Part shown: piece after piece, positions 1 to 64,000 of the stretch
Numbering within the stretch: the stretch's first letter is position 1
Layout of the letters: each line of letters begins with the position of its first letter
Source of the DNA: Dechloromonas denitrificans
GTDB lineage: Bacteria; Pseudomonadota; Gammaproteobacteria; Burkholderiales; Rhodocyclaceae
Direction: 5' to 3'
DNA: 64,000 nt
NCBI RefSeq assembly: GCF_001551835.1
Contig: NZ_LODL01000040.1
Span: 112,336 to 176,335 of the forward strand
Translations under genes and position numbers: made by a program
The notes under the pieces: generated by a model
Databases searched by the model: none
What the model was told of the DNA's origin: nothing
The model's input: the letters and a program-made list of their open reading frames with translations, nothing else

Positions 1-925
1 TCTGGTAGCGCGCTTCGAGCGACTCCATGGCCAATCGACCGTAACGCTCGGCTTCACTGGCGTTGGCGAAAGCGTAGAGGCCGGCATCGTCGTAGGACTC
101 CAGGCGCGGGGCGCGTTCGCTGGCGAAGGCCAGCGCCGTCGGCACGCTGGCCGCGACGCTGCGCTTGGCCTTGTAGTCGTAGGAAATGAAGGTACTGAGC
201 GCGCTCAGCAGGCGGCGATGTTCGCCAAAGGCGAGGACGACGTCCTGGTCTTCCTGCGAGTCGGCCCGGTGGTAGCGGATACCCTGGCCGCCATTGGCCG
301 ATTGGGAAAGCACGTCTTCCGGAAAGCTGCGGCTGTCGGCAAAGATCACGACCCGGTGGGCGCCGGGGGCATCCTGGTCGGCCTCGATCCGCCAGCCGAG
401 GCCTTCTTCGGCCAGCAGGCGGGCGATAAACTGGAAATCGCTTTCGCCATACTGGACGCAATAGCTGCGCGGCCGGCTGTCGGCCAGAAAGTTGCCGACT
501 TCGTCGGCCCAATGCCAGGCGGCGACATCGGCGTAGTCGGCAAAAACCGCATCGACGATCTGTTGCAGCGTCTTTTCCTGAAAGACCCGGTTGTGCCGGC
601 TGCGCGAGAGCAGCCAGAGCCAGGGCACGATGGTCAGTCGGTAACGGCTGAAACCGCCATCGCTGCCCAGCTTGAGGGCGGCACGGACATAGCCGCTGCG
701 CGGCAAGGCGCTGCCGTCGGAGAGACGGGTCTGCAGGCTGAGGGCACGGCCGAGAAAACGCTTGAGTTCGATATGGGCGTCGTTGGACAGCAGATCTAGG
801 CAGTATTCAAAGCCGCCCGACAGACTTTCCTTGCCCCACCATGCTTCGACGGCCAGCGCCGGTCCCGCTTCGTCGCGCCACGTCAGATCGTATAAACGCG
901 TCTCGGAAGTGAAAAGCTGGAACAT
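1..925 (-). CDS. vgrG: Type VI secretion tip protein VgrG (N-terminal part, cut by window edge)
   Basis: Reading the minus strand from the ATG at 925 gives 308 uninterrupted residues running off the left edge. The protein begins MFQLFTSETRLYDLTW, and near residue 160 it carries the pattern ESDFQFIARLLAEEGLGW, which matches the conserved ESDFxFxxRLLEEEG block of the VgrG/phage gpD-like N-terminal domain. VgrG trimers form the spike of the type VI secretion system and can carry effectors. The C-terminal spike and any effector domain lie outside the window. No other T6SS structural gene is visible, so this may be an orphan vgrG. The family call is firm; the export role is inferred from the family. 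Confidence 0.88.
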   Translation of the reverse strand, partial: MFQLFTSETRLYDLTWRDEAGPALAVEAWWGKESLSGGFEYCLDLLSNDAHIELKRFLGRALSLQTRLSDGSALPRSGYVRAALKLGSDGGFSRYRLTIVPWLWLLSRSRHNRVFQEKTLQQIVDAVFADYADVAAWHWADEVGNFLADSRPRSYCVQYGESDFQFIARLLAEEGLGWRIEADQDAPGAHRVVIFADSRSFPEDVLSQSANGGQGIRYHRADSQEDQDVVLAFGEHRRLLSALSTFISYDYKAKRSVAASVPTALAFASERAPRLESYDDAGLYAFANASEAERYGRLAMESLEARYQ

Positions 926-1083
926 GGCGCCTCGCATGCGGATAAGAGGGGGCAACGGAGTGGTCGCTGCGTGCTGCAAAAATAATCCGATAGCATACTT
1001 CAGGCGTCGTTTCGTGACAATGACGTTGTTCTATTTGCTGGTTGTGTAACCCCTGTCGGCAGTGCTGGACCGGAAAGCGCGGC

Positions 1084-3318
1084 TCAGTATTCCTGCAACA
1101 TCGTCAGTTCGGTGTCGGCGTGGCGTAGGCGGATGGCCAGCGTGCGGGCGATGGCGGTGATCAGGCTGAAGGCGAGTTTCTTGTGCTCTTCGGCAAGCAG
1201 GTCGAACTGCTCGCGCGACAAGACATAGACCTCGGTTTCGGTTAGTGCCACCGCGTCGTTGCCGCGTGGCCGATTGTCGAGAAAGGCCAGGCCGCCGAAG
1301 AAGTCGCCGCGGCTGAAGCTGGCAATATGCCGGCTTCGGCCGGCGCCGAGCGGCGCAAAAATGCGCACCGTACCGCGCCGGATCCAGAAAATTTCATCGC
1401 CCGCTGCGCCTTGCGCATAAATGGTCTCGCCGGCTCGATAGGTGCGCTGCTCCATTCGGGTTTCGAGATCCTTCAGGGTTTCATCCTTGCGGTGGCTGAA
1501 CAGATCCATTTCCTGCAGTTCGATCGGCGTTTCGGTTTCGGCAGGGGCCTGTACTTCGCCGAGGATGTGGTCTTCGACCCATTCGATGGCGGCATCGAGT
1601 TCGGGGAAAACGCGGACCACACTGTCATCGCTGGCATTGACGACCCCGGTCTGTTCGAGGAACTCGCGCAGGTTGCGGCCATTCGGCAGCTTTTCGCGGA
1701 CACCGGAGAAGAGCAGCATGGCGCCACGCTCCTGCAGCGTCTGACGCACGTTGTGCAGCAAATGGGCGGCCGTCACATCGACGGACTGGACCCGTTTCAG
1801 GTCGAGGATCACGTAGTTGCGTTTGCCGAGTTCTGGTTCCAGCTCGCTATACAGTTGTTGCGTGGTGCCGAAGAACAGGCTGCCTTGCAGTTCGAAGATC
1901 ACTGCCTGGTTGCCTTTCTGCTCGATGATGCGCATCTCGGCTTCCGGCCGGTACCAGGTTGAGGACATCTGGTTGGCGTACACCTTGTGGCGTACCACCG
2001 AGCCGCCGATCTGCTCGCGGACGAAGAGGATGATGGCCATCGCGACACCGACCGCCGAGGCGGCGATCAGGCCGATGGTCAGCGCGACGACAACGACGGC
2101 AAGGACGACCGCGAAATCGAAGACGGTGGCGCGTGATTCGATGAAGCGCAGCGGTTCGCGGTCGAGCATGCGGATGCCGATGACGATCAGGATGCCGGCC
2201 AGGGTGGCGACCGGTAGCCAGGCCAGGAAAGAGCCGAAGATCAGCGCCGCGATCAGCGAAAGTACTCCTTCCATGACGCCGGAAACCCGGGTCTGGGCGC
2301 CACTGTTCAGGTTGACCAGCGAAGCCCCCATCGTGCCGGCGCCGGGCGTGCCGCCGACGGCGGCCGAGCTGATGTTGGCGATGCCCTGGGCGACCAGTTC
2401 GCGGTTCGAGTCGTGCTGTGTCCGGGTCAGTTGGTCGATGACGACGCAGGTTTTGAGGGTGTCGATCGAGAGCAGGGCGGCGAGGGTCAGCGCGCTGCCG
2501 AACAGGCTGGCTATCTGGCTCAGGTGCAGATCGCCGATGTCGTGCCAGCGTTCGGTGATGGCTGCGAAATAGCCGTCGCGGGCAGCCCCGAGCGGACCGA
2601 TGACCAGTGGGTTGCCGGTGATTTCCCAGAGCTTCGGCTCCTGGATGGCCAGCGCGAAATAGGTCAGCAGGCCGGCGACAATGCCGAGGATGGTACCGGG
2701 CACTTTCTTGGTGATTTTGGGGGCGGCGACGGCGACGATGACCGTTGCCGTACCGATGGCCAGGGCGCGCCAGTCCCAGCTCCACGGGGCGAGCAAGGCT
2801 TCCCACCAGCGTGTGCCGACGGCAGCGCCGACGAATTTCGGGATCTGGCTACCGATGATGATCAGGCCGACCCCGGACAGATAGCCGCTGACCACCGGGT
2901 AGGGGATGTACTTGATCAGCCGGCCGACGCCGATGAAGCCGAGCAGCAATTGCACGATGCCGGCCAGCACGCCGAGCAGCACCAGCAGCAGAACGATGGT
3001 ATTGGGATCGATGCCCTGGCCGACCAGTTCGATGGCGAAGGCCGAGAGCACGGCGGCGGCCGGGGCGCAGGGGGCGCTGATCAGGCGGTCGGTACCGCCC
3101 AGCGTCGAGGCGACCAGACCGATCACCGTCGCCCCGATGATGCCGGCCAGGGCGCCGATGGCTGCGTAGCTCGGGGCAATGGCGGCGTAGATGGTGACAC
3201 CAAAGGCGATCGAGGCGGGCAACGCAACCAGCATGGCGGCCAGCGCCCCCCAGAAGTCGCCGGGGACCTGCTTGTTGCCGAGCAAGGGTTTTCGACCGGC
3301 CGGGGGGGAGCTTTGCAT
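1084..3318 (-). CDS. SulP-family anion transporter fused to STAS and cyclic-nucleotide-binding domains
   Basis: A 744-residue inner-membrane protein. Its first ~430 residues are a multi-helix SulP domain with many Gly/Ala/Leu membrane segments. A STAS domain follows (about 465-590, with VILDLKRVQSVDVTAAHLL). The last ~120 residues are a Crp-type cyclic-nucleotide-binding jelly roll (YRAGETIYAQGAAGDEIFWI and GDFFGGLAFLDNRPR). SulP proteins move sulfate, bicarbonate or dicarboxylates; the substrate cannot be read from sequence. The start at 3318 was chosen because a CAGGTGA ribosome site precedes it; the frame stays open for 36 more low-complexity residues upstream. The cNMP domain suggests allosteric control by a cyclic nucleotide. 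It is divergent from the P-type ATPase. Confidence 0.9.
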   Translation of the reverse strand: MQSSPPAGRKPLLGNKQVPGDFWGALAAMLVALPASIAFGVTIYAAIAPSYAAIGALAGIIGATVIGLVASTLGGTDRLISAPCAPAAAVLSAFAIELVGQGIDPNTIVLLLVLLGVLAGIVQLLLGFIGVGRLIKYIPYPVVSGYLSGVGLIIIGSQIPKFVGAAVGTRWWEALLAPWSWDWRALAIGTATVIVAVAAPKITKKVPGTILGIVAGLLTYFALAIQEPKLWEITGNPLVIGPLGAARDGYFAAITERWHDIGDLHLSQIASLFGSALTLAALLSIDTLKTCVVIDQLTRTQHDSNRELVAQGIANISSAAVGGTPGAGTMGASLVNLNSGAQTRVSGVMEGVLSLIAALIFGSFLAWLPVATLAGILIVIGIRMLDREPLRFIESRATVFDFAVVLAVVVVALTIGLIAASAVGVAMAIILFVREQIGGSVVRHKVYANQMSSTWYRPEAEMRIIEQKGNQAVIFELQGSLFFGTTQQLYSELEPELGKRNYVILDLKRVQSVDVTAAHLLHNVRQTLQERGAMLLFSGVREKLPNGRNLREFLEQTGVVNASDDSVVRVFPELDAAIEWVEDHILGEVQAPAETETPIELQEMDLFSHRKDETLKDLETRMEQRTYRAGETIYAQGAAGDEIFWIRRGTVRIFAPLGAGRSRHIASFSRGDFFGGLAFLDNRPRGNDAVALTETEVYVLSREQFDLLAEEHKKLAFSLITAIARTLAIRLRHADTELTMLQEY

Positions 3319-3498
3319 CACGATGTCACCTGTTGTTTGAAGCCCGAAGCGCGGGGCGTATTTTGCGGGACGCACAGATGAGGAAATCTTAAACCCTTTG
3401 CCGGATGGGGAGTTGGCGAAGTGCATGGCTTATGCCTTTCGGCTGCCGGCAAAGCTGCTATCTTTAAGTGATGGCCCGAGCCGGGCCGACAGGGCCAA

Positions 3499-6165
3499 AT
3501 GATGATCCAGCATCCTGCTTTGAATATCAGCCAGCTGACGCCGGAGGCGGCGCTGGCCAGTCTGGGCAGTGGCCCAGACGGGTTGAGTGCGAGCGAAGCC
3601 CGGCGCCGGCTGGGCGAATTCGGTGCCAACCAGGTGGCGCCGGTTGCCACCGAGCCGCTCTGGCGAATGCTGGGGCGGGAATTCAGCCACTTTTTTGCAC
3701 TCGTCCTGTGGGTGGCGGCCGGCCTGGCCTTTTTTGCCGCCTACGCCGAACCGGGGCAGGGCATGCTTGAACTGGGGCTGGCGATTGTCGGCGTCATCAT
3801 CGTGAACGGCGGCTTTTCCTTCTGGCAGGCCTATCGAGCCGAGCAGGCGCTGGCCGCCTTGCAGAAGCTGCTGCCGCAGCAGGTCGATGTGCGGCGCGAC
3901 GGAGCGACCCTGGCAGTGCCGGCGGCGGCCCTGGTGCCGGGCGATCTGGTGCAGCTGGTCGAAGGCAGCAAGGTGCCGGCCGATTGCCGGGTCATCGAAA
4001 GCTGGGCGTTGCGCGTCAATCTGGCGACCTTGACCGGCGAATCCTATGCCCGTTCGATCTCGGCCGAGGCGAAACATAGCGATGATCCGATGTCGGCCCA
4101 CAACCTGCTCTTTGCCGGGACACTGATCATCTCCGGAGAATGCAGCGCCCTGGTCTACGCTACCGGCATGCGTACCGAGTTCGGCCACATTGCCCACCTG
4201 ACGCAAACGGCCGGCGACACCGAGTCGCCGCTGCAAAAGGAAATCGCCCGGGTTTCGCATCTGGTTGCCCTGTTGGCACTCGGCCTCGGGGTGGTCTTTT
4301 TCGTCATCGGCCAGTGGGTCGGGCTGCCGTTCTGGGCCAATTTCATTTTCTCGATCGGCATCATCGTCGCCAATGTGCCGGAAGGTCTGTTGCCGACCGT
4401 GACGCTGGCGCTCGCCCTGGCCGCCCAGCGCATGGCGAAGCGCAACGCTCTGGTCCGCCATCTGCCGGCGGTTGAAACGCTGGGCAGCGCGACGGTGATC
4501 CTGACCGACAAGACCGGTACGCTGACCCAGAACCGGATGACCGTGCGCGAATTGTTCGTTGCCGGCCGGCATCACCTGGCCGCCGAGCGCTGGCCGCGGG
4601 CCGACGATTTGCGGCTGCGCGCGGTGGCCCGCTTCTGCCACAGCCTGAAATTCCATGACGGCGAGCCGGCCGGCGACCCGATGGAAATTGCCCTCTGGCA
4701 GTTTGCCGGCGGGCTGCCGGAATTCGGCCGGCGGGCCGGGGAAATTCCCTTCGATACCGCACGGCGCCGGATGTCGGTGATCTGGCGCGAGCCGGATGGC
4801 AGCGGCGATCTCTATTGCAAGGGCGCCCCGGAGGTGATTTTCCCGCGGTGTACCGACTGGCTGGACGGCGATGCGACGCGGCCGTTCGATGCGGCGGCGC
4901 TGAAGGTGTTCCAGGCGGCGCATGAGGATCTGGCCGACCGCGGCTTTCGAGTGCTGGCGCTGGCCTGGAAGACCCTGGCCGGCCCCGGTGAGAGCGCTGA
5001 GGACGGGCTGCGGCTGTGCGGCCTGGTCGGCCTTGAGGATCCGCCGCGGCCGGATGTCCATGAAGCCGTCCGGCGCTGTCACGAGGCCGGTATCCGGGTC
5101 TTCATGGTAACCGGCGATCATCCGCACACGGCGGTAGCCTTGGCCCGCGAGGTCGAACTGGTGCGTTCGGTGGCGCCGCGCGTGCTGAGCGGGGACGAAC
5201 TCGGGAAAATGAGTCCGGCCAGCCTGCAACTGGCGCTCGATGCACCGGAGATGGTTTTTGCCCGGGTCAGTGCCGAGCAGAAAATGCTGATTACCCAGGC
5301 CTTGCAACTGAAGGGCGAAATCGTCGCCGTCACCGGTGACGGGGTCAACGATGCACCAGCCCTGAAAACTGCCGACATCGGCATCGCGATGGGCCTGTCA
5401 GGGACCGACGTGGCGCGGGAGGCAGCCGATATCGTGCTGCTCGACGACCATTTCGCCACCATCGTCAATGCCATCGAGGAGGGGCGGGCGGTCTTCGAGA
5501 ACATCCGCAAGTTCCTGACCTACATCCTGACTTCGAATATTCCCGAGCTGGTGCCTTACCTGATCTCGGTACTTTTCCGCATTCCGCTGCCGCTGACCAT
5601 CATCCAGATCCTCGCCGTCGATCTCGGTACCGATATGTTGCCGGCCCTGGCGCTGGGCGCCGAGCGTCCGCATGCCGAAGTGATGAGCCGGCCGCCGCGG
5701 CCCCGCCAGGAGCGCTTGCTTTCCTGGCCGCTGCTGGCCCGTGCCTACCTCTTCCTCGGGCCACTCGAGGCGGCCATTGCCATGAGCTGTTTCTTCTTCG
5801 TGCTGAACGGCTTGGGCTGGACCTACGGTACGTCGCTGGCCGCCACCGATCCGCACTATCTGCAGGCGACCTCGGCCTGTCTGCTCGGCATCGTGCTGGC
5901 CCAGGTCGCCAATGTCTTCGTCTGCCGCCACCCGCTGTTACCGACCTGGTACTTCCCCTTGCTGCAGAACCGCTTGTTGCTCGCCGGCGTGCTGGCCGAA
6001 ATCCTGTTGCTGCTGGCCATCCTGTACACGCCCTGGGGCAATGCGCTGTTCGGCACGGCACCGTTGGGCCAGGATGTCTGGCTGCTCGGTGCCGGCCTGG
6101 CGGCGCTTTTTGCCTTGCTCGAAGAAGGCCGCAAGTGGCTGCTGCGCCGCGCCGCCGTCCCCTGA
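3499..6165 (+). CDS. P-type cation-transporting ATPase (type II, Na+/K+-ATPase-like)
   Basis: An 888-residue P-type ATPase with all the catalytic signatures: TGES in the actuator domain, the phosphorylated Asp in DKTGTLTQNRMT, KGAPE in the nucleotide domain and TGDGVNDAPALK in the hinge. An N-terminal cation-ATPase domain precedes the first membrane pair, and a C-terminal block of about six helices ends the protein. The M4 motif reads ANVPEGLLPTVTLALA, the form seen in Na+/K+- and H+/K+-type alpha subunits rather than the PEGLP of SERCA-type pumps. It sits in the inner membrane. The ion is not certain; Na+, K+, Ca2+ or Mg2+ are all possible. It is divergent from the SulP gene with about 180 bp between start codons, so the two may be co-regulated. 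Confidence 0.9.
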   Translation: MMIQHPALNISQLTPEAALASLGSGPDGLSASEARRRLGEFGANQVAPVATEPLWRMLGREFSHFFALVLWVAAGLAFFAAYAEPGQGMLELGLAIVGVIIVNGGFSFWQAYRAEQALAALQKLLPQQVDVRRDGATLAVPAAALVPGDLVQLVEGSKVPADCRVIESWALRVNLATLTGESYARSISAEAKHSDDPMSAHNLLFAGTLIISGECSALVYATGMRTEFGHIAHLTQTAGDTESPLQKEIARVSHLVALLALGLGVVFFVIGQWVGLPFWANFIFSIGIIVANVPEGLLPTVTLALALAAQRMAKRNALVRHLPAVETLGSATVILTDKTGTLTQNRMTVRELFVAGRHHLAAERWPRADDLRLRAVARFCHSLKFHDGEPAGDPMEIALWQFAGGLPEFGRRAGEIPFDTARRRMSVIWREPDGSGDLYCKGAPEVIFPRCTDWLDGDATRPFDAAALKVFQAAHEDLADRGFRVLALAWKTLAGPGESAEDGLRLCGLVGLEDPPRPDVHEAVRRCHEAGIRVFMVTGDHPHTAVALAREVELVRSVAPRVLSGDELGKMSPASLQLALDAPEMVFARVSAEQKMLITQALQLKGEIVAVTGDGVNDAPALKTADIGIAMGLSGTDVAREAADIVLLDDHFATIVNAIEEGRAVFENIRKFLTYILTSNIPELVPYLISVLFRIPLPLTIIQILAVDLGTDMLPALALGAERPHAEVMSRPPRPRQERLLSWPLLARAYLFLGPLEAAIAMSCFFFVLNGLGWTYGTSLAATDPHYLQATSACLLGIVLAQVANVFVCRHPLLPTWYFPLLQNRLLLAGVLAEILLLLAILYTPWGNALFGTAPLGQDVWLLGAGLAALFALLEEGRKWLLRRAAVP

Positions 6166-6178
6166 CGGCGGGCCCGGC

Positions 6179-7795
6179 TCAGTTGCCGGCGGCCTCCTTG
6201 TTCCACAGCGAGACGATGAAACGCAGTTGCCCCTGCATGCCGGGCGAACCGCTGCTGCCGAACGGAACGCAGACCTCCATCCGGCTGTCGCCGAGCAGTT
6301 TAGCGTCGATCGCGGTATCGGCCTTACTGACCCCGCTGCCCTGCCAGGCGTATTTGACTTGCCAGGCATCGCCCTCGGCTTTTGGCGGGACCATTTCGAG
6401 AATGATCGAATCGCGGAACAGGTAGCCGCCCTCGTAATGCTCATTGACCCATAGCCGGCGGTCGACCTCGTAATCCGGCACGCGTACGCCGAGCGTCATG
6501 CTGTAGGCCAGCGAACGGCGGCGCGGATTGACCCGGGCCCGGTTGGCGAGAAAGACGCTGGACAGGTAGAGCGCCTGGCGTTGCGCCGGCGCCTGCATCC
6601 ACTCCTCGTGCGATAGGCAGGCCACCGAGTCTTCCTCTGCCGTGCGCCGGGTCAAATACCAAAGTTTGCCGCGCGGCGAAGCGAGAATCTCGAACTGATA
6701 CAGCGCGCTGACCTTGCGCCCGGCCAGCACCTCGTCCTGTACCGGCTTGGGCAGGCGGATCTGCTCGACATCGACCCACAGGTCGACGCGGATATCGCCG
6801 AACAGGAAGCGCGTCAGGTTCTGGAAAGCCTCCTCGCTATTGACGATGCCCAAGAAGCCGGAGTGGGCGCGGTAGGCGAAGGCCTTGGCGCAACTGTCGC
6901 CGGCACTCCCCTTGTTTTTGCCGCTGCGCCGCCAGCCATGCAACGCTGCATTCTCGATGCGGACCAAGCCGTCGCTGCCGTGGCCGGCAAAGGTGCGCGA
7001 CATGCCGAGGGCGGCTTCGTAATCCATCCGGTTCGAGCCGACCATGCAGAACACCCGCTCTGACGGGAAACTGTCTTCCGGCAACCAGTCCACCCGGCCG
7101 GTCGCCTTGAAGGCGTCCTTGATGTTCAGGTACTCGGCCATGTAGTCGCGGTTGAAGTTCTTCATGTCGTTCATATCCAGCCATTTCGGGATATTGACGC
7201 CGACCATTTCGATGCCGTTGTGCGGCGTGGCGTAGGTGAACAGCTTGTCGACATGTTTGACCGCGGCACGAAACTCGGCGGCCGGGTTCTGCAGCAGGGC
7301 GCGGCAGACCAGGCCGCCCATCGAGTGAGCGACCAGGTGGCAGCGGAAATCGTCTTCACCGATGCCGTTCGCTGGGTTCTTGCAGACCAGTTCGCGGACC
7401 CGCAGGATGAGCAGGCGCAACTTGTCGGCAAATTGGCTGATGTTCGGCGTCTGGCCGATGCCGAGCAGGCGCGAGGCTTCGTCGTAATAGCGGAAGATGA
7501 TGATGGCGCGGCTCGGCACCTTGTTGTCCGGGTCGGCTTCCCATTCCGGGTCGAGGATGTCGTAGCCTTCCTCGTAGACATCCTGGTAGCCGAAGTCGGA
7601 GGCCAGCCGGATGACCGGCGACTCGAAGATGAATTTGCGCGGCTGGCGCTCTTTTTCTGGAACGGCGCGGTAAACGGTCGAACCGAGGTTAAAACCGCAG
7701 AACGGGTCAGCGGTGGTTTCGTCGATTTCGCCCGGCGTCATCGCATAACCGCGGACATAGATGATCGGGTGGAACGGAGCGTTCTTGTTGGCCAT
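6179..7795 (-). CDS. Lipase/esterase-like alpha/beta hydrolase
   Basis: A 538-residue protein starting MANKNAPFHPIIYVRGYAMT behind a strong GGAGGATGAC ribosome site. The nucleophile elbow is visible near residue 167 as HLVAHSMGGLVCRALL (GxSxG type). A probable acid residue lies in GHGSDGLVRIENAA, and a probable catalytic His in RAHSGFLGIVNSEE. The C-terminal third is a beta-rich region I do not recognise. No signal peptide is seen, so it would be cytoplasmic or exported by a signal-less route. It converges on the P-type ATPase gene, only 13 bp away. Substrate unknown. A VgrG gene lies 5 kb away, but nothing here directly shows that it is a T6SS effector. Confidence 0.75.
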   Translation of the reverse strand: MANKNAPFHPIIYVRGYAMTPGEIDETTADPFCGFNLGSTVYRAVPEKERQPRKFIFESPVIRLASDFGYQDVYEEGYDILDPEWEADPDNKVPSRAIIIFRYYDEASRLLGIGQTPNISQFADKLRLLILRVRELVCKNPANGIGEDDFRCHLVAHSMGGLVCRALLQNPAAEFRAAVKHVDKLFTYATPHNGIEMVGVNIPKWLDMNDMKNFNRDYMAEYLNIKDAFKATGRVDWLPEDSFPSERVFCMVGSNRMDYEAALGMSRTFAGHGSDGLVRIENAALHGWRRSGKNKGSAGDSCAKAFAYRAHSGFLGIVNSEEAFQNLTRFLFGDIRVDLWVDVEQIRLPKPVQDEVLAGRKVSALYQFEILASPRGKLWYLTRRTAEEDSVACLSHEEWMQAPAQRQALYLSSVFLANRARVNPRRRSLAYSMTLGVRVPDYEVDRRLWVNEHYEGGYLFRDSIILEMVPPKAEGDAWQVKYAWQGSGVSKADTAIDAKLLGDSRMEVCVPFGSSGSPGMQGQLRFIVSLWNKEAAGN

Positions 7796-7931
7796 GTCAT
7801 CCTCCAGTCGTTGTCGGGCGGCTGCCCATGACGTAGTTATATGGGGCAGGCCGCGATGCGCAAGGTCTTTGTCATGCCGGCTGGCCCGCTCCGCTCGGCA
7901 GCATCCGGCCGGCGCCTGTATCATCAAGCTC

Positions 7932-8570
7932 ATGCTGACCATCGACATCGTCTCCGACATCGTTTGCCCGTGGTGCTTCATCGGCCTGCGCCGGCTCGAC
8001 CTGGCCATTGCCGAAGTACGCCGGGAAATGCCCGACTTCACCTGCCGCAAGTGCTGGCTGCCTTTCTTCCTGAATCCGCAGACGCCGCCGGAAGGCGAGC
8101 CCTACCTGCCGTTTCTCGAACAGAAGTTCGGCGGCCGGGCGCCGGTCGAGGCGCTGTTCGAACGGGTGCGGGCCGCCGGCCGCCCCTACGGCATCGACTA
8201 CGCCTTCGAGAAAATCCCGCTCCGGGCCAATACCCTGGCTGCGCATCGGCTGATCCACTGGGCCCAGCAGCGCGGCGATGCCGAGCCGCTGGTCGAACGC
8301 CTGTTCGTCGCCCAGTTCCAGCGTGGCGAGCATGTCGGCGATCAAGGCTTGCTCGCGACGCTGGCCGGCGAATGCGGCTACCCGGCCGAGGAGGTCGCGG
8401 CCTACCTGGCCTCCAGTCAGGACGTCGCTGAAGTGCGGGCGATGGAGGCACAGATTCGGGCCATGGGCATTTCGATGGTGCCGACCTTCATCGTCGGCGG
8501 CCAGCGCATTGTGGTCGGCGCCGAAGATCCGTCGGTGCTGGCCAGCGCCATCCGGCAGACCTTGGCCTGA
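7932..8570 (+). CDS. DsbA-family oxidoreductase (FrnE / 2-hydroxychromene-2-carboxylate isomerase-like)
   Basis: A 212-residue thioredoxin-fold protein beginning MLTIDIVSDIVCPWCFIGLR. The CPWC motif at residues 12-15 directly follows the first strand, as in FrnE/DsbA-like cytoplasmic oxidoreductases. The cis-Pro loop appears as GISMVPTFIVGG near residue 180. There is no signal peptide, so a cytosolic role is likely, in contrast to the exported DsbA at 57839. The start was chosen at the Met immediately before the first strand; the frame is open further upstream but without conserved sequence. It is divergent from the lipase-like gene, with 136 bp between them. Confidence 0.85.
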   Translation: MLTIDIVSDIVCPWCFIGLRRLDLAIAEVRREMPDFTCRKCWLPFFLNPQTPPEGEPYLPFLEQKFGGRAPVEALFERVRAAGRPYGIDYAFEKIPLRANTLAAHRLIHWAQQRGDAEPLVERLFVAQFQRGEHVGDQGLLATLAGECGYPAEEVAAYLASSQDVAEVRAMEAQIRAMGISMVPTFIVGGQRIVVGAEDPSVLASAIRQTLA

Positions 8571-8699
8571 GGTCGGCCGGGGGGCGGCCGGCGGCTGCCT
8601 CGTGAAATTCGCTAGCCTTTCTTCCGGTTTTTCCCGTCGCGCCGCCGCTGGCGTCGGCCAACAATGGCTCATCGCATTGTTGTCGCTGAAAGGAATTCC

Positions 8700-9845
8700 A
8701 TGCCCAAGGAAGAAACCGGCCTCAGTCTCGATGGTCAGGGCAAGCCGCTCTGGGTTTCGCTGGAACTGACCTATCGTTGCCCGCTGAAATGCTCGTGGTG
8801 CAACAACCCACTCGATTTTGAGGATTACGGTTCGCGCGAGCTGACGACCGAGGAATGGAAGCAGGCGCTGCGCGAAGTGCGCGAACTGGGCGCCCTGCAG
8901 CTCGGCTTCACCGGCGGCGAACCGCTGTTGCGCGAGGATCTGGAAGAGCTGGTCGCCTATGCCGACAGCCTCGGCTTCTACACCAACCTGATCACCTCCG
9001 GCATCGGTCTCACCGAAGAGCGCCTGCTCGCCCTCAAGGCAGCCGGCCTCAAGCATGTGCAGTTGTCGCTGCAGGCTACCAAGGGCGAACTGACCGATGC
9101 GCTGGTCGGCGCCCGGGCGCATGCGCTGAAGCTGGAGGCGGCCCGCCTGATCAAGGCGCACAACTTCCCGATGGTGCTCAACGTGCCGATCTTCCGGCAG
9201 AACATCGGCGAGGTCGATGCGATGATCGAATGGGCGGTGGCGCTCGGCATCGAATACATCGAATTCGCCAACATCCAGTATTACAACTGGGCCTTGATGA
9301 ACCGCGACGAACTGATGCCGAGCCTGGAGCAGATCAAGGCGGCGGAAGCGGTGGTCAATGCCTGGCGCGCCAAGCTCGGCAACACGATGACCATCTACTT
9401 CGTGATTCCCGACTACTACGAAGGTCGACCGAAGGCCTGCATGAACGGCTGGGGCGCCATTCATCTGACGCTGGCGCCGGATGGCGTGGCCATGCCCTGT
9501 CAGGAAGCGCGGGTGATTCCCGGGCTGGAGTTCATCTCGGTACGCGACCAGCCGCTCGGCTGGATCTGGCACGAATCGCCGCTCTTCCGCAAATATCGCG
9601 GTCTCGACTGGCTACCCGAGCCGTGCAGTTCCTGCTCCGAAAAGGAAAAGGATTTCGGCGGCTGCCGCTGTCAGGCGCTGCTGCTGACCGGCGACGCCGG
9701 CAATACCGACCCGGCCTGCAGCCGCTCGCCGCTGCATGGCGTGGTCAGGGATGCGGTGGCGGTCAGCGAGAAGCCTCTGCGTTTTAGAAAGCCGCTGGTC
9801 AAGCGCTCGGCCGGAGCGGTGTCCACGGCCTTCATGGAGGCCTGA
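8700..9845 (+). CDS. pqqE: PQQ biosynthesis radical SAM enzyme PqqE
   Basis: A 381-residue radical SAM/SPASM protein, the usual PqqE length. PqqE makes the Glu-Tyr carbon-carbon bond in the PqqA peptide, with PqqD as peptide chaperone. The radical SAM cluster motif CPLKCSWC (CxxxCxxC) is at residues 27-34, GGEPLL follows, and SPASM cysteines occur near the C-terminus (CQEAR, CSSCSEKEKDFGGCRC). The ATG at 8700 follows an AAAGGAA ribosome site. It leads an operon with four downstream genes at spacings of -4 to +5 bp. It is separated by about 30 kb from pqqB, pqqC and pqqA at 38903-40770, which is unusual. Confidence 0.95.
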   Translation: MPKEETGLSLDGQGKPLWVSLELTYRCPLKCSWCNNPLDFEDYGSRELTTEEWKQALREVRELGALQLGFTGGEPLLREDLEELVAYADSLGFYTNLITSGIGLTEERLLALKAAGLKHVQLSLQATKGELTDALVGARAHALKLEAARLIKAHNFPMVLNVPIFRQNIGEVDAMIEWAVALGIEYIEFANIQYYNWALMNRDELMPSLEQIKAAEAVVNAWRAKLGNTMTIYFVIPDYYEGRPKACMNGWGAIHLTLAPDGVAMPCQEARVIPGLEFISVRDQPLGWIWHESPLFRKYRGLDWLPEPCSSCSEKEKDFGGCRCQALLLTGDAGNTDPACSRSPLHGVVRDAVAVSEKPLRFRKPLVKRSAGAVSTAFMEA

Positions 9846-9850
9846 GCGAG

Positions 9851-9946
9851 GTGCGCCATCCCTACGACAGCGCCGCCGGCACCATCGCCCTCGGCCTCGC
9901 CCTGACCGTGGCCCTTGTCCTCCTCGTCCGCCAACTGGCCGGCTGA
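9851..9946 (+). CDS. 31-residue single-span membrane peptide, unknown function
   Basis: A GTG-initiated reading frame starts 5 bp after the pqqE stop and ends 5 bp before the next gene. The product is RHPYDSAAGT followed by about 17 hydrophobic residues (IALGLALTVALVLLVRQLAG), a clear single transmembrane helix with a short polar N-terminus. Its placement between two tightly packed genes and the single strong hydrophobic segment argue that it is real, although it is too short to show family conservation. It could assist the neighbouring PuuD-like membrane protein. It could also be a chance frame filling the gap. Confidence 0.45.
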   Translation: MRHPYDSAAGTIALGLALTVALVLLVRQLAG

Positions 9947-9951
9947 ACGGC

Positions 9952-10458
9952 ATGGATCACGCGCTGTTCGATCTGCTCGCCCGCTGGCTGCACCTGATCG
10001 CCGGCATCATCTGGGTCGGTCACAACTACGCCAGCGTCGTCCAGCGTCCGCGCTGGCAGCCGCTGGCGGCGAGCGACCTGAGCGAAGCGGGCGGCCCGCG
10101 CCTGCAGGCGGTAATCAACCGGGAGCACGGCACCTTTCGTTGGGCCTCGGTCGTCGCCTGGGGGGCCGGCATGTTCATGCTCTGGCAGCGCGGCTGGCTG
10201 CCCGGTGCCCTGACCTTGCAAGGCGGCCTGGCGCCGATCGGCATGGGAGCCTGGCTCGGCACCATCATGCTGCTCAACCTGTGGTTCGTACTCTGGCCGC
10301 ACCAGCAAAAGGTGCTCGGCCTGAAACCGGCCAGCGTTGAGGAAAGACTGCGCTGTTCGCGCATCACCCATCTGTCGTCGCGCACCAACACCATGCTCTC
10401 GGTGCCGCTGCTTTTCTTCATGGCCGCCGGCAGCCACGGCGGCGCCCTGTTCGGTTAG
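9952..10458 (+). CDS. PuuD-like membrane protein (urate hydroxylase N-terminal type)
   Basis: A 168-residue inner-membrane protein starting MDHALFDLLARWLHLIAGIIWVGHNY. The WLHLIAGIIWVGHNY block with its His residues, and the later membrane segments (GTIMLLNLWFVLWPHQQ and NTMLSVPLLFFMAA), resemble the membrane part of urate oxidase N-terminal-domain (PuuD) proteins. Longer family members carry a C-terminal cytochrome c domain that is absent here. Histidines within helices could bind heme. It is third in the pqqE operon, so a redox partnership with a quinoprotein is conceivable, but that is inference. Urate degradation is not otherwise represented nearby. Confidence 0.6.
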   Translation: MDHALFDLLARWLHLIAGIIWVGHNYASVVQRPRWQPLAASDLSEAGGPRLQAVINREHGTFRWASVVAWGAGMFMLWQRGWLPGALTLQGGLAPIGMGAWLGTIMLLNLWFVLWPHQQKVLGLKPASVEERLRCSRITHLSSRTNTMLSVPLLFFMAAGSHGGALFG

Positions 10459-10462
10459 GGCG

Positions 10463-11539
10463 ATGGCCTGGAACTTCGCGGCCGGCCCGGCCCGCCTGCC
10501 CGATGCCGTGCTGGCCCAGGCCGGAGCCTTGTTCCGGCGGAGTGACGACGGTGCCTGCACTATCGAGCGGCCGTTCAGCGGTCCGCGTTTTCGCGCCGTG
10601 CTGGCCAACGCCCGGCAGCGCCTGGCTGAACTGCTCGATCTGCCGAGCAATTACCGCATCCTCTTCATGGCCGGCGGCGCCATGCAGCAGTTCGCGCTGC
10701 TGCCGATGAACCTGGCTCGGGCCGGGCAGGCGGTCGCCTATGCCGATTCCGGCTACTGGTCACGGCGGGCGCGGCAGGAGGCTGGCTGGTCGGGGCCGCT
10801 CATCGAAGCCGCCCGCCATCCCGGCGCCACCGCCCTGACCGCGCCGGTAGCCGGAAAGTGGGCCTTGCCGGCCGATTGCGCTTACTGCCACATCACGCCA
10901 AACGAAACAGCGGATGGCATCGCTTACCCGGCCTTGCCCGACACCGGGGCGGTGCCGCTGGTCGCCGATTGCACCTCGGCGCTGCTGCTGGCGCCGCTTG
11001 CCGTCGAGAAATTTGGCCTGATCTACGCCAGCGCCCAGAAAAACATCGGCCCAGCCGGCCTGTGTGTCGTTATCGTCCGCGAGGATCTGCTCGAACGCTC
11101 GCCGGTGGCGCTGCCGGCCGTTTTTTCCTACCGCCAGCAGGCGGAGGCGGGGAGTTGCGTCAATACGCCGCCAATGCTGGCCCTCGAAATGGCGGCGCTG
11201 GTTTTCGAATGGATCGCCGGGCAGGGCGGCCTGCCTGCAATGGCGGCGGCAAACCAGAAGAAGGCGGCGCTGCTCTATGGCGCCATCGATGGCAGCCGGG
11301 GCTTTTATCAGGCGCCGGTCGAGGCGGTCCACCGCTCGCCGGTCAATGTCCGTTTCCAGCTGGCGGCTGATGCGCTGACCGAGCGTTTCATCGAACAAGC
11401 CGCGGCGGCCGGCCTGCAGCATCTGCGCGGTCACCCGCAGGTCGGTGGCTTGCGGGCCAGCCTCTATAACGCCATGCCGCTGGCCGGTGTGGCCGCGCTG
11501 GTCGACTTCATGGCCGATTTCGCCAGGCGTCACGGGTGA
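10463..11539 (+). CDS. Phosphoserine aminotransferase-like PLP enzyme (SerC-like)
   Basis: A 358-residue class V aminotransferase. The opening NFAAGPARLPDAVL, the FMAGGAMQQFALLPMNL block and the PLP-lysine region IYASAQKNIGPAGLCVVIV match SerC closely, and the length is right for the family (~360). SerC converts 3-phosphohydroxypyruvate plus glutamate to phosphoserine and 2-oxoglutarate in the cytoplasm. The gene starts 4 bp after the PuuD-like gene and its stop overlaps the next start by 4 bp, so it belongs to the pqqE operon rather than to a serine or pdx operon. It may be the only SerC of the cell or a paralogue with another substrate; the window cannot tell. Confidence 0.8.
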   Translation: MAWNFAAGPARLPDAVLAQAGALFRRSDDGACTIERPFSGPRFRAVLANARQRLAELLDLPSNYRILFMAGGAMQQFALLPMNLARAGQAVAYADSGYWSRRARQEAGWSGPLIEAARHPGATALTAPVAGKWALPADCAYCHITPNETADGIAYPALPDTGAVPLVADCTSALLLAPLAVEKFGLIYASAQKNIGPAGLCVVIVREDLLERSPVALPAVFSYRQQAEAGSCVNTPPMLALEMAALVFEWIAGQGGLPAMAAANQKKAALLYGAIDGSRGFYQAPVEAVHRSPVNVRFQLAADALTERFIEQAAAAGLQHLRGHPQVGGLRASLYNAMPLAGVAALVDFMADFARRHG

Positions 11540-12297
11540 GCCGTCGCCGCTTACCCTGGCTGGCCCGCCCGGGGCTGGCCGGCGGTATCGACAAGGACGG
11601 CAGCCGGGCCGGCGAGTTGCTGGCCGTGGGGTTCGGCAGCGTCGAGTTCGGTTCGGTGATGCCGGGCGGGCTGGCAGATGTCGCCGAGCGTCTGGCCACG
11701 TGGCGCGGCACCAGCCGCTGTGCGCTCGGCGCCGGCCTCGGCCTGCCGCAGGCATGGCCGGCCGAAGACTTGGCGATGGCCTGGCTGGCCGGGCTGGAAG
11801 CCTTGGCGGACAGCGTCGACTATCTGTCTTTCAACCTGAGCGCGGCGGCCAATCGCCGCTTTCTGCTGGCCGAACACCGGGTGCGGCTGGCCGATGCCTG
11901 CCGGCGCCTGGCCTGGCGGCGTAACGTGCTGGCCGCAGAGCACGGCCGCTACCTGCCGCTGGCGCTCAAATTGCCGCTGGGTGGGTCGGACGAGCCCTTG
12001 CCGATGGCTGCCCTGATCGGTGCGGCGGCCGGTTTCGATCAATTGATCGTGGTGCTGCCGGAAGACAACGGGCGTTTTGCCCGTTTGGCGGCGTTGACCG
12101 CCGCACTCGGCCAGCGGCCGGCCGTGGTCGCCGTCGGCGGCATTCGCAGCGCGGCCGAGGTGGCTGCGGCGCGCCAGGCCGGCGCGGCCGGCGTGCAGGT
12201 GCATCGGCTATTCGTCGAGCAGGGGGCGGATTGCCTGGCGATGCTGGGGGAAGCAAAAATGCCGATTCAGGGCCGTCGACCGCCGGACTCTTGCTGA
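11536..12297 (+). CDS. DHODH-like FMN-type TIM-barrel protein
   Basis: A 253-residue protein with a GTG start overlapping the SerC-like stop (GTGA). Segments line up with class 2 dihydroorotate dehydrogenase: GLAGGIDKDGSRAGELLAVG near the N-terminus, GFGSVEFGSV, YLSFNLSAAANRRF in place of the NVSSPNT region, LALKLPLGGS, and VAVGGIRSAAEV. It is much shorter than PyrD and has lost the membrane helix and the canonical catalytic serine loop, so dihydroorotate oxidation is doubtful. The final residues (IQGRRPPDSC) are encoded by a copy of the GTCGACCGC intergenic repeat at 12262-12292. The repeat may have replaced the original C-terminus. Function unknown. Confidence 0.6.
   Translation: MSRRRLPWLARPGLAGGIDKDGSRAGELLAVGFGSVEFGSVMPGGLADVAERLATWRGTSRCALGAGLGLPQAWPAEDLAMAWLAGLEALADSVDYLSFNLSAAANRRFLLAEHRVRLADACRRLAWRRNVLAAEHGRYLPLALKLPLGGSDEPLPMAALIGAAAGFDQLIVVLPEDNGRFARLAALTAALGQRPAVVAVGGIRSAAEVAAARQAGAAGVQVHRLFVEQGADCLAMLGEAKMPIQGRRPPDSC
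12262..12292 (-). repeat. GTCGACCGC intergenic repeat, copy overlapping a gene end
   Basis: On the minus strand this reads GAGTCCGGCGGTCGACGGCC, matching the core of the repeat copies at 14911, 20973, 38779, 47185 and 48250. It lies between convergent genes and overlaps the last codons of the DHODH-like gene. Confidence 0.6.
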
Positions 12298-12301
12298 CTA
12301 C

Positions 12302-13003
12302 CTAGCCGCAACAGGCCTGGGCGCGCAGTGCCGCGACATTCGGGATGCCGATCTGGCGGCCGTTGATGGCGATCACGCCGAGCCCCTGCAACTCGCCGAG
12401 CAGGCGGGAGAAGTGTTCCTGGGTCAGGTTCAGTTGCGAGGCGATGACGCCCTTGGCGGTCGGCAGGGTCATGTGGATATCGCTGTCGCCGGCCTCGTCC
12501 TCGGGCACCGTGCGCAGCAGGTAGCCGGCAATGCGCTGGCGGCCGGAATGCAGCGAAAAGGCTTCGACTTCGCTCATCAACTGGTGGGTGCGGCTGGAGA
12601 CGTTGGCCAGCATCCTTTGCGTCAGCCGCCGGTTGCGCGGCAGTTCGTCGAGCACCACCGTCTTGGCGACATGCAGCAGCCGCGTTTCAGTCAGTGCCTC
12701 GGCCGAGACGGTGTAAGGCTGCTCGGCAAAAATGGCGTCCTCGCCGCAACTGTCACCCATGCCGAGAATTTCGCAGATTTTCTCGTTGCCCTGCGGCGAG
12801 ATGAAATAGCGCTTGATCTGACCATAGAGCACGACATGCAGGCCACAACAGCTTTCGCCCTTGCAGTAGAGGATTTCACCCTTCTTCAGATGGATTTCGC
12901 GCGTACCGCGACTGAGGCGGGCGATGGCCGTTTCATCCAGCCCGCTGAAGAGCGGGGTCTGGCCGAGACGCGCGGCGATGCCGATGGGGAGATTGCCATG
13001 CAT
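12302..13003 (-). CDS. Crp/Fnr-family transcriptional regulator
   Basis: A 233-residue regulator. Residues ~20-130 form the effector jelly roll (LKKGEILYCKGESCCGLHVVLYG, GMGDSCGEDAIFAEQPY), a dimer helix follows, and the C-terminal winged helix includes VIASQLNLTQEHFSRLLGELQ, the typical recognition-helix region. Cysteines lie at 47, 52, 53, 77 and 86, with a Cys-Cys pair near the C-terminus, but not in the N-terminal spacing of Fnr. Its small-molecule or redox signal is therefore open. It converges on the pqqE operon. A short dyad GATC-GTT-GATC overlaps the start codon region and could be an autoregulatory site, though this is weak. Confidence 0.88.
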   Translation of the reverse strand: MHGNLPIGIAARLGQTPLFSGLDETAIARLSRGTREIHLKKGEILYCKGESCCGLHVVLYGQIKRYFISPQGNEKICEILGMGDSCGEDAIFAEQPYTVSAEALTETRLLHVAKTVVLDELPRNRRLTQRMLANVSSRTHQLMSEVEAFSLHSGRQRIAGYLLRTVPEDEAGDSDIHMTLPTAKGVIASQLNLTQEHFSRLLGELQGLGVIAINGRQIGIPNVAALRAQACCG

Positions 13004-13099
13004 GGATCAACGATCGGTGGATTCCGGAGGCGCCGATGCTGACATCCGAATATTACGGCGGCAATAATCCTTTCGGTCTAGCCAAAGGACTAGGCACTC

Positions 13100-13125
13100 G
13101 GCCGCCCCTGGCCTCGGGGGCGGCC
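13100..13125 (-). terminator. GC-rich hairpin downstream of the 13141 gene
   Basis: GGCCGCCCC and GGGGGCGGCC form a strong stem with a short loop just past the 3' end of the minus-strand gene ending at 13141. No T-run follows, so it may be a weak or Rho-assisted terminator. Confidence 0.35.
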
Positions 13126-13140
13126 GGGCCAGGCGGCGGT

Positions 13141-14130
13141 CTATTCGCTGACGCTGAGGTAAACCAGGGTCTGGTTCAGCAACTGGTAGCCGATTTCGCC
13201 AAAAGTCATCGGGCCGATGACCTGGCCGGTCCGTTTGCCTTCCAGTTCCGAATACAGGTAGTTCAGGATGCAGTTGCAGGAGAAGCTGATTTCCGTCGCC
13301 AGCGGCGGCAGCGCCGCCTTGAATTCGGCCAGGTAGTCGCTGACCGGCGCTGCGATGCGGTATTCGAGGCCGGGAAATACCGGGGCATAGAACTCGACGC
13401 GCTGGGTGGCTGGGTCGATGTGCTTGATGCTGACATTGATCATCGCCCCGCTGTAATCAGCGACCAGCGGCAGGCGGCGGTCGATGCCGTGCTCGACCAG
13501 GTAGTCGGCCAGGTTGCCCGGCTTGCCGTTGATCTGGCAGGCCCCGGCGCTGAAGCCGGTGTCGAAGAAGGTGATGCTGCTGCCGGTGCCCGGGCGGAAT
13601 AGATTGACGATGTCGATCTGGGCGAACTTCTCCGGCGGCAGCGCAACGTCCATGACCACCGCGTGCTGCGCCGAGAACTCGCCGCTGCTCCCGAGCACGA
13701 CCTTGGGTTCGAGCTGGCCGAGGGCGTCGAGATGGACGCCGGCGACCCAGCCGATCAGCGGCTTCAGGTACATCTCTTCATAGTTCGGCGCATTGCGGGC
13801 AAAACTGGCGTGGATCGTGCTGAAGGCGGGCAGGATCAGCACGCTGTAGCCGTTTTCCGGGGCATTGCGACAGATTTGCGGCAGCGTCGCGGCGTCGTAG
13901 AAACGCATTTGCGGCGGGGTCGAAAAACCGGTGATTTCGCTGACGAAGACCTGCTCGCAACTGCTCGTGCCGCCGTCGGCGCCCATGAAGTAGGGAATCG
14001 TGCCGCCGATCCAGTTGCCGAGCGGCAACTGGCGCAGCGCCGCTTCATCGCCGGCGATGCTGAGGTAGTGGCCGCTGGCGATCAGTTCGGCGGCGTGGGC
14101 GATCGGCATCAAGGACTGGGGTGGTTTCAT
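13141..14130 (-). CDS. Uncharacterised conserved-looking protein, 329 aa
   Basis: A 329-residue soluble protein with no signal peptide or clear membrane helix and an AGGAGT ribosome site before its ATG. It contains GGTIPYFMGADGGTSSCEQVF, a run of hydrophobic strands, and a Cys-x-Cys pair in FSCNCILNYLYSELEG close to the C-terminus. The fold pattern faintly resembles ligand-binding FIST-type sensory domains, and it may match an existing DUF (DUF6976 comes to mind), but I cannot confirm either. It is 15 bp downstream of the gene at 14146 and surely co-transcribed with it. Codon usage matches the host. Function unknown. Confidence 0.6.
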   Translation of the reverse strand: MKPPQSLMPIAHAAELIASGHYLSIAGDEAALRQLPLGNWIGGTIPYFMGADGGTSSCEQVFVSEITGFSTPPQMRFYDAATLPQICRNAPENGYSVLILPAFSTIHASFARNAPNYEEMYLKPLIGWVAGVHLDALGQLEPKVVLGSSGEFSAQHAVVMDVALPPEKFAQIDIVNLFRPGTGSSITFFDTGFSAGACQINGKPGNLADYLVEHGIDRRLPLVADYSGAMINVSIKHIDPATQRVEFYAPVFPGLEYRIAAPVSDYLAEFKAALPPLATEISFSCNCILNYLYSELEGKRTGQVIGPMTFGEIGYQLLNQTLVYLSVSE

Positions 14131-14145
14131 GCGGACTCCTGCGGC

Positions 14146-14835
14146 TCAAAGGCGGGCGAGTTGGGCCAGTTCGTGGCCGAGCAGTTTCTCGTGGCGGACG
14201 AAGTAGCGCTGCATCTCATGGGTCTTGAGAAGGCGCACCTCGCCGTCGGTGATGAGGGAAAACTGCTCGCGCAGTTTGGTCAGCAGCAATTTCAGGCTGA
14301 GCACGCGGATCTCGATATTGATCGTACCATCGAGCAATCGTTCCCAGACCGGGTCGCTGGCCTCCGGCACGCCGCTGCCGGCCGGTTCGGCGCTGGCCAT
14401 GCGGCGCCCGGAGAGGTTGGTCTTGCCGTTGTCAAGGCTGTGCTTGAATTTCCAGAGTTCGGCGACCGGAATATCAAGCAGCGAACAGATCGCCTGGAAA
14501 GTGATGCCTTCCATGAACATGCCGGCAATCTGCCGGGCCAGGGCGCGACTGAAGGGCTGCTTCGCCTCGCCCAGCCATTGCAGGCCGGGCTGATCGTCAG
14601 CGCCGGGCGGCAAGGCATGGACCAGGCAGCGGGCATTGCCGATGTTGATATGGCGCCAGACCTGCTCGTTGCCCTGGCCGACTTCGCTGCGGGCGCCAAA
14701 GAACCAGCTGCTGCGGACGCTTTCGCGGGCGACCCAGAGGTCGATCTGGCCCTTGCCGAGGTCGTTGCGCATGCGCACGATCTGCCAGGGGGCGTGAATT
14801 TCCAGGGCCTGGCGCAGCACTTCCTCAGGCTTCAT
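14146..14835 (-). CDS. Uncharacterised protein with possible helix-turn-helix, 229 aa
   Basis: A 229-residue protein preceded by a GGAGAG ribosome site. Residues ~105-140 (GMFMEGITFQAICSLLDIPVAELWKF) look like a helix-turn-helix: short helix, GIT turn, then a second helix. The N-terminal ~90 residues are beta-rich (QIDLWVARESVRSSWFFGA). The C-terminus is helical and charged, including LLKTHEMQRYFVRHEKLLG. It is the promoter-proximal gene of a pair with the 329-residue protein and could be a regulator or an adaptor for it. I do not recognise the family. A short attC-like half-site lies just upstream at 14861-14875. Confidence 0.55.
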   Translation of the reverse strand: MKPEEVLRQALEIHAPWQIVRMRNDLGKGQIDLWVARESVRSSWFFGARSEVGQGNEQVWRHINIGNARCLVHALPPGADDQPGLQWLGEAKQPFSRALARQIAGMFMEGITFQAICSLLDIPVAELWKFKHSLDNGKTNLSGRRMASAEPAGSGVPEASDPVWERLLDGTINIEIRVLSLKLLLTKLREQFSLITDGEVRLLKTHEMQRYFVRHEKLLGHELAQLARL

Positions 14836-14910
14836 TGTTGCTCTCCATAATGCTCCCGGCCTTGAATGATTGGTTCGAATGACGGAAATGCAGCAAGGAG
14901 CGTGCTATGC

Positions 14911-15039
14911 GGCCGGCGCCCGTGGTTACGCCGTTGTCCTCGGCAGGACTGTAAAAAAACGGAACGATTGCTGCGAATGGGAGCAGCGGCCGCTCTGTTC
15001 GGCGAGTCCGGCGGTCGACCGCTGGAAAATGGCGAAAAC
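14911..15039 (+). repeat. Long intergenic repeat, copy 1 (~130 bp)
   Basis: By eye this is nearly 90% identical to 20973-21102. Shared blocks include TTGCTGCGAATGGGAGCAGC (a GCTGC/GCAGC hairpin), CTGTTCGGCGAGTCCGGCG and the perfect palindrome GCGGTCGACCGC followed by an A-rich tail. Shorter copies of the right end occur at four other places in the window. Confidence 0.85.
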
Positions 15040-15101
15040 TGGCTGGCTGTGAGGGGCTGTTTGCGACCCCAAGCGGACGTTGAAAGCATGAGAAAGCAGA
15101 C

Positions 15102-15190
15102 GCTCAACGTAGAAGAGAGGGGCGCTGATTGACTAGGCCAGAAGAAAGTACCCCGCTTGCACCGCGCCCCTCGCAGCTGCTGGGTTAAGC
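15102..15190 (-). other. Integron attC-like site 1
   Basis: On the minus strand the site begins GCTTAAC (matches RYYYAAC) and ends GTTGAGC (matches GTTRRRY). Between them are the inverted arms GAGGGGCGC and GCGCCCCTC. It sits 15 bp beyond the stop of the gene at 15206-15787, as a cassette recombination site should. Confidence 0.7.
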
Positions 15191-15205
15191 ATTAGGCGTT
15201 CAATC

Positions 15206-15787
15206 TCAGAATAAGCCTGCAAAGTACTTGGACGTATTGTCTCGAATCTCTATACCACGACCATTAACATCCTTAATGTTCTTCAATGTGCGTTCTCGCA
15301 GAACGATACCGTCTTCATTGAGTTCGCGTATCTTGGTTGCCGTGCCATTTCGAACGTCAATGGCTTTAGCATTGGCTGTCCGAATAGCTTGATTAAATTC
15401 AGCGGTAATTTGTTTGACACTCTTGATAGCTTCTGGATGGTTCCTCGGAGCGCAGCTTAGTTCAACAACTATCGCAGTCCCGCTAACAATAACGGTAGCA
15501 GCGACCACAGTCGGAACGACGAGCGGGCTTAAAAGTGTTCCGGCTACATAGCCACCCGCGCCTGTCAGAATGTAGCCACCACTGCTATGCGCAACGAACT
15601 GCAAGCCCGTTGCTTGAAGCAAAGCCGCCGCACCAACTCCAGCGCCTCCAGTTCCCGCAGAAATTTGATTTACAGCTGCGCTTTGGCTGGGAGCATAGGA
15701 GCACACCACGTCTGCGGTTGTGTCAGCATATGACATTAATGTTGCGAGTGTGAGTGCCGCCGCGACAAGCAGTCGTGTGATGTTCAC
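15206..15787 (-). CDS. Exported hypothetical protein in a probable gene cassette
   Basis: With the GTG start at 15787 (AAAAAGG ribosome site upstream) the product has 193 residues and an N-terminal signal peptide (ITRLLVAAALTLATLMSYA). It then has a glycine/alanine-rich hydrophobic stretch of about 70 residues that probably crosses or associates with the membrane (VVPTVVAATVIVSGTAIVVEL). The tail is hydrophilic and helical (KSVKQITAEFNQAIRTANAK). The longer open frame to 15853 adds 22 residues ahead of the signal peptide and is disfavoured. GC content is visibly lower than in flanking genes, and an attC site follows the stop, so it is likely an acquired cassette. Function unknown. Confidence 0.6.
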   Translation of the reverse strand: MNITRLLVAAALTLATLMSYADTTADVVCSYAPSQSAAVNQISAGTGGAGVGAAALLQATGLQFVAHSSGGYILTGAGGYVAGTLLSPLVVPTVVAATVIVSGTAIVVELSCAPRNHPEAIKSVKQITAEFNQAIRTANAKAIDVRNGTATKIRELNEDGIVLRERTLKNIKDVNGRGIEIRDNTSKYFAGLF

Positions 15788-16000
15788 TTGGGTACCTTTT
15801 TGATGAAATTTATTGGCCGAAAAGTGCCCTTTAAATTGTACGAGCGCATTCAATCCGTTTGGCTATTCTCCGATTCTGGCCAGCTGCCGCCAGCTACCGA
15901 ATCTCATAAGTCGACATCCGACCAAATGCTGGCGTAGCCTGCTTGGAAAGCGGACTCTACTAAATTCCCCGTGGCACTGTTTATGGGGGGGGCACCTCAA

Positions 16001-16243
16001 TTATTGCTTCGCCCATAGGTTGCCATTTACACCGCAGTTGCGCTCTATCGCTGCCATTGTTTCATCAGCCGAATATTCCTTGTTGCGGTAGGCGTCCACT
16101 GCGGCTTGAACATAAGCACGACAATTTGATGGCAGTCCGGTTGATTCCCCAAATGTTGGCTTGGAGTTCGGGTCGCATGCCGAGAGGAAGAAAACGGCAC
16201 CTAATAAACCAACAGTACGTACAATTTTTCTAAGCACAATCAT
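16001..16243 (-). CDS. Small lipoprotein in the cassette array
   Basis: An 80-residue protein starting MIVLRKIVRTVGLLGAVFFLSAC. The LSAC lipobox marks a lipoprotein with the modified Cys at residue 23. The mature part is about 57 residues with a conserved-looking motif (SNCRAYVQAAVDAYRNKEYS) and a second and third Cys that could form a disulfide. The upstream frame could begin at 16276, but that would put 11 residues before the signal peptide. Low GC relative to the host. No convincing attC is seen on its 3' side (15788-16000), so the cassette boundary there is unclear. Function unknown. Confidence 0.6.
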   Translation of the reverse strand: MIVLRKIVRTVGLLGAVFFLSACDPNSKPTFGESTGLPSNCRAYVQAAVDAYRNKEYSADETMAAIERNCGVNGNLWAKQ

Positions 16244-16257
16244 TCGATTCTCCAAGC

Positions 16258-16326
16258 GCCCAGCGTTCAAAGTCACCGGCCTTGCGCAGTTTTTCGCGCG
16301 AGGTCCGGTGCATTGGAGGGGTGGGC
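16258..16326 (-). other. Integron attC-like site 2 (degenerate)
   Basis: On the minus strand it begins GCCCACC and ends GCTGGGC, with inner arms CACCGGACC/GGCCGGTG and a short stem TGCGC/GCGCG. It follows the gene at 16408 and aligns along its length with site 4 at 17138. The terminal core has C for the second T of GTT. Confidence 0.55.
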
Positions 16327-16407
16327 ATCGGGGGCATTCCGTTACATATGCTTAGATGGCGCATGCTGGTATGGGCTGCCCGCCCAGTCGTTTAGCCAAG
16401 AGTTGCA

Positions 16408-16734
16408 TCACTTTTTGAAGCGTCCTTTTTCGCACCAGTACTTAACCTTAATCGAGCCAGGGGAAACGGTGTTGCTTCGATAGTCACGGTAGTGCGGCTG
16501 ACTTAACGTAAACAACTCCAGTGCAAACTCACAGTTCGCAAGGTTGTATTTGGCGTTATCTTCGACACTCTTGAGCGGAGTGGCATCAAAGGTTGCGACG
16601 TGAATTCGAAGTGACTCATCGTGCTTTTGCATAGGTATGTCAATGCCGGTGCGGTACAAAGTGTATTCAGCGCTGTCTGCTATTACACAAGAGGTAATGA
16701 ATCCGAGAGACAAAATTGCTATCAGTTTCCGCAT
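16408..16734 (-). CDS. Small predicted lipoprotein in the cassette array
   Basis: A 108-residue protein starting MRKLIAILSLGFITSC behind a perfect GAGGAGG ribosome site 6 bp upstream. ITSC is an acceptable lipobox. The mature part contains TGIDIPMQKHDESLRIHVATF and a C-terminal KVKYWCEKGRFKK. Two further cysteines (NCEF and YWCE) may pair. Extension to 16773 would bury the signal peptide and cross the attC site, so it was rejected. The gene lies between attC-like sites at 16258 and 16750 in the normal cassette order (gene then attC on the minus strand). Function unknown. Confidence 0.65.
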   Translation of the reverse strand: MRKLIAILSLGFITSCVIADSAEYTLYRTGIDIPMQKHDESLRIHVATFDATPLKSVEDNAKYNLANCEFALELFTLSQPHYRDYRSNTVSPGSIKVKYWCEKGRFKK

Positions 16735-16749
16735 AGTGTTCCTCCTCAT

Positions 16750-16836
16750 GGCTAACGTAGAACTGACCGGCACTGCGCGGCTTTATCGCGCAGCGTCCAG
16801 CGACCGAAGGGAGCGAGGTCGAGCGCCGGGTTGGGC
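16750..16836 (-). other. Integron attC-like site 3
   Basis: On the minus strand it begins GCCCAAC (exact RYYYAAC) and ends GTTAGCC (near GTTRRRY). Internal inverted segments GCTGCGCG and CGCGCAG and a GACCTCGCTCCCTTCGGTCG hairpin lie between. It is placed 10 bp past the stop of the 16847 gene and directly before the ribosome site of the next cassette gene. Confidence 0.7.
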
Positions 16837-16846
16837 TGCACTTTCT

Positions 16847-17134
16847 TCACCACAACCACCTATCGGTTGGCAACCTTGCTGTGTGGCGCCAAACAAAACG
16901 TGCAGTAGTTGTAAGCACGACTGCTACCAATAGCCAAAGGCCAACTAAACCTGCGGTTCCCGCAAGAGCAAATGCGCCCTCAATCACCCACGCCAAACGC
17001 CCCTTGAATGGCGGAGCCGAGGGCATTAACCATTCATTGACGGCGGCACCCATTGCGAAAAGGGCGAGCCCCGCAAGTAGGCGGACAAACCAACGTGTTT
17101 CTTGCGCACCTGTACGTAGGAGGATGGGTTTCAT
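16847..17134 (-). CDS. Small membrane protein in the cassette array
   Basis: A 95-residue protein beginning MKPILLRTGAQETRWFVRLLAG only a few bases after the GTTGGGC core of attC site 4, a hallmark of cassette genes. It has two predicted membrane helices (FVRLLAGLALFAMGAAVNEWL and AFALAGTAGLVGLWLLVAVVL) separated by a polar loop with PSAPPFKGR, and a basic, tryptophan-rich C-terminus. The longer frame to 17206 would be read through the attC site and is rejected. Unknown two-helix proteins like this are common cassette cargo. Function not known. Confidence 0.6.
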   Translation of the reverse strand: MKPILLRTGAQETRWFVRLLAGLALFAMGAAVNEWLMPSAPPFKGRLAWVIEGAFALAGTAGLVGLWLLVAVVLTTTARFVWRHTARLPTDRWLW

Positions 17135-17137
17135 GAT

Positions 17138-17204
17138 GCCCAACGTTTGAATTGAGCGGCCTGCGCGGCTTTTCGCGCAGGTCCGCTCGAATGATGGGGT
17201 GGGC
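17138..17204 (-). other. Integron attC-like site 4
   Basis: On the minus strand it begins GCCCACC and ends GTTGGGC (exact GTTRRRY). The arms TTCGAGCGG/CCGCTCAATT and CTGCGCG/CGCGCAG form the hairpin. It starts 2 bp after the stop of the 17207 gene. It is the best preserved site of the array together with sites 1 and 3. Confidence 0.75.
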
Positions 17205-17206
17205 AT

Positions 17207-17881
17207 CTATTGCGCATAGACACGGTTTTCAATCTCCGCGCCAAACCACTTACCAAAACCTTCGACTACCGCGATTGCGGCAAGAAGCTGCTTCTCGGTA
17301 ACGTGCAGAGTTGGCGGGATGAACCAGGCTCTTTCGCCTTCCTCTGCGTCCGCAAAGAGAGCTGCCTCCCTTTCATCAACGAAGAACGGATGCGGCAATT
17401 TCTTTAGGTCCGCATCGGCGTAGTTTGTTCTGATGCTGGTAATCGACGGCGGGTGCTCAAACCGATTGCGCGCAAGAACGACCTCTTCAAGAAGCTGAAG
17501 GTTCTCTGGGCAAGCTTCAAAGTTGATTGCGAAGCGCTGAGAGTAGTGAGTTCTGTAGCCGGGAAACCAGCCAATTTTCTTGAATGATTTCTTCAGCGCT
17601 TCGTCAACCGGGACGCGACTCTCGCTCACCCATGACCCAAGGTAGAGATGCAGGGCCGCAGCGAGCATTGAAACGCACGAGTACGCGAGGACGTGAAGAG
17701 ATTCATCGGCTTCTATCCACTCGCTCAGGAAGGCCGGCTCGGCATCCTCGCTGTACGGCGGAACAAATGGTTCCTCCTCGGCCTCAATCTTTCGTTTGCG
17801 CTCCACGTATGGCGCAGATGCCGTGTCGTAGAGCTGCCGAATGAACTCTAGCCGGCGGTTGAAGAAGTACGAAACGTCCAT
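17207..17881 (-). CDS. HEPN-like hypothetical protein in a gene cassette
   Basis: A 224-residue, largely helical soluble protein. The segment VVLARNRFEHPPSI contains RNRFEH, an Rx4H motif of the kind that marks HEPN domains (often RNases, toxins or nucleic-acid-associated helpers). A helical hydrophobic stretch (VLAYSCVSMLAAALHLYLGSW) precedes it, as expected for the HEPN core. There is an acidic patch KIEAEEEPFVPPYSEDAE near the N-terminus. It ends right at attC site 4, and its start is 17 bp after another GTTGGGC core. It is the first gene of the visible array in transcription order. The HEPN assignment is by motif only. Confidence 0.6.
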   Translation of the reverse strand: MDVSYFFNRRLEFIRQLYDTASAPYVERKRKIEAEEEPFVPPYSEDAEPAFLSEWIEADESLHVLAYSCVSMLAAALHLYLGSWVSESRVPVDEALKKSFKKIGWFPGYRTHYSQRFAINFEACPENLQLLEEVVLARNRFEHPPSITSIRTNYADADLKKLPHPFFVDEREAALFADAEEGERAWFIPPTLHVTEKQLLAAIAVVEGFGKWFGAEIENRVYAQ

Positions 17882-18266
17882 GGCCTGTGCCTAAGATGCC
17901 CAACATTTATTCAACGGCCCCACCGGTCCGCATATTGATAATCGTAAAACATGGAAATTCAAAGTAACTGCTTGATTCATTGTGGGTGGTATCCGGCAGA
18001 CTGTCAGCATATGCAATGATAGTACGGGCCGACGGGCGTTTGGTATGCCGAAAGCAAGAACGTTTTGGCGAATGGCAGCTATGGAAAAAAACTCGACAGG
18101 CCGCTCCTGGCCGGAAGTACCAATTCAGCCATACCTCCGTCGCTGGCTATAAATTACACCAGCATGCCGTGGGGCCAAGCACCTAATCGGTCTTGGCGTT
18201 TGCTGGCGTGAGGGGTATGGTTTGAGAAACCCTCGGAGTCCCATCGCGGAAAGAGAATTCCAGACC
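17882..18266. other. Intergenic stretch upstream of the array and the LuxR gene
   Basis: No gene is seen. The left end holds a half attC (17898-17931). The rest is low-GC sequence without a recognisable integrase, attI or coding frame, and presumably contains the promoter of the LuxR-type gene and perhaps that of the cassette array. Confidence 0.5.
17898..17931 (-). other. Half attC-like site at the upstream end of the array
   Basis: On the minus strand GGGGCCGTTGAATAAATG is followed by the core GTTGGGC, the right arm of an attC. No matching left arm or GCCCAAC is found within the next ~60 bases, so this site is truncated. Confidence 0.45.
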
Positions 18267-20954
18267 ATGACTTCGGTAGCCAGCAACCCTGCAACAACTT
18301 ATTCTGAAATCGTCCTCCGGACGACGCCGCCGCGGGCGTCCAGAAATCAGCTGGCGCGGCCGCGCCTGAGCCTTTCGGATGAGCGCTTCCGCGATCGTCC
18401 GGTCATCGTCGTCCAGACTCCCCCGGGATTTGGCAAGACTTCCCTGCTGGGGCAATGGCGGCGGGAGTGTCTGGCTCGGGGAGCGGCGGTGGCCTGGATA
18501 ACCGCCGACGCGAACGACGATCTGCAGAGCTTTCTGCACTGCTTGGTACAGGCGGTCCGCTGCGGTTGCGGCCGACCCCATTTCGGCAACCAGCTGGAAA
18601 CCCTGGGCGCCAAACCCGGGGAACTTGAAGGGGTGACCGCCTGGCTGGCGGAAGTGGCGCAAACCTCACTGGACATCGTCCTGATTGTCGACGAGGCCGA
18701 GCGCCTCTCACCGGGTAATGTCGCCGCGCTCACCTATCTCCTGCACAACGTTACGCCCAATCTGCAGGTGGTGATCGGCTCCCGCAGCGGCTTCGACACC
18801 GCCGTTGCCGATCTGGTGGATTATGGCCATGCCGTGCTTCTGGGGGCGGAGGACTTGCGTTTCCGACTGGATGAATCGGCCTCCCTGATCCGCGCCCGTT
18901 TCGGTGACAAGGTAAATGCGGATCTGGCGGCCTGTCTGCACGAACAATCCGAGGGCTGGCCCCTGGGGCTCCAGATTTTGATGACGGCGGTCGAGAAGGG
19001 GAGCGACTTGCGGATCAGGCTGCTCCCCACGGCCGGCTTGGAAGGGAGCGGGAGCGAACATTTCGTCGGCAGTTTGCTGGCCAACCTGGCGCCCGAGGAT
19101 GTCGACTTCCTGGTGCGCATTTCCTGTCTCGACCTGGTCCATCCTGACCTTTGTTGCAAGCTCATGGATTCGGCGGCAGCCAAGGATCGCCTGGAGCACC
19201 TTATTCGCGATACACCGGTTTTCGTAGTGAGCGACGACAGCGAGTGGGTACGCCTGCACAACCTGATCCGGGAAGTGTTGCAGCACAGACTGAGCAGCTT
19301 TTCTGCCGAGGATCGGACCGAACTTCATCGTCGCGCCATGGGCTGGCTGGCCGATCACGGCATGATCCAGGAGGCGGCGCGCCATGCCCTTGAGGCGGGA
19401 CAGAATGAAGTCGCCTACGACCTGGCCGAGCAATGTCTTTATGAAGCCATGGCACAGGGCCATCAGGAGACCGTGCTGCGCTGGCTCGACGTGCTGCCGG
19501 AGACTGAGCTGAAAAGACGCGCCAGGTTGCGCCTGGCCGTCGCTTGGGCTTTGGCGTTGAGCGAACGTCACACCGAAGCTGAATTGCTGATTCAGGATCT
19601 TCTGGAGACGCCGGATGCCGACAGTTCATTGCGTTACGAATGTGCGCTGATCGCCAGCGGAGCTGCCTATTACGCTGACGATCCGGATCGCTGCACCGAA
19701 CTCTTCCAGCCTTGGGTGGCTGCTCAACCACTTCCCCGGGCGCTGCCGCTGCAGCAGATGCATGCCAATCGCCTGGCGATTCTGGCCACCCTGAACGGCG
19801 ATCCGGCCGGCGCCCGACGCATCATCCAGGCCGTACCCCAGGGGGACTTCGGCAAGGAATATCGCTATGGGAGCCGTTTGGGGGCTTTCATCATCGGCTT
19901 CAGCTACCTTTGGGAAGGGCAGGTGGTCCTCGGTGAACAGGTCTTGCGTCCGGCGCTGGTCAGTGCCGATGCCGATTTGGGAAGGCGCCATCCCTTGAGT
20001 TGCATGCTCGCCGCCCTGCTGGCAGCGACGGTATTGGAACGGGATCTGGTGGATGAGTCGGCCGAATTGCTGGCCAACCGCCTGGATGTTCTTGAGCGGG
20101 CCGGCACGCCGGATACCGTACTCCTGGGCTACCGGACGGCGGCCAGGATCGCGGCGGCCAAGGGGATAGAGCATCGGGCTCTGGACCTGCTGGAGATGAT
20201 GTATACCATCGGCACTTCCCGAGGCCTGCCCAGGCTTTGCGTGGCGAGTTTGGGAGAACAGGCCCGGATGCATGCCTTCCGCTTTCATTCGGAAACCTGC
20301 CGGGTCGTCGTTCAGCGTATCGACGAGATCATTGCTTACCATGCCGGCATCCAAGGCCGTCTCTGGCGTCGCTCGATAGAGCTTATCCAGCGTCTCGCCC
20401 ATGCCCATGCCTTGATTGCCAACCAGGACTGGCCGGCGGCGGCCCTGGCGCTGGAAACGTCTCAGGAACTGGTCGAAATGACCAGGCAGGAGCGTTGGCG
20501 CATCGAAATCATGGCCCTGCGCGCCTTCGTCATGGAACGTGCCGGCCAGAACGGCCGCTCACTACTCCTCGAAGCCATGAATTTGGCACAGACCTTCGGC
20601 CTGGTGCGGACCTTCGTCGACGCGCCCCCGGGCCTTGCCGATTTGGTCAGCCGCGCGGGGAACGAGGCGGGGGGGCATAAGCAGACTCCTACGGCAGAGG
20701 CGGCCCGTCCCGTTCCACCACGGGGGACGGCACCGTGGGTTGTGCCCAGCATGGTGCTGACCACGAAGGAGCGTCAGGTGCTGGAGCTCCTCGCCCGCCA
20801 TCTCTCCAACAAGGAAATCGCCCAGGCCATGGAAGTGGGCGAAGAAACCGTCAAGTGGCACCTCAAGAACCTGTTCGGCAAGCTCGATGCGGGCACCCGC
20901 AAGCACGCCGTGCGCCGGGCCCAGCTCCTCGGGCTGCTCGAAGGAATGCAATGA
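18267..20954 (+). CDS. LuxR-family ATP-dependent regulator (MalT/LAL type)
   Basis: An 895-residue regulator of the large ATP-binding LuxR class. A P-loop VQTPPGFGKTSLLGQW lies near residue 50 and a Walker B-like region IVLIVDEAERLS near 145. The central ~500 residues are helical repeats (TPR-like), including LSERHTEAELLIQDLLETPD. A C-terminal LuxR helix-turn-helix reads LTTKERQVLELLARHLSNKE and EETVKWHLKNLFGKL. Such proteins bind an inducer and ATP, multimerise and activate transcription. The start at 18267 was chosen over 18222 because a GGAAAGAG site precedes it. Target genes are unknown; neighbours on both sides are on the other strand. Confidence 0.9.
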   Translation: MTSVASNPATTYSEIVLRTTPPRASRNQLARPRLSLSDERFRDRPVIVVQTPPGFGKTSLLGQWRRECLARGAAVAWITADANDDLQSFLHCLVQAVRCGCGRPHFGNQLETLGAKPGELEGVTAWLAEVAQTSLDIVLIVDEAERLSPGNVAALTYLLHNVTPNLQVVIGSRSGFDTAVADLVDYGHAVLLGAEDLRFRLDESASLIRARFGDKVNADLAACLHEQSEGWPLGLQILMTAVEKGSDLRIRLLPTAGLEGSGSEHFVGSLLANLAPEDVDFLVRISCLDLVHPDLCCKLMDSAAAKDRLEHLIRDTPVFVVSDDSEWVRLHNLIREVLQHRLSSFSAEDRTELHRRAMGWLADHGMIQEAARHALEAGQNEVAYDLAEQCLYEAMAQGHQETVLRWLDVLPETELKRRARLRLAVAWALALSERHTEAELLIQDLLETPDADSSLRYECALIASGAAYYADDPDRCTELFQPWVAAQPLPRALPLQQMHANRLAILATLNGDPAGARRIIQAVPQGDFGKEYRYGSRLGAFIIGFSYLWEGQVVLGEQVLRPALVSADADLGRRHPLSCMLAALLAATVLERDLVDESAELLANRLDVLERAGTPDTVLLGYRTAARIAAAKGIEHRALDLLEMMYTIGTSRGLPRLCVASLGEQARMHAFRFHSETCRVVVQRIDEIIAYHAGIQGRLWRRSIELIQRLAHAHALIANQDWPAAALALETSQELVEMTRQERWRIEIMALRAFVMERAGQNGRSLLLEAMNLAQTFGLVRTFVDAPPGLADLVSRAGNEAGGHKQTPTAEAARPVPPRGTAPWVVPSMVLTTKERQVLELLARHLSNKEIAQAMEVGEETVKWHLKNLFGKLDAGTRKHAVRRAQLLGLLEGMQ

Positions 20955-20972
20955 TCGCCTGGCAAACGGCAG

Positions 20973-21102
20973 GCCGGTGCCCGTGCTTACGCCATTGTCC
21001 GGTGGCGGGCTGTCAAAAAATGGAACGGTTGCTGCGAATGGGAGCAGCGAGCGGTCTGTTCGGCGAGTCCGGCGGTCGACCGCTGAAAAACGGCAAAAAC
21101 CG
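20973..21102 (+). repeat. Long intergenic repeat, copy 2 (~130 bp)
   Basis: Near-identical partner of 14911-15039, in the same orientation. It fills the gap between the convergent ends of the LuxR-type gene and the hemerythrin-kinase gene. Confidence 0.85.
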
Positions 21103-21111
21103 CTCGGAGGC

Positions 21112-23148
21112 TCAGGCCGCTTCCTGGGCGGCGAGCGGCAGCCAGAGGCGGAAGCAACTGCCCTTGCCGGGCTGGCTGGCGACATCCATCCGGCCGTGGT
21201 GCTTCTTGACGATGATGTCGTAGGAAATCGACAGGCCGAGACCGGTCCCCTTGCCGATCGGCTTGGTGGTGAAGAAGGGATCGAAAATCTTGTGGCGGAC
21301 TTCGTCCGTCATGCCTTGCCCGGTATCTTCCACCTCGAACCAGACATGGCCGTTTTCGGCACCGGAGCGGACGAAGATCTTGCCCTGCTGCGGAATAGCC
21401 TGAGCGGCATTGACCAGCAGGTTGAGGAAAACCTGGTTGATCTGGGCCGGAATGCAGTCGACGAGCGGAATGTCGCCGAATTGGCGGATCACCTCGGCCT
21501 TGTACTTCAGCTCGTTCCAGACGACGTTCAGCGTGCTTTCCATCGCCGCATTGAGGTCGGCCTGCTGGTGTTCGGCCTGGTCGACGTGCGAGAAGTCCTT
21601 CAGATCCTGAACGATCTTGCTGACCCGGCCCAGGCCTTCCTGCGATTCGGCGAGCAGCGAGGGCAGGTCTTCGCGCAGGAAATCGAGATCGGCCGTCTGG
21701 CGTGCCTGGGCGATGCTGGCCGGGTCACCGCCTTCGTAGGCGCTGATCACGGCCAGCAACTGGCCGACATAGGATTTCAGCGAACCGAGGTTGGAATTGA
21801 CGAAGCCGACCGGGTTGTTGATTTCGTGGGCGACACCGGCGGCCAGCTGACCGATGGCGGCCATTTTTTCCGACTGCAGCAGTTGCTGCTGGGCTTCCTC
21901 GACCTTCGACAGCAACTGCTCCAGCTCCCGGCGGTCTTTTTCCAGGCTGGCATTGGCTTCGGCCAGTTGCGAGGTGCGCCGGTCGACCAGTTCTTCGAGT
22001 TGGTTCTGGTACTGCCGCAGATCGTCCTCGGCGCGATGGCGGTCGGTGACATCCTGCAGCGTTTCGATCGCACCGACCAGTTTGCCGTTGGCATCGCGCA
22101 GCGGCGCTGCGGTAAAGAACAGCCAGATGCCGTCGCTGCCCAGCTTGGGAAAAAAGGTTTCCGCCTCGAAGGCGCCGGCAATCGTTTTCGAACGTTGAAA
22201 CATGCCGTGGTAGTAGGTCTCGAACTGCTCCTCCAGGCTGCCATTGACGATCAGGTCGGCCATCACCGGGCGCGGGCTGGGGTAGAAGATTTTCCACTGC
22301 AGATCGGTGCCGACCATTTCGCTGCTCGTCACGCCGCTGATCGCGGCACAGGCCCGGTTCCAGTGGGTGATGCGGTGGTTGGCATCGATCACGAAAGTCG
22401 GCACCGGGTCGCCATCGATGATCTGTTCGAGAAACAGCGCCATGTGCCGCTTGGTTGCTTCGCTGCGCTGGTGTTCGGATTCGAGCAGCTTTTTCTGGGT
22501 GATTTCGACCTGCAGCACGGCATTCTTCAGGCGTTCCTGCTCAAGCAACAGCGCGCTGTTGGTTGCGCTCAGTTCCTGGGTCCGCTGGGCGACCTGGCTT
22601 TCCAGGTTGGCGTTGAGTTTCTGCAGGCTGTCGTTGCGGCTGGCGATCAGCCGGTAGAGAGACTTCATCGCATCCAGCAGGCTGGAGGTGGTCGGGTCGG
22701 CGGCGCGTTTTTTCTCTTCAAGATAGACCATTTCAGCCGATTCGCCAGCGCGAATCCGCTGTACCTGGCGGGCCATCGACTGGTCCACGCCGAGAATGTG
22801 ATGGGCCAGCCAACTGGTCAGGAAGCGCAACAGGTCTTCGGTGCCGACGCCATCGCTGGAAAATTCGCGCATTCTGACCACCTGCTGGGCAAAGTCGCGA
22901 TGAATGGCGACGTGCTCGGCAATATGGCGGGGGTCGCATTTCGTCTCGGCCATCAGGCGTTCTTCATGGCCGAAATGGACCACGGCGTACTGGACCAGTT
23001 GGGCAAGGATCTGGTTGACCTCGGTTGCCGGCGTCTTGCTCGAGACCTTTTCGACGACCAGGTTGATGATGCGCACCAATTCCTGGTGTTCCGTGTCCAC
23101 GATGGCTTCGCCGGTCATGTAACGCTGGTCCCAGATGAATGCATCCAT
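21112..23148 (-). CDS. Bacteriohemerythrin-PAS sensor histidine kinase
   Basis: A 678-residue cytoplasmic kinase. Residues 1-130 are a hemerythrin domain with the di-iron ligand set in place: H21, H58, E62, H79, H83, H117 and D122. This suggests O2, NO or redox sensing. A coiled coil and a PAS domain (~245-360, [13 protein letters not shown]) follow, then a second coiled coil. The kinase core has the H-box [19 protein letters not shown] and ATP-binding motifs [20 protein letters not shown] and [10 protein letters not shown]. It has no receiver or membrane segment. It is the last gene of the nine-gene minus-strand operon, starting 2 bp after the REC-GspE stop. Confidence 0.92.
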
Positions 23149-23150
23149 GC

Positions 23151-25391
23151 TTATTCCTCTCCGGCCATCGGGCCAAGTACGCGCAAGATTTCTTCCAGCG
23201 TGGTACTGCCCGCCTGGATTCGTTCGACGGCATGGTGGGCGATGCTGCGCAAGCCCTTTTGCCGGACCTGGCGGCTGATTTCCAGCACGCTGGCGCCGCT
23301 GCCGATGCGGTCGCGGGTCTCGTTGTCCAGGGTCAGTACTTCATAGATGCCGACCCGCCCCTTGAGGCCGGTGCCGTGGCAGGTCGGGCAGCCCCGGCCG
23401 CGCCAGACGGTGTCGATGCCGCCGAACATCGGCCCGAGGCGGGCGCGGACCGCCGGGTCGGGCGCCGCTTCGGCCCGACAGTCGGGGCACACGCCGCGCA
23501 CCAAGCGCTGGGCGATGATGCCTTCGAGGGCGGTGGCGACGACATAGGGCTTCAGGCCGAGATCGAAGAGGCGGGCGATGGTCGCCACCGCCGAGTTGGT
23601 GTGCAGCGTCGAATAGACCAGGTGGCCGGTCAGCGCCGCGTGAAAGGCGACCTCGGCGGTTTCGAAATCGCGGATTTCGCCGAGCAGCACGACATCCGGG
23701 TCCTGGCGGAGCAGGGCGCGCAGGATGGCGGGAAAGGTCAGCCCGATCTTTTCGCGGACCAGTACCTGGCCGGCCATGTCGAGGTAGTACTCGACCGGGT
23801 CTTCGATGGTGACGTAATTTTTGTCCGGCGTCGCATCGTGCTGCAGCAGCGAATAGAGTGTCGTCGTCTTGCCGCTGCCGGTCGGGCCGGTGGCGAGGAT
23901 GATGCCTTGTGGCTTGGCCACCATGTCGGCGACGCGCGGCAGGTCGATGCTGGAGAAGCCGAGCTTCTCCAGCGAGTGCACCGTCGAGTTGCGGTCGAGG
24001 ATGCGCATCACCACTTTTTCGCCGTTGATCGTCGGCAGCGTCGAAATCCGCAGGTCGACCATGCGCATCGGCGTCTTGACGGTAATCCGGCCATCCTGCG
24101 GTCGCCGCCGTTCGGAAATGTCGAGTTCCGACATGATCTTCAGGCGGGAGACCAGCGACTGGTGCAGGTGGTGCGGAATGTGGATCTTGTCGGCCAGGAC
24201 GCCGTCGATCCGGTAGCGGACGACGACGCTCTTGGTGCGCGGCTGGATGTGGATGTCGGAGGCGCCGAGCCGGATCGCTTCGAGAATGATCGCATTGGCC
24301 AGCCGGATGGCGGGCGGCGCCTCGGTGTCGCGCAGCAGGTCTTCGAGCTTGGCGGCATCGTCGTCCTCGATGACGATCTCGATGCCTTCGTAGGGGTCGG
24401 GGGAACTGACCAGGGTTTCCAGTTCCTTGAAATCGACCTCGCCGCCGCCATAGAGGTCGTCGATCTTCTTGCGGATGGCGGCGACATCGGCCGTCACCGC
24501 ATTGATGTCGAGGCCGGCGGTGAACCTCACCTCGTCGATCAACCCTTCGTCGAGCGGGTCGGCCATCGCCAGCAGCAGGCGGCGCCCTTCCAGCTTGAGC
24601 GGCACGACCAGTTGGCGCTGGCAGAAACTGCGCGGAATCAGGTCGGCCAGCGCCGCATCGACCTGGAATTCGGGCAGTTGCACCTCGTCGATCATCATCT
24701 CGCTCTTCAGCAACTCGCGGATGCGGCGTTCCGGCACCCAATCGTGCTCGAGCAGCAGGCTGATTAGCGACTCCTTGCGGCGCTCCTGTTGCAGGGCCAG
24801 TTCCTGCAGTTGCGCGGCCGAGAGCAGGTTCTTCTTGTGCAGCATGATGCCGAGCCGGCTGCGATGGGTGGCGGCCAGGCGGGAAAGGGCCGAAATCTCC
24901 TTGGCCTTCTGCTCGTTCTCCGCTTTCAGGCTGCGGTTGCGGCTGATCAGGTCGAACTGCTCCAGCGCCAGGGCGACCGTGATGCGCAGGTCGTCGTCGT
25001 TCCACGGCTTGAGAATGAACTTGTAGACGGCGCCGTCGTTGATCGCGCCCATCACCGCATCGGTATTGGCGTGGCCGGTCAGCATGATGCGGATGGTTTC
25101 CGGCGAGCGTTTCTTGACCTCGTAGAGGAACTGGGCGCCGTTCATGCCGGGCATCATGAAATCGCTGATCACCAGGTGCACCGGGCCTTCAGCCAGCCGA
25201 TCGAGGCCTTCCTTGCCGCTGCCGGCGGTGACGACCTCGTAGTTTTCCTGGCGGAAAACGCGGCTCAGCGCCTTGACGATGCCCGGCTCGTCATCGACGA
25301 AGAGCAGTCGATAGCGCGGCGGCGTCAGGTGGGTGGCTGGGGCCTGCGGTGTACCGCTCTTGCCGGTAAAAAGTGAGGAATAGTCGGTCAT
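23151..25391 (-). CDS. Response-regulator receiver fused to PilB/GspE-type traffic ATPase
   Basis: A 746-residue fusion. REC domain (~27-145) with phosphoacceptor D77 in VISDFMMPG and K128 in KPW. A helical linker follows, then a GspE_N/MshEN-like domain (~178-315, starting RLGIMLHKKNLLSAAQLQEL). The secretion ATPase core includes Walker A ATGPTGSGKTTTL (~500), an Asp box region EDPVEYYLDMAG, Walker B VVLLGEIRDFETAEVAFHAA, His-box TGHLVYSTLHTNSA, and the tetracysteine zinc site CPDC...CPTC. Such ATPases power type IV pilus extension or type II secretion at the inner membrane. No pilus or secretin genes are nearby. It overlaps the upstream kinase gene by 4 bp, so its REC domain is probably phosphorylated by an operon kinase. 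Confidence 0.93.
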   Translation of the reverse strand: MTDYSSLFTGKSGTPQAPATHLTPPRYRLLFVDDEPGIVKALSRVFRQENYEVVTAGSGKEGLDRLAEGPVHLVISDFMMPGMNGAQFLYEVKKRSPETIRIMLTGHANTDAVMGAINDGAVYKFILKPWNDDDLRITVALALEQFDLISRNRSLKAENEQKAKEISALSRLAATHRSRLGIMLHKKNLLSAAQLQELALQQERRKESLISLLLEHDWVPERRIRELLKSEMMIDEVQLPEFQVDAALADLIPRSFCQRQLVVPLKLEGRRLLLAMADPLDEGLIDEVRFTAGLDINAVTADVAAIRKKIDDLYGGGEVDFKELETLVSSPDPYEGIEIVIEDDDAAKLEDLLRDTEAPPAIRLANAIILEAIRLGASDIHIQPRTKSVVVRYRIDGVLADKIHIPHHLHQSLVSRLKIMSELDISERRRPQDGRITVKTPMRMVDLRISTLPTINGEKVVMRILDRNSTVHSLEKLGFSSIDLPRVADMVAKPQGIILATGPTGSGKTTTLYSLLQHDATPDKNYVTIEDPVEYYLDMAGQVLVREKIGLTFPAILRALLRQDPDVVLLGEIRDFETAEVAFHAALTGHLVYSTLHTNSAVATIARLFDLGLKPYVVATALEGIIAQRLVRGVCPDCRAEAAPDPAVRARLGPMFGGIDTVWRGRGCPTCHGTGLKGRVGIYEVLTLDNETRDRIGSGASVLEISRQVRQKGLRSIAHHAVERIQAGSTTLEEILRVLGPMAGEE

Positions 25392-26590
25392 GGCGGGGCC
25401 GGGAAAAAGATGCTGACGGTTGTCCCGCCGTCGGGCTGGCTGTCGAGCGTGATCCGGCCGCTGTGGGCGAGCACGATGTTGCGCGCCGTACTGAGGCCGA
25501 GGCCGACGCCGGCACCGACCGGGCGCGTCGTGTAAAACGGCTCGAAGGCGCGTTCCAGTTGGGCCGGCTGCATACCGATCCCATCGTCGTGGATGCGGAT
25601 GGCGATGCCCGCCTCGCTCGCTTCCGACGAGATTTTGATGTTGCCCGGCCGGCTGGCATCCTGGATGGCCAGCATGGCATTGCGGATGAGATTGAAAAAG
25701 AGCTGGTTGATGTGGCCTGGCAGGCAGATCAGACGGGGCAGCGGCAGCAGGTCGAGCTGGATGTCGATGCCGGCCGGTAGCTGTTTTTCGACGATGCCGG
25801 CGGCCTGCTGCAGGCAGTCGTTGAGGTCGGTGAATTCCTCGCTGGCCCGGTCGACATTCGAGAAGGACTTGAGGTCGGCGACGATGCGGGCAATGCGCTC
25901 CAGCCCCTTGGTGCATTCCTGCAGCAGGTCGACGCCGTCCTCCAGCACGAAGTCGAGATCGAGCTTTTTCCAGGCGGCCAGGTCGGTGCCCAGTGCGATC
26001 TTCAGTTCGCCGAGTTTCTCCAGGTATTTCTTGAAAGTGGACAGGTTGCTGCGCACGAAGCCGAGCGGGTTGTTGATCTCATGCGCCATGCCGGCCGCCA
26101 ACTGGCCGACCGAAGCCAGTTTTTCCGCCTGGTAGAGCATTTGCTGGCGTTCTTCGAGGACAGCGACCTGCTTTCGGACGCGTTCTTCCAGTTCTTCCGA
26201 CAGCGCCTTGTAGCGGGCTTCCGATTCACTGAGCCGGGCGTGCTCGCGGCGCAGCGACTCGAAGTCTTCGGCGACGGCTTCGAGGTGCAGGGTGGACGCC
26301 ATGCGGAAGCGGACTTCGGCCCGGAGTTGCATTTGCAGCAGATTGCGCGCCGCCGTCAGGCGTCCGCTATCGCTTGCCTGGCCGAGCAGGTAGCCGATCG
26401 GCTCCAGTTCGAGAATCAAGGGCAGCCGCTGTGCGCCGGGCGGGGCGATGCCCCACAGGGTATGGCCGGCGGCATCGGTAATTGCCAGATCGCTAGCGAG
26501 CAGGGGGCGCAGGTTGGCGCCGAACTGTTCGAGCAGCGGGCCGTCGAGCAGTTCGCCCAGTTGCCATTCGCGGTCGAAGGCCTGGCTCAT
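25388..26590 (-). CDS. Sensor histidine kinase, cytoplasmic
   Basis: A 400-residue kinase starting MSQAFDREWQLGELLDGPLL. The N-terminal ~110 residues look like a small sensory domain (ASDLAITDAAGHTLWGIAPP). A coiled coil follows (LRREHARLSESEARYKALSE), then the H-box MAHEINNPLGFVRSNLSTF and the ATPase motifs FFNLIRNAMLAIQD, DDGIGM and GVGLGLSTARNIV. The start at 26590 overlaps the GTPase gene by 4 bp (ATGA), and the 3' end overlaps the REC-ATPase gene by 4 bp. This translational coupling to both a MglA-type GTPase and a traffic ATPase suggests it is a direct partner of both. The signal is unknown. Confidence 0.9.
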   Translation of the reverse strand: MSQAFDREWQLGELLDGPLLEQFGANLRPLLASDLAITDAAGHTLWGIAPPGAQRLPLILELEPIGYLLGQASDSGRLTAARNLLQMQLRAEVRFRMASTLHLEAVAEDFESLRREHARLSESEARYKALSEELEERVRKQVAVLEERQQMLYQAEKLASVGQLAAGMAHEINNPLGFVRSNLSTFKKYLEKLGELKIALGTDLAAWKKLDLDFVLEDGVDLLQECTKGLERIARIVADLKSFSNVDRASEEFTDLNDCLQQAAGIVEKQLPAGIDIQLDLLPLPRLICLPGHINQLFFNLIRNAMLAIQDASRPGNIKISSEASEAGIAIRIHDDGIGMQPAQLERAFEPFYTTRPVGAGVGLGLSTARNIVLAHSGRITLDSQPDGGTTVSIFFPAPP

Positions 26591-27234
26591 GCCGCTTGCC
26601 CCATGGCACCGGCGACGAAGGCCGCTTCGTCGAGGCCGTGCTGGCTGGCCAGCCCGTATTCCTCGGCAAAGCGCCGGTAGACCGAGCGGAGCAGCGTGGC
26701 CAGCGTGCTGTCTACGCCCTGGCCGCTGAGTGCAATGGAAAAGACCAAGGGCCACGGTGCCGACGCCCAGCGCCCGCGGACTTCGCTTTCCGGCGTTGCG
26801 GTAGGCAGGTCACACTTGTTGAACTGAACGACCAGCGGCAACTGGTTGAAGTCGATGCCGACCCGGGCGCAGTTGTCGGCCAGGCTCTGGAAGGATTCGC
26901 CGTTGTTGGTTTCCTGGGCGCGGTCGGCATCGGCGACGAAGACGACGCCGTCGGCCCGTGACAGCACGGCCTTGCGGGTGCCGTCGTGGGCGACTTGGCC
27001 GGGGACGGTGAACAGCCGGAATTTGATCAAAAGCCCGGAGGGGGCGCGAAAGCCGAGCGGCAGCAGGTCGAAGAACAGTGTGCGGTCGTCCTTGGTCTCC
27101 ATGGTCATGACCTCGCCCTTCATTTCCGGCGCCAACTGGTCGTGCAGGCGCAGCAGATTGGTCGTCTTGCCGCTCTGCGCCGGCCCGTAATAAACCAGCT
27201 TGAAGGTCAGGTGCCGCGGATCGCTTTCGGGCAT
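26587..27234 (-). CDS. MglA-type small Ras-like GTPase
   Basis: A 215-residue GTPase. The P-loop is YYGPAQSGKTTN (~15-26), the switch II region is FTVPGQVAHDGTRKAVLSRA (PGQ in place of DxxG, as in MglA), and the base-specificity motif is VQFNKCDLP. In MglA proteins the GTP state marks a cell pole and recruits motility or pilus machinery. Here it is co-translated with a histidine kinase and lies one gene from a PilB-like ATPase. No MglB (roadblock) gene is present next to it, so the GAP would have to be elsewhere or be replaced by an operon protein. Family identity is firm; the polarity role is inferred. Confidence 0.9.
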   Translation of the reverse strand: MPESDPRHLTFKLVYYGPAQSGKTTNLLRLHDQLAPEMKGEVMTMETKDDRTLFFDLLPLGFRAPSGLLIKFRLFTVPGQVAHDGTRKAVLSRADGVVFVADADRAQETNNGESFQSLADNCARVGIDFNQLPLVVQFNKCDLPTATPESEVRGRWASAPWPLVFSIALSGQGVDSTLATLLRSVYRRFAEEYGLASQHGLDEAAFVAGAMGQAA

Positions 27235-27240
27235 CGCCGT

Positions 27241-27807
27241 TCAGCTTTTGTCGAGAAACTCGGGGTCGAGGACGACCGAGCCGTCCGGTCCCCAATTGAC
27301 TTCGGTGATGCCCGGCTCGATCTTTTCCAGGCGTTCGGCTTCCAGTTTTTCGGCGGTCGTGTCGCCCATTTCGAGGCGGACCAGATTGGCCAGCTGGCGG
27401 TTTTCGAGCAGCAGTTCGCGATGGGCGAGGGCCTGGCCGATGGCCGACATCAGCTCGTAGTCATTCCACGGCTTGCCGATGAAACGGTCGATGCCGACTT
27501 CGTTGACCGCCCGCATCAGCGCATTGAGGTCGGCGTAGCCGGACAGGATCAGGCGCGCCGCGTCGGGCTGGATGGCCTTGGCGGCCTTGAGGAACTCGAC
27601 GCCGTCCATGCCCGGCATGCGGTAGTCGCTCATGAAGAGATCGAAATCTTCCCGGTGGGTTGCGGCCAGCGCCTCCTGCGGCGAACTGAAAGCCTGCACC
27701 TCGAGCGCGAAAGTCTTGTTGCCGTAGGTGCAAGAGGCCAGGCGCAGGACGCGTTGCAGGGATTTGAGGATGGATTCCTCGTCATCGACGATCAGGATGC
27801 GACTCAT
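27241..27807 (-). CDS. Single-domain-type response regulator with C-terminal extension
   Basis: A 188-residue protein. Residues 1-125 form a receiver with acidic pocket DDEE (8-11), phosphoacceptor D61 in FMSDYRMPGMDG and Lys in GKPWND. The remaining ~60 residues contain a short helix rich in Leu/Arg (RELLLENRQLANLVRLEMGD) and an unrelated C-terminal tail ending VNWGPDGSVVLDPEFLDKS. There is no DNA-binding or enzymatic output domain, so it may be a phosphorelay intermediate or a protein-protein regulator, for example of the GTPase encoded 6 bp downstream. It overlaps the HD-GYP gene by 4 bp. Confidence 0.88.
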   Translation of the reverse strand: MSRILIVDDEESILKSLQRVLRLASCTYGNKTFALEVQAFSSPQEALAATHREDFDLFMSDYRMPGMDGVEFLKAAKAIQPDAARLILSGYADLNALMRAVNEVGIDRFIGKPWNDYELMSAIGQALAHRELLLENRQLANLVRLEMGDTTAEKLEAERLEKIEPGITEVNWGPDGSVVLDPEFLDKS

Positions 27808-29120
27808 TTTTCCTCCTGGCGAATATAGAGCGTCAGCGTTTGTTGTTCGGCTTGTTCCATGCGGATCAACTGCCCGATGATCTCGCTGGTCAGCGCACTG
27901 CCTTTGGCGAGCAGCATGTAGCCGTCGCGGTGGGTCAGGTCCCGGCTCAGCGTCATGCCCGGCTTCAGGTGCATGGTGCGCAGCGGCAATTCGCTGGTCG
28001 CCGGCTTTTGTGTTTCGGAAATCAGCTTGACGAAGGCGTCGACCGCAACCGGGTCGTAGCGCTTGCCGCGATTCTCGATCAGGAAGCTCAGTGCTTCGCT
28101 CGCTTTCAGCGGGCGCTGGACCAGTGTGCCGATCTGCAGCGAGTCGTATTCGTTGACCACGCTGAGAATGCGGGCGCCTTGCGGAATCGCGATGCCGGCC
28201 AGGCGGTCGGGGTAGCCGCTGCCGTCGTAGCATTCGTGGTGATGGCGGACGAGCAGTGCGGCGTCCTTGAATTTCTCGATGCCCATCAGGATGTTCTGGC
28301 CGATCACCGGGTGCTTCATGACCATGGCGCGCTGCTCGCCGCTCAGCGTGTTGTAAGCCTTGCCGAGCAGTTCGTCGGGCAGGCCGAGCTTGCCGATATC
28401 GTGGAGCAGGCCGGCCAGCATGATGTTCTGGACCTCGGCGTCGGGCAGCCCGATGCGCTTGGCGACGCTGCGCGCCTGCTCGGCGACGCGCCGGCCATGG
28501 CCGGCGGTCAGGCTGCCGACTGGGCCGCTGCGCAGTTCGATGACCCCGGCAAAGACCTGGACGCTGGTCAGGAAGGCCTTTTTCAGTTCGCCATGCGATT
28601 GCTCGACAAAGCTCAGGGCCTGGCGCAATTCGGCGGTGCGTTCGGCCACCTTCTGTTCCAGGCTGGCGTTGAGTGCTTTCAGTTCCTCATTCTGGGCCTG
28701 GGTAAGGGCGGTCAGGCGCCGGTTTTCGCTTTCCAGGCGCTGCCGTGCGGTGGCCTCGCGGACGATGCTGACGATCTCATTGTCGTCCCACGGCTTGGCG
28801 ACATAGCGATAGATCTCGCCTTCGTTGATCGCGGCCACCGTCGAGGTGATGTCGGCGTAGCCGGTGAGCAGTACGCGCATGACCTGCGGCCAGCGGCTGC
28901 GGACCTGCTTGAGAAAGGTGGCGCCGTCCATTTCCGGCATCCGCATGTCGGAGATGACCAGGTCGATCGTCTCCTTTTCGAGAATCTGCAGACCGGCGGC
29001 GCCGCTTTCGGCAATGAAGATGCGATAGCCGTGCGGCCGGAAAAGGCGCCGCAAGGCCGACAGGATGCCCGGTTCGTCATCGACGAAGAGCAGGGTGGGG
29101 GAGGCGACGGCCTCGCTCAT
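27804..29120 (-). CDS. REC-HD-GYP cyclic-di-GMP phosphodiesterase
   Basis: A 438-residue response regulator. REC domain 8-125 with D58 in VISDMRMPEMDG, coiled coil ~125-180, HD-GYP domain ~185-385 with H240-D241 in LLHDIGKLGLPDELL, HHHECYDGSGYPDRL (GYP at 302-304) and further metal-ligand histidines. A small C-terminal segment follows (MHLKPGMTLSRDLTHRDGYM) of the kind often found after HD-GYP. All catalytic motifs are intact, so it should hydrolyse c-di-GMP. It overlaps its neighbours by 4 bp on each side. With the EAL protein two genes upstream it gives the operon two distinct types of c-di-GMP hydrolase. Confidence 0.93.
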   Translation of the reverse strand: MSEAVASPTLLFVDDEPGILSALRRLFRPHGYRIFIAESGAAGLQILEKETIDLVISDMRMPEMDGATFLKQVRSRWPQVMRVLLTGYADITSTVAAINEGEIYRYVAKPWDDNEIVSIVREATARQRLESENRRLTALTQAQNEELKALNASLEQKVAERTAELRQALSFVEQSHGELKKAFLTSVQVFAGVIELRSGPVGSLTAGHGRRVAEQARSVAKRIGLPDAEVQNIMLAGLLHDIGKLGLPDELLGKAYNTLSGEQRAMVMKHPVIGQNILMGIEKFKDAALLVRHHHECYDGSGYPDRLAGIAIPQGARILSVVNEYDSLQIGTLVQRPLKASEALSFLIENRGKRYDPVAVDAFVKLISETQKPATSELPLRTMHLKPGMTLSRDLTHRDGYMLLAKGSALTSEIIGQLIRMEQAEQQTLTLYIRQEEK

Positions 29121-32100
29121 GATGAAATCTCCGAATCTTGTTTCTCAGGCGTCGGCTGCGGGCGCAAGGGGAGCAGCAGGCGGAAGGTGCTGCCGGCACC
29201 CGGCTGGCTCTCCACCTCGATGTGGCCTTGATGGCGCTCGACGATGCTGTACGACAGGGAAAGCCCGAGTCCCGTGCCCTTGCCGACCGGCTTGGTGGTG
29301 AAGAAGGGCTCGAAAATGCGGTTGAGGTGTTCCGGCGCAATGCCCTTGCCGGTGTCGATGAACTCGAGGCAGACCATGTCGTCGCCGTGCCGGCGGGTGC
29401 GGATGGTGATGCTGCCCTCTTTTTCGATGGCGTGGCCGGCATTGACCAGCAGGTTCATGAAGACCTGGTTCAACTGCGAGATCAGGCAATAGACGTGCGG
29501 AATGTCGCCGTATTCCTTGATCACCTTGCACTTGTACTTGAGTTCGTTCCAGACGATGTTCAGCGTCGAGTCGATACCCTGCTGGAGGTCGGCTTCCTGC
29601 CATTCCTGTTCGCCGACGCGCGAGAAGCTCTTCAGGTCCTGGACGATCTTGCGGACGCGGCCGAGGCCGTCCTTCGATTCGGCCAGCAGGCTGAAAATGT
29701 CCTGCTTGATGAAGCTGTAGTCGCGCTCTTCCATCAGGCGATGGACGCCGGCCAGTTGCTGAGCATCGACGCCGCCCGTATCGGCCAGCTTTTCGTAGGC
29801 GGCGATGATCGCCATCAGGTCGTGCAGGTAGCCGTCGAGGGTCCCGAGGTTGGAATGCACGAAGCCGATCGGATTGTTCAGTTCATGCGCCACGCCGGCG
29901 GCGAGCTGGCCGATCGAAGCCATTTTTTCCGACTGCAGCAATTGCTGGCCGGCATCTTCCAGCCGCTTGTTCAGCTTTTTCTGCTGCGCCAGTGTTTCGG
30001 CCAGTATCAGTTGCTGCGTCTTGCGCTCGGTGATGTCGGTCAGTACGCCATCGTAGAACTCGACCTGGCCGCTGACGTCACGCTGGACAATCGTGCGGTC
30101 GACCACCCAAATCACCTTGTTTTCGGCGGTCAGCAGCCGGTATTCCTGCTCGTAGCCGGCCAGGCCGGCCGCCGTATTCCTGCTCACCTCGTCGACGACG
30201 CGGGCCAGGTCGTCGGGGTGCACCAGTTCGGCAAACTGCGGCTGCCCGGCCTTCAACTGGTCGGCGGTGTACCCCCAGCGCCGGACGTTGTCCGAGACGA
30301 AGACCACCGGCCAGCCCTCGCTGGCCGCCCAGCGGAAGCAGATCACCGGGCTCGCATTGACCACTTGGGTGGCCAGGCGCAGGGCGTTTTCGGAGCGTTG
30401 CCGGCGGACGATGCGCCAGGTTTCGTTAGCGATCAGTTGTACCGTCTCGATATCGAATTCCGAATAGTCGCCGCCCTTGTTGCCGACGCCGGTCACCATG
30501 CGGACGATGCTGCCATCCATCACCGGCACGCTGAGAAAACGGGTGAGGTCCGAGTGCCCGGCCGGCAGGCCGTGTTTGTTGGCAGCCGAGGTGTAATCAT
30601 TGATGACGACCGCCTCTTTCCGGCGTGCCGCATCCGCCCACAGGCCGGCTTCGCTAAGTGGGTAATGGTTGTTGAAGGTGGCGTGGCAATACTTTTCCAG
30701 CGTGCTCTTCGACCAGGCAACCAGTTCGATGCTATCGCCATCGTCATTGACGAAATGCATGAAAGCGATCGAGCTTTGCGTCAGTGTCTCGGCACATTCC
30801 AGCGCGTACTGCATGAAGGCCTGCTCCGCCATTTCCTCGGCTTTTTTCGGCAACTCCAGCAATACCGCCGAGCGCTTGATCTGCAGGGCCAGGTTGAGTT
30901 CCGCCAGATGACGCGTCGTCACGTCGAGCGTGATGCCGCCGAGCCAGGGCGACTCCTTGTCGCGCGGGATGATGAATTTGGTGCTCTCGTAGTGGCGGCC
31001 ATTGAAGGCAAGCTCGGTCGTTTCGGTGGTGCCGGTGGCCAGGATGCGCCGGTCTTCGGCGACCATCGTCCGGCCGGCTTCGTCGGGGAAAATCTCTTGC
31101 GGACTGCGCCCGAGAATGTCTTCGCTACGCAGGCCGAGTGCATTGACAAAACGCTTGTTGGCAAATAGCGTATGCGATTCGGCATCCTTGACGTAAACCG
31201 CGCCTGGCAGATGGTCGATAAACCCCTGCAGGGTCTGGACCAGTTGGTCGCGCGCCTGGTCGGCCAGTACCCGGTCGGTGATGTCTTCGATGACTACGGC
31301 AAAGCAGTCGAGTGCGCCATCCGGCTTGCGGATGCCGCAGGCCGCGATATAGGCGTGCAGGATGCTGCCATCGCGGCGAATGAAGCGTTTCTCCAGCGTA
31401 TAGGCGTCCGCCTTGCCCTTGATCACCGATTCGTATTGCGCCTCATTGAATTTCAGGTCGTCCGGGTGGGTCATCTCGGCCCAGGTTTTTTCCACCAGTT
31501 CACTGGCTGAATAGCCGAGGAGCCGGCAGAGGGCGGGATTGACCTCGATCCAGCGGCGGTCGAGCGAAGTCCGGGCGATACCGACCATGGCATGGTCGAA
31601 GATGGTGCGGAAGCGTTTTTCCGCCTCGCGTTCGCGGGCCTGACTGCGTTGCAGGTAATAAATGGCGGCACCGAGCAGCAGCAACAGGAGGCCGGTGAAT
31701 AGCCATTTTTCGTTGGTGGCCGGGCGGGTCAGGGCCGCCAGTTGGTCATTGCCCAGGTGCGAGACGACCAGCCAGCGGTAATCGTCGCTCGCTACCCCGG
31801 CACCGCTGCCGGCCGGATAGGGCAGCACGCTCTGGTAAGTCCACAGCCCGTGCTGGTCGGTAAATTGTCCGTTCGCCGCCTGCAGGCGCTGCCAACTGTC
31901 GGGGTAGCGAGCGGCCAGGCTGCGACTGGCATCGTTGAACATGAATCCCCACTCGTCGGCGGCATTGGGGGCATGCAGCCAGTAGCCGGCGCTGTTGAGC
32001 AGCGCGAGGTGCTTGCCGCTGGCCTCGCCAGAACTGACGAAGTGTTTGAGCAGCGCATCGCCGAGGTAGTTGAGGACGACGATGCCCTGCTTGTTGCCTT

Positions 32101-32656
32101 GCCGGTCGGCGACGGCGGTGGCGACGCGCAGCATCGGCTTGAAGGGTTTTTCGATCTGGCCGTTGTCGACATTCAGATCGAGCGGCGAAAGATAGATCCG
32201 GCCGGCCTCGGCCTGCATCGCCTCGCGGAAGTAATAGCGATCGGCCTTGTTTTGCAGTTTGTCGGCGGGCACCAGCCGGCCCTGGCCATCCCGCAGATCG
32301 ACCCGGATCACTTCCTGGCCGGCCTGGTTGATCCAGCGGATCTGGTCGTAAACCTTTTTGGCGCCCGAAAGATTGATGAAACTGCTTTCCAGCCGGCGAA
32401 TTTCAGCGGAGGCCGGATTGTTGGCCAGTTGCTGCGGCGTCAGGTCACCGGCGATATACGCGATGTCGCCGAGCACCCCGTCCATCTGGCGCAACAGCGT
32501 CGTCGCGGCCAGTCCGACATCGAGCGTTTCCTGGTGCTTGATCTTGTCGAGCCGGTGGTTTTCCTCGCTGTTGCTGTAGAACATGCCGGCCAGCAGGATG
32601 GCCAGTGCGCCGGGAACGAACAGCCTGAGAAATGCGAAAAGCGGGCTACTGGTCAT
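29117..32656 (-). CDS. Large membrane sensor histidine kinase with multiple PAS and GAF domains
   Basis: An 1179-residue kinase. An N-terminal helix (LRLFVPGALAILLAGMFYS) and a second one near 310 (WLFTGLLLLLLGAAIYYLQ) bracket a ~280-residue periplasmic sensor of dCache type (YYFREAMQAEAGRIYLSPLD). Then come PAS (MVGIARTSLDRRWIEVNPAL), a second PAS (GAVYVKDAESHTLFANKRFV), a GAF domain (LTQSSIAFMHFVNDDGDSIE), a third PAS, and the kinase core with VAHELNNPIGFVHSNLGTL, VFMNLLVNAGHAIE and GTGLGLSLSY. The start at 32656 (MTSSPLFAF) overlaps the preceding gene by 11 bp. It shares the unusual HE(I/L)NNPxGFV H-box with the other two cytosolic-type kinases of the operon. Confidence 0.9.
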   Translation of the reverse strand: MTSSPLFAFLRLFVPGALAILLAGMFYSNSEENHRLDKIKHQETLDVGLAATTLLRQMDGVLGDIAYIAGDLTPQQLANNPASAEIRRLESSFINLSGAKKVYDQIRWINQAGQEVIRVDLRDGQGRLVPADKLQNKADRYYFREAMQAEAGRIYLSPLDLNVDNGQIEKPFKPMLRVATAVADRQGNKQGIVVLNYLGDALLKHFVSSGEASGKHLALLNSAGYWLHAPNAADEWGFMFNDASRSLAARYPDSWQRLQAANGQFTDQHGLWTYQSVLPYPAGSGAGVASDDYRWLVVSHLGNDQLAALTRPATNEKWLFTGLLLLLLGAAIYYLQRSQAREREAEKRFRTIFDHAMVGIARTSLDRRWIEVNPALCRLLGYSASELVEKTWAEMTHPDDLKFNEAQYESVIKGKADAYTLEKRFIRRDGSILHAYIAACGIRKPDGALDCFAVVIEDITDRVLADQARDQLVQTLQGFIDHLPGAVYVKDAESHTLFANKRFVNALGLRSEDILGRSPQEIFPDEAGRTMVAEDRRILATGTTETTELAFNGRHYESTKFIIPRDKESPWLGGITLDVTTRHLAELNLALQIKRSAVLLELPKKAEEMAEQAFMQYALECAETLTQSSIAFMHFVNDDGDSIELVAWSKSTLEKYCHATFNNHYPLSEAGLWADAARRKEAVVINDYTSAANKHGLPAGHSDLTRFLSVPVMDGSIVRMVTGVGNKGGDYSEFDIETVQLIANETWRIVRRQRSENALRLATQVVNASPVICFRWAASEGWPVVFVSDNVRRWGYTADQLKAGQPQFAELVHPDDLARVVDEVSRNTAAGLAGYEQEYRLLTAENKVIWVVDRTIVQRDVSGQVEFYDGVLTDITERKTQQLILAETLAQQKKLNKRLEDAGQQLLQSEKMASIGQLAAGVAHELNNPIGFVHSNLGTLDGYLHDLMAIIAAYEKLADTGGVDAQQLAGVHRLMEERDYSFIKQDIFSLLAESKDGLGRVRKIVQDLKSFSRVGEQEWQEADLQQGIDSTLNIVWNELKYKCKVIKEYGDIPHVYCLISQLNQVFMNLLVNAGHAIEKEGSITIRTRRHGDDMVCLEFIDTGKGIAPEHLNRIFEPFFTTKPVGKGTGLGLSLSYSIVERHQGHIEVESQPGAGSTFRLLLPLRPQPTPEKQDSEISS

Positions 32657-35606
32657 TGGCTGGCGGGGGCGGGCTGTGCGGGTGCGTGTCCTTGGCCAGT
32701 CGGAAGGCTTCGCGGATCTGTTCGCGCAGTTGGTCGTCATCCCATGGCTTGGTCAGGAATTTGTAGATCGCGCCGCGATTGATCGCGCCGGTGACCGAAT
32801 CGAGATCGGTGTAGCCGGTGAGCACGATGCGGATGGTGTCCGGATAGAGTTGGCGGACCCGGGCAAAAAACTCGGTGCCCGACATGTCCGGCATGCGCTG
32901 GTCGGAAAGCACCACCTGAACGCTATGTTTGGCCAGGTGTTCGAAGGCTTCGGCCGGCGACTGTGCGGTCAGGATCTGGAACCCTTCGCGGCGCAGCAGG
33001 CGCGAAATCGAGGTCAGGATATGCGGTTCGTCATCGACGACGAGCAGTGTCTGGCCGCTGTCGCGCGGCTTGTCGACCAGCGGCAGCCGTTTGTTGCTGG
33101 CCAGCAGTTGTTCGAATTCGGCGGGCGGCAAGGGGCGGCTAAACAGGAAGCCCTGCATCGCATCGCACCGTCGGCCGCGCAGGAAGTCGGCCTGAGCTTC
33201 GGTTTCCACCCCTTCGGCGAGGACCGACAGGTTGAGGCTGCGCGCCATGACGATGGCGGCGGTGGCAATCGCCGCGTTGACCGGGTTTTCGATAATGTCG
33301 CGGACAAAGCCCTGGTCGATCTTGATCTTGTCGAAAGGAAAGCGCGAGATGTAGGCCAGCGACGAATAGCCGGTCCCGAAATCGTCGAGCGAGAGTTTGG
33401 TGCCGAGCGCCTTCAGGGCCTGGCACTGGACGATGGCTTCCTCGATGTCGTCGATGAAGGCGCTCTCGGTGATTTCCAGTTCCAGGGCGCTCGCCGGCAG
33501 CCGGCTTTCGGCCAGCGCCTGGCGGACGACGCCGACCAGGTTGGCCTGGCGAAACTGGCGGGTGGACAGGTTGACGGCCACCCGCAGGTTGGCCAGGCCG
33601 AGGTCCAGCCATTGCCGGGTCTGCTGGCAGGCGGTGCGCAAGACCCATTCGCCGATCGGCAGGATGAGCCCGGTTTCTTCGGCAATCGGGATGAATTCGA
33701 GCGGCGAGATGGCGCCGAACTGCGGGTTGTTCCAGCGCAGCAGGGCTTCCATGCCGATCATGTTGCCGCTTTCGAGGCTGATCTGCGGCTGGTAGTGCAC
33801 CGCCAGTTCCTGGCGCGTCAGCGCCTCGCGCAGCGCGGCTTCCAGCCCGAGACGGCGGGCCGCATCGGCATCCATTTCCGGCGAGTAGAAGCGGAAGGTG
33901 TTGCGGCCGCTTTTCTTGGCGCGGAGCAGCGCCGTATCGGCGCTTTTTAGCAAGGTATCGGCATCGACGCCGTTACGCGGTGCGACGCTGATGCCGATGC
34001 TGGCGGTGATGACGACCGACTGCCTGTTGATCTCGAAGGGAACTGCAATTGCATCGAGCATGCGCTGGGCGAGGGCGATGGCGTCCCGTTCATGGCCGAG
34101 GCTGCCCATGACGAAGCCGAACTCGTTGCCCGAGCGCCGGCCGACGGTATCGCCATCCCGCACCTGCAGGCCGAGGCGACGGGCGACTTCGACCAGGACC
34201 TCGTCGCCGACCGGTGGCCCGAGCGTGTCGTTGATCAGTCGGAAGCGGTCGAGATCGAGCAGGATGACGGCGGTCTCCCGCTTGAAGCGGTGGGCGCTGA
34301 TCAGCGACTGGCCGAGGCGGTCGGCGAACAGGTTGCGGTTGGGCAGGTTGGTCAGCGGGTCGTAGCTGGACAGGTACTGGATGCGCTCGGCGGCGCTCTG
34401 CCGTTCGGAAAGGTCGCTGAAGATGCCGACGTAGTGCATCGGCTGGCCGTGTGCATCCTGGACGGCCGAAATGCTCAGCCATTCGGTGATCAGTTCGCCA
34501 TCCTTGCGTCGGTTGGTGATTTCGCCCTGCCAGTTGCCGTGCTGGTTGATGCAGTCCCACATTTCCCGGTAAAAGGCCGGGCCATGCGCGCCGGATTGAA
34601 GAAGGCGCGGGTTCTGGTTGATCACGTCGTCGAGGCAGTAGCCGGTGACCTTGGTAAAGGCGGCGTTGATCAGCAGGATGGCGCCCTGGGGGTCGGTAAT
34701 GCAGATGCCGTCGTTGATCCCGGCAAAAACCGCCGCGGTCAGCCGCTGTTCGGCCTCGACCGCCTTGCGCCGGCTGATGTCGGCCATCGTGCCGAGGACG
34801 AGCTGCGGCTTGCCCTCGGCGTCGCGGCGGATGACCCGGCCGCGTACTTCCAGCGTCACCCAGTGGCCGGCCTGGTGCTGCAGGCGCATTTCCGCGAGGT
34901 AAATCTCGTCATCCCCGGTCAGCGCCTCGGCCATGCCCTTTGCCACCGTATCGCGGTCTTCCGGATGGATCAGCGACTGAAATTCGCCGATGTTCGGCGG
35001 ACCGCTTTCCCGGCCCAGCATGCGGGCCAGGGAGTCGCTCCAGCGCATGTTGCCGGTTTGATGGTCGTGTTCCCAGGTGCCGAAGCCCGTGGTGGACAGC
35101 GCCACCTGCAGGTGGGCGTTGAGCTGGTTGTTTTCCGCAACCCGGCGGCTGACCTCCTGTTCCAGCCAGAGTTTTTGCCCGGCCAGCAGGTCGCGCGAGC
35201 GTTTCAGTTCAAGGTGGCCCTCGACCCGGGCCCGCAACACCGCCGGTTTGATTGGCTTGGTGATGTAGTCGACGGCGCCTTCGTGCAGGCCGGCTTCTTC
35301 TTCCGCGGGGTCGGTCAGGGCGGTGACGAAGATGACCGGGATGTCACGGGTTTCCGGCTGGGCCCGCAATTCGGCGAGGACGGCATGACCATCCATGCCG
35401 GGCATCATGACATCGAGCAGAATGAGGTCGGGGCGGGGTTCGAGCCGGGCATAGCGCAAGGCGGTCGGGCCGTTGGTGGCGGCCCGGACATCGACGCCGA
35501 GGGCGCGAATCATTTCGGAAATGGCGCTCAGGTTGTCCGGGATATCGTCGACTGCCAGAACGATCGGTTTGCTGCCGCCCCCTGCTTCCCATTCCGGATG
35601 TCTCAT
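32646..35606 (-). CDS. REC-PAS-PAS-GGDEF(degenerate)-EAL-REC signalling protein
   Basis: A 986-residue cytoplasmic protein with an N-terminal receiver (LILLDVMMPGMDG), two PAS domains (~190-300 and ~310-420), a GGDEF domain (~430-590), an EAL domain (~605-850) and a C-terminal receiver (VVLSDQRMPDMSG). The cyclase signature is RRSGNEFGF, so GG-D-E-F is replaced by SGNEF and cyclase activity is unlikely. The EAL domain keeps MEALLRW, ESAFIDD, LDDFGTGYSSLAY, KIDQGFVRDI and AEGVETEAQ, so c-di-GMP phosphodiesterase activity is expected. The degenerate GGDEF may act as a GTP sensor. Receivers at both ends are rare and suggest input from two kinases. Second gene of the operon. Confidence 0.92.
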   Translation of the reverse strand: MRHPEWEAGGGSKPIVLAVDDIPDNLSAISEMIRALGVDVRAATNGPTALRYARLEPRPDLILLDVMMPGMDGHAVLAELRAQPETRDIPVIFVTALTDPAEEEAGLHEGAVDYITKPIKPAVLRARVEGHLELKRSRDLLAGQKLWLEQEVSRRVAENNQLNAHLQVALSTTGFGTWEHDHQTGNMRWSDSLARMLGRESGPPNIGEFQSLIHPEDRDTVAKGMAEALTGDDEIYLAEMRLQHQAGHWVTLEVRGRVIRRDAEGKPQLVLGTMADISRRKAVEAEQRLTAAVFAGINDGICITDPQGAILLINAAFTKVTGYCLDDVINQNPRLLQSGAHGPAFYREMWDCINQHGNWQGEITNRRKDGELITEWLSISAVQDAHGQPMHYVGIFSDLSERQSAAERIQYLSSYDPLTNLPNRNLFADRLGQSLISAHRFKRETAVILLDLDRFRLINDTLGPPVGDEVLVEVARRLGLQVRDGDTVGRRSGNEFGFVMGSLGHERDAIALAQRMLDAIAVPFEINRQSVVITASIGISVAPRNGVDADTLLKSADTALLRAKKSGRNTFRFYSPEMDADAARRLGLEAALREALTRQELAVHYQPQISLESGNMIGMEALLRWNNPQFGAISPLEFIPIAEETGLILPIGEWVLRTACQQTRQWLDLGLANLRVAVNLSTRQFRQANLVGVVRQALAESRLPASALELEITESAFIDDIEEAIVQCQALKALGTKLSLDDFGTGYSSLAYISRFPFDKIKIDQGFVRDIIENPVNAAIATAAIVMARSLNLSVLAEGVETEAQADFLRGRRCDAMQGFLFSRPLPPAEFEQLLASNKRLPLVDKPRDSGQTLLVVDDEPHILTSISRLLRREGFQILTAQSPAEAFEHLAKHSVQVVLSDQRMPDMSGTEFFARVRQLYPDTIRIVLTGYTDLDSVTGAINRGAIYKFLTKPWDDDQLREQIREAFRLAKDTHPHSPPPPANDQ

Positions 35607-35697
35607 CCCTGCGCTCCGATCATGCCTGTTCTGTTTTCAGCAGTGTCTCTCGACTCGGCGGGCGCGACAAGCGATGGCTTGTGGTGGACCGCTATTT

Positions 35698-38688
35698 TCA
35701 GGCAATTTTTTCCTGCAGCGCCTGCAGCAGTTCGAAGGCGGCGTCGTAATTGAAGCTGCTGATTTCCTGGCGCAGGATTTCATAATCTTCCGGCCAGCCG
35801 GCTCTCAGGCTGGCGGCGAGGCGGGCGAAAAGATGGCTGGCCTCGACATCGCCGCTGGCGAGCAGGCTGGCCAGCCGCTCGAGATCCTGGCTGAGCTGTC
35901 CCCGATCGATGCTGTCCGCTTCCTTGATCAGGCCCGCCGTTGCCTGGCGGGTTTCGGTCAGGTACTTGCCGAGCATCTGGTAGAGCGTGTCGGGATCAAC
36001 CGGCTTGGCCAGGAAATCGCTCATGCCGGCGGCGAAGCATTGCTCCTTGTCTTCGCTGAAGGCATTGGCCGTCAGCGCCACGATCGGGATTTCGCCGCCG
36101 CCGGGCAGGGCGCGAATCCGGCGGGTGGCGTCGAGTCCGTTCATGACCGGCATCTGGACATCCATCAGGATCAGGTCGAAATATGCCTTTTCGAACAGGT
36201 CGACCGCAGCCATGCCGTTTTCGGCGGTTTCGACCTGCAGGCCGGCGCTGCTCAGCAGTTCGCCGGCAATTTCGCAATTGATCGGATCGTCCTCGGCGAG
36301 CAGGATGCGGCCTTGCATCTGGGTCGGCTGCCAGTTGGCGACGACCGGCGCTTCATCGGCCAGCAGGGGGCTGCTGACCCGGCCGAGGCGGGTCGTGATC
36401 CAGAAGGTGCTGCCCTGGCCGGGCGTGCTGTCGACGCCGACTTCGCCATCCATCAATTGCGCCAGGTGGCGGGCGATGGCCAGGCCCAGCCCGGTGCCGC
36501 CAAAGCGGCGCGTCGTCGAGCCGTCGAGCTGTTCGAAGGCATTGAACAGGCGCCCGGTGTCTTCCGGCGCGATGCCGATGCCGGTGTCGCTGACCGCGAA
36601 GCGGCAGATCCAGGACTGCGCATCGCCGACGACGACTTTGCCCGACAGCGTGATCGAGCCCTGATTAGTAAATTTGAGGGCGTTGCTGGCAAAGTTGAGC
36701 AGGATCTGGCGCAGGCGGTTGGCATCGCCGCAGACCAGTCGCGGCAGGGCGTCGCTGTCGATGATGACGCGCAGGCCCTTGCCGACGGCCTGGTCGCGGA
36801 TCAGTTCGGCGACCGTGCCGAGCAGGTCGCGCGGCGAAAATGTATTGTTCTCCAGCAGCAGCTTGCCGGCTTCGATTTTCGACAGGTCGAGAATGTCGTT
36901 GATGATATGCAGCAGGTGATTGGCCGCCGCCGAAACCTTGCTCAGCTTATCCCTTTGCGCCGGCTGCAGCGGGCTTTGCAGCAGCAGGTAATTGAGGCCG
37001 ATGATGGCATTCATCGGGGTGCGGATTTCATGGCTCATGTTGGCCAGGAATTCCGATTTCGAGCGATTGCCGGCTTCCGCCCTTTCCTTGGCGACGGCCA
37101 GTTCATAGGTGCGCTGGCTGACTTTCTGCTCCAGGCGGTTGCGCTGATTGGCCAGTTCGGCCTCGATCCGGCGGGCCTCGGTGATGTCCTCCTTGACCGA
37201 CACGTAGTGCGTGGTTTCACCCTGCGCATCGCGGACCGGCGAAATCGTCGCCCGCTCCAGGTAGCGCGAGCCGTCCTTGCGCTGGTTCATGAACTCGCCG
37301 CGCCAGGTCTGGCCGGCGAGCAGTGTCGGCCAGAGCTCGGCGTAGGTTTCCGGCGGGGTTTGCCCGGAGTGCAGGATGCGCGGATTGGCCCCGATCGCTT
37401 CGGCGGCGCTGTAGCCGCTGGCCCGGGTGAATGCCTCGTTGACGAAAACGATCCTGGCGTCGACGTCGGTAATGATGATCGCCGTCGGGCTCTGTTCGAC
37501 CGCGGTCGACAGCAGGCGGAGGCGCTGTTCGGCGGCCTGCAGGGTGGCCAGCTTTTCGGTCAGCTCATGGTTCAGCGCCTCGATCGCCTGCTGGTCGGTC
37601 AGCGATTGCGCTTCGCGTTGTTGCAGGGCGCTGGTCATTTCGTTGAAGCGCTGATTGAGGACGGCGAACTCCTTCGGCATCTTGGCGTTCGGCAGCCGAG
37701 TCGACAGGTCGCCGCGCGCCACCAGCCGCGCCGCGTTTTCCGTCTGCTTGACCCAGGTTTCGATCAGCCGATAAAGATAGTAGCGGCCGAACAGCACCGA
37801 GAGTAGCGTCAGTCCGGCAAGCACGGCGAGGCGCTGCCAGAAGGCCTGCTCGATCCGCTGCAAAGTCTGGCTGAGCGGGGCGGCGACGCTGGCGACCAGT
37901 TGCTCGTTGGCGATACCGAGCGGGGCCAGCATGAACAGCCGCTCGATGCTGTCGAAGCCGGTCATGACGACACTGTTTTTCCCCTGACGCCGTGCTTCCA
38001 GCAAGCGGGCCAGGCTTTCCGCATTCAACTGTTTGTCCCGGTACAACTCGGGGTCCGGGTAACGGGAGATCAGTGTGCCATCGACGTGGAAGAGCTGCGA
38101 TGACCAGCCTTCTGGCAGGGCCTGGCCAGTCGTGAAGCGGTCGAACCAGGCCAGCGTCACGCCGAGGAAGAGCAGGGCGCGCGGCTTGCCGTCGGCGTCG
38201 AGCATCGGGTAACTGAAGGTGACGTTGTGTTGCTTGCTGACGCGGCCCAGCAGGTATTGGCCGCGGCTGATGCCAGTGCCCTGTATGCCCTCCTGGAACC
38301 ACGTCCGGTCGGCCACGCTGTGTCCTTTTTCGAACGGTTTGGCGCTGCAGAAGAGATCGCCATTGGGCAGTGCGGCGCCGATGTTCGACAAGCCTTCGCT
38401 GGCCTGGAGCATGCGCCTGGCCAGTGCGCTGCAGTCATCCGGCGACAGCGTCCGCATGTTGTCGGCGTTGGCCATCGTCTGCAAGGTCTGGCGGACCTGG
38501 CGCAACGCGGCTTCTTCCTCGATGCGCACCTTGTTGAGCAGCAACTGGCCTTCGCGTTCCAGGCTGGCGTTGGCTTGCCGGCGCTCGCTGCGGTAGTCGT
38601 TGATGGTCAGGCCGACCAGCGGCAGGAGCACCATGGCCAGCACCAGCCATAAACGACTGCTCAGGGAAAACTGGGGGAGGGGCATCAA
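35698..38688 (-). CDS. Hybrid sensor histidine kinase (dCache-HAMP-PAS-HisKA-ATPase-REC)
   Basis: A 996-residue membrane kinase. The N-terminal helix is [17 protein letters not shown], a ~260-residue periplasmic sensor follows, and a second helix ([20 protein letters not shown]) leads to HAMP ([15 protein letters not shown]). Then PAS ([20 protein letters not shown]), H-box [20 protein letters not shown] motifs [10 protein letters not shown] and [13 protein letters not shown], and a receiver with D in [16 protein letters not shown]. The C-terminal ~90 residues are helical without a clear Hpt histidine. It is the first gene of the signalling operon; 91 bp separate it from the next gene, so a second promoter there is possible. 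Confidence 0.92.
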
Positions 38689-38778
38689 GCGGGCTCCGGG
38701 GGCGGGGCGTTCGAGTGGCTTCCAGTATTCGCCCGGAGGGCGCCTGCTGTAAACAGCTTATTCGCGGCCGGCACGGCA

Positions 38779-38816
38779 GAGTCCGGCGGTCGACCGGTGA
38801 AAAATGGCAAAAAACC
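38779..38816 (+). repeat. GTCGACCGC intergenic repeat, short copy
   Basis: Contains AGTCCGGCGGTCGACCGGTG followed by AAAAATGGCAAAAAACC, matching the right end of the long repeats. It lies in the 214-bp divergent region between the hybrid kinase and pqqB. Confidence 0.7.
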
Positions 38817-38902
38817 GGCGGCTCGCCAACTCCAGAAAAGCATGAGGCCCAATTCATTTTTCCCTGCAGGCCGGCCGGCGCAGTGCGCGGCACACTGGGG
38901 CC

Positions 38903-39829
38903 ATGAAAATACTTGTCCTAGGCTCCGCCGCCGGTGGCGGCTTCCCGCAGTGGAACTGCAACTGCCGCAATTGCGCCGGGGTGCGCGACGGCAGCCTGCG
39001 GGCCACGCCGCGTACACAATCGTCAATCGCAGTCAGCGCCAATGGCGTCGACTGGGTACTGTTCAACGCTTCGCCGGACATCCTGACCCAGTTCCGCGCC
39101 AGCCCGGTGCTGCAGCCGGGGCGTGGCCTGCGCGATACCGGCATCGTCGGCGTTGTGCTGATGGATGCGCAGATCGATCACACCACCGGCCTCTTCATGC
39201 TGCGCGAGGGCAAGCCGCTCGACGTCTGGTGCACGGCCCAGGTGCATGAGGACCTGACCAGCGGCAACCCGGTATTCAACGTCCTGTCCCATTTTTGCAC
39301 CGTGCGCTGGCAGCCGGTGTCGGTCGTCCCCCCGTCGTCCTTCTCCATTCCCGGGGCGGCGGGGCTGCGCCTGACGCCGGTGCCGCTGAACAGCAAGGCG
39401 CCGCCGTATTCACCGCACCGCGACGACCCGCATCCGGGCGACAACATCGGCATGCTGATCGAGGACGAGCGGAGCGGCCAGCGCGTCTTCTACGCGCCTG
39501 GCTTCGGCGCCATGGAGCCGCATCTCGAACCTTTCCTGGCCGACTCCGACTGCGTGCTGCTCGACGGTACTTTCTGGACCGACGACGAGATGATCCGCCT
39601 CGGTATTTCGAGCAAGACGGCGCGCTCGATCGGTCACCTGCCGCAGTCCGGGCCGGACGGCATGATGGCGTTGCTGGCCCGCTACCCGAAGCCGCGCAAG
39701 CTGCTGATCCACATCAACAACACCAATCCCATTCTCGACGAGGACTCGCCGGAGCGCGCCGAACTGATGCGGGCCGGTATCGAACTGGCCGAGGACGGGA
39801 TGCTTATCGAGTACGGAGAGACCAAATGA
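38903..39829 (+). CDS. pqqB: PQQ biosynthesis protein PqqB
   Basis: A 308-residue metallo-beta-lactamase-fold protein starting [20 protein letters not shown]. The CNCRNC cysteine cluster (PqqB zinc-site region, ~19-24) and [17 protein letters not shown] are characteristic. PqqB is thought to hydroxylate the cross-linked Glu-Tyr intermediate in PQQ synthesis. It overlaps pqqC by 4 bp (ATGA). Upstream lies a divergent gene rather than pqqA, so the canonical pqqABCDE order is broken here. A ribosome site is weak (CTGGGGCC). Function is assigned with confidence from family resemblance. Confidence 0.95.
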
Positions 39830-40575
39830 AAATGGACGATTTGCAGCCGTGGACCGCAGCAGTCTTCGAGGACAAGCTGCGCGCGATGGGCGACCGCTAC
39901 CATATCCACCATCCTTACCAGGTGATGATGGGCGAGGGGAAATCGACGCGCCAGCAGATCCAGGCCTGGGTCGCCAACCGCTATTACTATCAGATCAACA
40001 TCCCGATCAAGGATGCGGCGATCATGGCCAACTGCCCGGAGCGCGAAGTGCGCCGCCACTGGGTGCAACGCATCCTCGACCACGACGGCTTCGAGGGCGA
40101 GGCGGGCGGCATCGAGGCGTGGATCCGCCTCGGCGAAGCGGTCGGCCTCAGTCGGGAGGAAATCATCTCGCAGCAGCATGTGCTGCCCGGCGTCCGCTTC
40201 GCTGTCGATGCCTACGTCAATTTCGCCCGCCAGCGGCCGTGGCAGGAAGCTGCCGCGGCCTCGCTGACCGAGCTGTTCGCGCCGACCATCCACAAGTCGC
40301 GTCTCGACCACTGGCCGACGCACTATCCGTGGATCGAGGCCGAGGGCTACAACTACTTCCGCCGCCGCTTGAATGAAGCGCCGCGCGACGTCGTGCATGG
40401 CCTGCGCATCACGCTCGGCCATTTCAACACCCGCGAGTTGCAGGAGCGGGCACTGAGCATCCTGCAGTTCAAGCTCGACATCCTGTGGAGCATGCTCGAC
40501 GCCATGCTGCTCGCCCATTGCCCGGTCCAGGTCGACGGCTGGGGGCCGTACCGCAAGATGGGTGAGGCGGCCTGA
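39826..40575 (+). CDS. pqqC: Pyrroloquinoline-quinone synthase PqqC
   Basis: A 249-residue heme-oxygenase-fold oxidase that closes the ring and performs the final eight-electron oxidation to PQQ. Signatures include [39 protein letters not shown] and [20 protein letters not shown]. The length fits single-domain PqqC, so there is no fused PqqD domain as seen in some methylotrophs. It overlaps pqqB. The stop is followed at once by a perfect 15-bp palindrome (40582-40596) and then, 120 bp on, by the pqqA precursor gene. Confidence 0.96.
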
Positions 40576-40581
40576 GCGATC

Positions 40582-40596
40582 TCATGAAATTCATGA
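40582..40596. promoter_or_regulatory. Perfect 15-bp palindrome, possible operator
   Basis: TCATGAAATTCATGA is a perfect dyad about the central base, 6 bp after pqqC and 100 bp before pqqA. It could bind a dimeric regulator controlling pqqA; no promoter boxes are obvious nearby. Confidence 0.35.
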
Positions 40597-40695
40597 GCCG
40601 CTTTTGGCAAATGCCCGGGCGCCGTGCCGCGAGCGCTTCTCAATAATGGATTCAGAAACGGCGCCTGTCGTTTCACATCTACAAGGAGACACACC

Positions 40696-40770
40696 ATGAA
40701 CTGGCAAACCCCCGCTTATTGCGAAATCCGCCTCGGCTTCGAAGTCACCGCCTACGTCTACGTTCGCTAG
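40696..40770 (+). CDS. pqqA: PQQ precursor peptide PqqA
   Basis: A 24-residue peptide beginning MNWQTPAYCEIRLGFEVTAY, with the invariant Glu16-x-x-x-Tyr20 pair that PqqE cross-links to make the PQQ skeleton. The RLGFEVT context is typical of the family. A strong AAGGAGA ribosome site ends 7 bp before the ATG, as expected for an abundantly made substrate. The gene lies downstream of pqqC rather than first in the cluster, and is separated by about 31 kb from pqqE. A large palindromic repeat begins 19 bp after its stop and may stabilise or end the transcript. Confidence 0.93.
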   Translation: MNWQTPAYCEIRLGFEVTAYVYVR

Positions 40771-40788
40771 GGAGACGCTGAAATATTC

Positions 40789-40855
40789 GTCATCCCCGCG
40801 AAGGCGGGGATCCAGTTCGTTGATTTTTCTGGATTCCCGCCTACGCGGGAATGAC
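40789..40855. repeat. Inverted pair of dRS3-like palindromic repeats
   Basis: GTCATCCCCGCGAAGGCGGG at the left is mirrored by CCCGCCTACGCGGGAATGAC at the right, 13 bp apart. The right unit contains ATTCCC-N8-GGGAAT, the dRS3 pattern. A degenerate relative occurs at 42289-42342. Confidence 0.75.
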
Positions 40856-40879
40856 ATATTTGAATAAATCAGCACTTCC

Positions 40880-41038
40880 CTGGCGTTAAGGAGAAGCGGC
40901 TTGGCAGGTGCTCAGGGACAGGGAGAAATCCCCTCCGTCGGACGCCACATGCCTGCCCAGGATCAGAGTGCTACGGTCGACCAGTCCAAAAGCATGAAAA
41001 TGAAAAATGGCGCGGCTCAAACCTGCGCCATCTTTTTT
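40880..41038 (+). ncRNA. Candidate small RNA ending at an intrinsic terminator
   Basis: The segment before the terminator has no credible reading frame with a ribosome site but can fold. GGCAGGTG near 40907 pairs with the CATGCCTGCC around 40950, and an inner GGGAGAAATCCC hairpin is visible. Several GGA triplets (AAGGAG, AGGGACAGGGAG, CGGACG, AGGATC) are unpaired or in loops, reminiscent of CsrA/RsmA-binding RNAs. The 5' end is a guess, as no promoter is clear. It could equally be the 3' UTR of pqqA. Confidence 0.3.
41005..41038 (+). terminator. Intrinsic terminator
   Basis: ATGGCGC and GCGCCAT form a stem around a ~11-nt loop, followed by CTTTTTT. It is oriented with pqqA and converges on the minus-strand gene ending at 41081. 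Confidence 0.75.
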
Positions 41039-41080
41039 GCCGGAAATCAGGCTCGAAAATAGATTTACTATAGCTTCGTG

Positions 41081-41623
41081 TTAGAGATTGTTATCAACAT
41101 AAACGTCGGTGGCCTTTACAAGGTCTTTAATGAAGCGAATTACCTTTTCCAGTTCGTCTCGCTTGATTAAATGCGCGACAGGCGAACCGTTATTTAGGGG
41201 TTTTGATCGGTGTACGGCATCTCCGCGCTTACCTATCCAACTGTTTAAAGTAGCTCGTGCTTTTTCGGGTTCATAGTTGGCCCATGACCATCCTTCGGTG
41301 ACATCCAGACCAAGGTATTCTTGAAAAATACGTTTTGTTTTATCAGAGCTTGGGTTGTGGAATTGCTTCAGATCGGTGTGCAACTTCTTTAAAACGAAAT
41401 CACCGACGTAACTACCAGCGACGACACCCAGCTTTTTATTCATTTCTTCAAGAAGCCTATCCTCGACATAGGTTTCCCATGCTGTTAGCGCCATTACAAG
41501 GCCGGCACGTTTCAGTACCTCAGCATTCGCGGGCGGTGGATTTGTGTTGATTGCGTCAAAGTGCGCGAGCAGTTCTTCTGCGTCCTTTATGCCGAATTCA
41601 AAACTTTGGTATGCGCGTGACAT
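41081..41623 (-). CDS. HEPN-domain protein (RiboL-PSP-HEPN-like), low-GC
   Basis: A 180-residue helical protein. The block LVMALTAWETYVEDRLLEEM and the Rx4H motif RGDAVH (in KRGDAVHRSKP) match the RiboL-PSP-HEPN type of HEPN domain, a class linked to RNA cleavage and conflict systems. The gene has clearly lower GC than its surroundings. On its 5' side, 6 bp before the ATG, is a 27-bp attC-like remnant (41630-41656), so it was probably acquired as an integron cassette. No antitoxin partner (such as an MNT nucleotidyltransferase) is adjacent. The family call is by motif; activity is unknown. Confidence 0.7.
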   Translation of the reverse strand: MSRAYQSFEFGIKDAEELLAHFDAINTNPPPANAEVLKRAGLVMALTAWETYVEDRLLEEMNKKLGVVAGSYVGDFVLKKLHTDLKQFHNPSSDKTKRIFQEYLGLDVTEGWSWANYEPEKARATLNSWIGKRGDAVHRSKPLNNGSPVAHLIKRDELEKVIRFIKDLVKATDVYVDNNL

Positions 41624-41629
41624 TGAAAT

Positions 41630-41656
41630 CTCTAACGTTTGAATGATTGGTTGGGC
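41630..41656 (-). other. Collapsed attC-like site
   Basis: On the minus strand it starts GCCCAAC and ends CAAACGTTAGAG. The two ends of an attC are joined through a single CATTCAAACG, as if the central hairpin had been deleted between ATTCAA direct repeats in the arms. Confidence 0.5.
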
Positions 41657-41893
41657 AGCATTTCTAAGCCCCCGAAAACAACCGGAGTAACAAACTAATT
41701 ACGACGATAATTGCCCGAGCGCGACCAGAAACCTCCAAAACAAACTGGCTTTATGCGGCTATGACTTACCCGCTTACGTTGCTGGATCACGTTCGCGAAC
41801 GGACTCGTTGCAAGCGCAAGAGCATAAGGAGCGAGGGTTCTCATGTCCAGTGGATAAGGCCTTGCATCCTGTTCAATGGCGAGGTTGGGCGAG

Positions 41894-42274
41894 TTAGCTA
41901 TCGCCTTGGCGCGCTGAACGGTGACGGCAGAAGAGCCAAGCGTAGATTGCCGCGTTGATGACGAAGACTACGGCGGCCAGTGCGAACTGGATTTCCCGGG
42001 TCAGTCCGGTCGGATAGATGATGGCCAGTAGATAGTGCTCGATGAAGCTTTCGCTGTAGCCCGCTTCGCCGGCCTTGAGGCGCAGGTAGTTCTCGGCGGT
42101 GGTCAGCGGGCAGAGGCGGCCGGTGAGCTCGACAAAAACGCCCCAGGCTGCGGCAGGAAGGTGGATGAGGGGCAGCCAGGGCCAGCGCGCCGCCCCGGCT
42201 GCGCCCAAGATGACGAAGACGATGAAGGCCAGGTGAAGGAGCAGGACGGTTTCAGCGGCCAGGCGGTAGAGCAT
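41894..42274 (-). CDS. DUF2784-family membrane protein
   Basis: A 126-residue inner-membrane protein with a long N-terminal helix (ETVLLLHLAFIVFVILGAAG), WPWLPLIHLPAAAWGVFVEL with the family LTGRLCPLT motif, and FIEHYLLAIIYPTGLTR, all typical of DUF2784. A last helix (FALAAVVFVINAAIYAWLF) precedes a basic tail. Conserved His and Cys residues suggest metal or cofactor contact, but no function is established. The gene is isolated, with the low-GC HEPN patch on its 3' side. Its stop is directly followed by a CGCCCAAC sequence that may be a relic attC end. Confidence 0.85.
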   Translation of the reverse strand: MLYRLAAETVLLLHLAFIVFVILGAAGAARWPWLPLIHLPAAAWGVFVELTGRLCPLTTAENYLRLKAGEAGYSESFIEHYLLAIIYPTGLTREIQFALAAVVFVINAAIYAWLFCRHRSARQGDS

Positions 42275-42288
42275 GGGGGGCTACCTCA

Positions 42289-42342
42289 CTGGATCCCCGC
42301 CTGCGCGCCCCGCAGGAAGTACCCTTGGGGGGCGGGGATGAC
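42289..42342. repeat. Degenerate dRS3-like palindromic repeat
   Basis: CTGGATCCCCGCCTGCGC at the left and GGCGGGGATGAC at the right match the arms of the repeat at 40789-40855, with about 24 bases of different sequence in the loop. Confidence 0.55.
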
Positions 42343-42345
42343 ACT

Positions 42346-42711
42346 CTATTCAGCGTTTCCCTGGGTCGGCGCTGAGTCGGCATTCCGCTTCGGCATCTGC
42401 TCGAGTATGCAGCGGATGCCGGGCGAATCGGCCGGGGCGGCGTAGGAGCCTTGCAGCGCGGTGACGTAGCTCTGCTCGGAAATCTTGCCGTGGTAGTAGC
42501 GCGACGTGACATCGAGGAAATAAGGGTCCGTCGTCGTTGCATTGGGCATCAGCCGGTTGATGCTGACAGCGCCGAGCCGGAGGCCCCAGCATTGGACCCG
42601 GACCTGCTCAAGCGCCACATCGAAGTTGCGCTCGGGGCGCCAGGCATCGGTGGCGCAGCCCGCGAGAGCCAGGGCCGTCAGGAGCAGCTTGGAGAATTCG
42701 GCAACTTTCAT
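42346..42711 (-). CDS. Small lipoprotein of unknown function
   Basis: A 121-residue protein starting MKVAEFSKLLLTALALAGC; the LAGC lipobox puts the lipid-modified Cys at residue 19. The mature protein is hydrophilic with VRVQCWGLRLGAVSINRL and PGIRCILEQMPKRN, so two Cys residues could form a disulfide. A GGAG ribosome site precedes the chosen ATG; an ATG four codons earlier is less well placed. The C-terminus (NADSAPTQGNAE) runs up to the palindromic repeat at 42289-42342. Not recognised as a named family. Confidence 0.65.
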   Translation of the reverse strand: MKVAEFSKLLLTALALAGCATDAWRPERNFDVALEQVRVQCWGLRLGAVSINRLMPNATTTDPYFLDVTSRYYHGKISEQSYVTALQGSYAAPADSPGIRCILEQMPKRNADSAPTQGNAE

Positions 42712-42744
42712 GTTGGACTCCAAAACAACAGCGGGTTTTCGCGC

Positions 42745-43107
42745 CTAGAACAGCCGGTAATGCCGGAAGGCGCCGGGGGCGTGCGAGAGCAGCGTCGACA
42801 GGGTCAGGATAAACCAGAAAATGGGCAGGGCCCAGGCCGGTTGCAGCGCCATCAGGCCGACCAGCAGCAGTTTGAGCAGCACGCCGAAGCCGGCGGTTTC
42901 GCGCAGTTGGGCCGGGTTGGCCCAGCTGTCGATGGCGAACATGGCGAAGCCCGAGATGAACAGCACGCTGGCGCCGAGGCCGAGACTGCCGGCCCCGAGC
43001 AGGGCGCCACCGAGCAGGACCAGGCCGAGCAGATGGACGGTGCGCAGGGTGACGTTCAGCCAGCGTTTGCCGGGAAAGTCGCGGACGTTGTCGCGGGGGC
43101 GGCGCAT
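42745..43107 (-). CDS. Small inner-membrane protein of unknown function
   Basis: A 120-residue protein with a basic cytoplasmic start (MRRPRDNVRDFPGKRWLN) and four predicted helices: TVHLLGLVLLGGALLGAG, ASVLFISGFAMFAIDSW, GVLLKLLLVGLMALQPAW and FWFILTLSTLLSHAPG. It ends in HAPGAFRHYRLF. The layout is similar to small cytochrome b- or DUF-type membrane proteins, but no motif decides. It lies 21 bp downstream of rhlE and may be transcribed with it. Confidence 0.7.
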   Translation of the reverse strand: MRRPRDNVRDFPGKRWLNVTLRTVHLLGLVLLGGALLGAGSLGLGASVLFISGFAMFAIDSWANPAQLRETAGFGVLLKLLLVGLMALQPAWALPIFWFILTLSTLLSHAPGAFRHYRLF

Positions 43108-43128
43108 CGGTGTCCGATCAGGCTGCGC

Positions 43129-44475
43129 TTAGCGCGGCCGTGCCTTGGCCGCCGGCTTTTTCGCCGGGCCGGCCGTTTTGCCCGGGGCGCTGCGCCCGCC
43201 GCCACGGCGGCCGGACTTGGCCGGCGCATCGTCGAAACCGACCCAGTTGCCGGGCACACCCTTGGCTGAACGACCGCCCGGGACCTTGGGCTTTTTCGGC
43301 TTTTTGACCAGTTGACCGGCGGCATTGGTCATCGGCACCCGGTGATCGGGTTCGAAACCCGGTTCTTCCTCGCGTTCCAGCGTCTGCTTGGTCAGCGTCT
43401 CGATGGCGGCGAGCAGCGGTGCTTCGTCGGCACAGACCAGCGAAATCGCCTCGCCGCTGGCTCCGGCCCGGCCGGTGCGCCCGATGCGGTGGATATAGTC
43501 TTCGGCGACGATCGGCAGGTCGAAATTGACCACCTGCGGCAGATCGTCGATATCCAGGCCGCGCGCCGCGACATCGGTGGCGACCAGGATTTGCACTTCA
43601 CCCGCCTTGAAACTGTCGAGGGCGCGCTGGCGGCTGGCCTGCGGCTTGTCGCCGTGGATCGCGTCGGCCTTGATCTTCTTGGCGAGGAGGTTGGCGACCA
43701 GTTCGTCGGCGCCCTTTTTGGTCTTGACGAAGACCAGCACCTGCCCCCACTTGCGATCTTTCAGCATGAACAGGAAGAGTTCGCCCTTGCGCTTCTTGTC
43801 CACCGGCACCACCCACTGCTTGACTGCCTTGACCGTGCTGTTGCGCGGGCTGACTTCGATGCTCAGCGGGTCGCGCAGGCGGCCCTTGGCCATGCTGCGG
43901 ATTTCGTCGGAGAAGGTGGCGGAGAAGAGCAGTGTCTGCTTCTGCTTGGGCAGCGCGGCGAAGACGGTCGACAGTTCCTGCGCGAAGCCGAGGTCGAGCA
44001 TGCGGTCGGCCTCGTCGAGAATGAGGATCTCGACCTGCTTGAACTTGATGGCGTTCTGGCGGAAGAGGTCGAGCAGGCGGCCCGGCGTCGCGACCAGCAC
44101 ATCGACGCCGCGGCGCAGGCGCATCATCTGCGGGTTGATGCTGACCCCGCCGTAGGCGGCGTAAGTGCTGACCGCGAGGTGCTCGCCGTACTGGCGGAAG
44201 CTGGACTGCACCTGTTCGGCCAGTTCGCGGGTCGGCACCAGGACCAGGGCGCGGATCGAGTTGCTCGCCGCCTTTTCGCCTTCGCTCAGGCGCTGCAGCA
44301 CGGGCAGCGCGAAGCCGGCAGTCTTGCCAGTGCCGGTCTGCGCCGCCGCCATCAGGTCGCGCCCGGCCAGCACGGCGGGAATGGCCTGGATTTGCACCGG
44401 CGTCGGCGTCTTGTAGCCGAGGGTGTCGAGGGCTTGCAGCAGCGGGGCGGCGAGGCCGAGGGAGGCGAAAGTCAT
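43129..44475 (-). CDS. rhlE: DEAD-box ATP-dependent RNA helicase RhlE
   Basis: A 448-residue DEAD-box helicase with Q motif (GYKTPTPVQIQAIP), motif I AAQTGTGKTAGFALP, Ia PTRELAEQ, II DEADRMLDLGF, III SATFSDE, V ATDVAARGLDID and VI HRIGRTGRAG. After the two RecA lobes, the ~75-residue tail is basic (KKPKKPKVPGGRSAKG), typical of RhlE for RNA binding. It acts in ribosome assembly and RNA turnover in the cytoplasm. The start is at the ATG preceding TFASLGLAAPLLQAL, the usual N-terminus; the ribosome site is poor. The alternative name could be a general DEAD-box helicase, but RhlE fits best. Confidence 0.92.
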   Translation of the reverse strand: MTFASLGLAAPLLQALDTLGYKTPTPVQIQAIPAVLAGRDLMAAAQTGTGKTAGFALPVLQRLSEGEKAASNSIRALVLVPTRELAEQVQSSFRQYGEHLAVSTYAAYGGVSINPQMMRLRRGVDVLVATPGRLLDLFRQNAIKFKQVEILILDEADRMLDLGFAQELSTVFAALPKQKQTLLFSATFSDEIRSMAKGRLRDPLSIEVSPRNSTVKAVKQWVVPVDKKRKGELFLFMLKDRKWGQVLVFVKTKKGADELVANLLAKKIKADAIHGDKPQASRQRALDSFKAGEVQILVATDVAARGLDIDDLPQVVNFDLPIVAEDYIHRIGRTGRAGASGEAISLVCADEAPLLAAIETLTKQTLEREEEPGFEPDHRVPMTNAAGQLVKKPKKPKVPGGRSAKGVPGNWVGFDDAPAKSGRRGGGRSAPGKTAGPAKKPAAKARPR

Positions 44476-44525
44476 GGTCGTGGTGGCGGCGGGAGCGGGG
44501 AAAGGGTGGAGTTTACCCGCTTCGC

Positions 44526-45788
44526 TCAGCCAAAGCGTCGCGCTGCGTCAACGGCGAGGCCGGCGCCGATGCTGCCGAACAGATCGCCTTCGACGGCGCG
44601 GGCTTTGGGGAGCTGGGCGGCGATGCGCTGGCGCAGGGCGGGAATGCCGCTCGAGCCGCCGGTGAAGAAGATGCTGTCGATGCGGTCGGCGGCGATGCCG
44701 GCCTGCGGCAGCAGGCGGGCGACGGTCGTTTCGACCTTTTCGACCAGTTGCGTACTGGCCAGTTCGAATTCGAGGCGGCTCAGCGTGTGCATCTCGCCGG
44801 GCGAAAAGGCTTCCAGCGTCAGCGGCGCGCTGTCCTGGTCCGACAGCGCGATCTTGGCCTGCTCGATCTGGTGCGCCAGCCAGTGGCCGGCCTTGTGCTC
44901 GATCAGGGCGAGCAGGCGTTCGAGGCGTTCCGGCTCCAGGGCGTCGATGTAGAGCCGCTGCTGCTCGGCCCAGACCTGGCGGGTGTAGGCGAAATTGATG
45001 GTGTGCCAGGTGGCGAGGTTGAAATACAGGCTGGCCGGCATTTCGCGGCCGCTCTTCAGGGCGCTGCGGTAGCCGAGCAGGGGCATGACACTGCTCAGGC
45101 TGAGCTGGCGGTCGAAGTCGGTGCCGCCGATATGGACGCCGCCGTTGGCCAGCACGTCGCTGCGGCGGTCGGCCTGTTTGGCGCGCTCGGGCGACAGGCG
45201 GACGATGGAAAAGTCGGAGGTGCCGCCGCCGATGTCGGCGATGAGGACGATCTCTTCGTGGTGCAGGCTGGTTTCGTAATGGTAGGCGGCGGCAATCGGC
45301 TCGAACTGGAAGCTGATGTCGCGAAAACCGATGGCGCGGGCGATGTCGCCAAGCGTGCTTTCGGCCAGCTGGTCGGCGGCCGGGTTGTCGTCGACGAAGA
45401 AGACCGGGCGGCCGAAAACCGCTTCGTCGAAACGGCGGCCGGTTTGCGCCTCGGCCCGGCTTTTCAGGGTGCCGATGAATTCCTTGAGCAGGTCGCGGAA
45501 GACGATGGCGCGGCCATTCACTTCGGTGCGGCCGTCGATCAGGCTGCTGCCGAGCAGGCTTTTCAGCGAGCGCATCAGGCGGCCTTCGTAGCCGTCGAGG
45601 TATTGCCCGAGCCCGGCCCGGCCGAAGCTGACGCTGTCTTCCTCGGCATTGAAGAAGACGACCGAGGGCAGCGTCACCTTGTCGTCTTCGAGCGCCAGCA
45701 GCGTCGGGCGGCCGGGGTTCAGCCAGCCGACGGTGGAGTTGGAGGTGCCGAAGTCGATGCCGCAGGCGCGGGCGGGTGAAACGTGCAT
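44526..45788 (-). CDS. yegD: Hsp70-family chaperone-like protein (YegD type)
   Basis: A 420-residue actin-fold ATPase with the phosphate-1 motif CGIDFGTSNSTVGWLNPG, phosphate-2 region VLIADIGGGTSDFSIVRLSP and adenosine motif IFFTGGSSGIPALRQRIAAQ. It has no C-terminal substrate-binding domain or lid, which fits YegD rather than DnaK. E. coli YegD is a putative chaperone of unclear clients. It lies 50 bp upstream of rhlE on the same strand. The N-terminal MHVSPARACG start is the only Met near the first strand. Function beyond ATP binding is inferred from family. Confidence 0.9.
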   Translation of the reverse strand: MHVSPARACGIDFGTSNSTVGWLNPGRPTLLALEDDKVTLPSVVFFNAEEDSVSFGRAGLGQYLDGYEGRLMRSLKSLLGSSLIDGRTEVNGRAIVFRDLLKEFIGTLKSRAEAQTGRRFDEAVFGRPVFFVDDNPAADQLAESTLGDIARAIGFRDISFQFEPIAAAYHYETSLHHEEIVLIADIGGGTSDFSIVRLSPERAKQADRRSDVLANGGVHIGGTDFDRQLSLSSVMPLLGYRSALKSGREMPASLYFNLATWHTINFAYTRQVWAEQQRLYIDALEPERLERLLALIEHKAGHWLAHQIEQAKIALSDQDSAPLTLEAFSPGEMHTLSRLEFELASTQLVEKVETTVARLLPQAGIAADRIDSIFFTGGSSGIPALRQRIAAQLPKARAVEGDLFGSIGAGLAVDAARRFG

Positions 45789-45851
45789 GAACTGGCCGGA
45801 AAAATGTGGGGGCGCGCGATGCTACGCGGGGCCTCCGGCAAAGTCCAGAAA

Positions 45852-46541
45852 CTAATCGGCCAGCTCGATTTCGCCGCTGATGCTGCTCGAAATCTGGCTT
45901 TCGCCGGCCTCCAGCGGCACCGGGGCGGCATCGCTGGCCATTTCCATCTTCGCCGCGCGCAGCATCGGCATCGGCGGCACCTGGCTGCTCTGCTGGATGT
46001 TCAGGCGCTTGATCTTGTACGGCTTGCCGAGCGTGCCGGCGACCAGCGCGGCGCGCGCCTCGAAGGCGCGGATCGCATCCTGGGTGACGCCTTCCTCGAC
46101 CAGTCGGCGCGTCGCCGGCGACGGCAACTGGCTGACATTGCCGAGGGCCAGCTTCATCTGCTGCAGTTTGGCCAGCAGTTCGGACAGTGCGGCGCCATCC
46201 TTCGACTCCAGCACCAGCTCCGAACGCATCCGCCAGCTTTCAATCTTGCGATTGTTGCCGTACACCGGGTAGGTGTGCTGGTTGCCGCTTTTGACCGAAA
46301 TGCCGGCCTTGCCCTTGATCAGGCGCAGCGCCTCGGCGATTTCCTGATTGACCCGCTTCGCCAGTTCGGCCGGATCGGCGGCATTGGCTTCGGCATAGAC
46401 GACGGCGCGCAGCAGGTCGTTGGCGGCCGGCCGACTGGCTTCGGCCGACAGTTCGATCAGCGTGCCGGCCTGGGCGGCGGGCAGCAGCAGGCTGCCGGCG
46501 AGCAGCGGGATGGCAAGCAAGGCGAAGGTTTTGGCAGGCAT
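45852..46541 (-). CDS. Periplasmic SIMPL-domain (DUF541) protein
   Basis: A 229-residue protein starting MPAKTFALLAIPLLAGSLLLP, with a signal peptide likely cut after AQA (residues ~24-26). The mature part has the SIMPL pattern: IELSAEASRPAANDLLRAVV, a middle NQHTYPVYGNNRKIESWRMR region and AFEARAALVAGTLGKPYKIK. Many such proteins are periplasmic or outer-membrane-associated, with unknown roles in stress or envelope maintenance. The open frame extends far upstream to 47117, but that part is the shadow of the opposite-strand gene. It is divergent from the PncC/CinA-type gene. Confidence 0.87.
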   Translation of the reverse strand: MPAKTFALLAIPLLAGSLLLPAAQAGTLIELSAEASRPAANDLLRAVVYAEANAADPAELAKRVNQEIAEALRLIKGKAGISVKSGNQHTYPVYGNNRKIESWRMRSELVLESKDGAALSELLAKLQQMKLALGNVSQLPSPATRRLVEEGVTQDAIRAFEARAALVAGTLGKPYKIKRLNIQQSSQVPPMPMLRAAKMEMASDAAPVPLEAGESQISSSISGEIELAD

Positions 46542-46654
46542 GGTGGGGAGTCTCCCGGTCGGTATGGTGCGTCGAATTATGCACCTGTCAGACGGAGCGG
46601 CCGGCGTGAAATTAAGGCAGCGGGGATCGTCACAAAACGGCAGTGGGCGAATGC

Positions 46655-46660
46655 TAAAAT
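46655..46660 (+). promoter_or_regulatory. Possible -10 box for the PncC-type gene
   Basis: TAAAAT ends 7 bp before the ATG at 46668. No Shine-Dalgarno sequence is present in the short leader, so the transcript could be leaderless or nearly so. A matching -35 is weak. Confidence 0.3.
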
Positions 46661-46667
46661 TTGCCCG

Positions 46668-47168
46668 ATGAATGAACTTGAAACCCTCTCCGAACGTCTT
46701 GGCACAACGCTTCTCGCCCGCGGCGAATGGCTGGCCGCCGCCGAATCCTGCACCGGTGGCTGGCTGGCCCAGTCGGTAACGGCGATTGCCGGCAGTTCCA
46801 CCTGGTTCGACCGGGGCTTCGTCACCTATTCCAATGCCGCCAAGGTCGAGATGCTCGGTGTGCCGGAAACAACGCTCGAACGCCACGGTGCGGTTTCCGA
46901 AGCGACCGCCCGCGCCATGGCGCAGGGCGTGCTGCGCAACAGCCGGGCCGACTGGGCGGTGGCGATTACCGGCATTGCCGGGCCGAGCGGCGGTTCGCCG
47001 GAAAAGCCGGTCGGCACCGTCTGCTTCGCCTGGGCACAGAAAGACAAGGGCTGCGAGGCGCAGGTCTGCCAGTTCGCCGGCGACCGCGCCGCCGTCCGCG
47101 AGCAGTCGGTGCGCCATGCGCTGAACGGCTTGCTGAAGCGGGTGATGGCGGCCAGCATGCTGGCCTGA
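46668..47168 (+). CDS. pncC: Nicotinamide-nucleotide amidase (PncC / CinA C-terminal domain)
   Basis: A 166-residue protein that is only the CinA C-terminal domain. Signatures are LAAAESCTGGWLAQSVTAIA, GFVTYSNAAKVEMLGVP, AVSEATARAMAQG and AITGIAGPSGGSPEKPVGTV. Stand-alone forms deamidate NMN to nicotinic acid mononucleotide, recycling the by-product of NAD-dependent DNA ligase. Length and motifs fit PncC (~165). It is divergent from the SIMPL gene and ends just before a short GTCGACCGC repeat. Confidence 0.92.
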   Translation: MNELETLSERLGTTLLARGEWLAAAESCTGGWLAQSVTAIAGSSTWFDRGFVTYSNAAKVEMLGVPETTLERHGAVSEATARAMAQGVLRNSRADWAVAITGIAGPSGGSPEKPVGTVCFAWAQKDKGCEAQVCQFAGDRAAVREQSVRHALNGLLKRVMAASMLA

Positions 47169-47184
47169 CGGCTCGCTTTTAGGG

Positions 47185-47213
47185 CAGTCCTGCGGTCGAC
47201 CGCCGTAAAAGGC
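47185..47213 (+). repeat. GTCGACCGC intergenic repeat, short copy
   Basis: CAGTCCTGCGGTCGACCGCC followed by GTAAAAGGC matches the right end of the long repeats. It lies between the convergent pncC and DUF302 genes. Confidence 0.7.
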
Positions 47214-47219
47214 CGATTC

Positions 47220-47660
47220 TCAGCGGCCGGCTTCGCCGGCAATTTCACCAAGCAGCGCTTCGATGGCCGGCGCCGCCTTGCCCTGCGGCTTGCGATAGGC
47301 GACCCAGGTACGTGCCGTCTCGCCGGGCAGCGCATAGACGGCGATCGAGAACGGGCAGAGCACGATGTTGTGCGGGTCGGCCTCCATCATTCGGCGCGAC
47401 AACCCGGCCGAGCAGAATTCGATGATCTCGGCTTTGGCGAAGACCGGCCGGTTGGTCCCGAGATCGGCCCCGGTGCGGGCCAGCATATCGGCGATATGCG
47501 AGGTGTAATTGACGACCAGACCGCGGTTCTCGATGCCGAGGACGATCGCTTCGCGGGTTTCCTCGAAGCTGCTGCCGACCTGGCGGCGCACCATCCAGTC
47601 GTCGGCCAAGGCGCTACCGGCGGTAAAGAGCAAGGCGAGCAGGGCGAGCGGACGGCGCAT
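47220..47660 (-). CDS. DUF302-family exported protein
   Basis: A 146-residue protein starting MRRPLALLALLFTAGSALAD with a signal peptide cleaved probably after ALA. The mature part contains SSFEETREAIVLGIENRGLV, AEIIEFCSAGLSRRMMEADP and NIVLCPFSIAVYALPGE, the DUF302 pattern. A GAGGT ribosome site supports the ATG at 47660 over one four codons earlier. DUF302 proteins occur with sulfur-oxidation and respiratory genes but have no fixed function. Two cysteines in the conserved region could bind heme or metal. Confidence 0.85.
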   Translation of the reverse strand: MRRPLALLALLFTAGSALADDWMVRRQVGSSFEETREAIVLGIENRGLVVNYTSHIADMLARTGADLGTNRPVFAKAEIIEFCSAGLSRRMMEADPHNIVLCPFSIAVYALPGETARTWVAYRKPQGKAAPAIEALLGEIAGEAGR

Positions 47661-47836
47661 GACAGACCTCAATCAGGATTCGTTGATGGACGGATTGTAC
47701 GCCGGCCAGCCCGGCGAAAAATATGCCGTTTTGAATGTGCCAGAGTGCGGGCTGGTCGGGGATAATCCGGCCCATAAGGGTGGCCGCTCCGTTGCTGCCG
47801 ACGATTGTTGGCGGGGCCGGTACTGGGGGAATTGTT

Positions 47837-48232
47837 ATGTCAAATGAAAATGCTGCGGTCGTCCTCGATACGGCGCTCGGCTTGCACTCGATGAATGGCA
47901 ACGTCCGGCTTTATTGCCGTCTGCTCAAGGTGTACCGCGACGAAAGCGCGATCAGCCTGCCGGCGCTGCACAGCGCACTGGCCGAGGGCGATGCCGAGTC
48001 GATCGAACATCTGGCCCACCGCCTGAAGGGCGGCAGCGGCACGCTCGGCCTGCCCACCGTCCAGCAGGCGGCACAGGCGCTGGAACTGGCCGCCAAGCAA
48101 GGCGCCGCCGCCGGGCAGTTGACGGCCTTGCTGCTCAGCCTGGAGAGCATTCAGCAGCAGGGTATCGAGGCGATTGCCGAGTATCTCGCGCTGGCCGATA
48201 CGTCGACGCCGGAAGGCGGCAGCGCTTCCTGA
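47837..48232 (+). CDS. Hpt-domain phosphotransfer protein
   Basis: A 131-residue single-domain protein. Helix SIEHLAHRLKGGSGTLGLPT carries the Hpt motif AHxLKGxxGxLG with phospho-accepting H61, followed by a second long helix (VQQAAQALELAAKQGAAAG). It would relay phosphoryl groups between a hybrid kinase and a response regulator. No kinase or regulator is adjacent; the hybrid kinase at 35698-38688, which shows no clear Hpt histidine of its own, is a plausible partner 9 kb away. A GGGGGA ribosome site precedes the ATG. Confidence 0.88.
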   Translation: MSNENAAVVLDTALGLHSMNGNVRLYCRLLKVYRDESAISLPALHSALAEGDAESIEHLAHRLKGGSGTLGLPTVQQAAQALELAAKQGAAAGQLTALLLSLESIQQQGIEAIAEYLALADTSTPEGGSAS

Positions 48233-48249
48233 GGCGGGGCCGTTCCCCG

Positions 48250-48283
48250 AGTCCTGCGGTCGACCTCGGTAAACCGGCAAAAA
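48250..48283 (+). repeat. GTCGACCGC intergenic repeat, short copy
   Basis: AGTCCTGCGGTCGACCTCGG followed by TAAACCGGCAAAAA resembles the right end of the long repeats. It lies between the convergent Hpt and helicase genes. Confidence 0.6.
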
Positions 48284-48298
48284 TGCCGGCGGCCCGAT

Positions 48299-51200
48299 TT
48301 AGCCGGGTAGAGGCTCGAACAGCGCGGCGAGATCGTCGGTGCCGAATTTGACGTCCACGCGGTGGTCGTCGGACAGGATGCCGGCCGCCAGTTCAGCCTT
48401 GCGTTCCTGCAGCGCGAGAATTTTTTCCTCGATACTGCCGCCGACGATCAGCTTGTAGACGAAGACCGGCTTGTCCTGGCCGAGGCGGTGCGCCCGGTCG
48501 GTGGCCTGGTTTTCGACGGCCGGATTCCACCACGGATCGTAGTGGATCACGGTGTCGGCCGCGGTCAGGTTGAGACCGACGCCGCCGGCCTTCAAGCTGA
48601 TCAGGAAGATCGGCACATCGCCGTCCTGGAAGCGGCGGATCTGCGCTTCGCGGTCGTCGGTGCTGCCGGTGAGCAGCGCGTAGGGAATGCCGATTTCGTT
48701 CAGTTCGTCCTCGATCAGCGCCAGCATGCTGGTGAATTGCGAGAAGACGAGAATCTTGCGCCCTTCATCGACCAATTCCGGCAGCATCGCCATCAGCAGA
48801 TCGAGCTTGGCCCGTTCCTTGACTTTCTTGGCGGCGTTGGCCTTGACCAGGCGCGGGTCGCAGCAGACCTGGCGCAGCTTCAAGAGGGCGTCGAGGATGA
48901 CGATCTGGCTGCGTGCGAAACCGCGGTTGGCGATTTCGTCGCGGACCTTGGCGTCCATCGCGGCGCGCACCGTTTCGTAGAGGTCGCGCTGGCTGCCTTC
49001 GAGTTCGACCGAACGGATGATGATGGTTTTCGGTGGCAGTTCCTGGGCGACGTCTTCTTTCTTGCGGCGCAGGATGAAGGGCCGGATGCGGCGGGCCAGC
49101 AGGTCGCGGCGCTGGGTGTCGCCGACCTTCTCGATCGGCGTCCGCCAGTGCTTGGTGAACTGCTTGCTGGTGCCGAGGAAGCCGGGCAGCAGGAAGTCGA
49201 ACTGGCTCCACAGTTCGCCGAGGTGGTTCTCGAGCGGCGTGCCGGTCAGGCACAGGCGATGCCGGGCGTCGATCTTGCGCACCGCTTCGGCGCTCTGGCT
49301 CTGGGCGTTCTTGACCGTCTGCGCCTCGTCGAGGATGAGCAGGTGGTAGCTGTGCTGCATCAGCACGTCGGCGTCGCGCCAGAGCAGCGGATAGGTGGTC
49401 AGCACGACGTCGTGCTCGGCGATTTCGCCGAAGCGGCTCTTGCGTTCCGGGCCGTGCAGCGACAGCACCTTGAGGCCGGGCGCAAAGCGGGCGGCTTCGT
49501 TCTTCCAGTTGAAGATCAGCGAGGTCGGCAGAACGATCAGCGTCGGCTTGTCGAGGCGGCCGCCTTCCTTTTCCAGCAGCAGGTGGGCCAGCGTCTGCGC
49601 CGTCTTGCCGAGGCCCATGTCGTCGGCCAGGATGCCGGACAGGTTCTGCTCGCGCAGGAACTGCAGCCAGGCCAGGCCTTCCTTCTGGTAAGGGCGCAAT
49701 TCGAGGCCGAGGCCGGCCGGCGGTTCGATGTCGACGATGCCCTGCGCCAGACGCAGTTTGTCGGCCAGGGCCAGCACGTCGCTTTGCCCCTTGAACTGCC
49801 AGCGGCTGGTGTCGTTCAGCTCGGCCAGGCGTGGCGCGTCGAAGCGCGACAGGCGCAGCGTTTCACCGCCGCTGAAGCCGTCGAAAAGGTCGATCAACGT
49901 CGCCGCCAGCGGCTTGATGCGGCCGGCCGGGACGCGCAGGCGCTTGCCGCGCGCGGTGTGCAGTTCGACCGGCTCTTCATCGGGGATGAAAGCCAGCTGC
50001 AGCGCTTCCAGCCAGCGCGCATCGCGCCGGAAGAGGCCGGCCAGCAGAGGTGCCAGCGGCAGGCGCTCGCCTTCGACGATGATCCCCATGTCGAGGTCGA
50101 ACCAGCCGTTTTCCGATTCGATGAGGTCGGCTTCCCAACCTTCGACATCGAGAACGTGATGACGGAAGTCTTCCGGGAACTCGACCTGCCAGCCGCCGGC
50201 TTTCAGACGGTCGATACCGTTCTGCATGAAGACCGTCCACTGGCCTTCGTCGACCAGGCCGTAGATGCCCTGCGGTGGGCTGCCGAAGGTGGACAGCGTA
50301 TGGCCGGGAATCTTCTCCAGACCGCTGCCGGATAGCACCTGCAGGGCGGCCGCTTCGGCTTCAGGCCTGCGTTTCAGGCGGACCGTCTCGCCTTCCGGCA
50401 GGGTGATGAATTCATGGCGTTCTTCCGGCCGGATTTCGGCATCGGCGTAACGGAAGATGACGCGGGCGATGTCGAACGGGCCGCCGCTGAAACTCTGCGG
50501 ATAGCCGCGCCAGGCGCGGTAGCCGTGGGTGTGGATGGTGTCGAGCTGGAGGATGGCCTGCAGCGGCGCATCGATCAGGCGCAGGCGGGCGCTGGCATCC
50601 TCGGCCGGCGGCGGCAGTTCGGGCGCCAGTTCGGACAGCGCCTCGGCGACCAGCGCCGCTTCCTTGGCCGACAGCGGCGGCAGGTTGAACAGCTTGCTGA
50701 CCACGTCCGGGTTGCCGGTGACTTCGAGGGCACCGGTTTCGCCGGCATTGAAATCGAGGTACCACGGCGGGTCGACCGGCACGATCATGTCGGCCGACGG
50801 TTCGGGCTTCAGGTAAGGGCGCTGGAAGCCGGCCGCGTCGACCTGCCAGCCGATGCTGGCCGGCCGGCTGCCGCCGGCGTGCAGCGGCAAGGCCAGGTCG
50901 TCCTGCGAATAGAGGCGGTGGCTGGCGGCCATTCGCTGCAGCGCTTCGGCACCGTGCCGGGGGCCGAGGCCGAAGGCGCGCAGGCCGCTTTCCTGGCCGC
51001 GATCGGCCCAGATCAGGCGCAGGATGCCGAGGTCTTCTTCATTGACGAACTGCGGCGGTGTGACCAGCGCGCGGTCGACCTTCCACCATTCCTCGGCGTT
51101 TTCCGGGTACTTGCCCTTGCGGATCTCGATGCCGAAATAGCGCTTGTCGGCCGTCCATTTCAGGATGTAGAACAACTGCTGGCGGGCGCCGCTCGGTCGG

Positions 51201-51577
51201 GCCTTCTTCTTGGCGACGGCGACCGAGGCGCGCCTCAGATCCTCGACCCAGGACAGCACGCCGGGGCTGACCCGTTCGACCGGGTTGCGCTCCTCGATGG
51301 CCTTGAGCAGCGTTGCCGCGACGTGCTTGCAGTCCACGCCGACCGGGCAGGTGCAGCCGCTGATCAGCGAAACGTTGCCGTTCTTGTGCTGGACGAGGCG
51401 GGCGATCGAGGTATAGGGCTTGCGGGCCGAGCCGGGCACGACGGCGCGCAGGCGCTCTTCCTCGACATCCAGTTCGCGGATCAGGTCAACATAGGGGCGG
51501 GCCTTGGCGACTTCGGCTTCGCCGAGCCATTCGATGACATCGGCCTCGGTATAAGTGGTCAGGGTGACGGCAGACAT
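48299..51577 (-). CDS. SWIM zinc-finger SNF2-family helicase
   Basis: A 1092-residue protein. A SWIM zinc finger (SGCTCPVGVDCKHVAATLL, CxC...CxH) lies near residue 85, then a long middle region of unknown fold. The Swi2/Snf2 ATPase spans roughly 615-1090: motif I DDMGLGKTAQTLAHLL, motif II DEAQTVKNAQSQ, LTGTPLENHLGELWS, the C-lobe LLTGSTDDREAQIRRF, LISLKAGGVGLNLT and DRAHRLGQDKPVFVYKL. It is likely a DNA translocase involved in chromatin or transcription remodelling; the precise target is not known. The ubiB gene ends 6 bp upstream of its start region, and the two may share a transcript. Confidence 0.92.
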   Translation of the reverse strand: MSAVTLTTYTEADVIEWLGEAEVAKARPYVDLIRELDVEEERLRAVVPGSARKPYTSIARLVQHKNGNVSLISGCTCPVGVDCKHVAATLLKAIEERNPVERVSPGVLSWVEDLRRASVAVAKKKARPSGARQQLFYILKWTADKRYFGIEIRKGKYPENAEEWWKVDRALVTPPQFVNEEDLGILRLIWADRGQESGLRAFGLGPRHGAEALQRMAASHRLYSQDDLALPLHAGGSRPASIGWQVDAAGFQRPYLKPEPSADMIVPVDPPWYLDFNAGETGALEVTGNPDVVSKLFNLPPLSAKEAALVAEALSELAPELPPPAEDASARLRLIDAPLQAILQLDTIHTHGYRAWRGYPQSFSGGPFDIARVIFRYADAEIRPEERHEFITLPEGETVRLKRRPEAEAAALQVLSGSGLEKIPGHTLSTFGSPPQGIYGLVDEGQWTVFMQNGIDRLKAGGWQVEFPEDFRHHVLDVEGWEADLIESENGWFDLDMGIIVEGERLPLAPLLAGLFRRDARWLEALQLAFIPDEEPVELHTARGKRLRVPAGRIKPLAATLIDLFDGFSGGETLRLSRFDAPRLAELNDTSRWQFKGQSDVLALADKLRLAQGIVDIEPPAGLGLELRPYQKEGLAWLQFLREQNLSGILADDMGLGKTAQTLAHLLLEKEGGRLDKPTLIVLPTSLIFNWKNEAARFAPGLKVLSLHGPERKSRFGEIAEHDVVLTTYPLLWRDADVLMQHSYHLLILDEAQTVKNAQSQSAEAVRKIDARHRLCLTGTPLENHLGELWSQFDFLLPGFLGTSKQFTKHWRTPIEKVGDTQRRDLLARRIRPFILRRKKEDVAQELPPKTIIIRSVELEGSQRDLYETVRAAMDAKVRDEIANRGFARSQIVILDALLKLRQVCCDPRLVKANAAKKVKERAKLDLLMAMLPELVDEGRKILVFSQFTSMLALIEDELNEIGIPYALLTGSTDDREAQIRRFQDGDVPIFLISLKAGGVGLNLTAADTVIHYDPWWNPAVENQATDRAHRLGQDKPVFVYKLIVGGSIEEKILALQERKAELAAGILSDDHRVDVKFGTDDLAALFEPLPG

Positions 51578-51583
51578 TCCGGG

Positions 51584-53104
51584 TCAGCGAAACAGCGCGG
51601 CGGCCAGGCAGGCCAGCAGCAGGGCGATGATGGCGAGCCAGCGGTTCTGCTGGCGCTGGGCGGCGATCAGTTGATCGAATTGGGGCTGCAGATCGGCCTT
51701 GTGCGGTTGGGCCAGCGCCTGATGGACGAGGCGGGGCAGTTGCGGAATGGTCCGCGCCAGGTAGGGTGCTTCCTGCTTGAAGGTCTTGACCAGGCCGCGC
51801 CAGCCGACCTGCTCACTCATCCAGCGTTCGAGGAAGGGCTTGGCAGTTTTCCACAGGTCGAGCTCGGGGTCGAGCTGGCGGCCGAGGCCTTCGATGTTGA
51901 GCAGCGTCTTCTGCAGCATGACCAGTTGCGGCTGGATCTCGACATTGAAGCGACGCGAGGTCTGGAATAGCCGGAGCAGGATCTTGCCGAAGGAAATGTC
52001 CTTCAGCGGGCGGTCGAAGATCGGCTCGCAGACAGCGCGGATGGCGGCCTCGAATTCATCGACCCGGGTCTCCTTCGGCGCCCAGCCGGATTCGATGTGG
52101 GCTTCGGCGACCCGCTTGTAGTCGCGGCGGAAGAAGGCGAGGAAGTTCTGCGCCAGGTAGTTCTTGTCGCTGTCGGTCAACGTCCCGACGATGCCGAAAT
52201 CGAGCGCGATGTAGCGGCCGTCGGCGTGCACGAAGATGTTGCCGGGGTGCATGTCGGCATGGAAGAAACCGTCGCGGAAGACCTGGGTGAAGAAGATTTC
52301 GACACCGGCTTCGGACAGTTTCGAGAGGTCGATGCCGTCGGCGCGCAGCTTGTCGATCTGCGAAATCGGCGTGCCCTTCATCCGTTCCATGACCATCACC
52401 GTCGAGGTGCAGTGGTCCCAATGCACTTCGGGCACGATCAGCAGCTTCGAATCGGTGAAGTTGCGCCGCAGTTGCGAGGCGTTGGCCGCTTCGCGCATCA
52501 GATCGAGTTCGTCGCGCAGGTACTTGGCGAATTCGGCGACCACTTCCCGTGGTTTCAGGCGCTTGCCGTCCGACCACAGCTTTTCGAGGAGCAGCGCGAA
52601 ATTGTCCATCAGCGCCAGGTCGTGGTCGATGACCGACATCATGTTCGGGCGCAGGATCTTGACGGCGACTTCATGGCCGCCATCTTCTTCGCGCAACTTG
52701 GCGAAATGGACCTGGGCGATCGAGGCCGAGGCGACCGGCACCGGGTCGAATTCGGCGAAGACTTCGCTGGCCGGGCGGCCGTAGGCCTTTTCGATCTCGG
52801 CCAGGGCGAGCTGCGAATCGAAGGGTGGTACGCGGTCCTGCAGGCGGGCCAGCTCGTCGGCGATGTCGGTCGGCATCAGGTCGCGCCGGGTGGACAGCAC
52901 CTGGCCGAACTTGACGAAAATCGGGCCGAGCGCTTCGAGGGCCAGGCGCAGGCGCAGGGCGCGCGGTGCCGAGAGGTCGCGCCAGAATTGCAGGGCATTG
53001 GCGAGGCGGACCAGGCGGCCGCTCGGCTCGTGTTCGAGCACCATTTCGTCCAGGCCGAAACGGCTGGCGACGGAGGCGATCTTGAGCAGGCGGAGGAGAC
53101 GCAT
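51584..53104 (-). CDS. ubiB: Ubiquinone biosynthesis kinase-like protein UbiB
   Basis: A 506-residue atypical kinase/ATPase needed for ubiquinone synthesis. The KxGQ motif is [15 protein letters not shown], then [20 protein letters not shown] (ATP-binding Lys region), [20 protein letters not shown] (catalytic and metal motifs) and two C-terminal membrane helices ([17 protein letters not shown]). The ATG at 53104 ([17 protein letters not shown]) is the normal UbiB N-terminus; an upstream extension of 51 residues was rejected. It is not next to ubiE or ubiJ here, which differs from the usual enterobacterial order. Confidence 0.94.
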
Positions 53105-53328
53105 GGCGGCAGGGGATGCCGGTCGGGCCGGGCAATGAAGCGAAACGAGCATGTTAACACGTGGTCGGCCGTTGCGGCCCCGTGTTTTCGAGTTTGCCGA
53201 CACTGCTCGGGGCGGAGTGTGCCGTCTTTGAACATTGATGCAGACGGCGAAATGCAATAGCTATAAACTCCGCGGGCGGGGCGCTTGCCCCTGTCTGTTT
53301 CCAGCCGAGACCTATCCAGATTGCTTCG

Positions 53329-54846
53329 ATGAGCGAACCGAAACAACCCTTCGAAATTGCCCGGGAGGCATTGAAACGCCTGGCGGCTCGCCAACTGGCG
53401 CCGACCCCGGCCAATTATCAGGCCTGCTACAACGAAATCGCCAAGCTGCCCAATATCGTGCCTTTCCCCGAGCCGCCGCTGCGTCAGTTGGCGGAGGCGC
53501 TGGTGGCGCGCAGTCCGGAACAGAAGCTGGCAGTCGAGCAACTCGGCGCGGCGATTGCTCGGCGCAGTTGGCAAGGCGTGCAGGATGCGCTGCTCGGCTT
53601 TGTCGCCGCCGCCGGCGGGCCGGCCAGGGAGCCGGAACTGAAAATTCTGCCCGTGCTGCCGGTCGAGTTCGCCGCCAAGCTGGCGCGCTTCGTCGAATGC
53701 GTGCTGCCGGCGCTCGGCGACGACAACGAACGGATCAGCGAGATGTCGGGCGAGTTCCTGCATGCCCTACGCCAGCCCGAGCTTGATCTGCCGGCAGTGC
53801 AGGGCATGCTGGCCAATCTGAGCCACCAGGTGCTGTTCGCCGCCGAGGAGCAGGTCGAGATCAAGGAGTCGCTGCTCAAGCTGCTGCACCTGATCATCGA
53901 GAATATCGGCGAGCTGAGCCTTGACGACAGCTGGCTGAAAGGCCAGGTCGACGGCTTGCTGGCGACCGTCGTGCCGCCGCTCAGTCTGCGCCATCTGGAC
54001 GAAATGGAGCGCCGCCTGCGCGATGTGATGGTCAAGCAGAGCGAGGCGAAAAGCCGCTCGATCGAAGCGCAGGAGGAAATGCGCCAGATGCTGAGCGCCT
54101 TCATCGAGCGCCTGGCGACGATGAGCGAGTCGAGTGCGGCCTTTCAGGGGCGGATCGAGGAAAGCGCCCGGCTGATCGAAGGCATCCAGCGGGTCGAGGA
54201 TCTGGCGCCGCTACTGAAGGACGTGATCGGCGCAACCCGGTCGATGGTCGAGGAAACGGCGCAATCGCGCCAGCAATTGCAGGTTTTGCAGGAGAAGGTG
54301 CTCAACACCGAGGCCGAACTGGTCCAGTTGCACCTCGAACTCGACAACGCCAGCGCGCTGGCCCGCCACGACCCGCTGACCGACGCGCTGAATCGCAAGG
54401 GGCTGGACGAAGCGCTGGTCCGTGAAATCGCCAACATGCGGCGCAAGGAAACGCCCTTGTCGCTGAGTTTGCTCGACATCGACAATTTCAAGAAGCTGAA
54501 TGACCGGCTCGGTCACGAGGCGGGGGATGATGCGCTGATCCATCTGGCCAATATCGCCCGCAAATGCATGCGGCCGACCGACACGCTGGCCCGTTACGGC
54601 GGCGAGGAATTCGTCATCCTGATGCCGGATACGCCGCTCGAGAACGGCATCGAGGTGATGACCCGCTTGCAGCGCGAACTGACCAAGGCTTTCTTCCTGT
54701 CCGGTCGCGAAAAGGTATTGATCACCTTCAGCGCCGGTGTCGCCCAGTTGGCGACGGAAGAGTCCGGCGCCGATGCCATCAAGCGGGCCGATCAGGCGAT
54801 GTATCTGGCCAAGCGGGCCGGCAAGAACCGGGTGATGGCCGGCTGA
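53329..54846 (+). CDS. Diguanylate cyclase (GGDEF domain)
   Basis: A 505-residue cytoplasmic protein. The N-terminal ~330 residues are helical (FEIAREALKRLAARQLAPTP at the start, then coiled coil QLQVLQEKVLNTEAELVQL), and the C-terminal ~165 residues form a GGDEF domain. The active site is ARYGGEEFVILMP with a product-inhibition RxxD site RPTD five residues before it, so it should make c-di-GMP under feedback control. No membrane helix or known sensory domain is seen. It is divergent from ubiB and could supply c-di-GMP for the phosphodiesterases of the signalling operon, an inference. Confidence 0.92.
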   Translation: MSEPKQPFEIAREALKRLAARQLAPTPANYQACYNEIAKLPNIVPFPEPPLRQLAEALVARSPEQKLAVEQLGAAIARRSWQGVQDALLGFVAAAGGPAREPELKILPVLPVEFAAKLARFVECVLPALGDDNERISEMSGEFLHALRQPELDLPAVQGMLANLSHQVLFAAEEQVEIKESLLKLLHLIIENIGELSLDDSWLKGQVDGLLATVVPPLSLRHLDEMERRLRDVMVKQSEAKSRSIEAQEEMRQMLSAFIERLATMSESSAAFQGRIEESARLIEGIQRVEDLAPLLKDVIGATRSMVEETAQSRQQLQVLQEKVLNTEAELVQLHLELDNASALARHDPLTDALNRKGLDEALVREIANMRRKETPLSLSLLDIDNFKKLNDRLGHEAGDDALIHLANIARKCMRPTDTLARYGGEEFVILMPDTPLENGIEVMTRLQRELTKAFFLSGREKVLITFSAGVAQLATEESGADAIKRADQAMYLAKRAGKNRVMAG

Positions 54847-54856
54847 GCCTTCCCTG

Positions 54857-55357
54857 ATGGATTTGTCGTACGGTTTCCCGCCGGTCGCCAGCGGCGAAGC
54901 CCGCCTGCTGATCCTCGGCAGCATGCCGGGCCAGGCCTCGCTGCAGGCCGCCCAGTACTACGCCCATCCGCGCAATGCCTTCTGGCGGATCATGGGCGAC
55001 CTGCTTGGTGCCGGTCCCGAGCTGCCTTATCCGCAGCGCCTGGTTCGCCTGCAGGCGGCCGGGATTGCGCTGTGGGACGTCATTGCCGCCTGCGAGCGAG
55101 GCGGCAGCCTGGATGCGGACATTGTCGGGGCCTCGGTCCGGGCCAACGATTTTTCGGTTTTTTTGGCCGTACACCGCAGCATTGAGCAAATTTTCTTCAA
55201 TGGGGCGGCCGCCGAGGCGAGTTTTCGCCGGCATGTGCTGCCCGGCCTGGCCGAGCGGCCGCTGGCCCTGCATCGGCTGCCATCGACCAGTCCGGCCCAT
55301 GCCGCGCGCAGTTACGCCGACAAGCTGGCCGCCTGGTCGGTGATAGTCGCCAAATAA
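54857..55357 (+). CDS. Hypoxanthine-DNA glycosylase (HDG family)
   Basis: A 166-residue uracil-DNA-glycosylase-superfamily protein. ARLLILGSMPGQASLQAAQY is the substrate-binding motif region (GSMPG), YYAHPRNAFWRIMGDLL the catalytic region, and LHRLPSTSPAHA the C-terminal motif with SPA. The pattern fits the HDG family that removes deaminated purines (hypoxanthine), and sometimes uracil, from DNA. It begins 10 bp after the diguanylate cyclase, so they may share a transcript. It ends just before a TATAAT promoter for argS. Confidence 0.85.
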   Translation: MDLSYGFPPVASGEARLLILGSMPGQASLQAAQYYAHPRNAFWRIMGDLLGAGPELPYPQRLVRLQAAGIALWDVIAACERGGSLDADIVGASVRANDFSVFLAVHRSIEQIFFNGAAAEASFRRHVLPGLAERPLALHRLPSTSPAHAARSYADKLAAWSVIVAK

Positions 55358-55373
55358 ACGGGCAGCGGCATCG

Positions 55374-55379
55374 TATAAT
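55374..55379 (+). promoter_or_regulatory. Promoter -10 box for argS
   Basis: A perfect TATAAT lies 30 bp before the argS ATG, preceded by a poor -35 (CAAATA, 17 bp upstream). It would give a leader of about 23 nt. Confidence 0.5.
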
Positions 55380-55408
55380 CAACGTTTTGCTTTTTAAGCT
55401 GCAAATCA

Positions 55409-57172
55409 ATGGCCCAAGACGTCAAAACCCAGCTGACCGCCCTGTTGCAACAGGCGCTGGCCAGCGTTGCCCCCAGCGCAACCGATACCCCGATTCACCT
55501 CGAACGCCCGCGCGACCCGACGCACGGCGACTTCGCGACCAACCTGGCGATGCAACTGGCCAAGGCGCTGAAGAAGAACCCGCGCGAAATCGCCCAGCAG
55601 CTGCTCAATGAATTGCCGGCCTCGGCGCTGGTCACCAAGGCCGACGTGGCAGGGGCCGGTTTCATCAATTTCACGCTCGACACCGGCACCAAGACCGACG
55701 TCGTCAAGGCCGTGCTGGCCGAAGCCGAGAATTTCGGCCGCTCGACGGTGGGCGGCTGGCAGAAGGTGCAGGTCGAATTCGTCTCGGCCAATCCGACCGG
55801 GCCGCTGCACGTCGGCCATGGCCGCGGTGCCGCCTACGGCGCTTCGCTGTCCAGCCTGCTGACTTTCGCCGGCTGGGACGTCACCCGCGAGTATTACGTC
55901 AATGACGCCGGCCGCCAGATGGATATCCTCGGCCTGTCGACCTGGCTGCGCTATCTCGAACAGCACGACGTGGTCGTGCCTTTCCCGCCCAATGCCTACC
56001 AGGGCGCCTACGTCCGCGACATGGCGGCGCAGTTGAAGCATGCCCATGGCGACAAGTACGTGCGCAGCGCCGAGGCCGTACTGGCCGGCACGCCGGGCCT
56101 GCCGGAAGCCGCTCGGGCCGACGACGAAGCCAAGCAGCAGCGCGAACTGCATCTCGATGCGCTGATCGCGCAGGCCAAGGAACTGCTCGGCCCGGACTGG
56201 GAGTATGTCCATCAGCACGCCTTGAATGAGCAGCTGGCCGACTGCCGCGACGATCTGAAGGAGTTTGGCGTCGAATTCGAAGTCTGGTACTCCGAAAAAG
56301 CCTTGTACGACACCGGTCTGGTCGCCCGCTGCGTTGACCTGCTGGAAAAGAAGGGTCACCTCTACGTCCAGAACGGCGCCCGCTGGTTCAAGTCCACCGC
56401 CTTCGGCGACGAGAAGGACCGCGTCGTCCAGCGCGAGAACGGCCTGTACACCTATTTCGCTTCCGACATCGCCTACCACCTGAACAAGTTTGAGCGCGGT
56501 TTCGACAAGGTCATCAACATCTGGGGTGCTGATCACCACGGCTACATCCCGCGCGTCACCGGCGCCATCAAGGCGCTGGAACTTGACTCCGACAAGCTGC
56601 AGGTCGCCCTCGTCCAGTTCGCCGTGCTTTACCGCAACGGCCAGAAGGCTTCGATGTCCACGCGTTCCGGCGAGTTCGTCACGCTGCGCGAACTGCGCAA
56701 GGAAGTCGGCAACGATGCCTGCCGTTTCTTCTACGCGCTGCGCAAGTCCGACCAGCACCTCGACTTCGACCTCGATCTGGCGAAGAGCCAGACCAACGAA
56801 AACCCGGTCTATTACATCCAGTACGCCCACGCTCGCATCTGCTCGGTGGTCAACCAGTGGGCCGGCGATGCCGCCGCGCTGGCCGGGGCTGACCTGTCGC
56901 TGCTCAGCAATCCGCGCGAACTGGCTATCGCTAATCAGCTTGCCCAGTTCCGCGAAGTGATCGAGACGGCGGCGCGCGATCTGGCGCCGCACATGATCGC
57001 CTTCTACCTGAAGGATCTGGCTGGCGAGTTCCACGGCTGGTACAACGCCGAGCGCATGCTGGTCGATGACGTCGCGCTGCGCGACGCGCGTGTCGCGCTG
57101 GCCACCGCCGTGCGTCAGGTGATCCGTAACGGCCTGGCCATCCTGGGCGTCAGCTGCCCGGAATCGATGTAA
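55409..57172 (+). CDS. argS: Arginine-tRNA ligase
   Basis: A 587-residue class I synthetase. The N-terminal Add1 domain is followed by the HIGH-type signature in ANPTGPLHVGHGRGAAYG (HVGH), the insertion DITREYYVND-like region (TREYYVNDAGRQMDILGLS), GADHHGYIPRV, and the anticodon-binding helices with YIQYAHARICSV. It charges tRNA-Arg in the cytoplasm. It is first in a run with the SPOR protein and dsbA (12 and 3 bp apart). The ribosome site is weak. The length agrees with the family (~575-590). Confidence 0.97.
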   Translation: MAQDVKTQLTALLQQALASVAPSATDTPIHLERPRDPTHGDFATNLAMQLAKALKKNPREIAQQLLNELPASALVTKADVAGAGFINFTLDTGTKTDVVKAVLAEAENFGRSTVGGWQKVQVEFVSANPTGPLHVGHGRGAAYGASLSSLLTFAGWDVTREYYVNDAGRQMDILGLSTWLRYLEQHDVVVPFPPNAYQGAYVRDMAAQLKHAHGDKYVRSAEAVLAGTPGLPEAARADDEAKQQRELHLDALIAQAKELLGPDWEYVHQHALNEQLADCRDDLKEFGVEFEVWYSEKALYDTGLVARCVDLLEKKGHLYVQNGARWFKSTAFGDEKDRVVQRENGLYTYFASDIAYHLNKFERGFDKVINIWGADHHGYIPRVTGAIKALELDSDKLQVALVQFAVLYRNGQKASMSTRSGEFVTLRELRKEVGNDACRFFYALRKSDQHLDFDLDLAKSQTNENPVYYIQYAHARICSVVNQWAGDAAALAGADLSLLSNPRELAIANQLAQFREVIETAARDLAPHMIAFYLKDLAGEFHGWYNAERMLVDDVALRDARVALATAVRQVIRNGLAILGVSCPESM

Positions 57173-57184
57173 GGAAAGCCCTCG

Positions 57185-57835
57185 ATGAGTCGCGATATGA
57201 AACCCCGCCGCAACCAGCCGGCCAAGAAGAAGTCCGGCGGTGGCACGCTGATCGGCATGTTCATCGGCCTCGTGCTCGGCGTCGGGGTCGCGGCCGGGGT
57301 CGTCTGGTATCTGAACAAGTCGCCATTGCCCTTCAATAAGCAGGTCCAGGCACCGCCGGCCAAGCCGGAAGGCTCCGCGCCGGCGAATGGCAAGGCGACG
57401 CCGCAGAACGGCCAGCCGATGGCGTTGCCGGGCAAGCCGGGCGACCCGATTCCCGAGAAGCGCTTCCAGTTCTACGACATTCTGCCGGGCAAGGCCGATG
57501 CGGTGCCGGACAAGGCCGCCAAGCCCGAGGCCAAGGCGGAAGAGCCGAAGAAGGAAGAAAAGAAGGAAGAAGCCAAGAAGGAGGAGCCGAAGGAAAGCAA
57601 GACGCCGCTCTTCCTGCAGGCCGGTTCCTTCAGCACGGCGCAGGATGCTGACAACCAAAAGGCCAAACTGGCGTTTATGGGAATAGAGGCCGTCATCCAG
57701 CAGGTGATGATCCAGGATAAAACCTTCTATCGCGTCCGGGTCGGCCCCTACACCAAGCTCGATGAATTGAACAAAACGCGCGCCGAACTGGCGAAAGCCG
57801 GGATTGACGCCCAACTTGCCAAAAACAAGGAGTAA
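57185..57835 (+). CDS. SPOR-domain protein (FtsN-like topology)
   Basis: A 216-residue bitopic membrane protein: short basic cytoplasmic N-terminus (MKPRRNQPAKKKSGGG), one helix (LIGMFIGLVLGVGVAAGVVW), a periplasmic linker that is Pro/Lys/Glu-rich (EEPKKEEKKEEAKKEEPKES), and a C-terminal SPOR domain starting FLQAGSFSTAQDADNQKAKL. SPOR domains bind denuded septal peptidoglycan, so a role in division or the cell envelope is likely. It lies between argS and dsbA, a common betaproteobacterial arrangement. Confidence 0.9.
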   Translation: MSRDMKPRRNQPAKKKSGGGTLIGMFIGLVLGVGVAAGVVWYLNKSPLPFNKQVQAPPAKPEGSAPANGKATPQNGQPMALPGKPGDPIPEKRFQFYDILPGKADAVPDKAAKPEAKAEEPKKEEKKEEAKKEEPKESKTPLFLQAGSFSTAQDADNQKAKLAFMGIEAVIQQVMIQDKTFYRVRVGPYTKLDELNKTRAELAKAGIDAQLAKNKE

Positions 57836-57838
57836 CGC

Positions 57839-58477
57839 ATGAAGTTTGCCCGTCGTATTTTCCTCAGCGCGGTGCTAGGCGCTGCCGTGACCGTTTCGAT
57901 GTCCTCTTTCGCCCAGTCGGCCGGCAAGGATTACACGCCGATAAGCCCGGTCCAACCGACCGAGGATGGCGCGAAGATCGAAGTACTCGAATTCTTCAGC
58001 TACGGTTGCCCGCACTGCAGCGACTTCAATCCGATTCTCCACGCCTGGGCCGGCAAGTTGCCGGCTGACGTCGTCGTCAAGAAGGTGCCGGTGACCTTTG
58101 GTCGCGCCGCCTGGGGCAATGTCGCCAAGCTCTACTACACGCTGGAAATCACCGGCGATCTCAACCGCCTGGAAGCCGATGTCTTCAAGGCCATCCATCA
58201 GGAACGCGCCAACCTGTTCGATGAAAAGGCCCTGACCGAATGGGTCGTCAAGAAAGGCGTCGATCAGAAGAAATTCACCGAAACCTTCAGCTCCTTCGGC
58301 GTCATGAGCAAGGTCAAGCGCGCCGACCAGATGGCGCAGGCCTACAAGATCCAGGGCGTGCCGGCCCTGGCCGTCGAAGGCAAGTACCTGGTTGGTGGCA
58401 AGGACTTCAACGAAGCGCTGGCCATTACCGACAAGCTGATTGCCAAGGCACGCAGCGAGAAGTCCGGCAAGAAGTAA
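57839..58477 (+). CDS. dsbA: Periplasmic thiol:disulfide interchange protein DsbA
   Basis: A 212-residue exported oxidoreductase. The signal peptide is MKFARRIFLSAVLGAAVTVS, cleaved near SFA-QS. The active site CPHC lies in FFSYGCPHCSDFNPIL near residue 57-60, and the cis-Pro loop is IQGVPALAVEGKYLVGG. It introduces disulfides into secreted proteins with DsbB. It starts 3 bp after the SPOR gene and is followed immediately by the SDR gene, whose TTG start touches its stop. Confidence 0.95.
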   Translation: MKFARRIFLSAVLGAAVTVSMSSFAQSAGKDYTPISPVQPTEDGAKIEVLEFFSYGCPHCSDFNPILHAWAGKLPADVVVKKVPVTFGRAAWGNVAKLYYTLEITGDLNRLEADVFKAIHQERANLFDEKALTEWVVKKGVDQKKFTETFSSFGVMSKVKRADQMAQAYKIQGVPALAVEGKYLVGGKDFNEALAITDKLIAKARSEKSGKK

Positions 58478-59248
58478 TTGACGCAGAAGGTCTTCATCAC
58501 GGGCGCCTCGTCGGGTATCGGCGAGGCGCTTGCCGTTTACTACGCCGCGCAGGGCGCAACGCTGGGGCTGGTGGCGCGCCGTCGCGACTTTCTGGACGGG
58601 CTGAACCAACGCCTCGGCGGGCGCCACGCCTGCTATGCGCTCGACGTCGCCGATGCGCCGGCCCTGCACGATGCGGCGACCGACTTCATCTTCCGTTTCG
58701 GGGCGCCCGACATCATCATCGCCAATGCCGGCGTTTCGGCCGGGACGCTGACCGAGTGCGAGGAGGATCTCGACATCTTCCGGCGGGTGATGGATACCAA
58801 CGTGTTCGGCATGGCGGCGACTTTCGCGCCGTTCATTCCGGCCATGCGCGTCGCCGGCGGCGAGCGGCGCCTGGTCGGCATCGCCTCGGTCGCTGGCATT
58901 CGCGGCCTGCCCGGGGCGGAAGCCTATTCGGCTTCGAAGGCGGCGGCGATCGCCTATCTGGAAAGCCTGCGCCTCGAAATGCGCCCTTACGGCATCAAGG
59001 TGGTGACCATTGCCCCCGGCTACATCGAAACGCCGATGACTGCGGTCAACCCCTACAAAATGCCCTTTTTGCTGCCGGTCGACCAAGCGGCCGAACGCTT
59101 CGCGGCGGCCATTGCGCGCGGCACCACCTACACCGTCATCCCATGGCCGATGGGCGTCGTCGCCAAGTTGCTGCGCGCGCTGCCCAACTGGCTCTACGAC
59201 CGCCTGTTCACAAGCGCCCCGCGCAAGCCGCGCGGCTTGTTAAAATAG
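58478..59248 (+). CDS. Short-chain dehydrogenase/reductase
   Basis: A 256-residue SDR with a TTG start directly after the dsbA stop. The cofactor motif FITGASSGIGEALAVYYA (TGxxxGxG), the structural NAG (IIANAGVSAGTL), the catalytic Ser in GIASVAGIRGLPG and the YxxxK pair in AYSASKAA are all present. The C-terminal region (YDRLFTSAPRKPRGLLK) is basic. It is probably NADP-dependent; substrate unknown. The frame has no ATG near the TGASSGIG strand, so the TTG start is well supported. Confidence 0.9.
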   Translation: MTQKVFITGASSGIGEALAVYYAAQGATLGLVARRRDFLDGLNQRLGGRHACYALDVADAPALHDAATDFIFRFGAPDIIIANAGVSAGTLTECEEDLDIFRRVMDTNVFGMAATFAPFIPAMRVAGGERRLVGIASVAGIRGLPGAEAYSASKAAAIAYLESLRLEMRPYGIKVVTIAPGYIETPMTAVNPYKMPFLLPVDQAAERFAAAIARGTTYTVIPWPMGVVAKLLRALPNWLYDRLFTSAPRKPRGLLK

Positions 59249-59252
59249 CCCG

Positions 59253-59456
59253 ATGCTAGACCTCAAGATCAATGGCGAAGTCCGCCAGTTTCCCGCAGCG
59301 CTGACCGTGACCGGCCTGATCGACCAGCTCGGTTACACCGGCAAGCGCATCGCCGTCGAACGCAACGGCGAAATCGTCCCGAAAAGCCAGCATGCGACCA
59401 CGCAGCTCGCCGCCGGCGACCAACTCGAAATCGTCGTCGCCGTCGGCGGCGGCTGA
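59253..59456 (+). CDS. thiS: Thiamine biosynthesis sulfur carrier ThiS
   Basis: A 67-residue ubiquitin-like protein ending in Gly-Gly (IVVAVGGG), the C-terminus that becomes a thiocarboxylate for thiazole synthesis. It starts [20 protein letters not shown], the usual ThiS opening. It lies 15 bp upstream of thiG, and the pair with thiG fits the thiazole pathway. The ThiF adenylyltransferase is not in the window. Confidence 0.93.
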
Positions 59457-59471
59457 ACCGGAGCACACTCC

Positions 59472-60254
59472 ATGCATCAACTGACCATCGCCGGCAAGGC
59501 GTACCGTTCCCGCTTGCTGGTCGGCACCGGCAAGTACAAGGATTTCGCCGAAACGCGCGCCGCCATCGACGCCTCGGGCGCCGAGATCGTCACCGTCGCC
59601 ATCCGTCGCACCAATATCGGCCAGGACGCCAGCCAGCCCAACCTGCTCGACGCCATTCCGCCGTCGCAATTCACCATCCTGCCCAATACCGCCGGCTGCT
59701 ACACCGCCGACGACGCGGTGCGCACGCTGCGCCTGGCACGCGAACTGCTCGACGGCCATCCGCTGTGCAAGCTGGAAGTGCTCGGCGACCCGACCAATCT
59801 CTTCCCGAACATGCCGGAAACCCTGAAGGCCGCCGAAACGCTGGTCAAGGAAGGTTTCCAGGTCATGGTCTACTGCGCCGACGACCCGATCCAGTGCAAG
59901 ATGCTGGAAGAAATCGGCTGCGTCGCGGTGATGCCGCTCGCTTCGCTGATCGGTTCCGGCATGGGCATCGTCAACCCGTGGAACCTGCGCCTGATCATCG
60001 ACAACGCCAAGGTGCCGATCATCGTCGACGCCGGCGTTGGCACCGCGTCGGACGCGACCATCGCGATGGAGCTGGGCTGCGACGGCGTGCTGATGAACAC
60101 CGCCATCGCCCACGCCAAAAATCCCGTACTGATGGCCAGCGCCATGAAAAAGGGCATCGAAGCCGGCCGCGAGGCTTTCCTGGCCGGCCGCATGGCCCGC
60201 AAATACTACTCGGCCGACCCGTCGTCGCCGACTTCCGGACTGATCGGCTCATGA
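59472..60254 (+). CDS. thiG: Thiazole synthase ThiG
   Basis: A 260-residue TIM-barrel enzyme that combines deoxyxylulose phosphate, dehydroglycine and sulfur from ThiS-COSH to form the thiazole phosphate. Typical segments: [60 protein letters not shown] and [20 protein letters not shown]. It overlaps trmB by 4 bp. Length fits the family. Confidence 0.97.
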
Positions 60255-60985
60255 GCGATACCCCCCTGATTCAACCGAGCGCCACCGCTGGCGACGGCAC
60301 CTATACCGAAGGCCGTGAAGGCTACGGTCACATCAAGAGTTTCGTCCGCCGGGCCGGCCGCATGTCGGAAGCGCAGGAGCGCTACTACGCCGACATGATG
60401 CCGAAGATCGGCCTGGTCTATGCGCCGCAGCCGGTGGACCTGAACGCCTTCTTTGGTCGCGATAACCCGAAAGTGCTGGAAATCGGCACCGGCATGGGCG
60501 AGACGACGGCGAAGATCGCCGCGGCGCATCCCGAGATCGATTACCTCGGCGTCGAAGTGCATGTGCCGGGCGTCGGCGCCTTGTGCAAGCAGATTGCCGA
60601 GCGCGAACTGAGCAATCTGCGCATCTGCCAGCACGATGCCGTCGAAGTGGTGCGCGACATGCTGCCGGAAGGCTCGCTTGACGGCGTCCATGTCTTCTTC
60701 CCCGATCCTTGGCACAAGGCCCGCCACAACAAGCGCCGGTTGATCCAGCCGCCGTTCGTCGCGCTGCTCGCGTCGCGCCTGAAGCCGGGCGGCTATTTCC
60801 ACTGCGCTACCGATTGGGAAGAGTATGCCCACCAGATGCTGGAAGTGCTGGCCGGCGATCCGTCGCTGGTCAATAGCGCCGAAGGTTTTGCGCCGCGTCC
60901 GGAATACCGGCCGCTGACCAAGTTCGAAAACCGCGGCCTGCGTCTCGGCCACGGCGTCTGGGACGTCATTTTCCGGAAGCGCTGA
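60251..60985 (+). CDS. trmB: tRNA (guanine-N7-)-methyltransferase TrmB
   Basis: A 244-residue SAM methyltransferase that forms m7G46 in tRNA. The SAM motif is [20 protein letters not shown], and the family signature appears in [20 protein letters not shown]. The ending [14 protein letters not shown] is also typical. The start overlaps the thiG stop. A 10-bp perfect inverted repeat (TTCCGGAAGC / GCTTCCGGAA, 60971-60995) spans the stop codon and may act as a weak terminator. Confidence 0.96.
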
Positions 60986-60995
60986 GCTTCCGGAA
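60971..60995. terminator. Hairpin spanning the trmB stop
   Basis: TTCCGGAAGC and GCTTCCGGAA form a perfect 10-bp stem with a 5-nt loop. No U-tract follows on either strand, so terminator activity is uncertain. Confidence 0.35.
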
Positions 60996-61003
60996 CATCG
61001 GAG

Positions 61004-61738
61004 TCAGGCCGGCCGCGCCTTGCGGCGCCGGCCGAACAGCCCGAGGCCGCCGAGTGCGGTAGCCAGCAACAGGCCGCTGCCCGGTTCATCAACCGCGTTG
61101 GCGGCGAGGCTGGCCGGCAGCTGGGTGGCGACCAGATAGTCCTGGTAGCCGGTGCTGCTGCCAACACCACCCGATTTGCCGCTGGTATAGAAGGTGAAGC
61201 TGTAATTGTTGCTGCCGAATTGGCCGTCGATCTGGTTCAGCATGCCGTTCGCCAGCGAGACCAGGTTCTGCGTCGTCTGGTTGGTGGTGCGGACCAGGCC
61301 GCTGCCATCCAGCTTCAGGTCGCCGTCGGCAACGATTTCCCAGAGGGCGAGCTGGAAGGCGGCTGCGGCGTTGGCGCCGCCATTGTTGAGCTTCAGGGTG
61401 CTGGCGTAGGACTCAGAATACAGCTCGCGGATGTAGTTGGCCTTGGTCGTGCCGAAAATGCCGTCGAGGCTGCTGGTCAGGTAGCTCTGCTTGGTGGTTG
61501 GCGACCATTCCCAGGGATCGACGCAGAAGGCGAGGGCGCCGATGGCATTGTCGATGCTGAGGGTTTGCAGGCCGGCCCAGTAGTTGGCGGCGCCGGACTG
61601 GATCGGCAGGATCAGGCTGGTGGTCGATTGGCCGTTGGTCAGGCCGCTTTCCATGAGCAGCACCGGGGTGGCGGAAGCCGTGGTGGCGACGAGGCAGGCA
61701 ACGGCGCTGAGCAGGCTTTTGATCGGCAGTTTTTTCAT
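61004..61738 (-). CDS. PEP-CTERM sorting-domain exported protein
   Basis: A 244-residue protein with a signal peptide (MKKLPIKSLLSAVACLVATT, cut near ASA) preceded by GGGGAGCG. The C-terminus is a PEP-CTERM signal: DEPGSGLLLATALGGLGLFG followed by RRRKARPA, processed by an exosortase/archaeosortase-type system in EPS-producing betaproteobacteria. The middle is Asn/Ser/Thr-rich with a possible Cys-containing patch (GALAFCVDPWEWSP). The frame to 61819 is a false extension. Function of the mature protein is unknown; it is probably surface or biofilm-associated. Confidence 0.9.
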   Translation of the reverse strand: MKKLPIKSLLSAVACLVATTASATPVLLMESGLTNGQSTTSLILPIQSGAANYWAGLQTLSIDNAIGALAFCVDPWEWSPTTKQSYLTSSLDGIFGTTKANYIRELYSESYASTLKLNNGGANAAAAFQLALWEIVADGDLKLDGSGLVRTTNQTTQNLVSLANGMLNQIDGQFGSNNYSFTFYTSGKSGGVGSSTGYQDYLVATQLPASLAANAVDEPGSGLLLATALGGLGLFGRRRKARPA

Positions 61739-61941
61739 TGATGCGCTCCCCGAGCAGGTTTGTATTTGTTGGGGCCGAGCATAAGGCCGCGCATAAATAT
61801 GGCCTGTGAAATGCCTCACGGTCGTCGCCAGTTGGCCGGGCTGTTAAACTCTCGCCCCGACTTGCCCGGGAAAATTCCGCCCGGGTCCGCCGCCGGGCGC
61901 CAGCGCCGGGTGGTCAGCAACCTTTTTAAGAGTTCAGAATT

Positions 61942-62859
61942 ATGTGGTTCAAGAATCTTCAGCTTTACCGTCTGCCGACGCCGTGGAACATCGACCTCGC
62001 CAAGTTCGAGGAACAACTGGCCCGCGCCCCCTTCGTCAAATGCCCGAGCAACCAGCCGATGTCGCGCGGCTGGGTGTCGCCGCGCCGTGACGGCGCGCTG
62101 GTCTTCTCGCTCGGCCGCCAGTGGATGATCGCGCTCAGCGTCGAACAGCGCCTGCTGCCGTCCTCGGTGGTCAATGAAGAGGTCAAGGAACGGGCCGAGG
62201 CGATGGAAGCGCAGCAGGGTTACGCGCCGGGCCGCAAGCAGTTGAAGGATCTGCGTGATCGCGTCACCGAGGAACTGATGCCGCGCGCCTTCACCCGCCG
62301 CCGCACCACCTACGTCTGGGTCGACCCGCAGAACGGCTGGTTCTGCGTCGATGCCGCCAGCCCGGCCAAGGCCGAGGAAGTGATCGAGCATCTGCGCCAG
62401 TGCCTCGACGAGTTCCCGCTGTCCATGGTCCATACCCAGGTTTCGCCGCAGAGCGCGATGGCCGACTGGCTGGCCGGCGGCGACGCCCCGGCCGGTTTCA
62501 CCATCGACCGCGACTGCGAACTGAAGGCGGTCGGCGAGGAAAAGGCGGCGGTCCGCTACGTCCGTCACCCGCTCGACGGCGAGGAAATTGCCGGCGAGAT
62601 CAAGGCCCACCTGGCCAGCGGCAAGCTGCCGACCAAGCTGGCGCTGACCTGGGACGACCGGATCTCCTTTGTGCTCGGCGAGAAGATGGAAATCAAGCGT
62701 CTCGCCTTCCTCGATCTGTTGAAGGACGAAGCCGAGAAGAGCGCCGAACGGGCCGACGAGCAGTTCGATGCCGATTTCGCGCTGATGACCGGCGAATTTG
62801 CCCGCTTCCTGCCGCAACTGATCGAAGCGCTCGGCGGCGAAGTCGTCGACACGCCGTGA
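61942..62859 (+). CDS. rdgC: Recombination-associated protein RdgC
   Basis: A 305-residue DNA-binding protein that forms rings around dsDNA and limits RecA. The opening MWFKNLQLYRLPTPWNIDLA and the internal LVFSLGRQWMIALSVEQRLL and VWVDPQNGWFCVDAASPAKA are typical of the family. It overlaps ychJ by 4 bp. A 203-bp gap upstream holds only the divergent PEP-CTERM promoter region. Confidence 0.95.
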   Translation: MWFKNLQLYRLPTPWNIDLAKFEEQLARAPFVKCPSNQPMSRGWVSPRRDGALVFSLGRQWMIALSVEQRLLPSSVVNEEVKERAEAMEAQQGYAPGRKQLKDLRDRVTEELMPRAFTRRRTTYVWVDPQNGWFCVDAASPAKAEEVIEHLRQCLDEFPLSMVHTQVSPQSAMADWLAGGDAPAGFTIDRDCELKAVGEEKAAVRYVRHPLDGEEIAGEIKAHLASGKLPTKLALTWDDRISFVLGEKMEIKRLAFLDLLKDEAEKSAERADEQFDADFALMTGEFARFLPQLIEALGGEVVDTP

Positions 62860-63260
62860 AAGCCGGCGACGCCTGCCCCTGCGGCAGCGGCAGGCGTTAT
62901 GCCGAGTGCTGCGGTCGACTGCATGAAAAGGGCGAAAATGCCCCGACCGCCGAGGCGCTGATGCGTTCGCGCTACAGCGCCTTCGTGCTCGGTTTGGCGG
63001 ATTATCTGCTGGCGACCTGGCATGCCTCGACCCGGCCGGCCGAACTCGACCTCAGCGACGAGACCGGCACCAAGTGGCTGGGCCTCGATGTCAAACGGCA
63101 CCAGCAGCAGGACGCGCAGCACGCCATCGTCGAATTCGTCGCCCGTTACCGGGTGGCGGGGCGCGGCCATCGTTTGCACGAAACCAGTCGCTTCGTCCGC
63201 GAGGACGGCCGCTGGTTCTATCTCGATGGCGACATCGACCCCGGCAGTTCCGCTGCCTGA
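62856..63260 (+). CDS. ychJ: YchJ-family protein with SEC-C motif
   Basis: A 134-residue protein with a GTG start overlapping the rdgC stop. The SEC-C metal-binding motif is CPCGSGRRYAECCGRLHEKG at the N-terminus, followed by the family's MRSRYSAFVLGLADYLLATW and FVARYRVAGRGHRLHETSRF. SEC-C motifs bind zinc. Function unknown, although YchJ is widely conserved. The GC-rich coding of ECCGRLH resembles the GTCGACCGC repeat core by chance only. Confidence 0.9.
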   Translation: MKAGDACPCGSGRRYAECCGRLHEKGENAPTAEALMRSRYSAFVLGLADYLLATWHASTRPAELDLSDETGTKWLGLDVKRHQQQDAQHAIVEFVARYRVAGRGHRLHETSRFVREDGRWFYLDGDIDPGSSAA

Positions 63261-63299
63261 TTAGCGGGCCACTGGCCCACCTGAAGAAAAGAATTTCTC

Positions 63300-64000
63300 A
63301 TGATCATCCTCAAGAACGTCACGCTGCGCCGGGTTTCCAAGGTGCTGCTCGACAAGGCCTCGGTCACCATCAATCCCGGTGAAAAGGTCGGCCTGGTCGG
63401 CCGCAACGGGGCCGGCAAGTCCACGCTGTTCGCGCTGCTCAACGGCACCTTGCATGAGGATGGCGGCGACTATTCGATTCCCAAGCAGTGGCGCATGGCG
63501 CAGGTGGCGCAGGACATGCCGGAAACGGCGCAGAGCGCCACCGACTTCGTCATCGACGGCGACACGACCTTGCTCGCCGCCCGCAACGAGGTGCATGACG
63601 CCGAAGCCAGCGATGACGGCATGCGCATGGCGGAAGCCTACATGGCGCTCAACGACGCCGGCGAGCACGATGCAGAAGCGCGCGCCCAGGCGCTGATCCT
63701 CGGTCTCGGCTTCAAGGTCTCGGAACTGCACAACCCGGTCGACAGCTTCTCCGGCGGCTGGCGCATGCGCCTGCAACTGGCGCGCGCCCTGATGTGCCCG
63801 TCCGACATCATGCTGCTCGACGAACCGACCAACCACCTCGACCTCGATGCCCTGGTCTGGCTCGAAGCCTGGTTGAAGCGCTACCCGGGCACGCTGATCA
63901 TGATCAGCCACGACCGCGAATTCCTCGACGCCATCACCGGCGTCACGCTGCACATCGACAACGCCAAGCTGGTCCGCTACGGTGGCAACTACAGCAAGTT
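63300..64000 (+). CDS. ABC-F family ATPase (cut by window edge)
   Basis: The first 233 residues of an ABC-F protein starting MIILKNVTLRRVSKVLLDKA. The first nucleotide-binding domain is complete enough to show Walker A GLVGRNGAGKSTLFALL, the linker signature SFSGGWRMRLQLARAL, Walker B IMLLDEPTNHLDLDAL and the switch His in MISHDREFLD. ABC-F proteins lack membrane domains and act on the ribosome or in stress. The pattern is closest to YheS/Uup types. The second ABC half lies beyond the window. Confidence 0.92.
   Translation, partial: MIILKNVTLRRVSKVLLDKASVTINPGEKVGLVGRNGAGKSTLFALLNGTLHEDGGDYSIPKQWRMAQVAQDMPETAQSATDFVIDGDTTLLAARNEVHDAEASDDGMRMAEAYMALNDAGEHDAEARAQALILGLGFKVSELHNPVDSFSGGWRMRLQLARALMCPSDIMLLDEPTNHLDLDALVWLEAWLKRYPGTLIMISHDREFLDAITGVTLHIDNAKLVRYGGNYSK

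Follow-up and report, generated by a model that had tools for sequence, protein, structure and literature searches.

In Acinetobacter baylyi, TfpB has been shown experimentally to be a second extension motor working on the same pilus (PMC8213720). In Myxococcus, MglA-GTP promotes the formation of type IV pili through SgmX, which positions PilB (PMC7519303). Both the route from MglA to a pilus motor and the two-component control of extension ATPases have been studied mainly through long, indirect pathways. MshEN domains that bind c-di-GMP carry two motifs of the form RLGxx(L/V/I)2xxG...LxxxLxxQ, and combinations of this domain with a receiver (REC-MshEN) have been mentioned in general terms (PMC5013675).

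Here, we analyze a locus of Dechloromonas denitrificans in which three neighboring genes that are inherited together encode a GTPase, a histidine kinase and a motor, the motor itself bearing the receiver. This cassette, in the order MglA GTPase, HK2 and REC-ATPase, is apparently undescribed and constitutes the new content of this report: in the open-licence literature searched we found no description of it, nor of the fusion in such a setting, and a 2024 PilB review (PMC11656802) makes no mention of a receiver-fused PilB in the passages searched.

A receiver fused to a traffic ATPase

The window, the whole stretch of 64,000 nucleotides analyzed, carries an operon with the following features, all on the minus strand.

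32646-35606, minus strand: REC-PAS-GGDEF-EAL-REC protein, first gene of the overlapping operon (Pfam)
29117-32740, minus strand: HK3, multi-PAS/GAF histidine kinase, alternative start 32656 (Pfam)
27804-29120, minus strand: response regulator of REC-HD-GYP type (HD_5; Pfam)
27241-27807, minus strand: RR, single-receiver response regulator with a C-terminal tail, often but not always present (Pfam, locus comparison)
26587-27234, minus strand: MglA-like GTPase, Group-1 type (R51 finger beside T52, TVPGQ at 76-80), ATGA overlap with HK2
25388-26590, minus strand: HK2, soluble histidine kinase (His170) with an unclassified N-domain, ATGA overlap with the ATPase start
23151-25391, minus strand: RecPilB, the REC-ATPase (REC-MshEN-T2SSE traffic ATPase), 746 aa (translation, Pfam, 49 orthologues)
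24954-25313, minus strand: receiver domain of the REC-ATPase, residues 27-146, with D33/D34, D77, T105 and K128 (Pfam, residue check, orthologues)
24447-24863, minus strand: MshEN-like domain, residues 177-315, with degenerate c-di-GMP motifs (motif inspection, orthologues, model)
23172-24323, minus strand: T2SSE ATPase core, residues 357-740 (Pfam, residue check, orthologues)
21112-23148, minus strand: HK1, hemerythrin-PAS histidine kinase, 2 nt after the ATPase gene (Pfam)

The initial annotation had singled out the reading frame at 23151-25391 as a receiver fused to a complete PilB/GspE-type ATPase and had given no strand; the plus strand of this interval holds mechanical open reading frames only. 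Pfam assigns the protein a Response_reg domain (residues 30-138, E 1e-23), an MshEN domain (237-318, 1e-19) and a T2SSE domain (357-737, 1e-124), and its closest PDB relatives are the PilB ATPases of type IV pili (top match 5zfr, 439 bits). The core contains Walker A (502-509), the Walker B glutamate E572 and zinc cysteines at 635, 638, 668 and 671; with its T2SSE domain, Walker A/B and tetracysteine zinc site the protein has the hallmarks of a PilT/VirB11-like extension ATPase, and its N-terminus displays in sequence the acidic pair, phospho-Asp, Thr/Ser and Lys of a receiver. Both the intact pocket (D77, K128) and the full set of ATPase and zinc motifs read from the single protein hold in an alignment of 49 REC-ATPases from Beta- and Gammaproteobacteria, where every sequence has D33, D77, T105, K128, K508, E572 and the four zinc cysteines and all but one have D34 (48 of 49). 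Compared with the window protein, these orthologues average 0.85 identity in the ATPase core, 0.48 in the zinc/C-terminal part and 0.72 in the receiver, which is thus more conserved than the MshEN_N part (0.56).

The fusion is not a chance event, since residues 1-378 are conserved at 55-99% identity across the best 80 loci of a scan of named-genome contigs; a scan of viral contigs with the REC-ATPase gave a single weak match, to residues 29-95 only. In a structure model whose domain arrangement is uncertain (pTM 0.48), the last helix of the receiver is predicted to continue unbroken as far as residue 173, N-terminal to the helices of MshEN, and the MshEN-like region to consist of a four-helix N part and an alpha/beta C part. 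N-terminal to the receiver (25317-25391, minus strand) lies a motif, MxxYxxLFTG, that is recognizable in 45 of the 49 orthologues and could possibly serve as a docking peptide.

A co-inherited MglA-HK2-REC-ATPase cassette

Missing from the initial annotation were the MglA GTPase and the three-gene cassette, the more informative part of the picture. Among solved structures the GTPase matches MglA (E about 1e-42), MglA chains being its best PDB hits. Group-1 MglA proteins are recognized by an Arg beside the G2 Thr and by TVPGQ in G3 (PMC4316618); here R51, T76 and Q80 are found in 42 of 43 aligned sequences, and T52 and VPG in all 43. A search of the host genome for the Roadblock protein MglB gave no Robl_LC7 match at E 0.001, and by this measure the host does not have an MglA/MglB system.

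The AHE phosphoacceptor region of HK2 is invariant. Its N-terminal domain (26261-26590, minus strand) bears conserved FDRExxLxELL and ELEPxGYL motifs and yielded no sequence relative in Pfam or the PDB, neither search pointing to a Roadblock/MglB-like identity; the model of this region, with pLDDT >90 over most of residues 11-140, consists of helices, four strands and then a long helix, and Foldseek with full-length HK2 returned kinase-type structures only among the top 50.

The scan of named-genome contigs kept only the best 80 REC-ATPase loci. These loci include Dechloromonas, Azonexus, Zoogloea, Aromatoleum, Thiobacillus, Sulfuricella, Gallionella, Rubrivivax and Formivibrio as well as gammaproteobacterial groups such as Chromatiales and Ectothiorhodospiraceae. 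MglA and HK2 lie directly upstream and in the same direction in 77 of 77 assessable loci, the contig being too short for the check in the other three (L102, L141, L143); a strict tblastn count gave 75, to which L124, with a 400-nt gap, and L129 were added from inspection of the loci. The commonest spacing from HK2 to the ATPase is a 4-nt overlap. In L077 MglA is split across two reading frames, and in L153 HK2 was recovered at 37% identity. L129, from a metagenome-assembled genome, has an additional receiver-like stretch between HK2 and the ATPase (around 9398-10368) that may be an assembly error.

Co-occurrence follows the same pattern. Among 299 genomes of the family, MglA was found in 34 and the REC-ATPase in 34-35 (G090 is a receiver-only match and G164 is truncated by a contig edge), with 33 genomes carrying both (Fisher p about 1e-41, uncorrected for phylogeny). 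Across a phylum sample of 398 genomes the REC-ATPase occurs in four, and MglA in 4/4 of those. Two genomes, G025 and G680, retain MglA and HK2 without the REC-ATPase, so the pair can exist alone; in G025 the remaining operon is present and only the ATPase gene is missing. A further genome, from the same genus as the window (G202, L244), keeps GGDEF-EAL, HK3, HD-GYP, RR and HK1 and lacks exactly the trio between RR and HK1. At L058 the trio and the other five operon genes are on opposite strands. The trio is therefore an independent unit, which in the window genome sits within a larger signaling operon. Taken together, these findings suggest that the cassette forms a self-contained unit controlling the motor of a type IV pilus.

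The MglA of G025 (L189, 9568-10326) has lost both catalytic residues (R51S and Q80K), although the HD-GYP, RR and HK1 genes beside it share 76-79% identity with those of the window. Loss of the ATPase does not always erode MglA catalysis, since MglA of G680 keeps R51 and Q80.

That a two-component system feeds straight into the motor through the fused receiver, as first read from the window protein, is well supported on comparative grounds by the invariant pocket and by the kinase gene directly upstream in every assessable orthologue. HK2 may not be the sole kinase: at the positions predicted to set kinase specificity, mapped on the basis of work on T. maritima HK853, HK1, HK2 and HK3 have almost identical residues, and the alpha-1 helices of the receivers are alike, so that cross-talk among the kinases within the operon is possible. 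Several loci in Zoogloea and others hold the trio only; HK1, RR and HD-GYP genes are missing from their surroundings, and HK2 is the only linked kinase of the set. The hemerythrin-PAS region of HK1, encoded directly downstream of the ATPase gene, could provide an oxygen or NO input.

A candidate accessory extension motor and its probable machine

We consider it somewhat probable that the cassette is a three-gene unit with the REC-ATPase as its output, in which the receiver is the phosphorylation target of the kinase, and an accessory extension motor, once licensed by MglA-GTP, works on the shared type IVa pilus (T4aP) machine. HK2 would sense a cytoplasmic cue through its unclassified N-domain, autophosphorylate on His170 and pass the phosphate to D77 of the motor-fused receiver. 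The receiver, which a single long helix (about 132-173) connects with the N1 domain of MshEN, would then change how the ATPase hexamer assembles or how active it is. MglA-GTP would act on the REC-ATPase unit, placing or licensing the motor at the pole or the machine, as in the positioning of Myxococcus PilB via SgmX, and the REC-ATPase, which has no platform protein of its own, would resemble TfpB in acting as an accessory extension motor under certain conditions. Direct MglA-PilB binding was not detected in a M. xanthus two-hybrid assay (PMC7519303), which counts against this model. More tentatively, the MglB-less MglA might bind the kinase or the receiver-motor directly, its GTP state and phosphorylation jointly setting where and when the accessory pilus motor fires; the role of GAP, GEF or effector would then fall to the receiver or to the N-domain of HK2.

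The host encodes more motors than platforms. Its six PilB/GspE-type ATPases, accompanied by three PilT-like ones, comprise the REC-ATPase, PilB (NCBIfam, 830 bits), a TfpB orthologue (908 bits), an MshE-like protein and two others; four loci encode T2SSF platform proteins, always beside an ATPase, which leaves only the REC-ATPase and TfpB without a platform gene. Since no T2SSF platform gene lies near the cassette, we infer the target machine. The TfpB orthologue is encoded on the window's own contig (L063, G000:C40:53001-73000), again with no adjacent platform gene.

The REC-ATPase itself belongs to none of the named classes. It scores below the cut-offs for canonical PilB (TIGR02538, 538 bits against 675.65; no pilC linkage), GspE (TIGR02533, 537 against 630.25) and TfpB (NF053534, 437 against 850), and it forms, apart from PilB, TfpB, MshE and GspE, a clade of 100/100 support with an unsettled deeper placement.

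These observations bear on other readings of the motor. One is that the REC-ATPase is a regulator rather than a pilus motor, forming mixed hexamers or competing with PilB, MshE or GspE so that its phosphorylation tunes another motor. The missing platform and the presence of a canonical PilB in all five REC-ATPase genomes checked would fit, as they fit an accessory motor, and so would the ATPase-ATPase interactions by BACTH reported in the PilB review (PMC11656802). We nonetheless regard this reading as unlikely because Walker A and E572 show no variation, nor do the ATPase core and the zinc cysteines, so that catalysis by the REC-ATPase is under selection. Service to a type II secretion or MSHA-type system through one of the other three platform loci appears less likely still: the near-equal scores of the GspE and PilB models, the unsettled deep branching of the clade and the four platform loci of the host would allow it, but the precedents for MglA are T4aP and gliding, each other platform already has an adjacent ATPase, and another genome (G214) keeps the cassette with no member in the MshE clade.

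The initial annotation had proposed that phosphorylation at the receiver, and possibly c-di-GMP at the MshEN domain, may both gate the motor. Comparative evidence backs the first half, and motif losses across the 49 orthologues speak against the second. Its description of motif I (RLG from 179 to Q202) as partly kept and of motif II as degenerate was accurate: in motif I the Arg is Q in 39 of the 49 and the Gly is A in 30, with Q202 kept in 47, and in motif II all 49 have replaced R by P/S/A, G by I/L/V and Q by D/E/H. The REC-ATPase thus does not carry the two motifs of a c-di-GMP-binding MshEN domain, whereas both are intact in the host's own MshE-like paralogue. In favor of dual gating, the MshEN domain persists, motif I keeps Q202 together with some of its hydrophobic residues, the operon encodes GGDEF-EAL and HD-GYP enzymes of c-di-GMP, and binding may not depend on perfect motifs (PMC5013675). 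Even so, dual gating is very improbable and c-di-GMP gating an unlikely explanation: the losses resemble those of Xanthomonas GspE, reported not to bind c-di-GMP (PMC5013675), and some trio loci have none of the c-di-GMP genes of the window operon.

Comparison with known systems

Because the three genes are adjacent and the receiver sits on the motor, three purified proteins and three gene deletions allow tests of how phosphorylation controls a pilus ATPase and of the coupling of that ATPase to a small GTPase, and Dechloromonas, Zoogloea and Aromatoleum include culturable carriers.

The cassette shares features with several described systems. Like MshE and related ATPases, the REC-ATPase has an MshEN + T2SSE architecture, but it differs in its degenerate c-di-GMP motifs, its extra N-terminal receiver and its separate clade. 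Conservons and the actinobacterial G-protein systems (CvnA-D) likewise join a histidine kinase and an MglA-family GTPase in a fixed gene set; they have an MglB-type protein and a Group 2 GTPase, however, and no receiver or motor output. Closer is the Myxococcus pathway of MglA, MglB, RomR, SgmX and PilB, with its Group-1 MglA (Arg finger, TVPGQ), its two-component input and an extension ATPase as the likely target, whereas here the host lacks MglB, receiver and motor are one protein and the genes form one cassette. The closest functional precedent for the REC-ATPase is TfpB: it has no receiver domain and no linked MglA or kinase, and the host carries a separate TfpB orthologue, but it too is a PilB-like ATPase that occurs alongside canonical PilB, is encoded away from a platform gene and forms a clade of its own.
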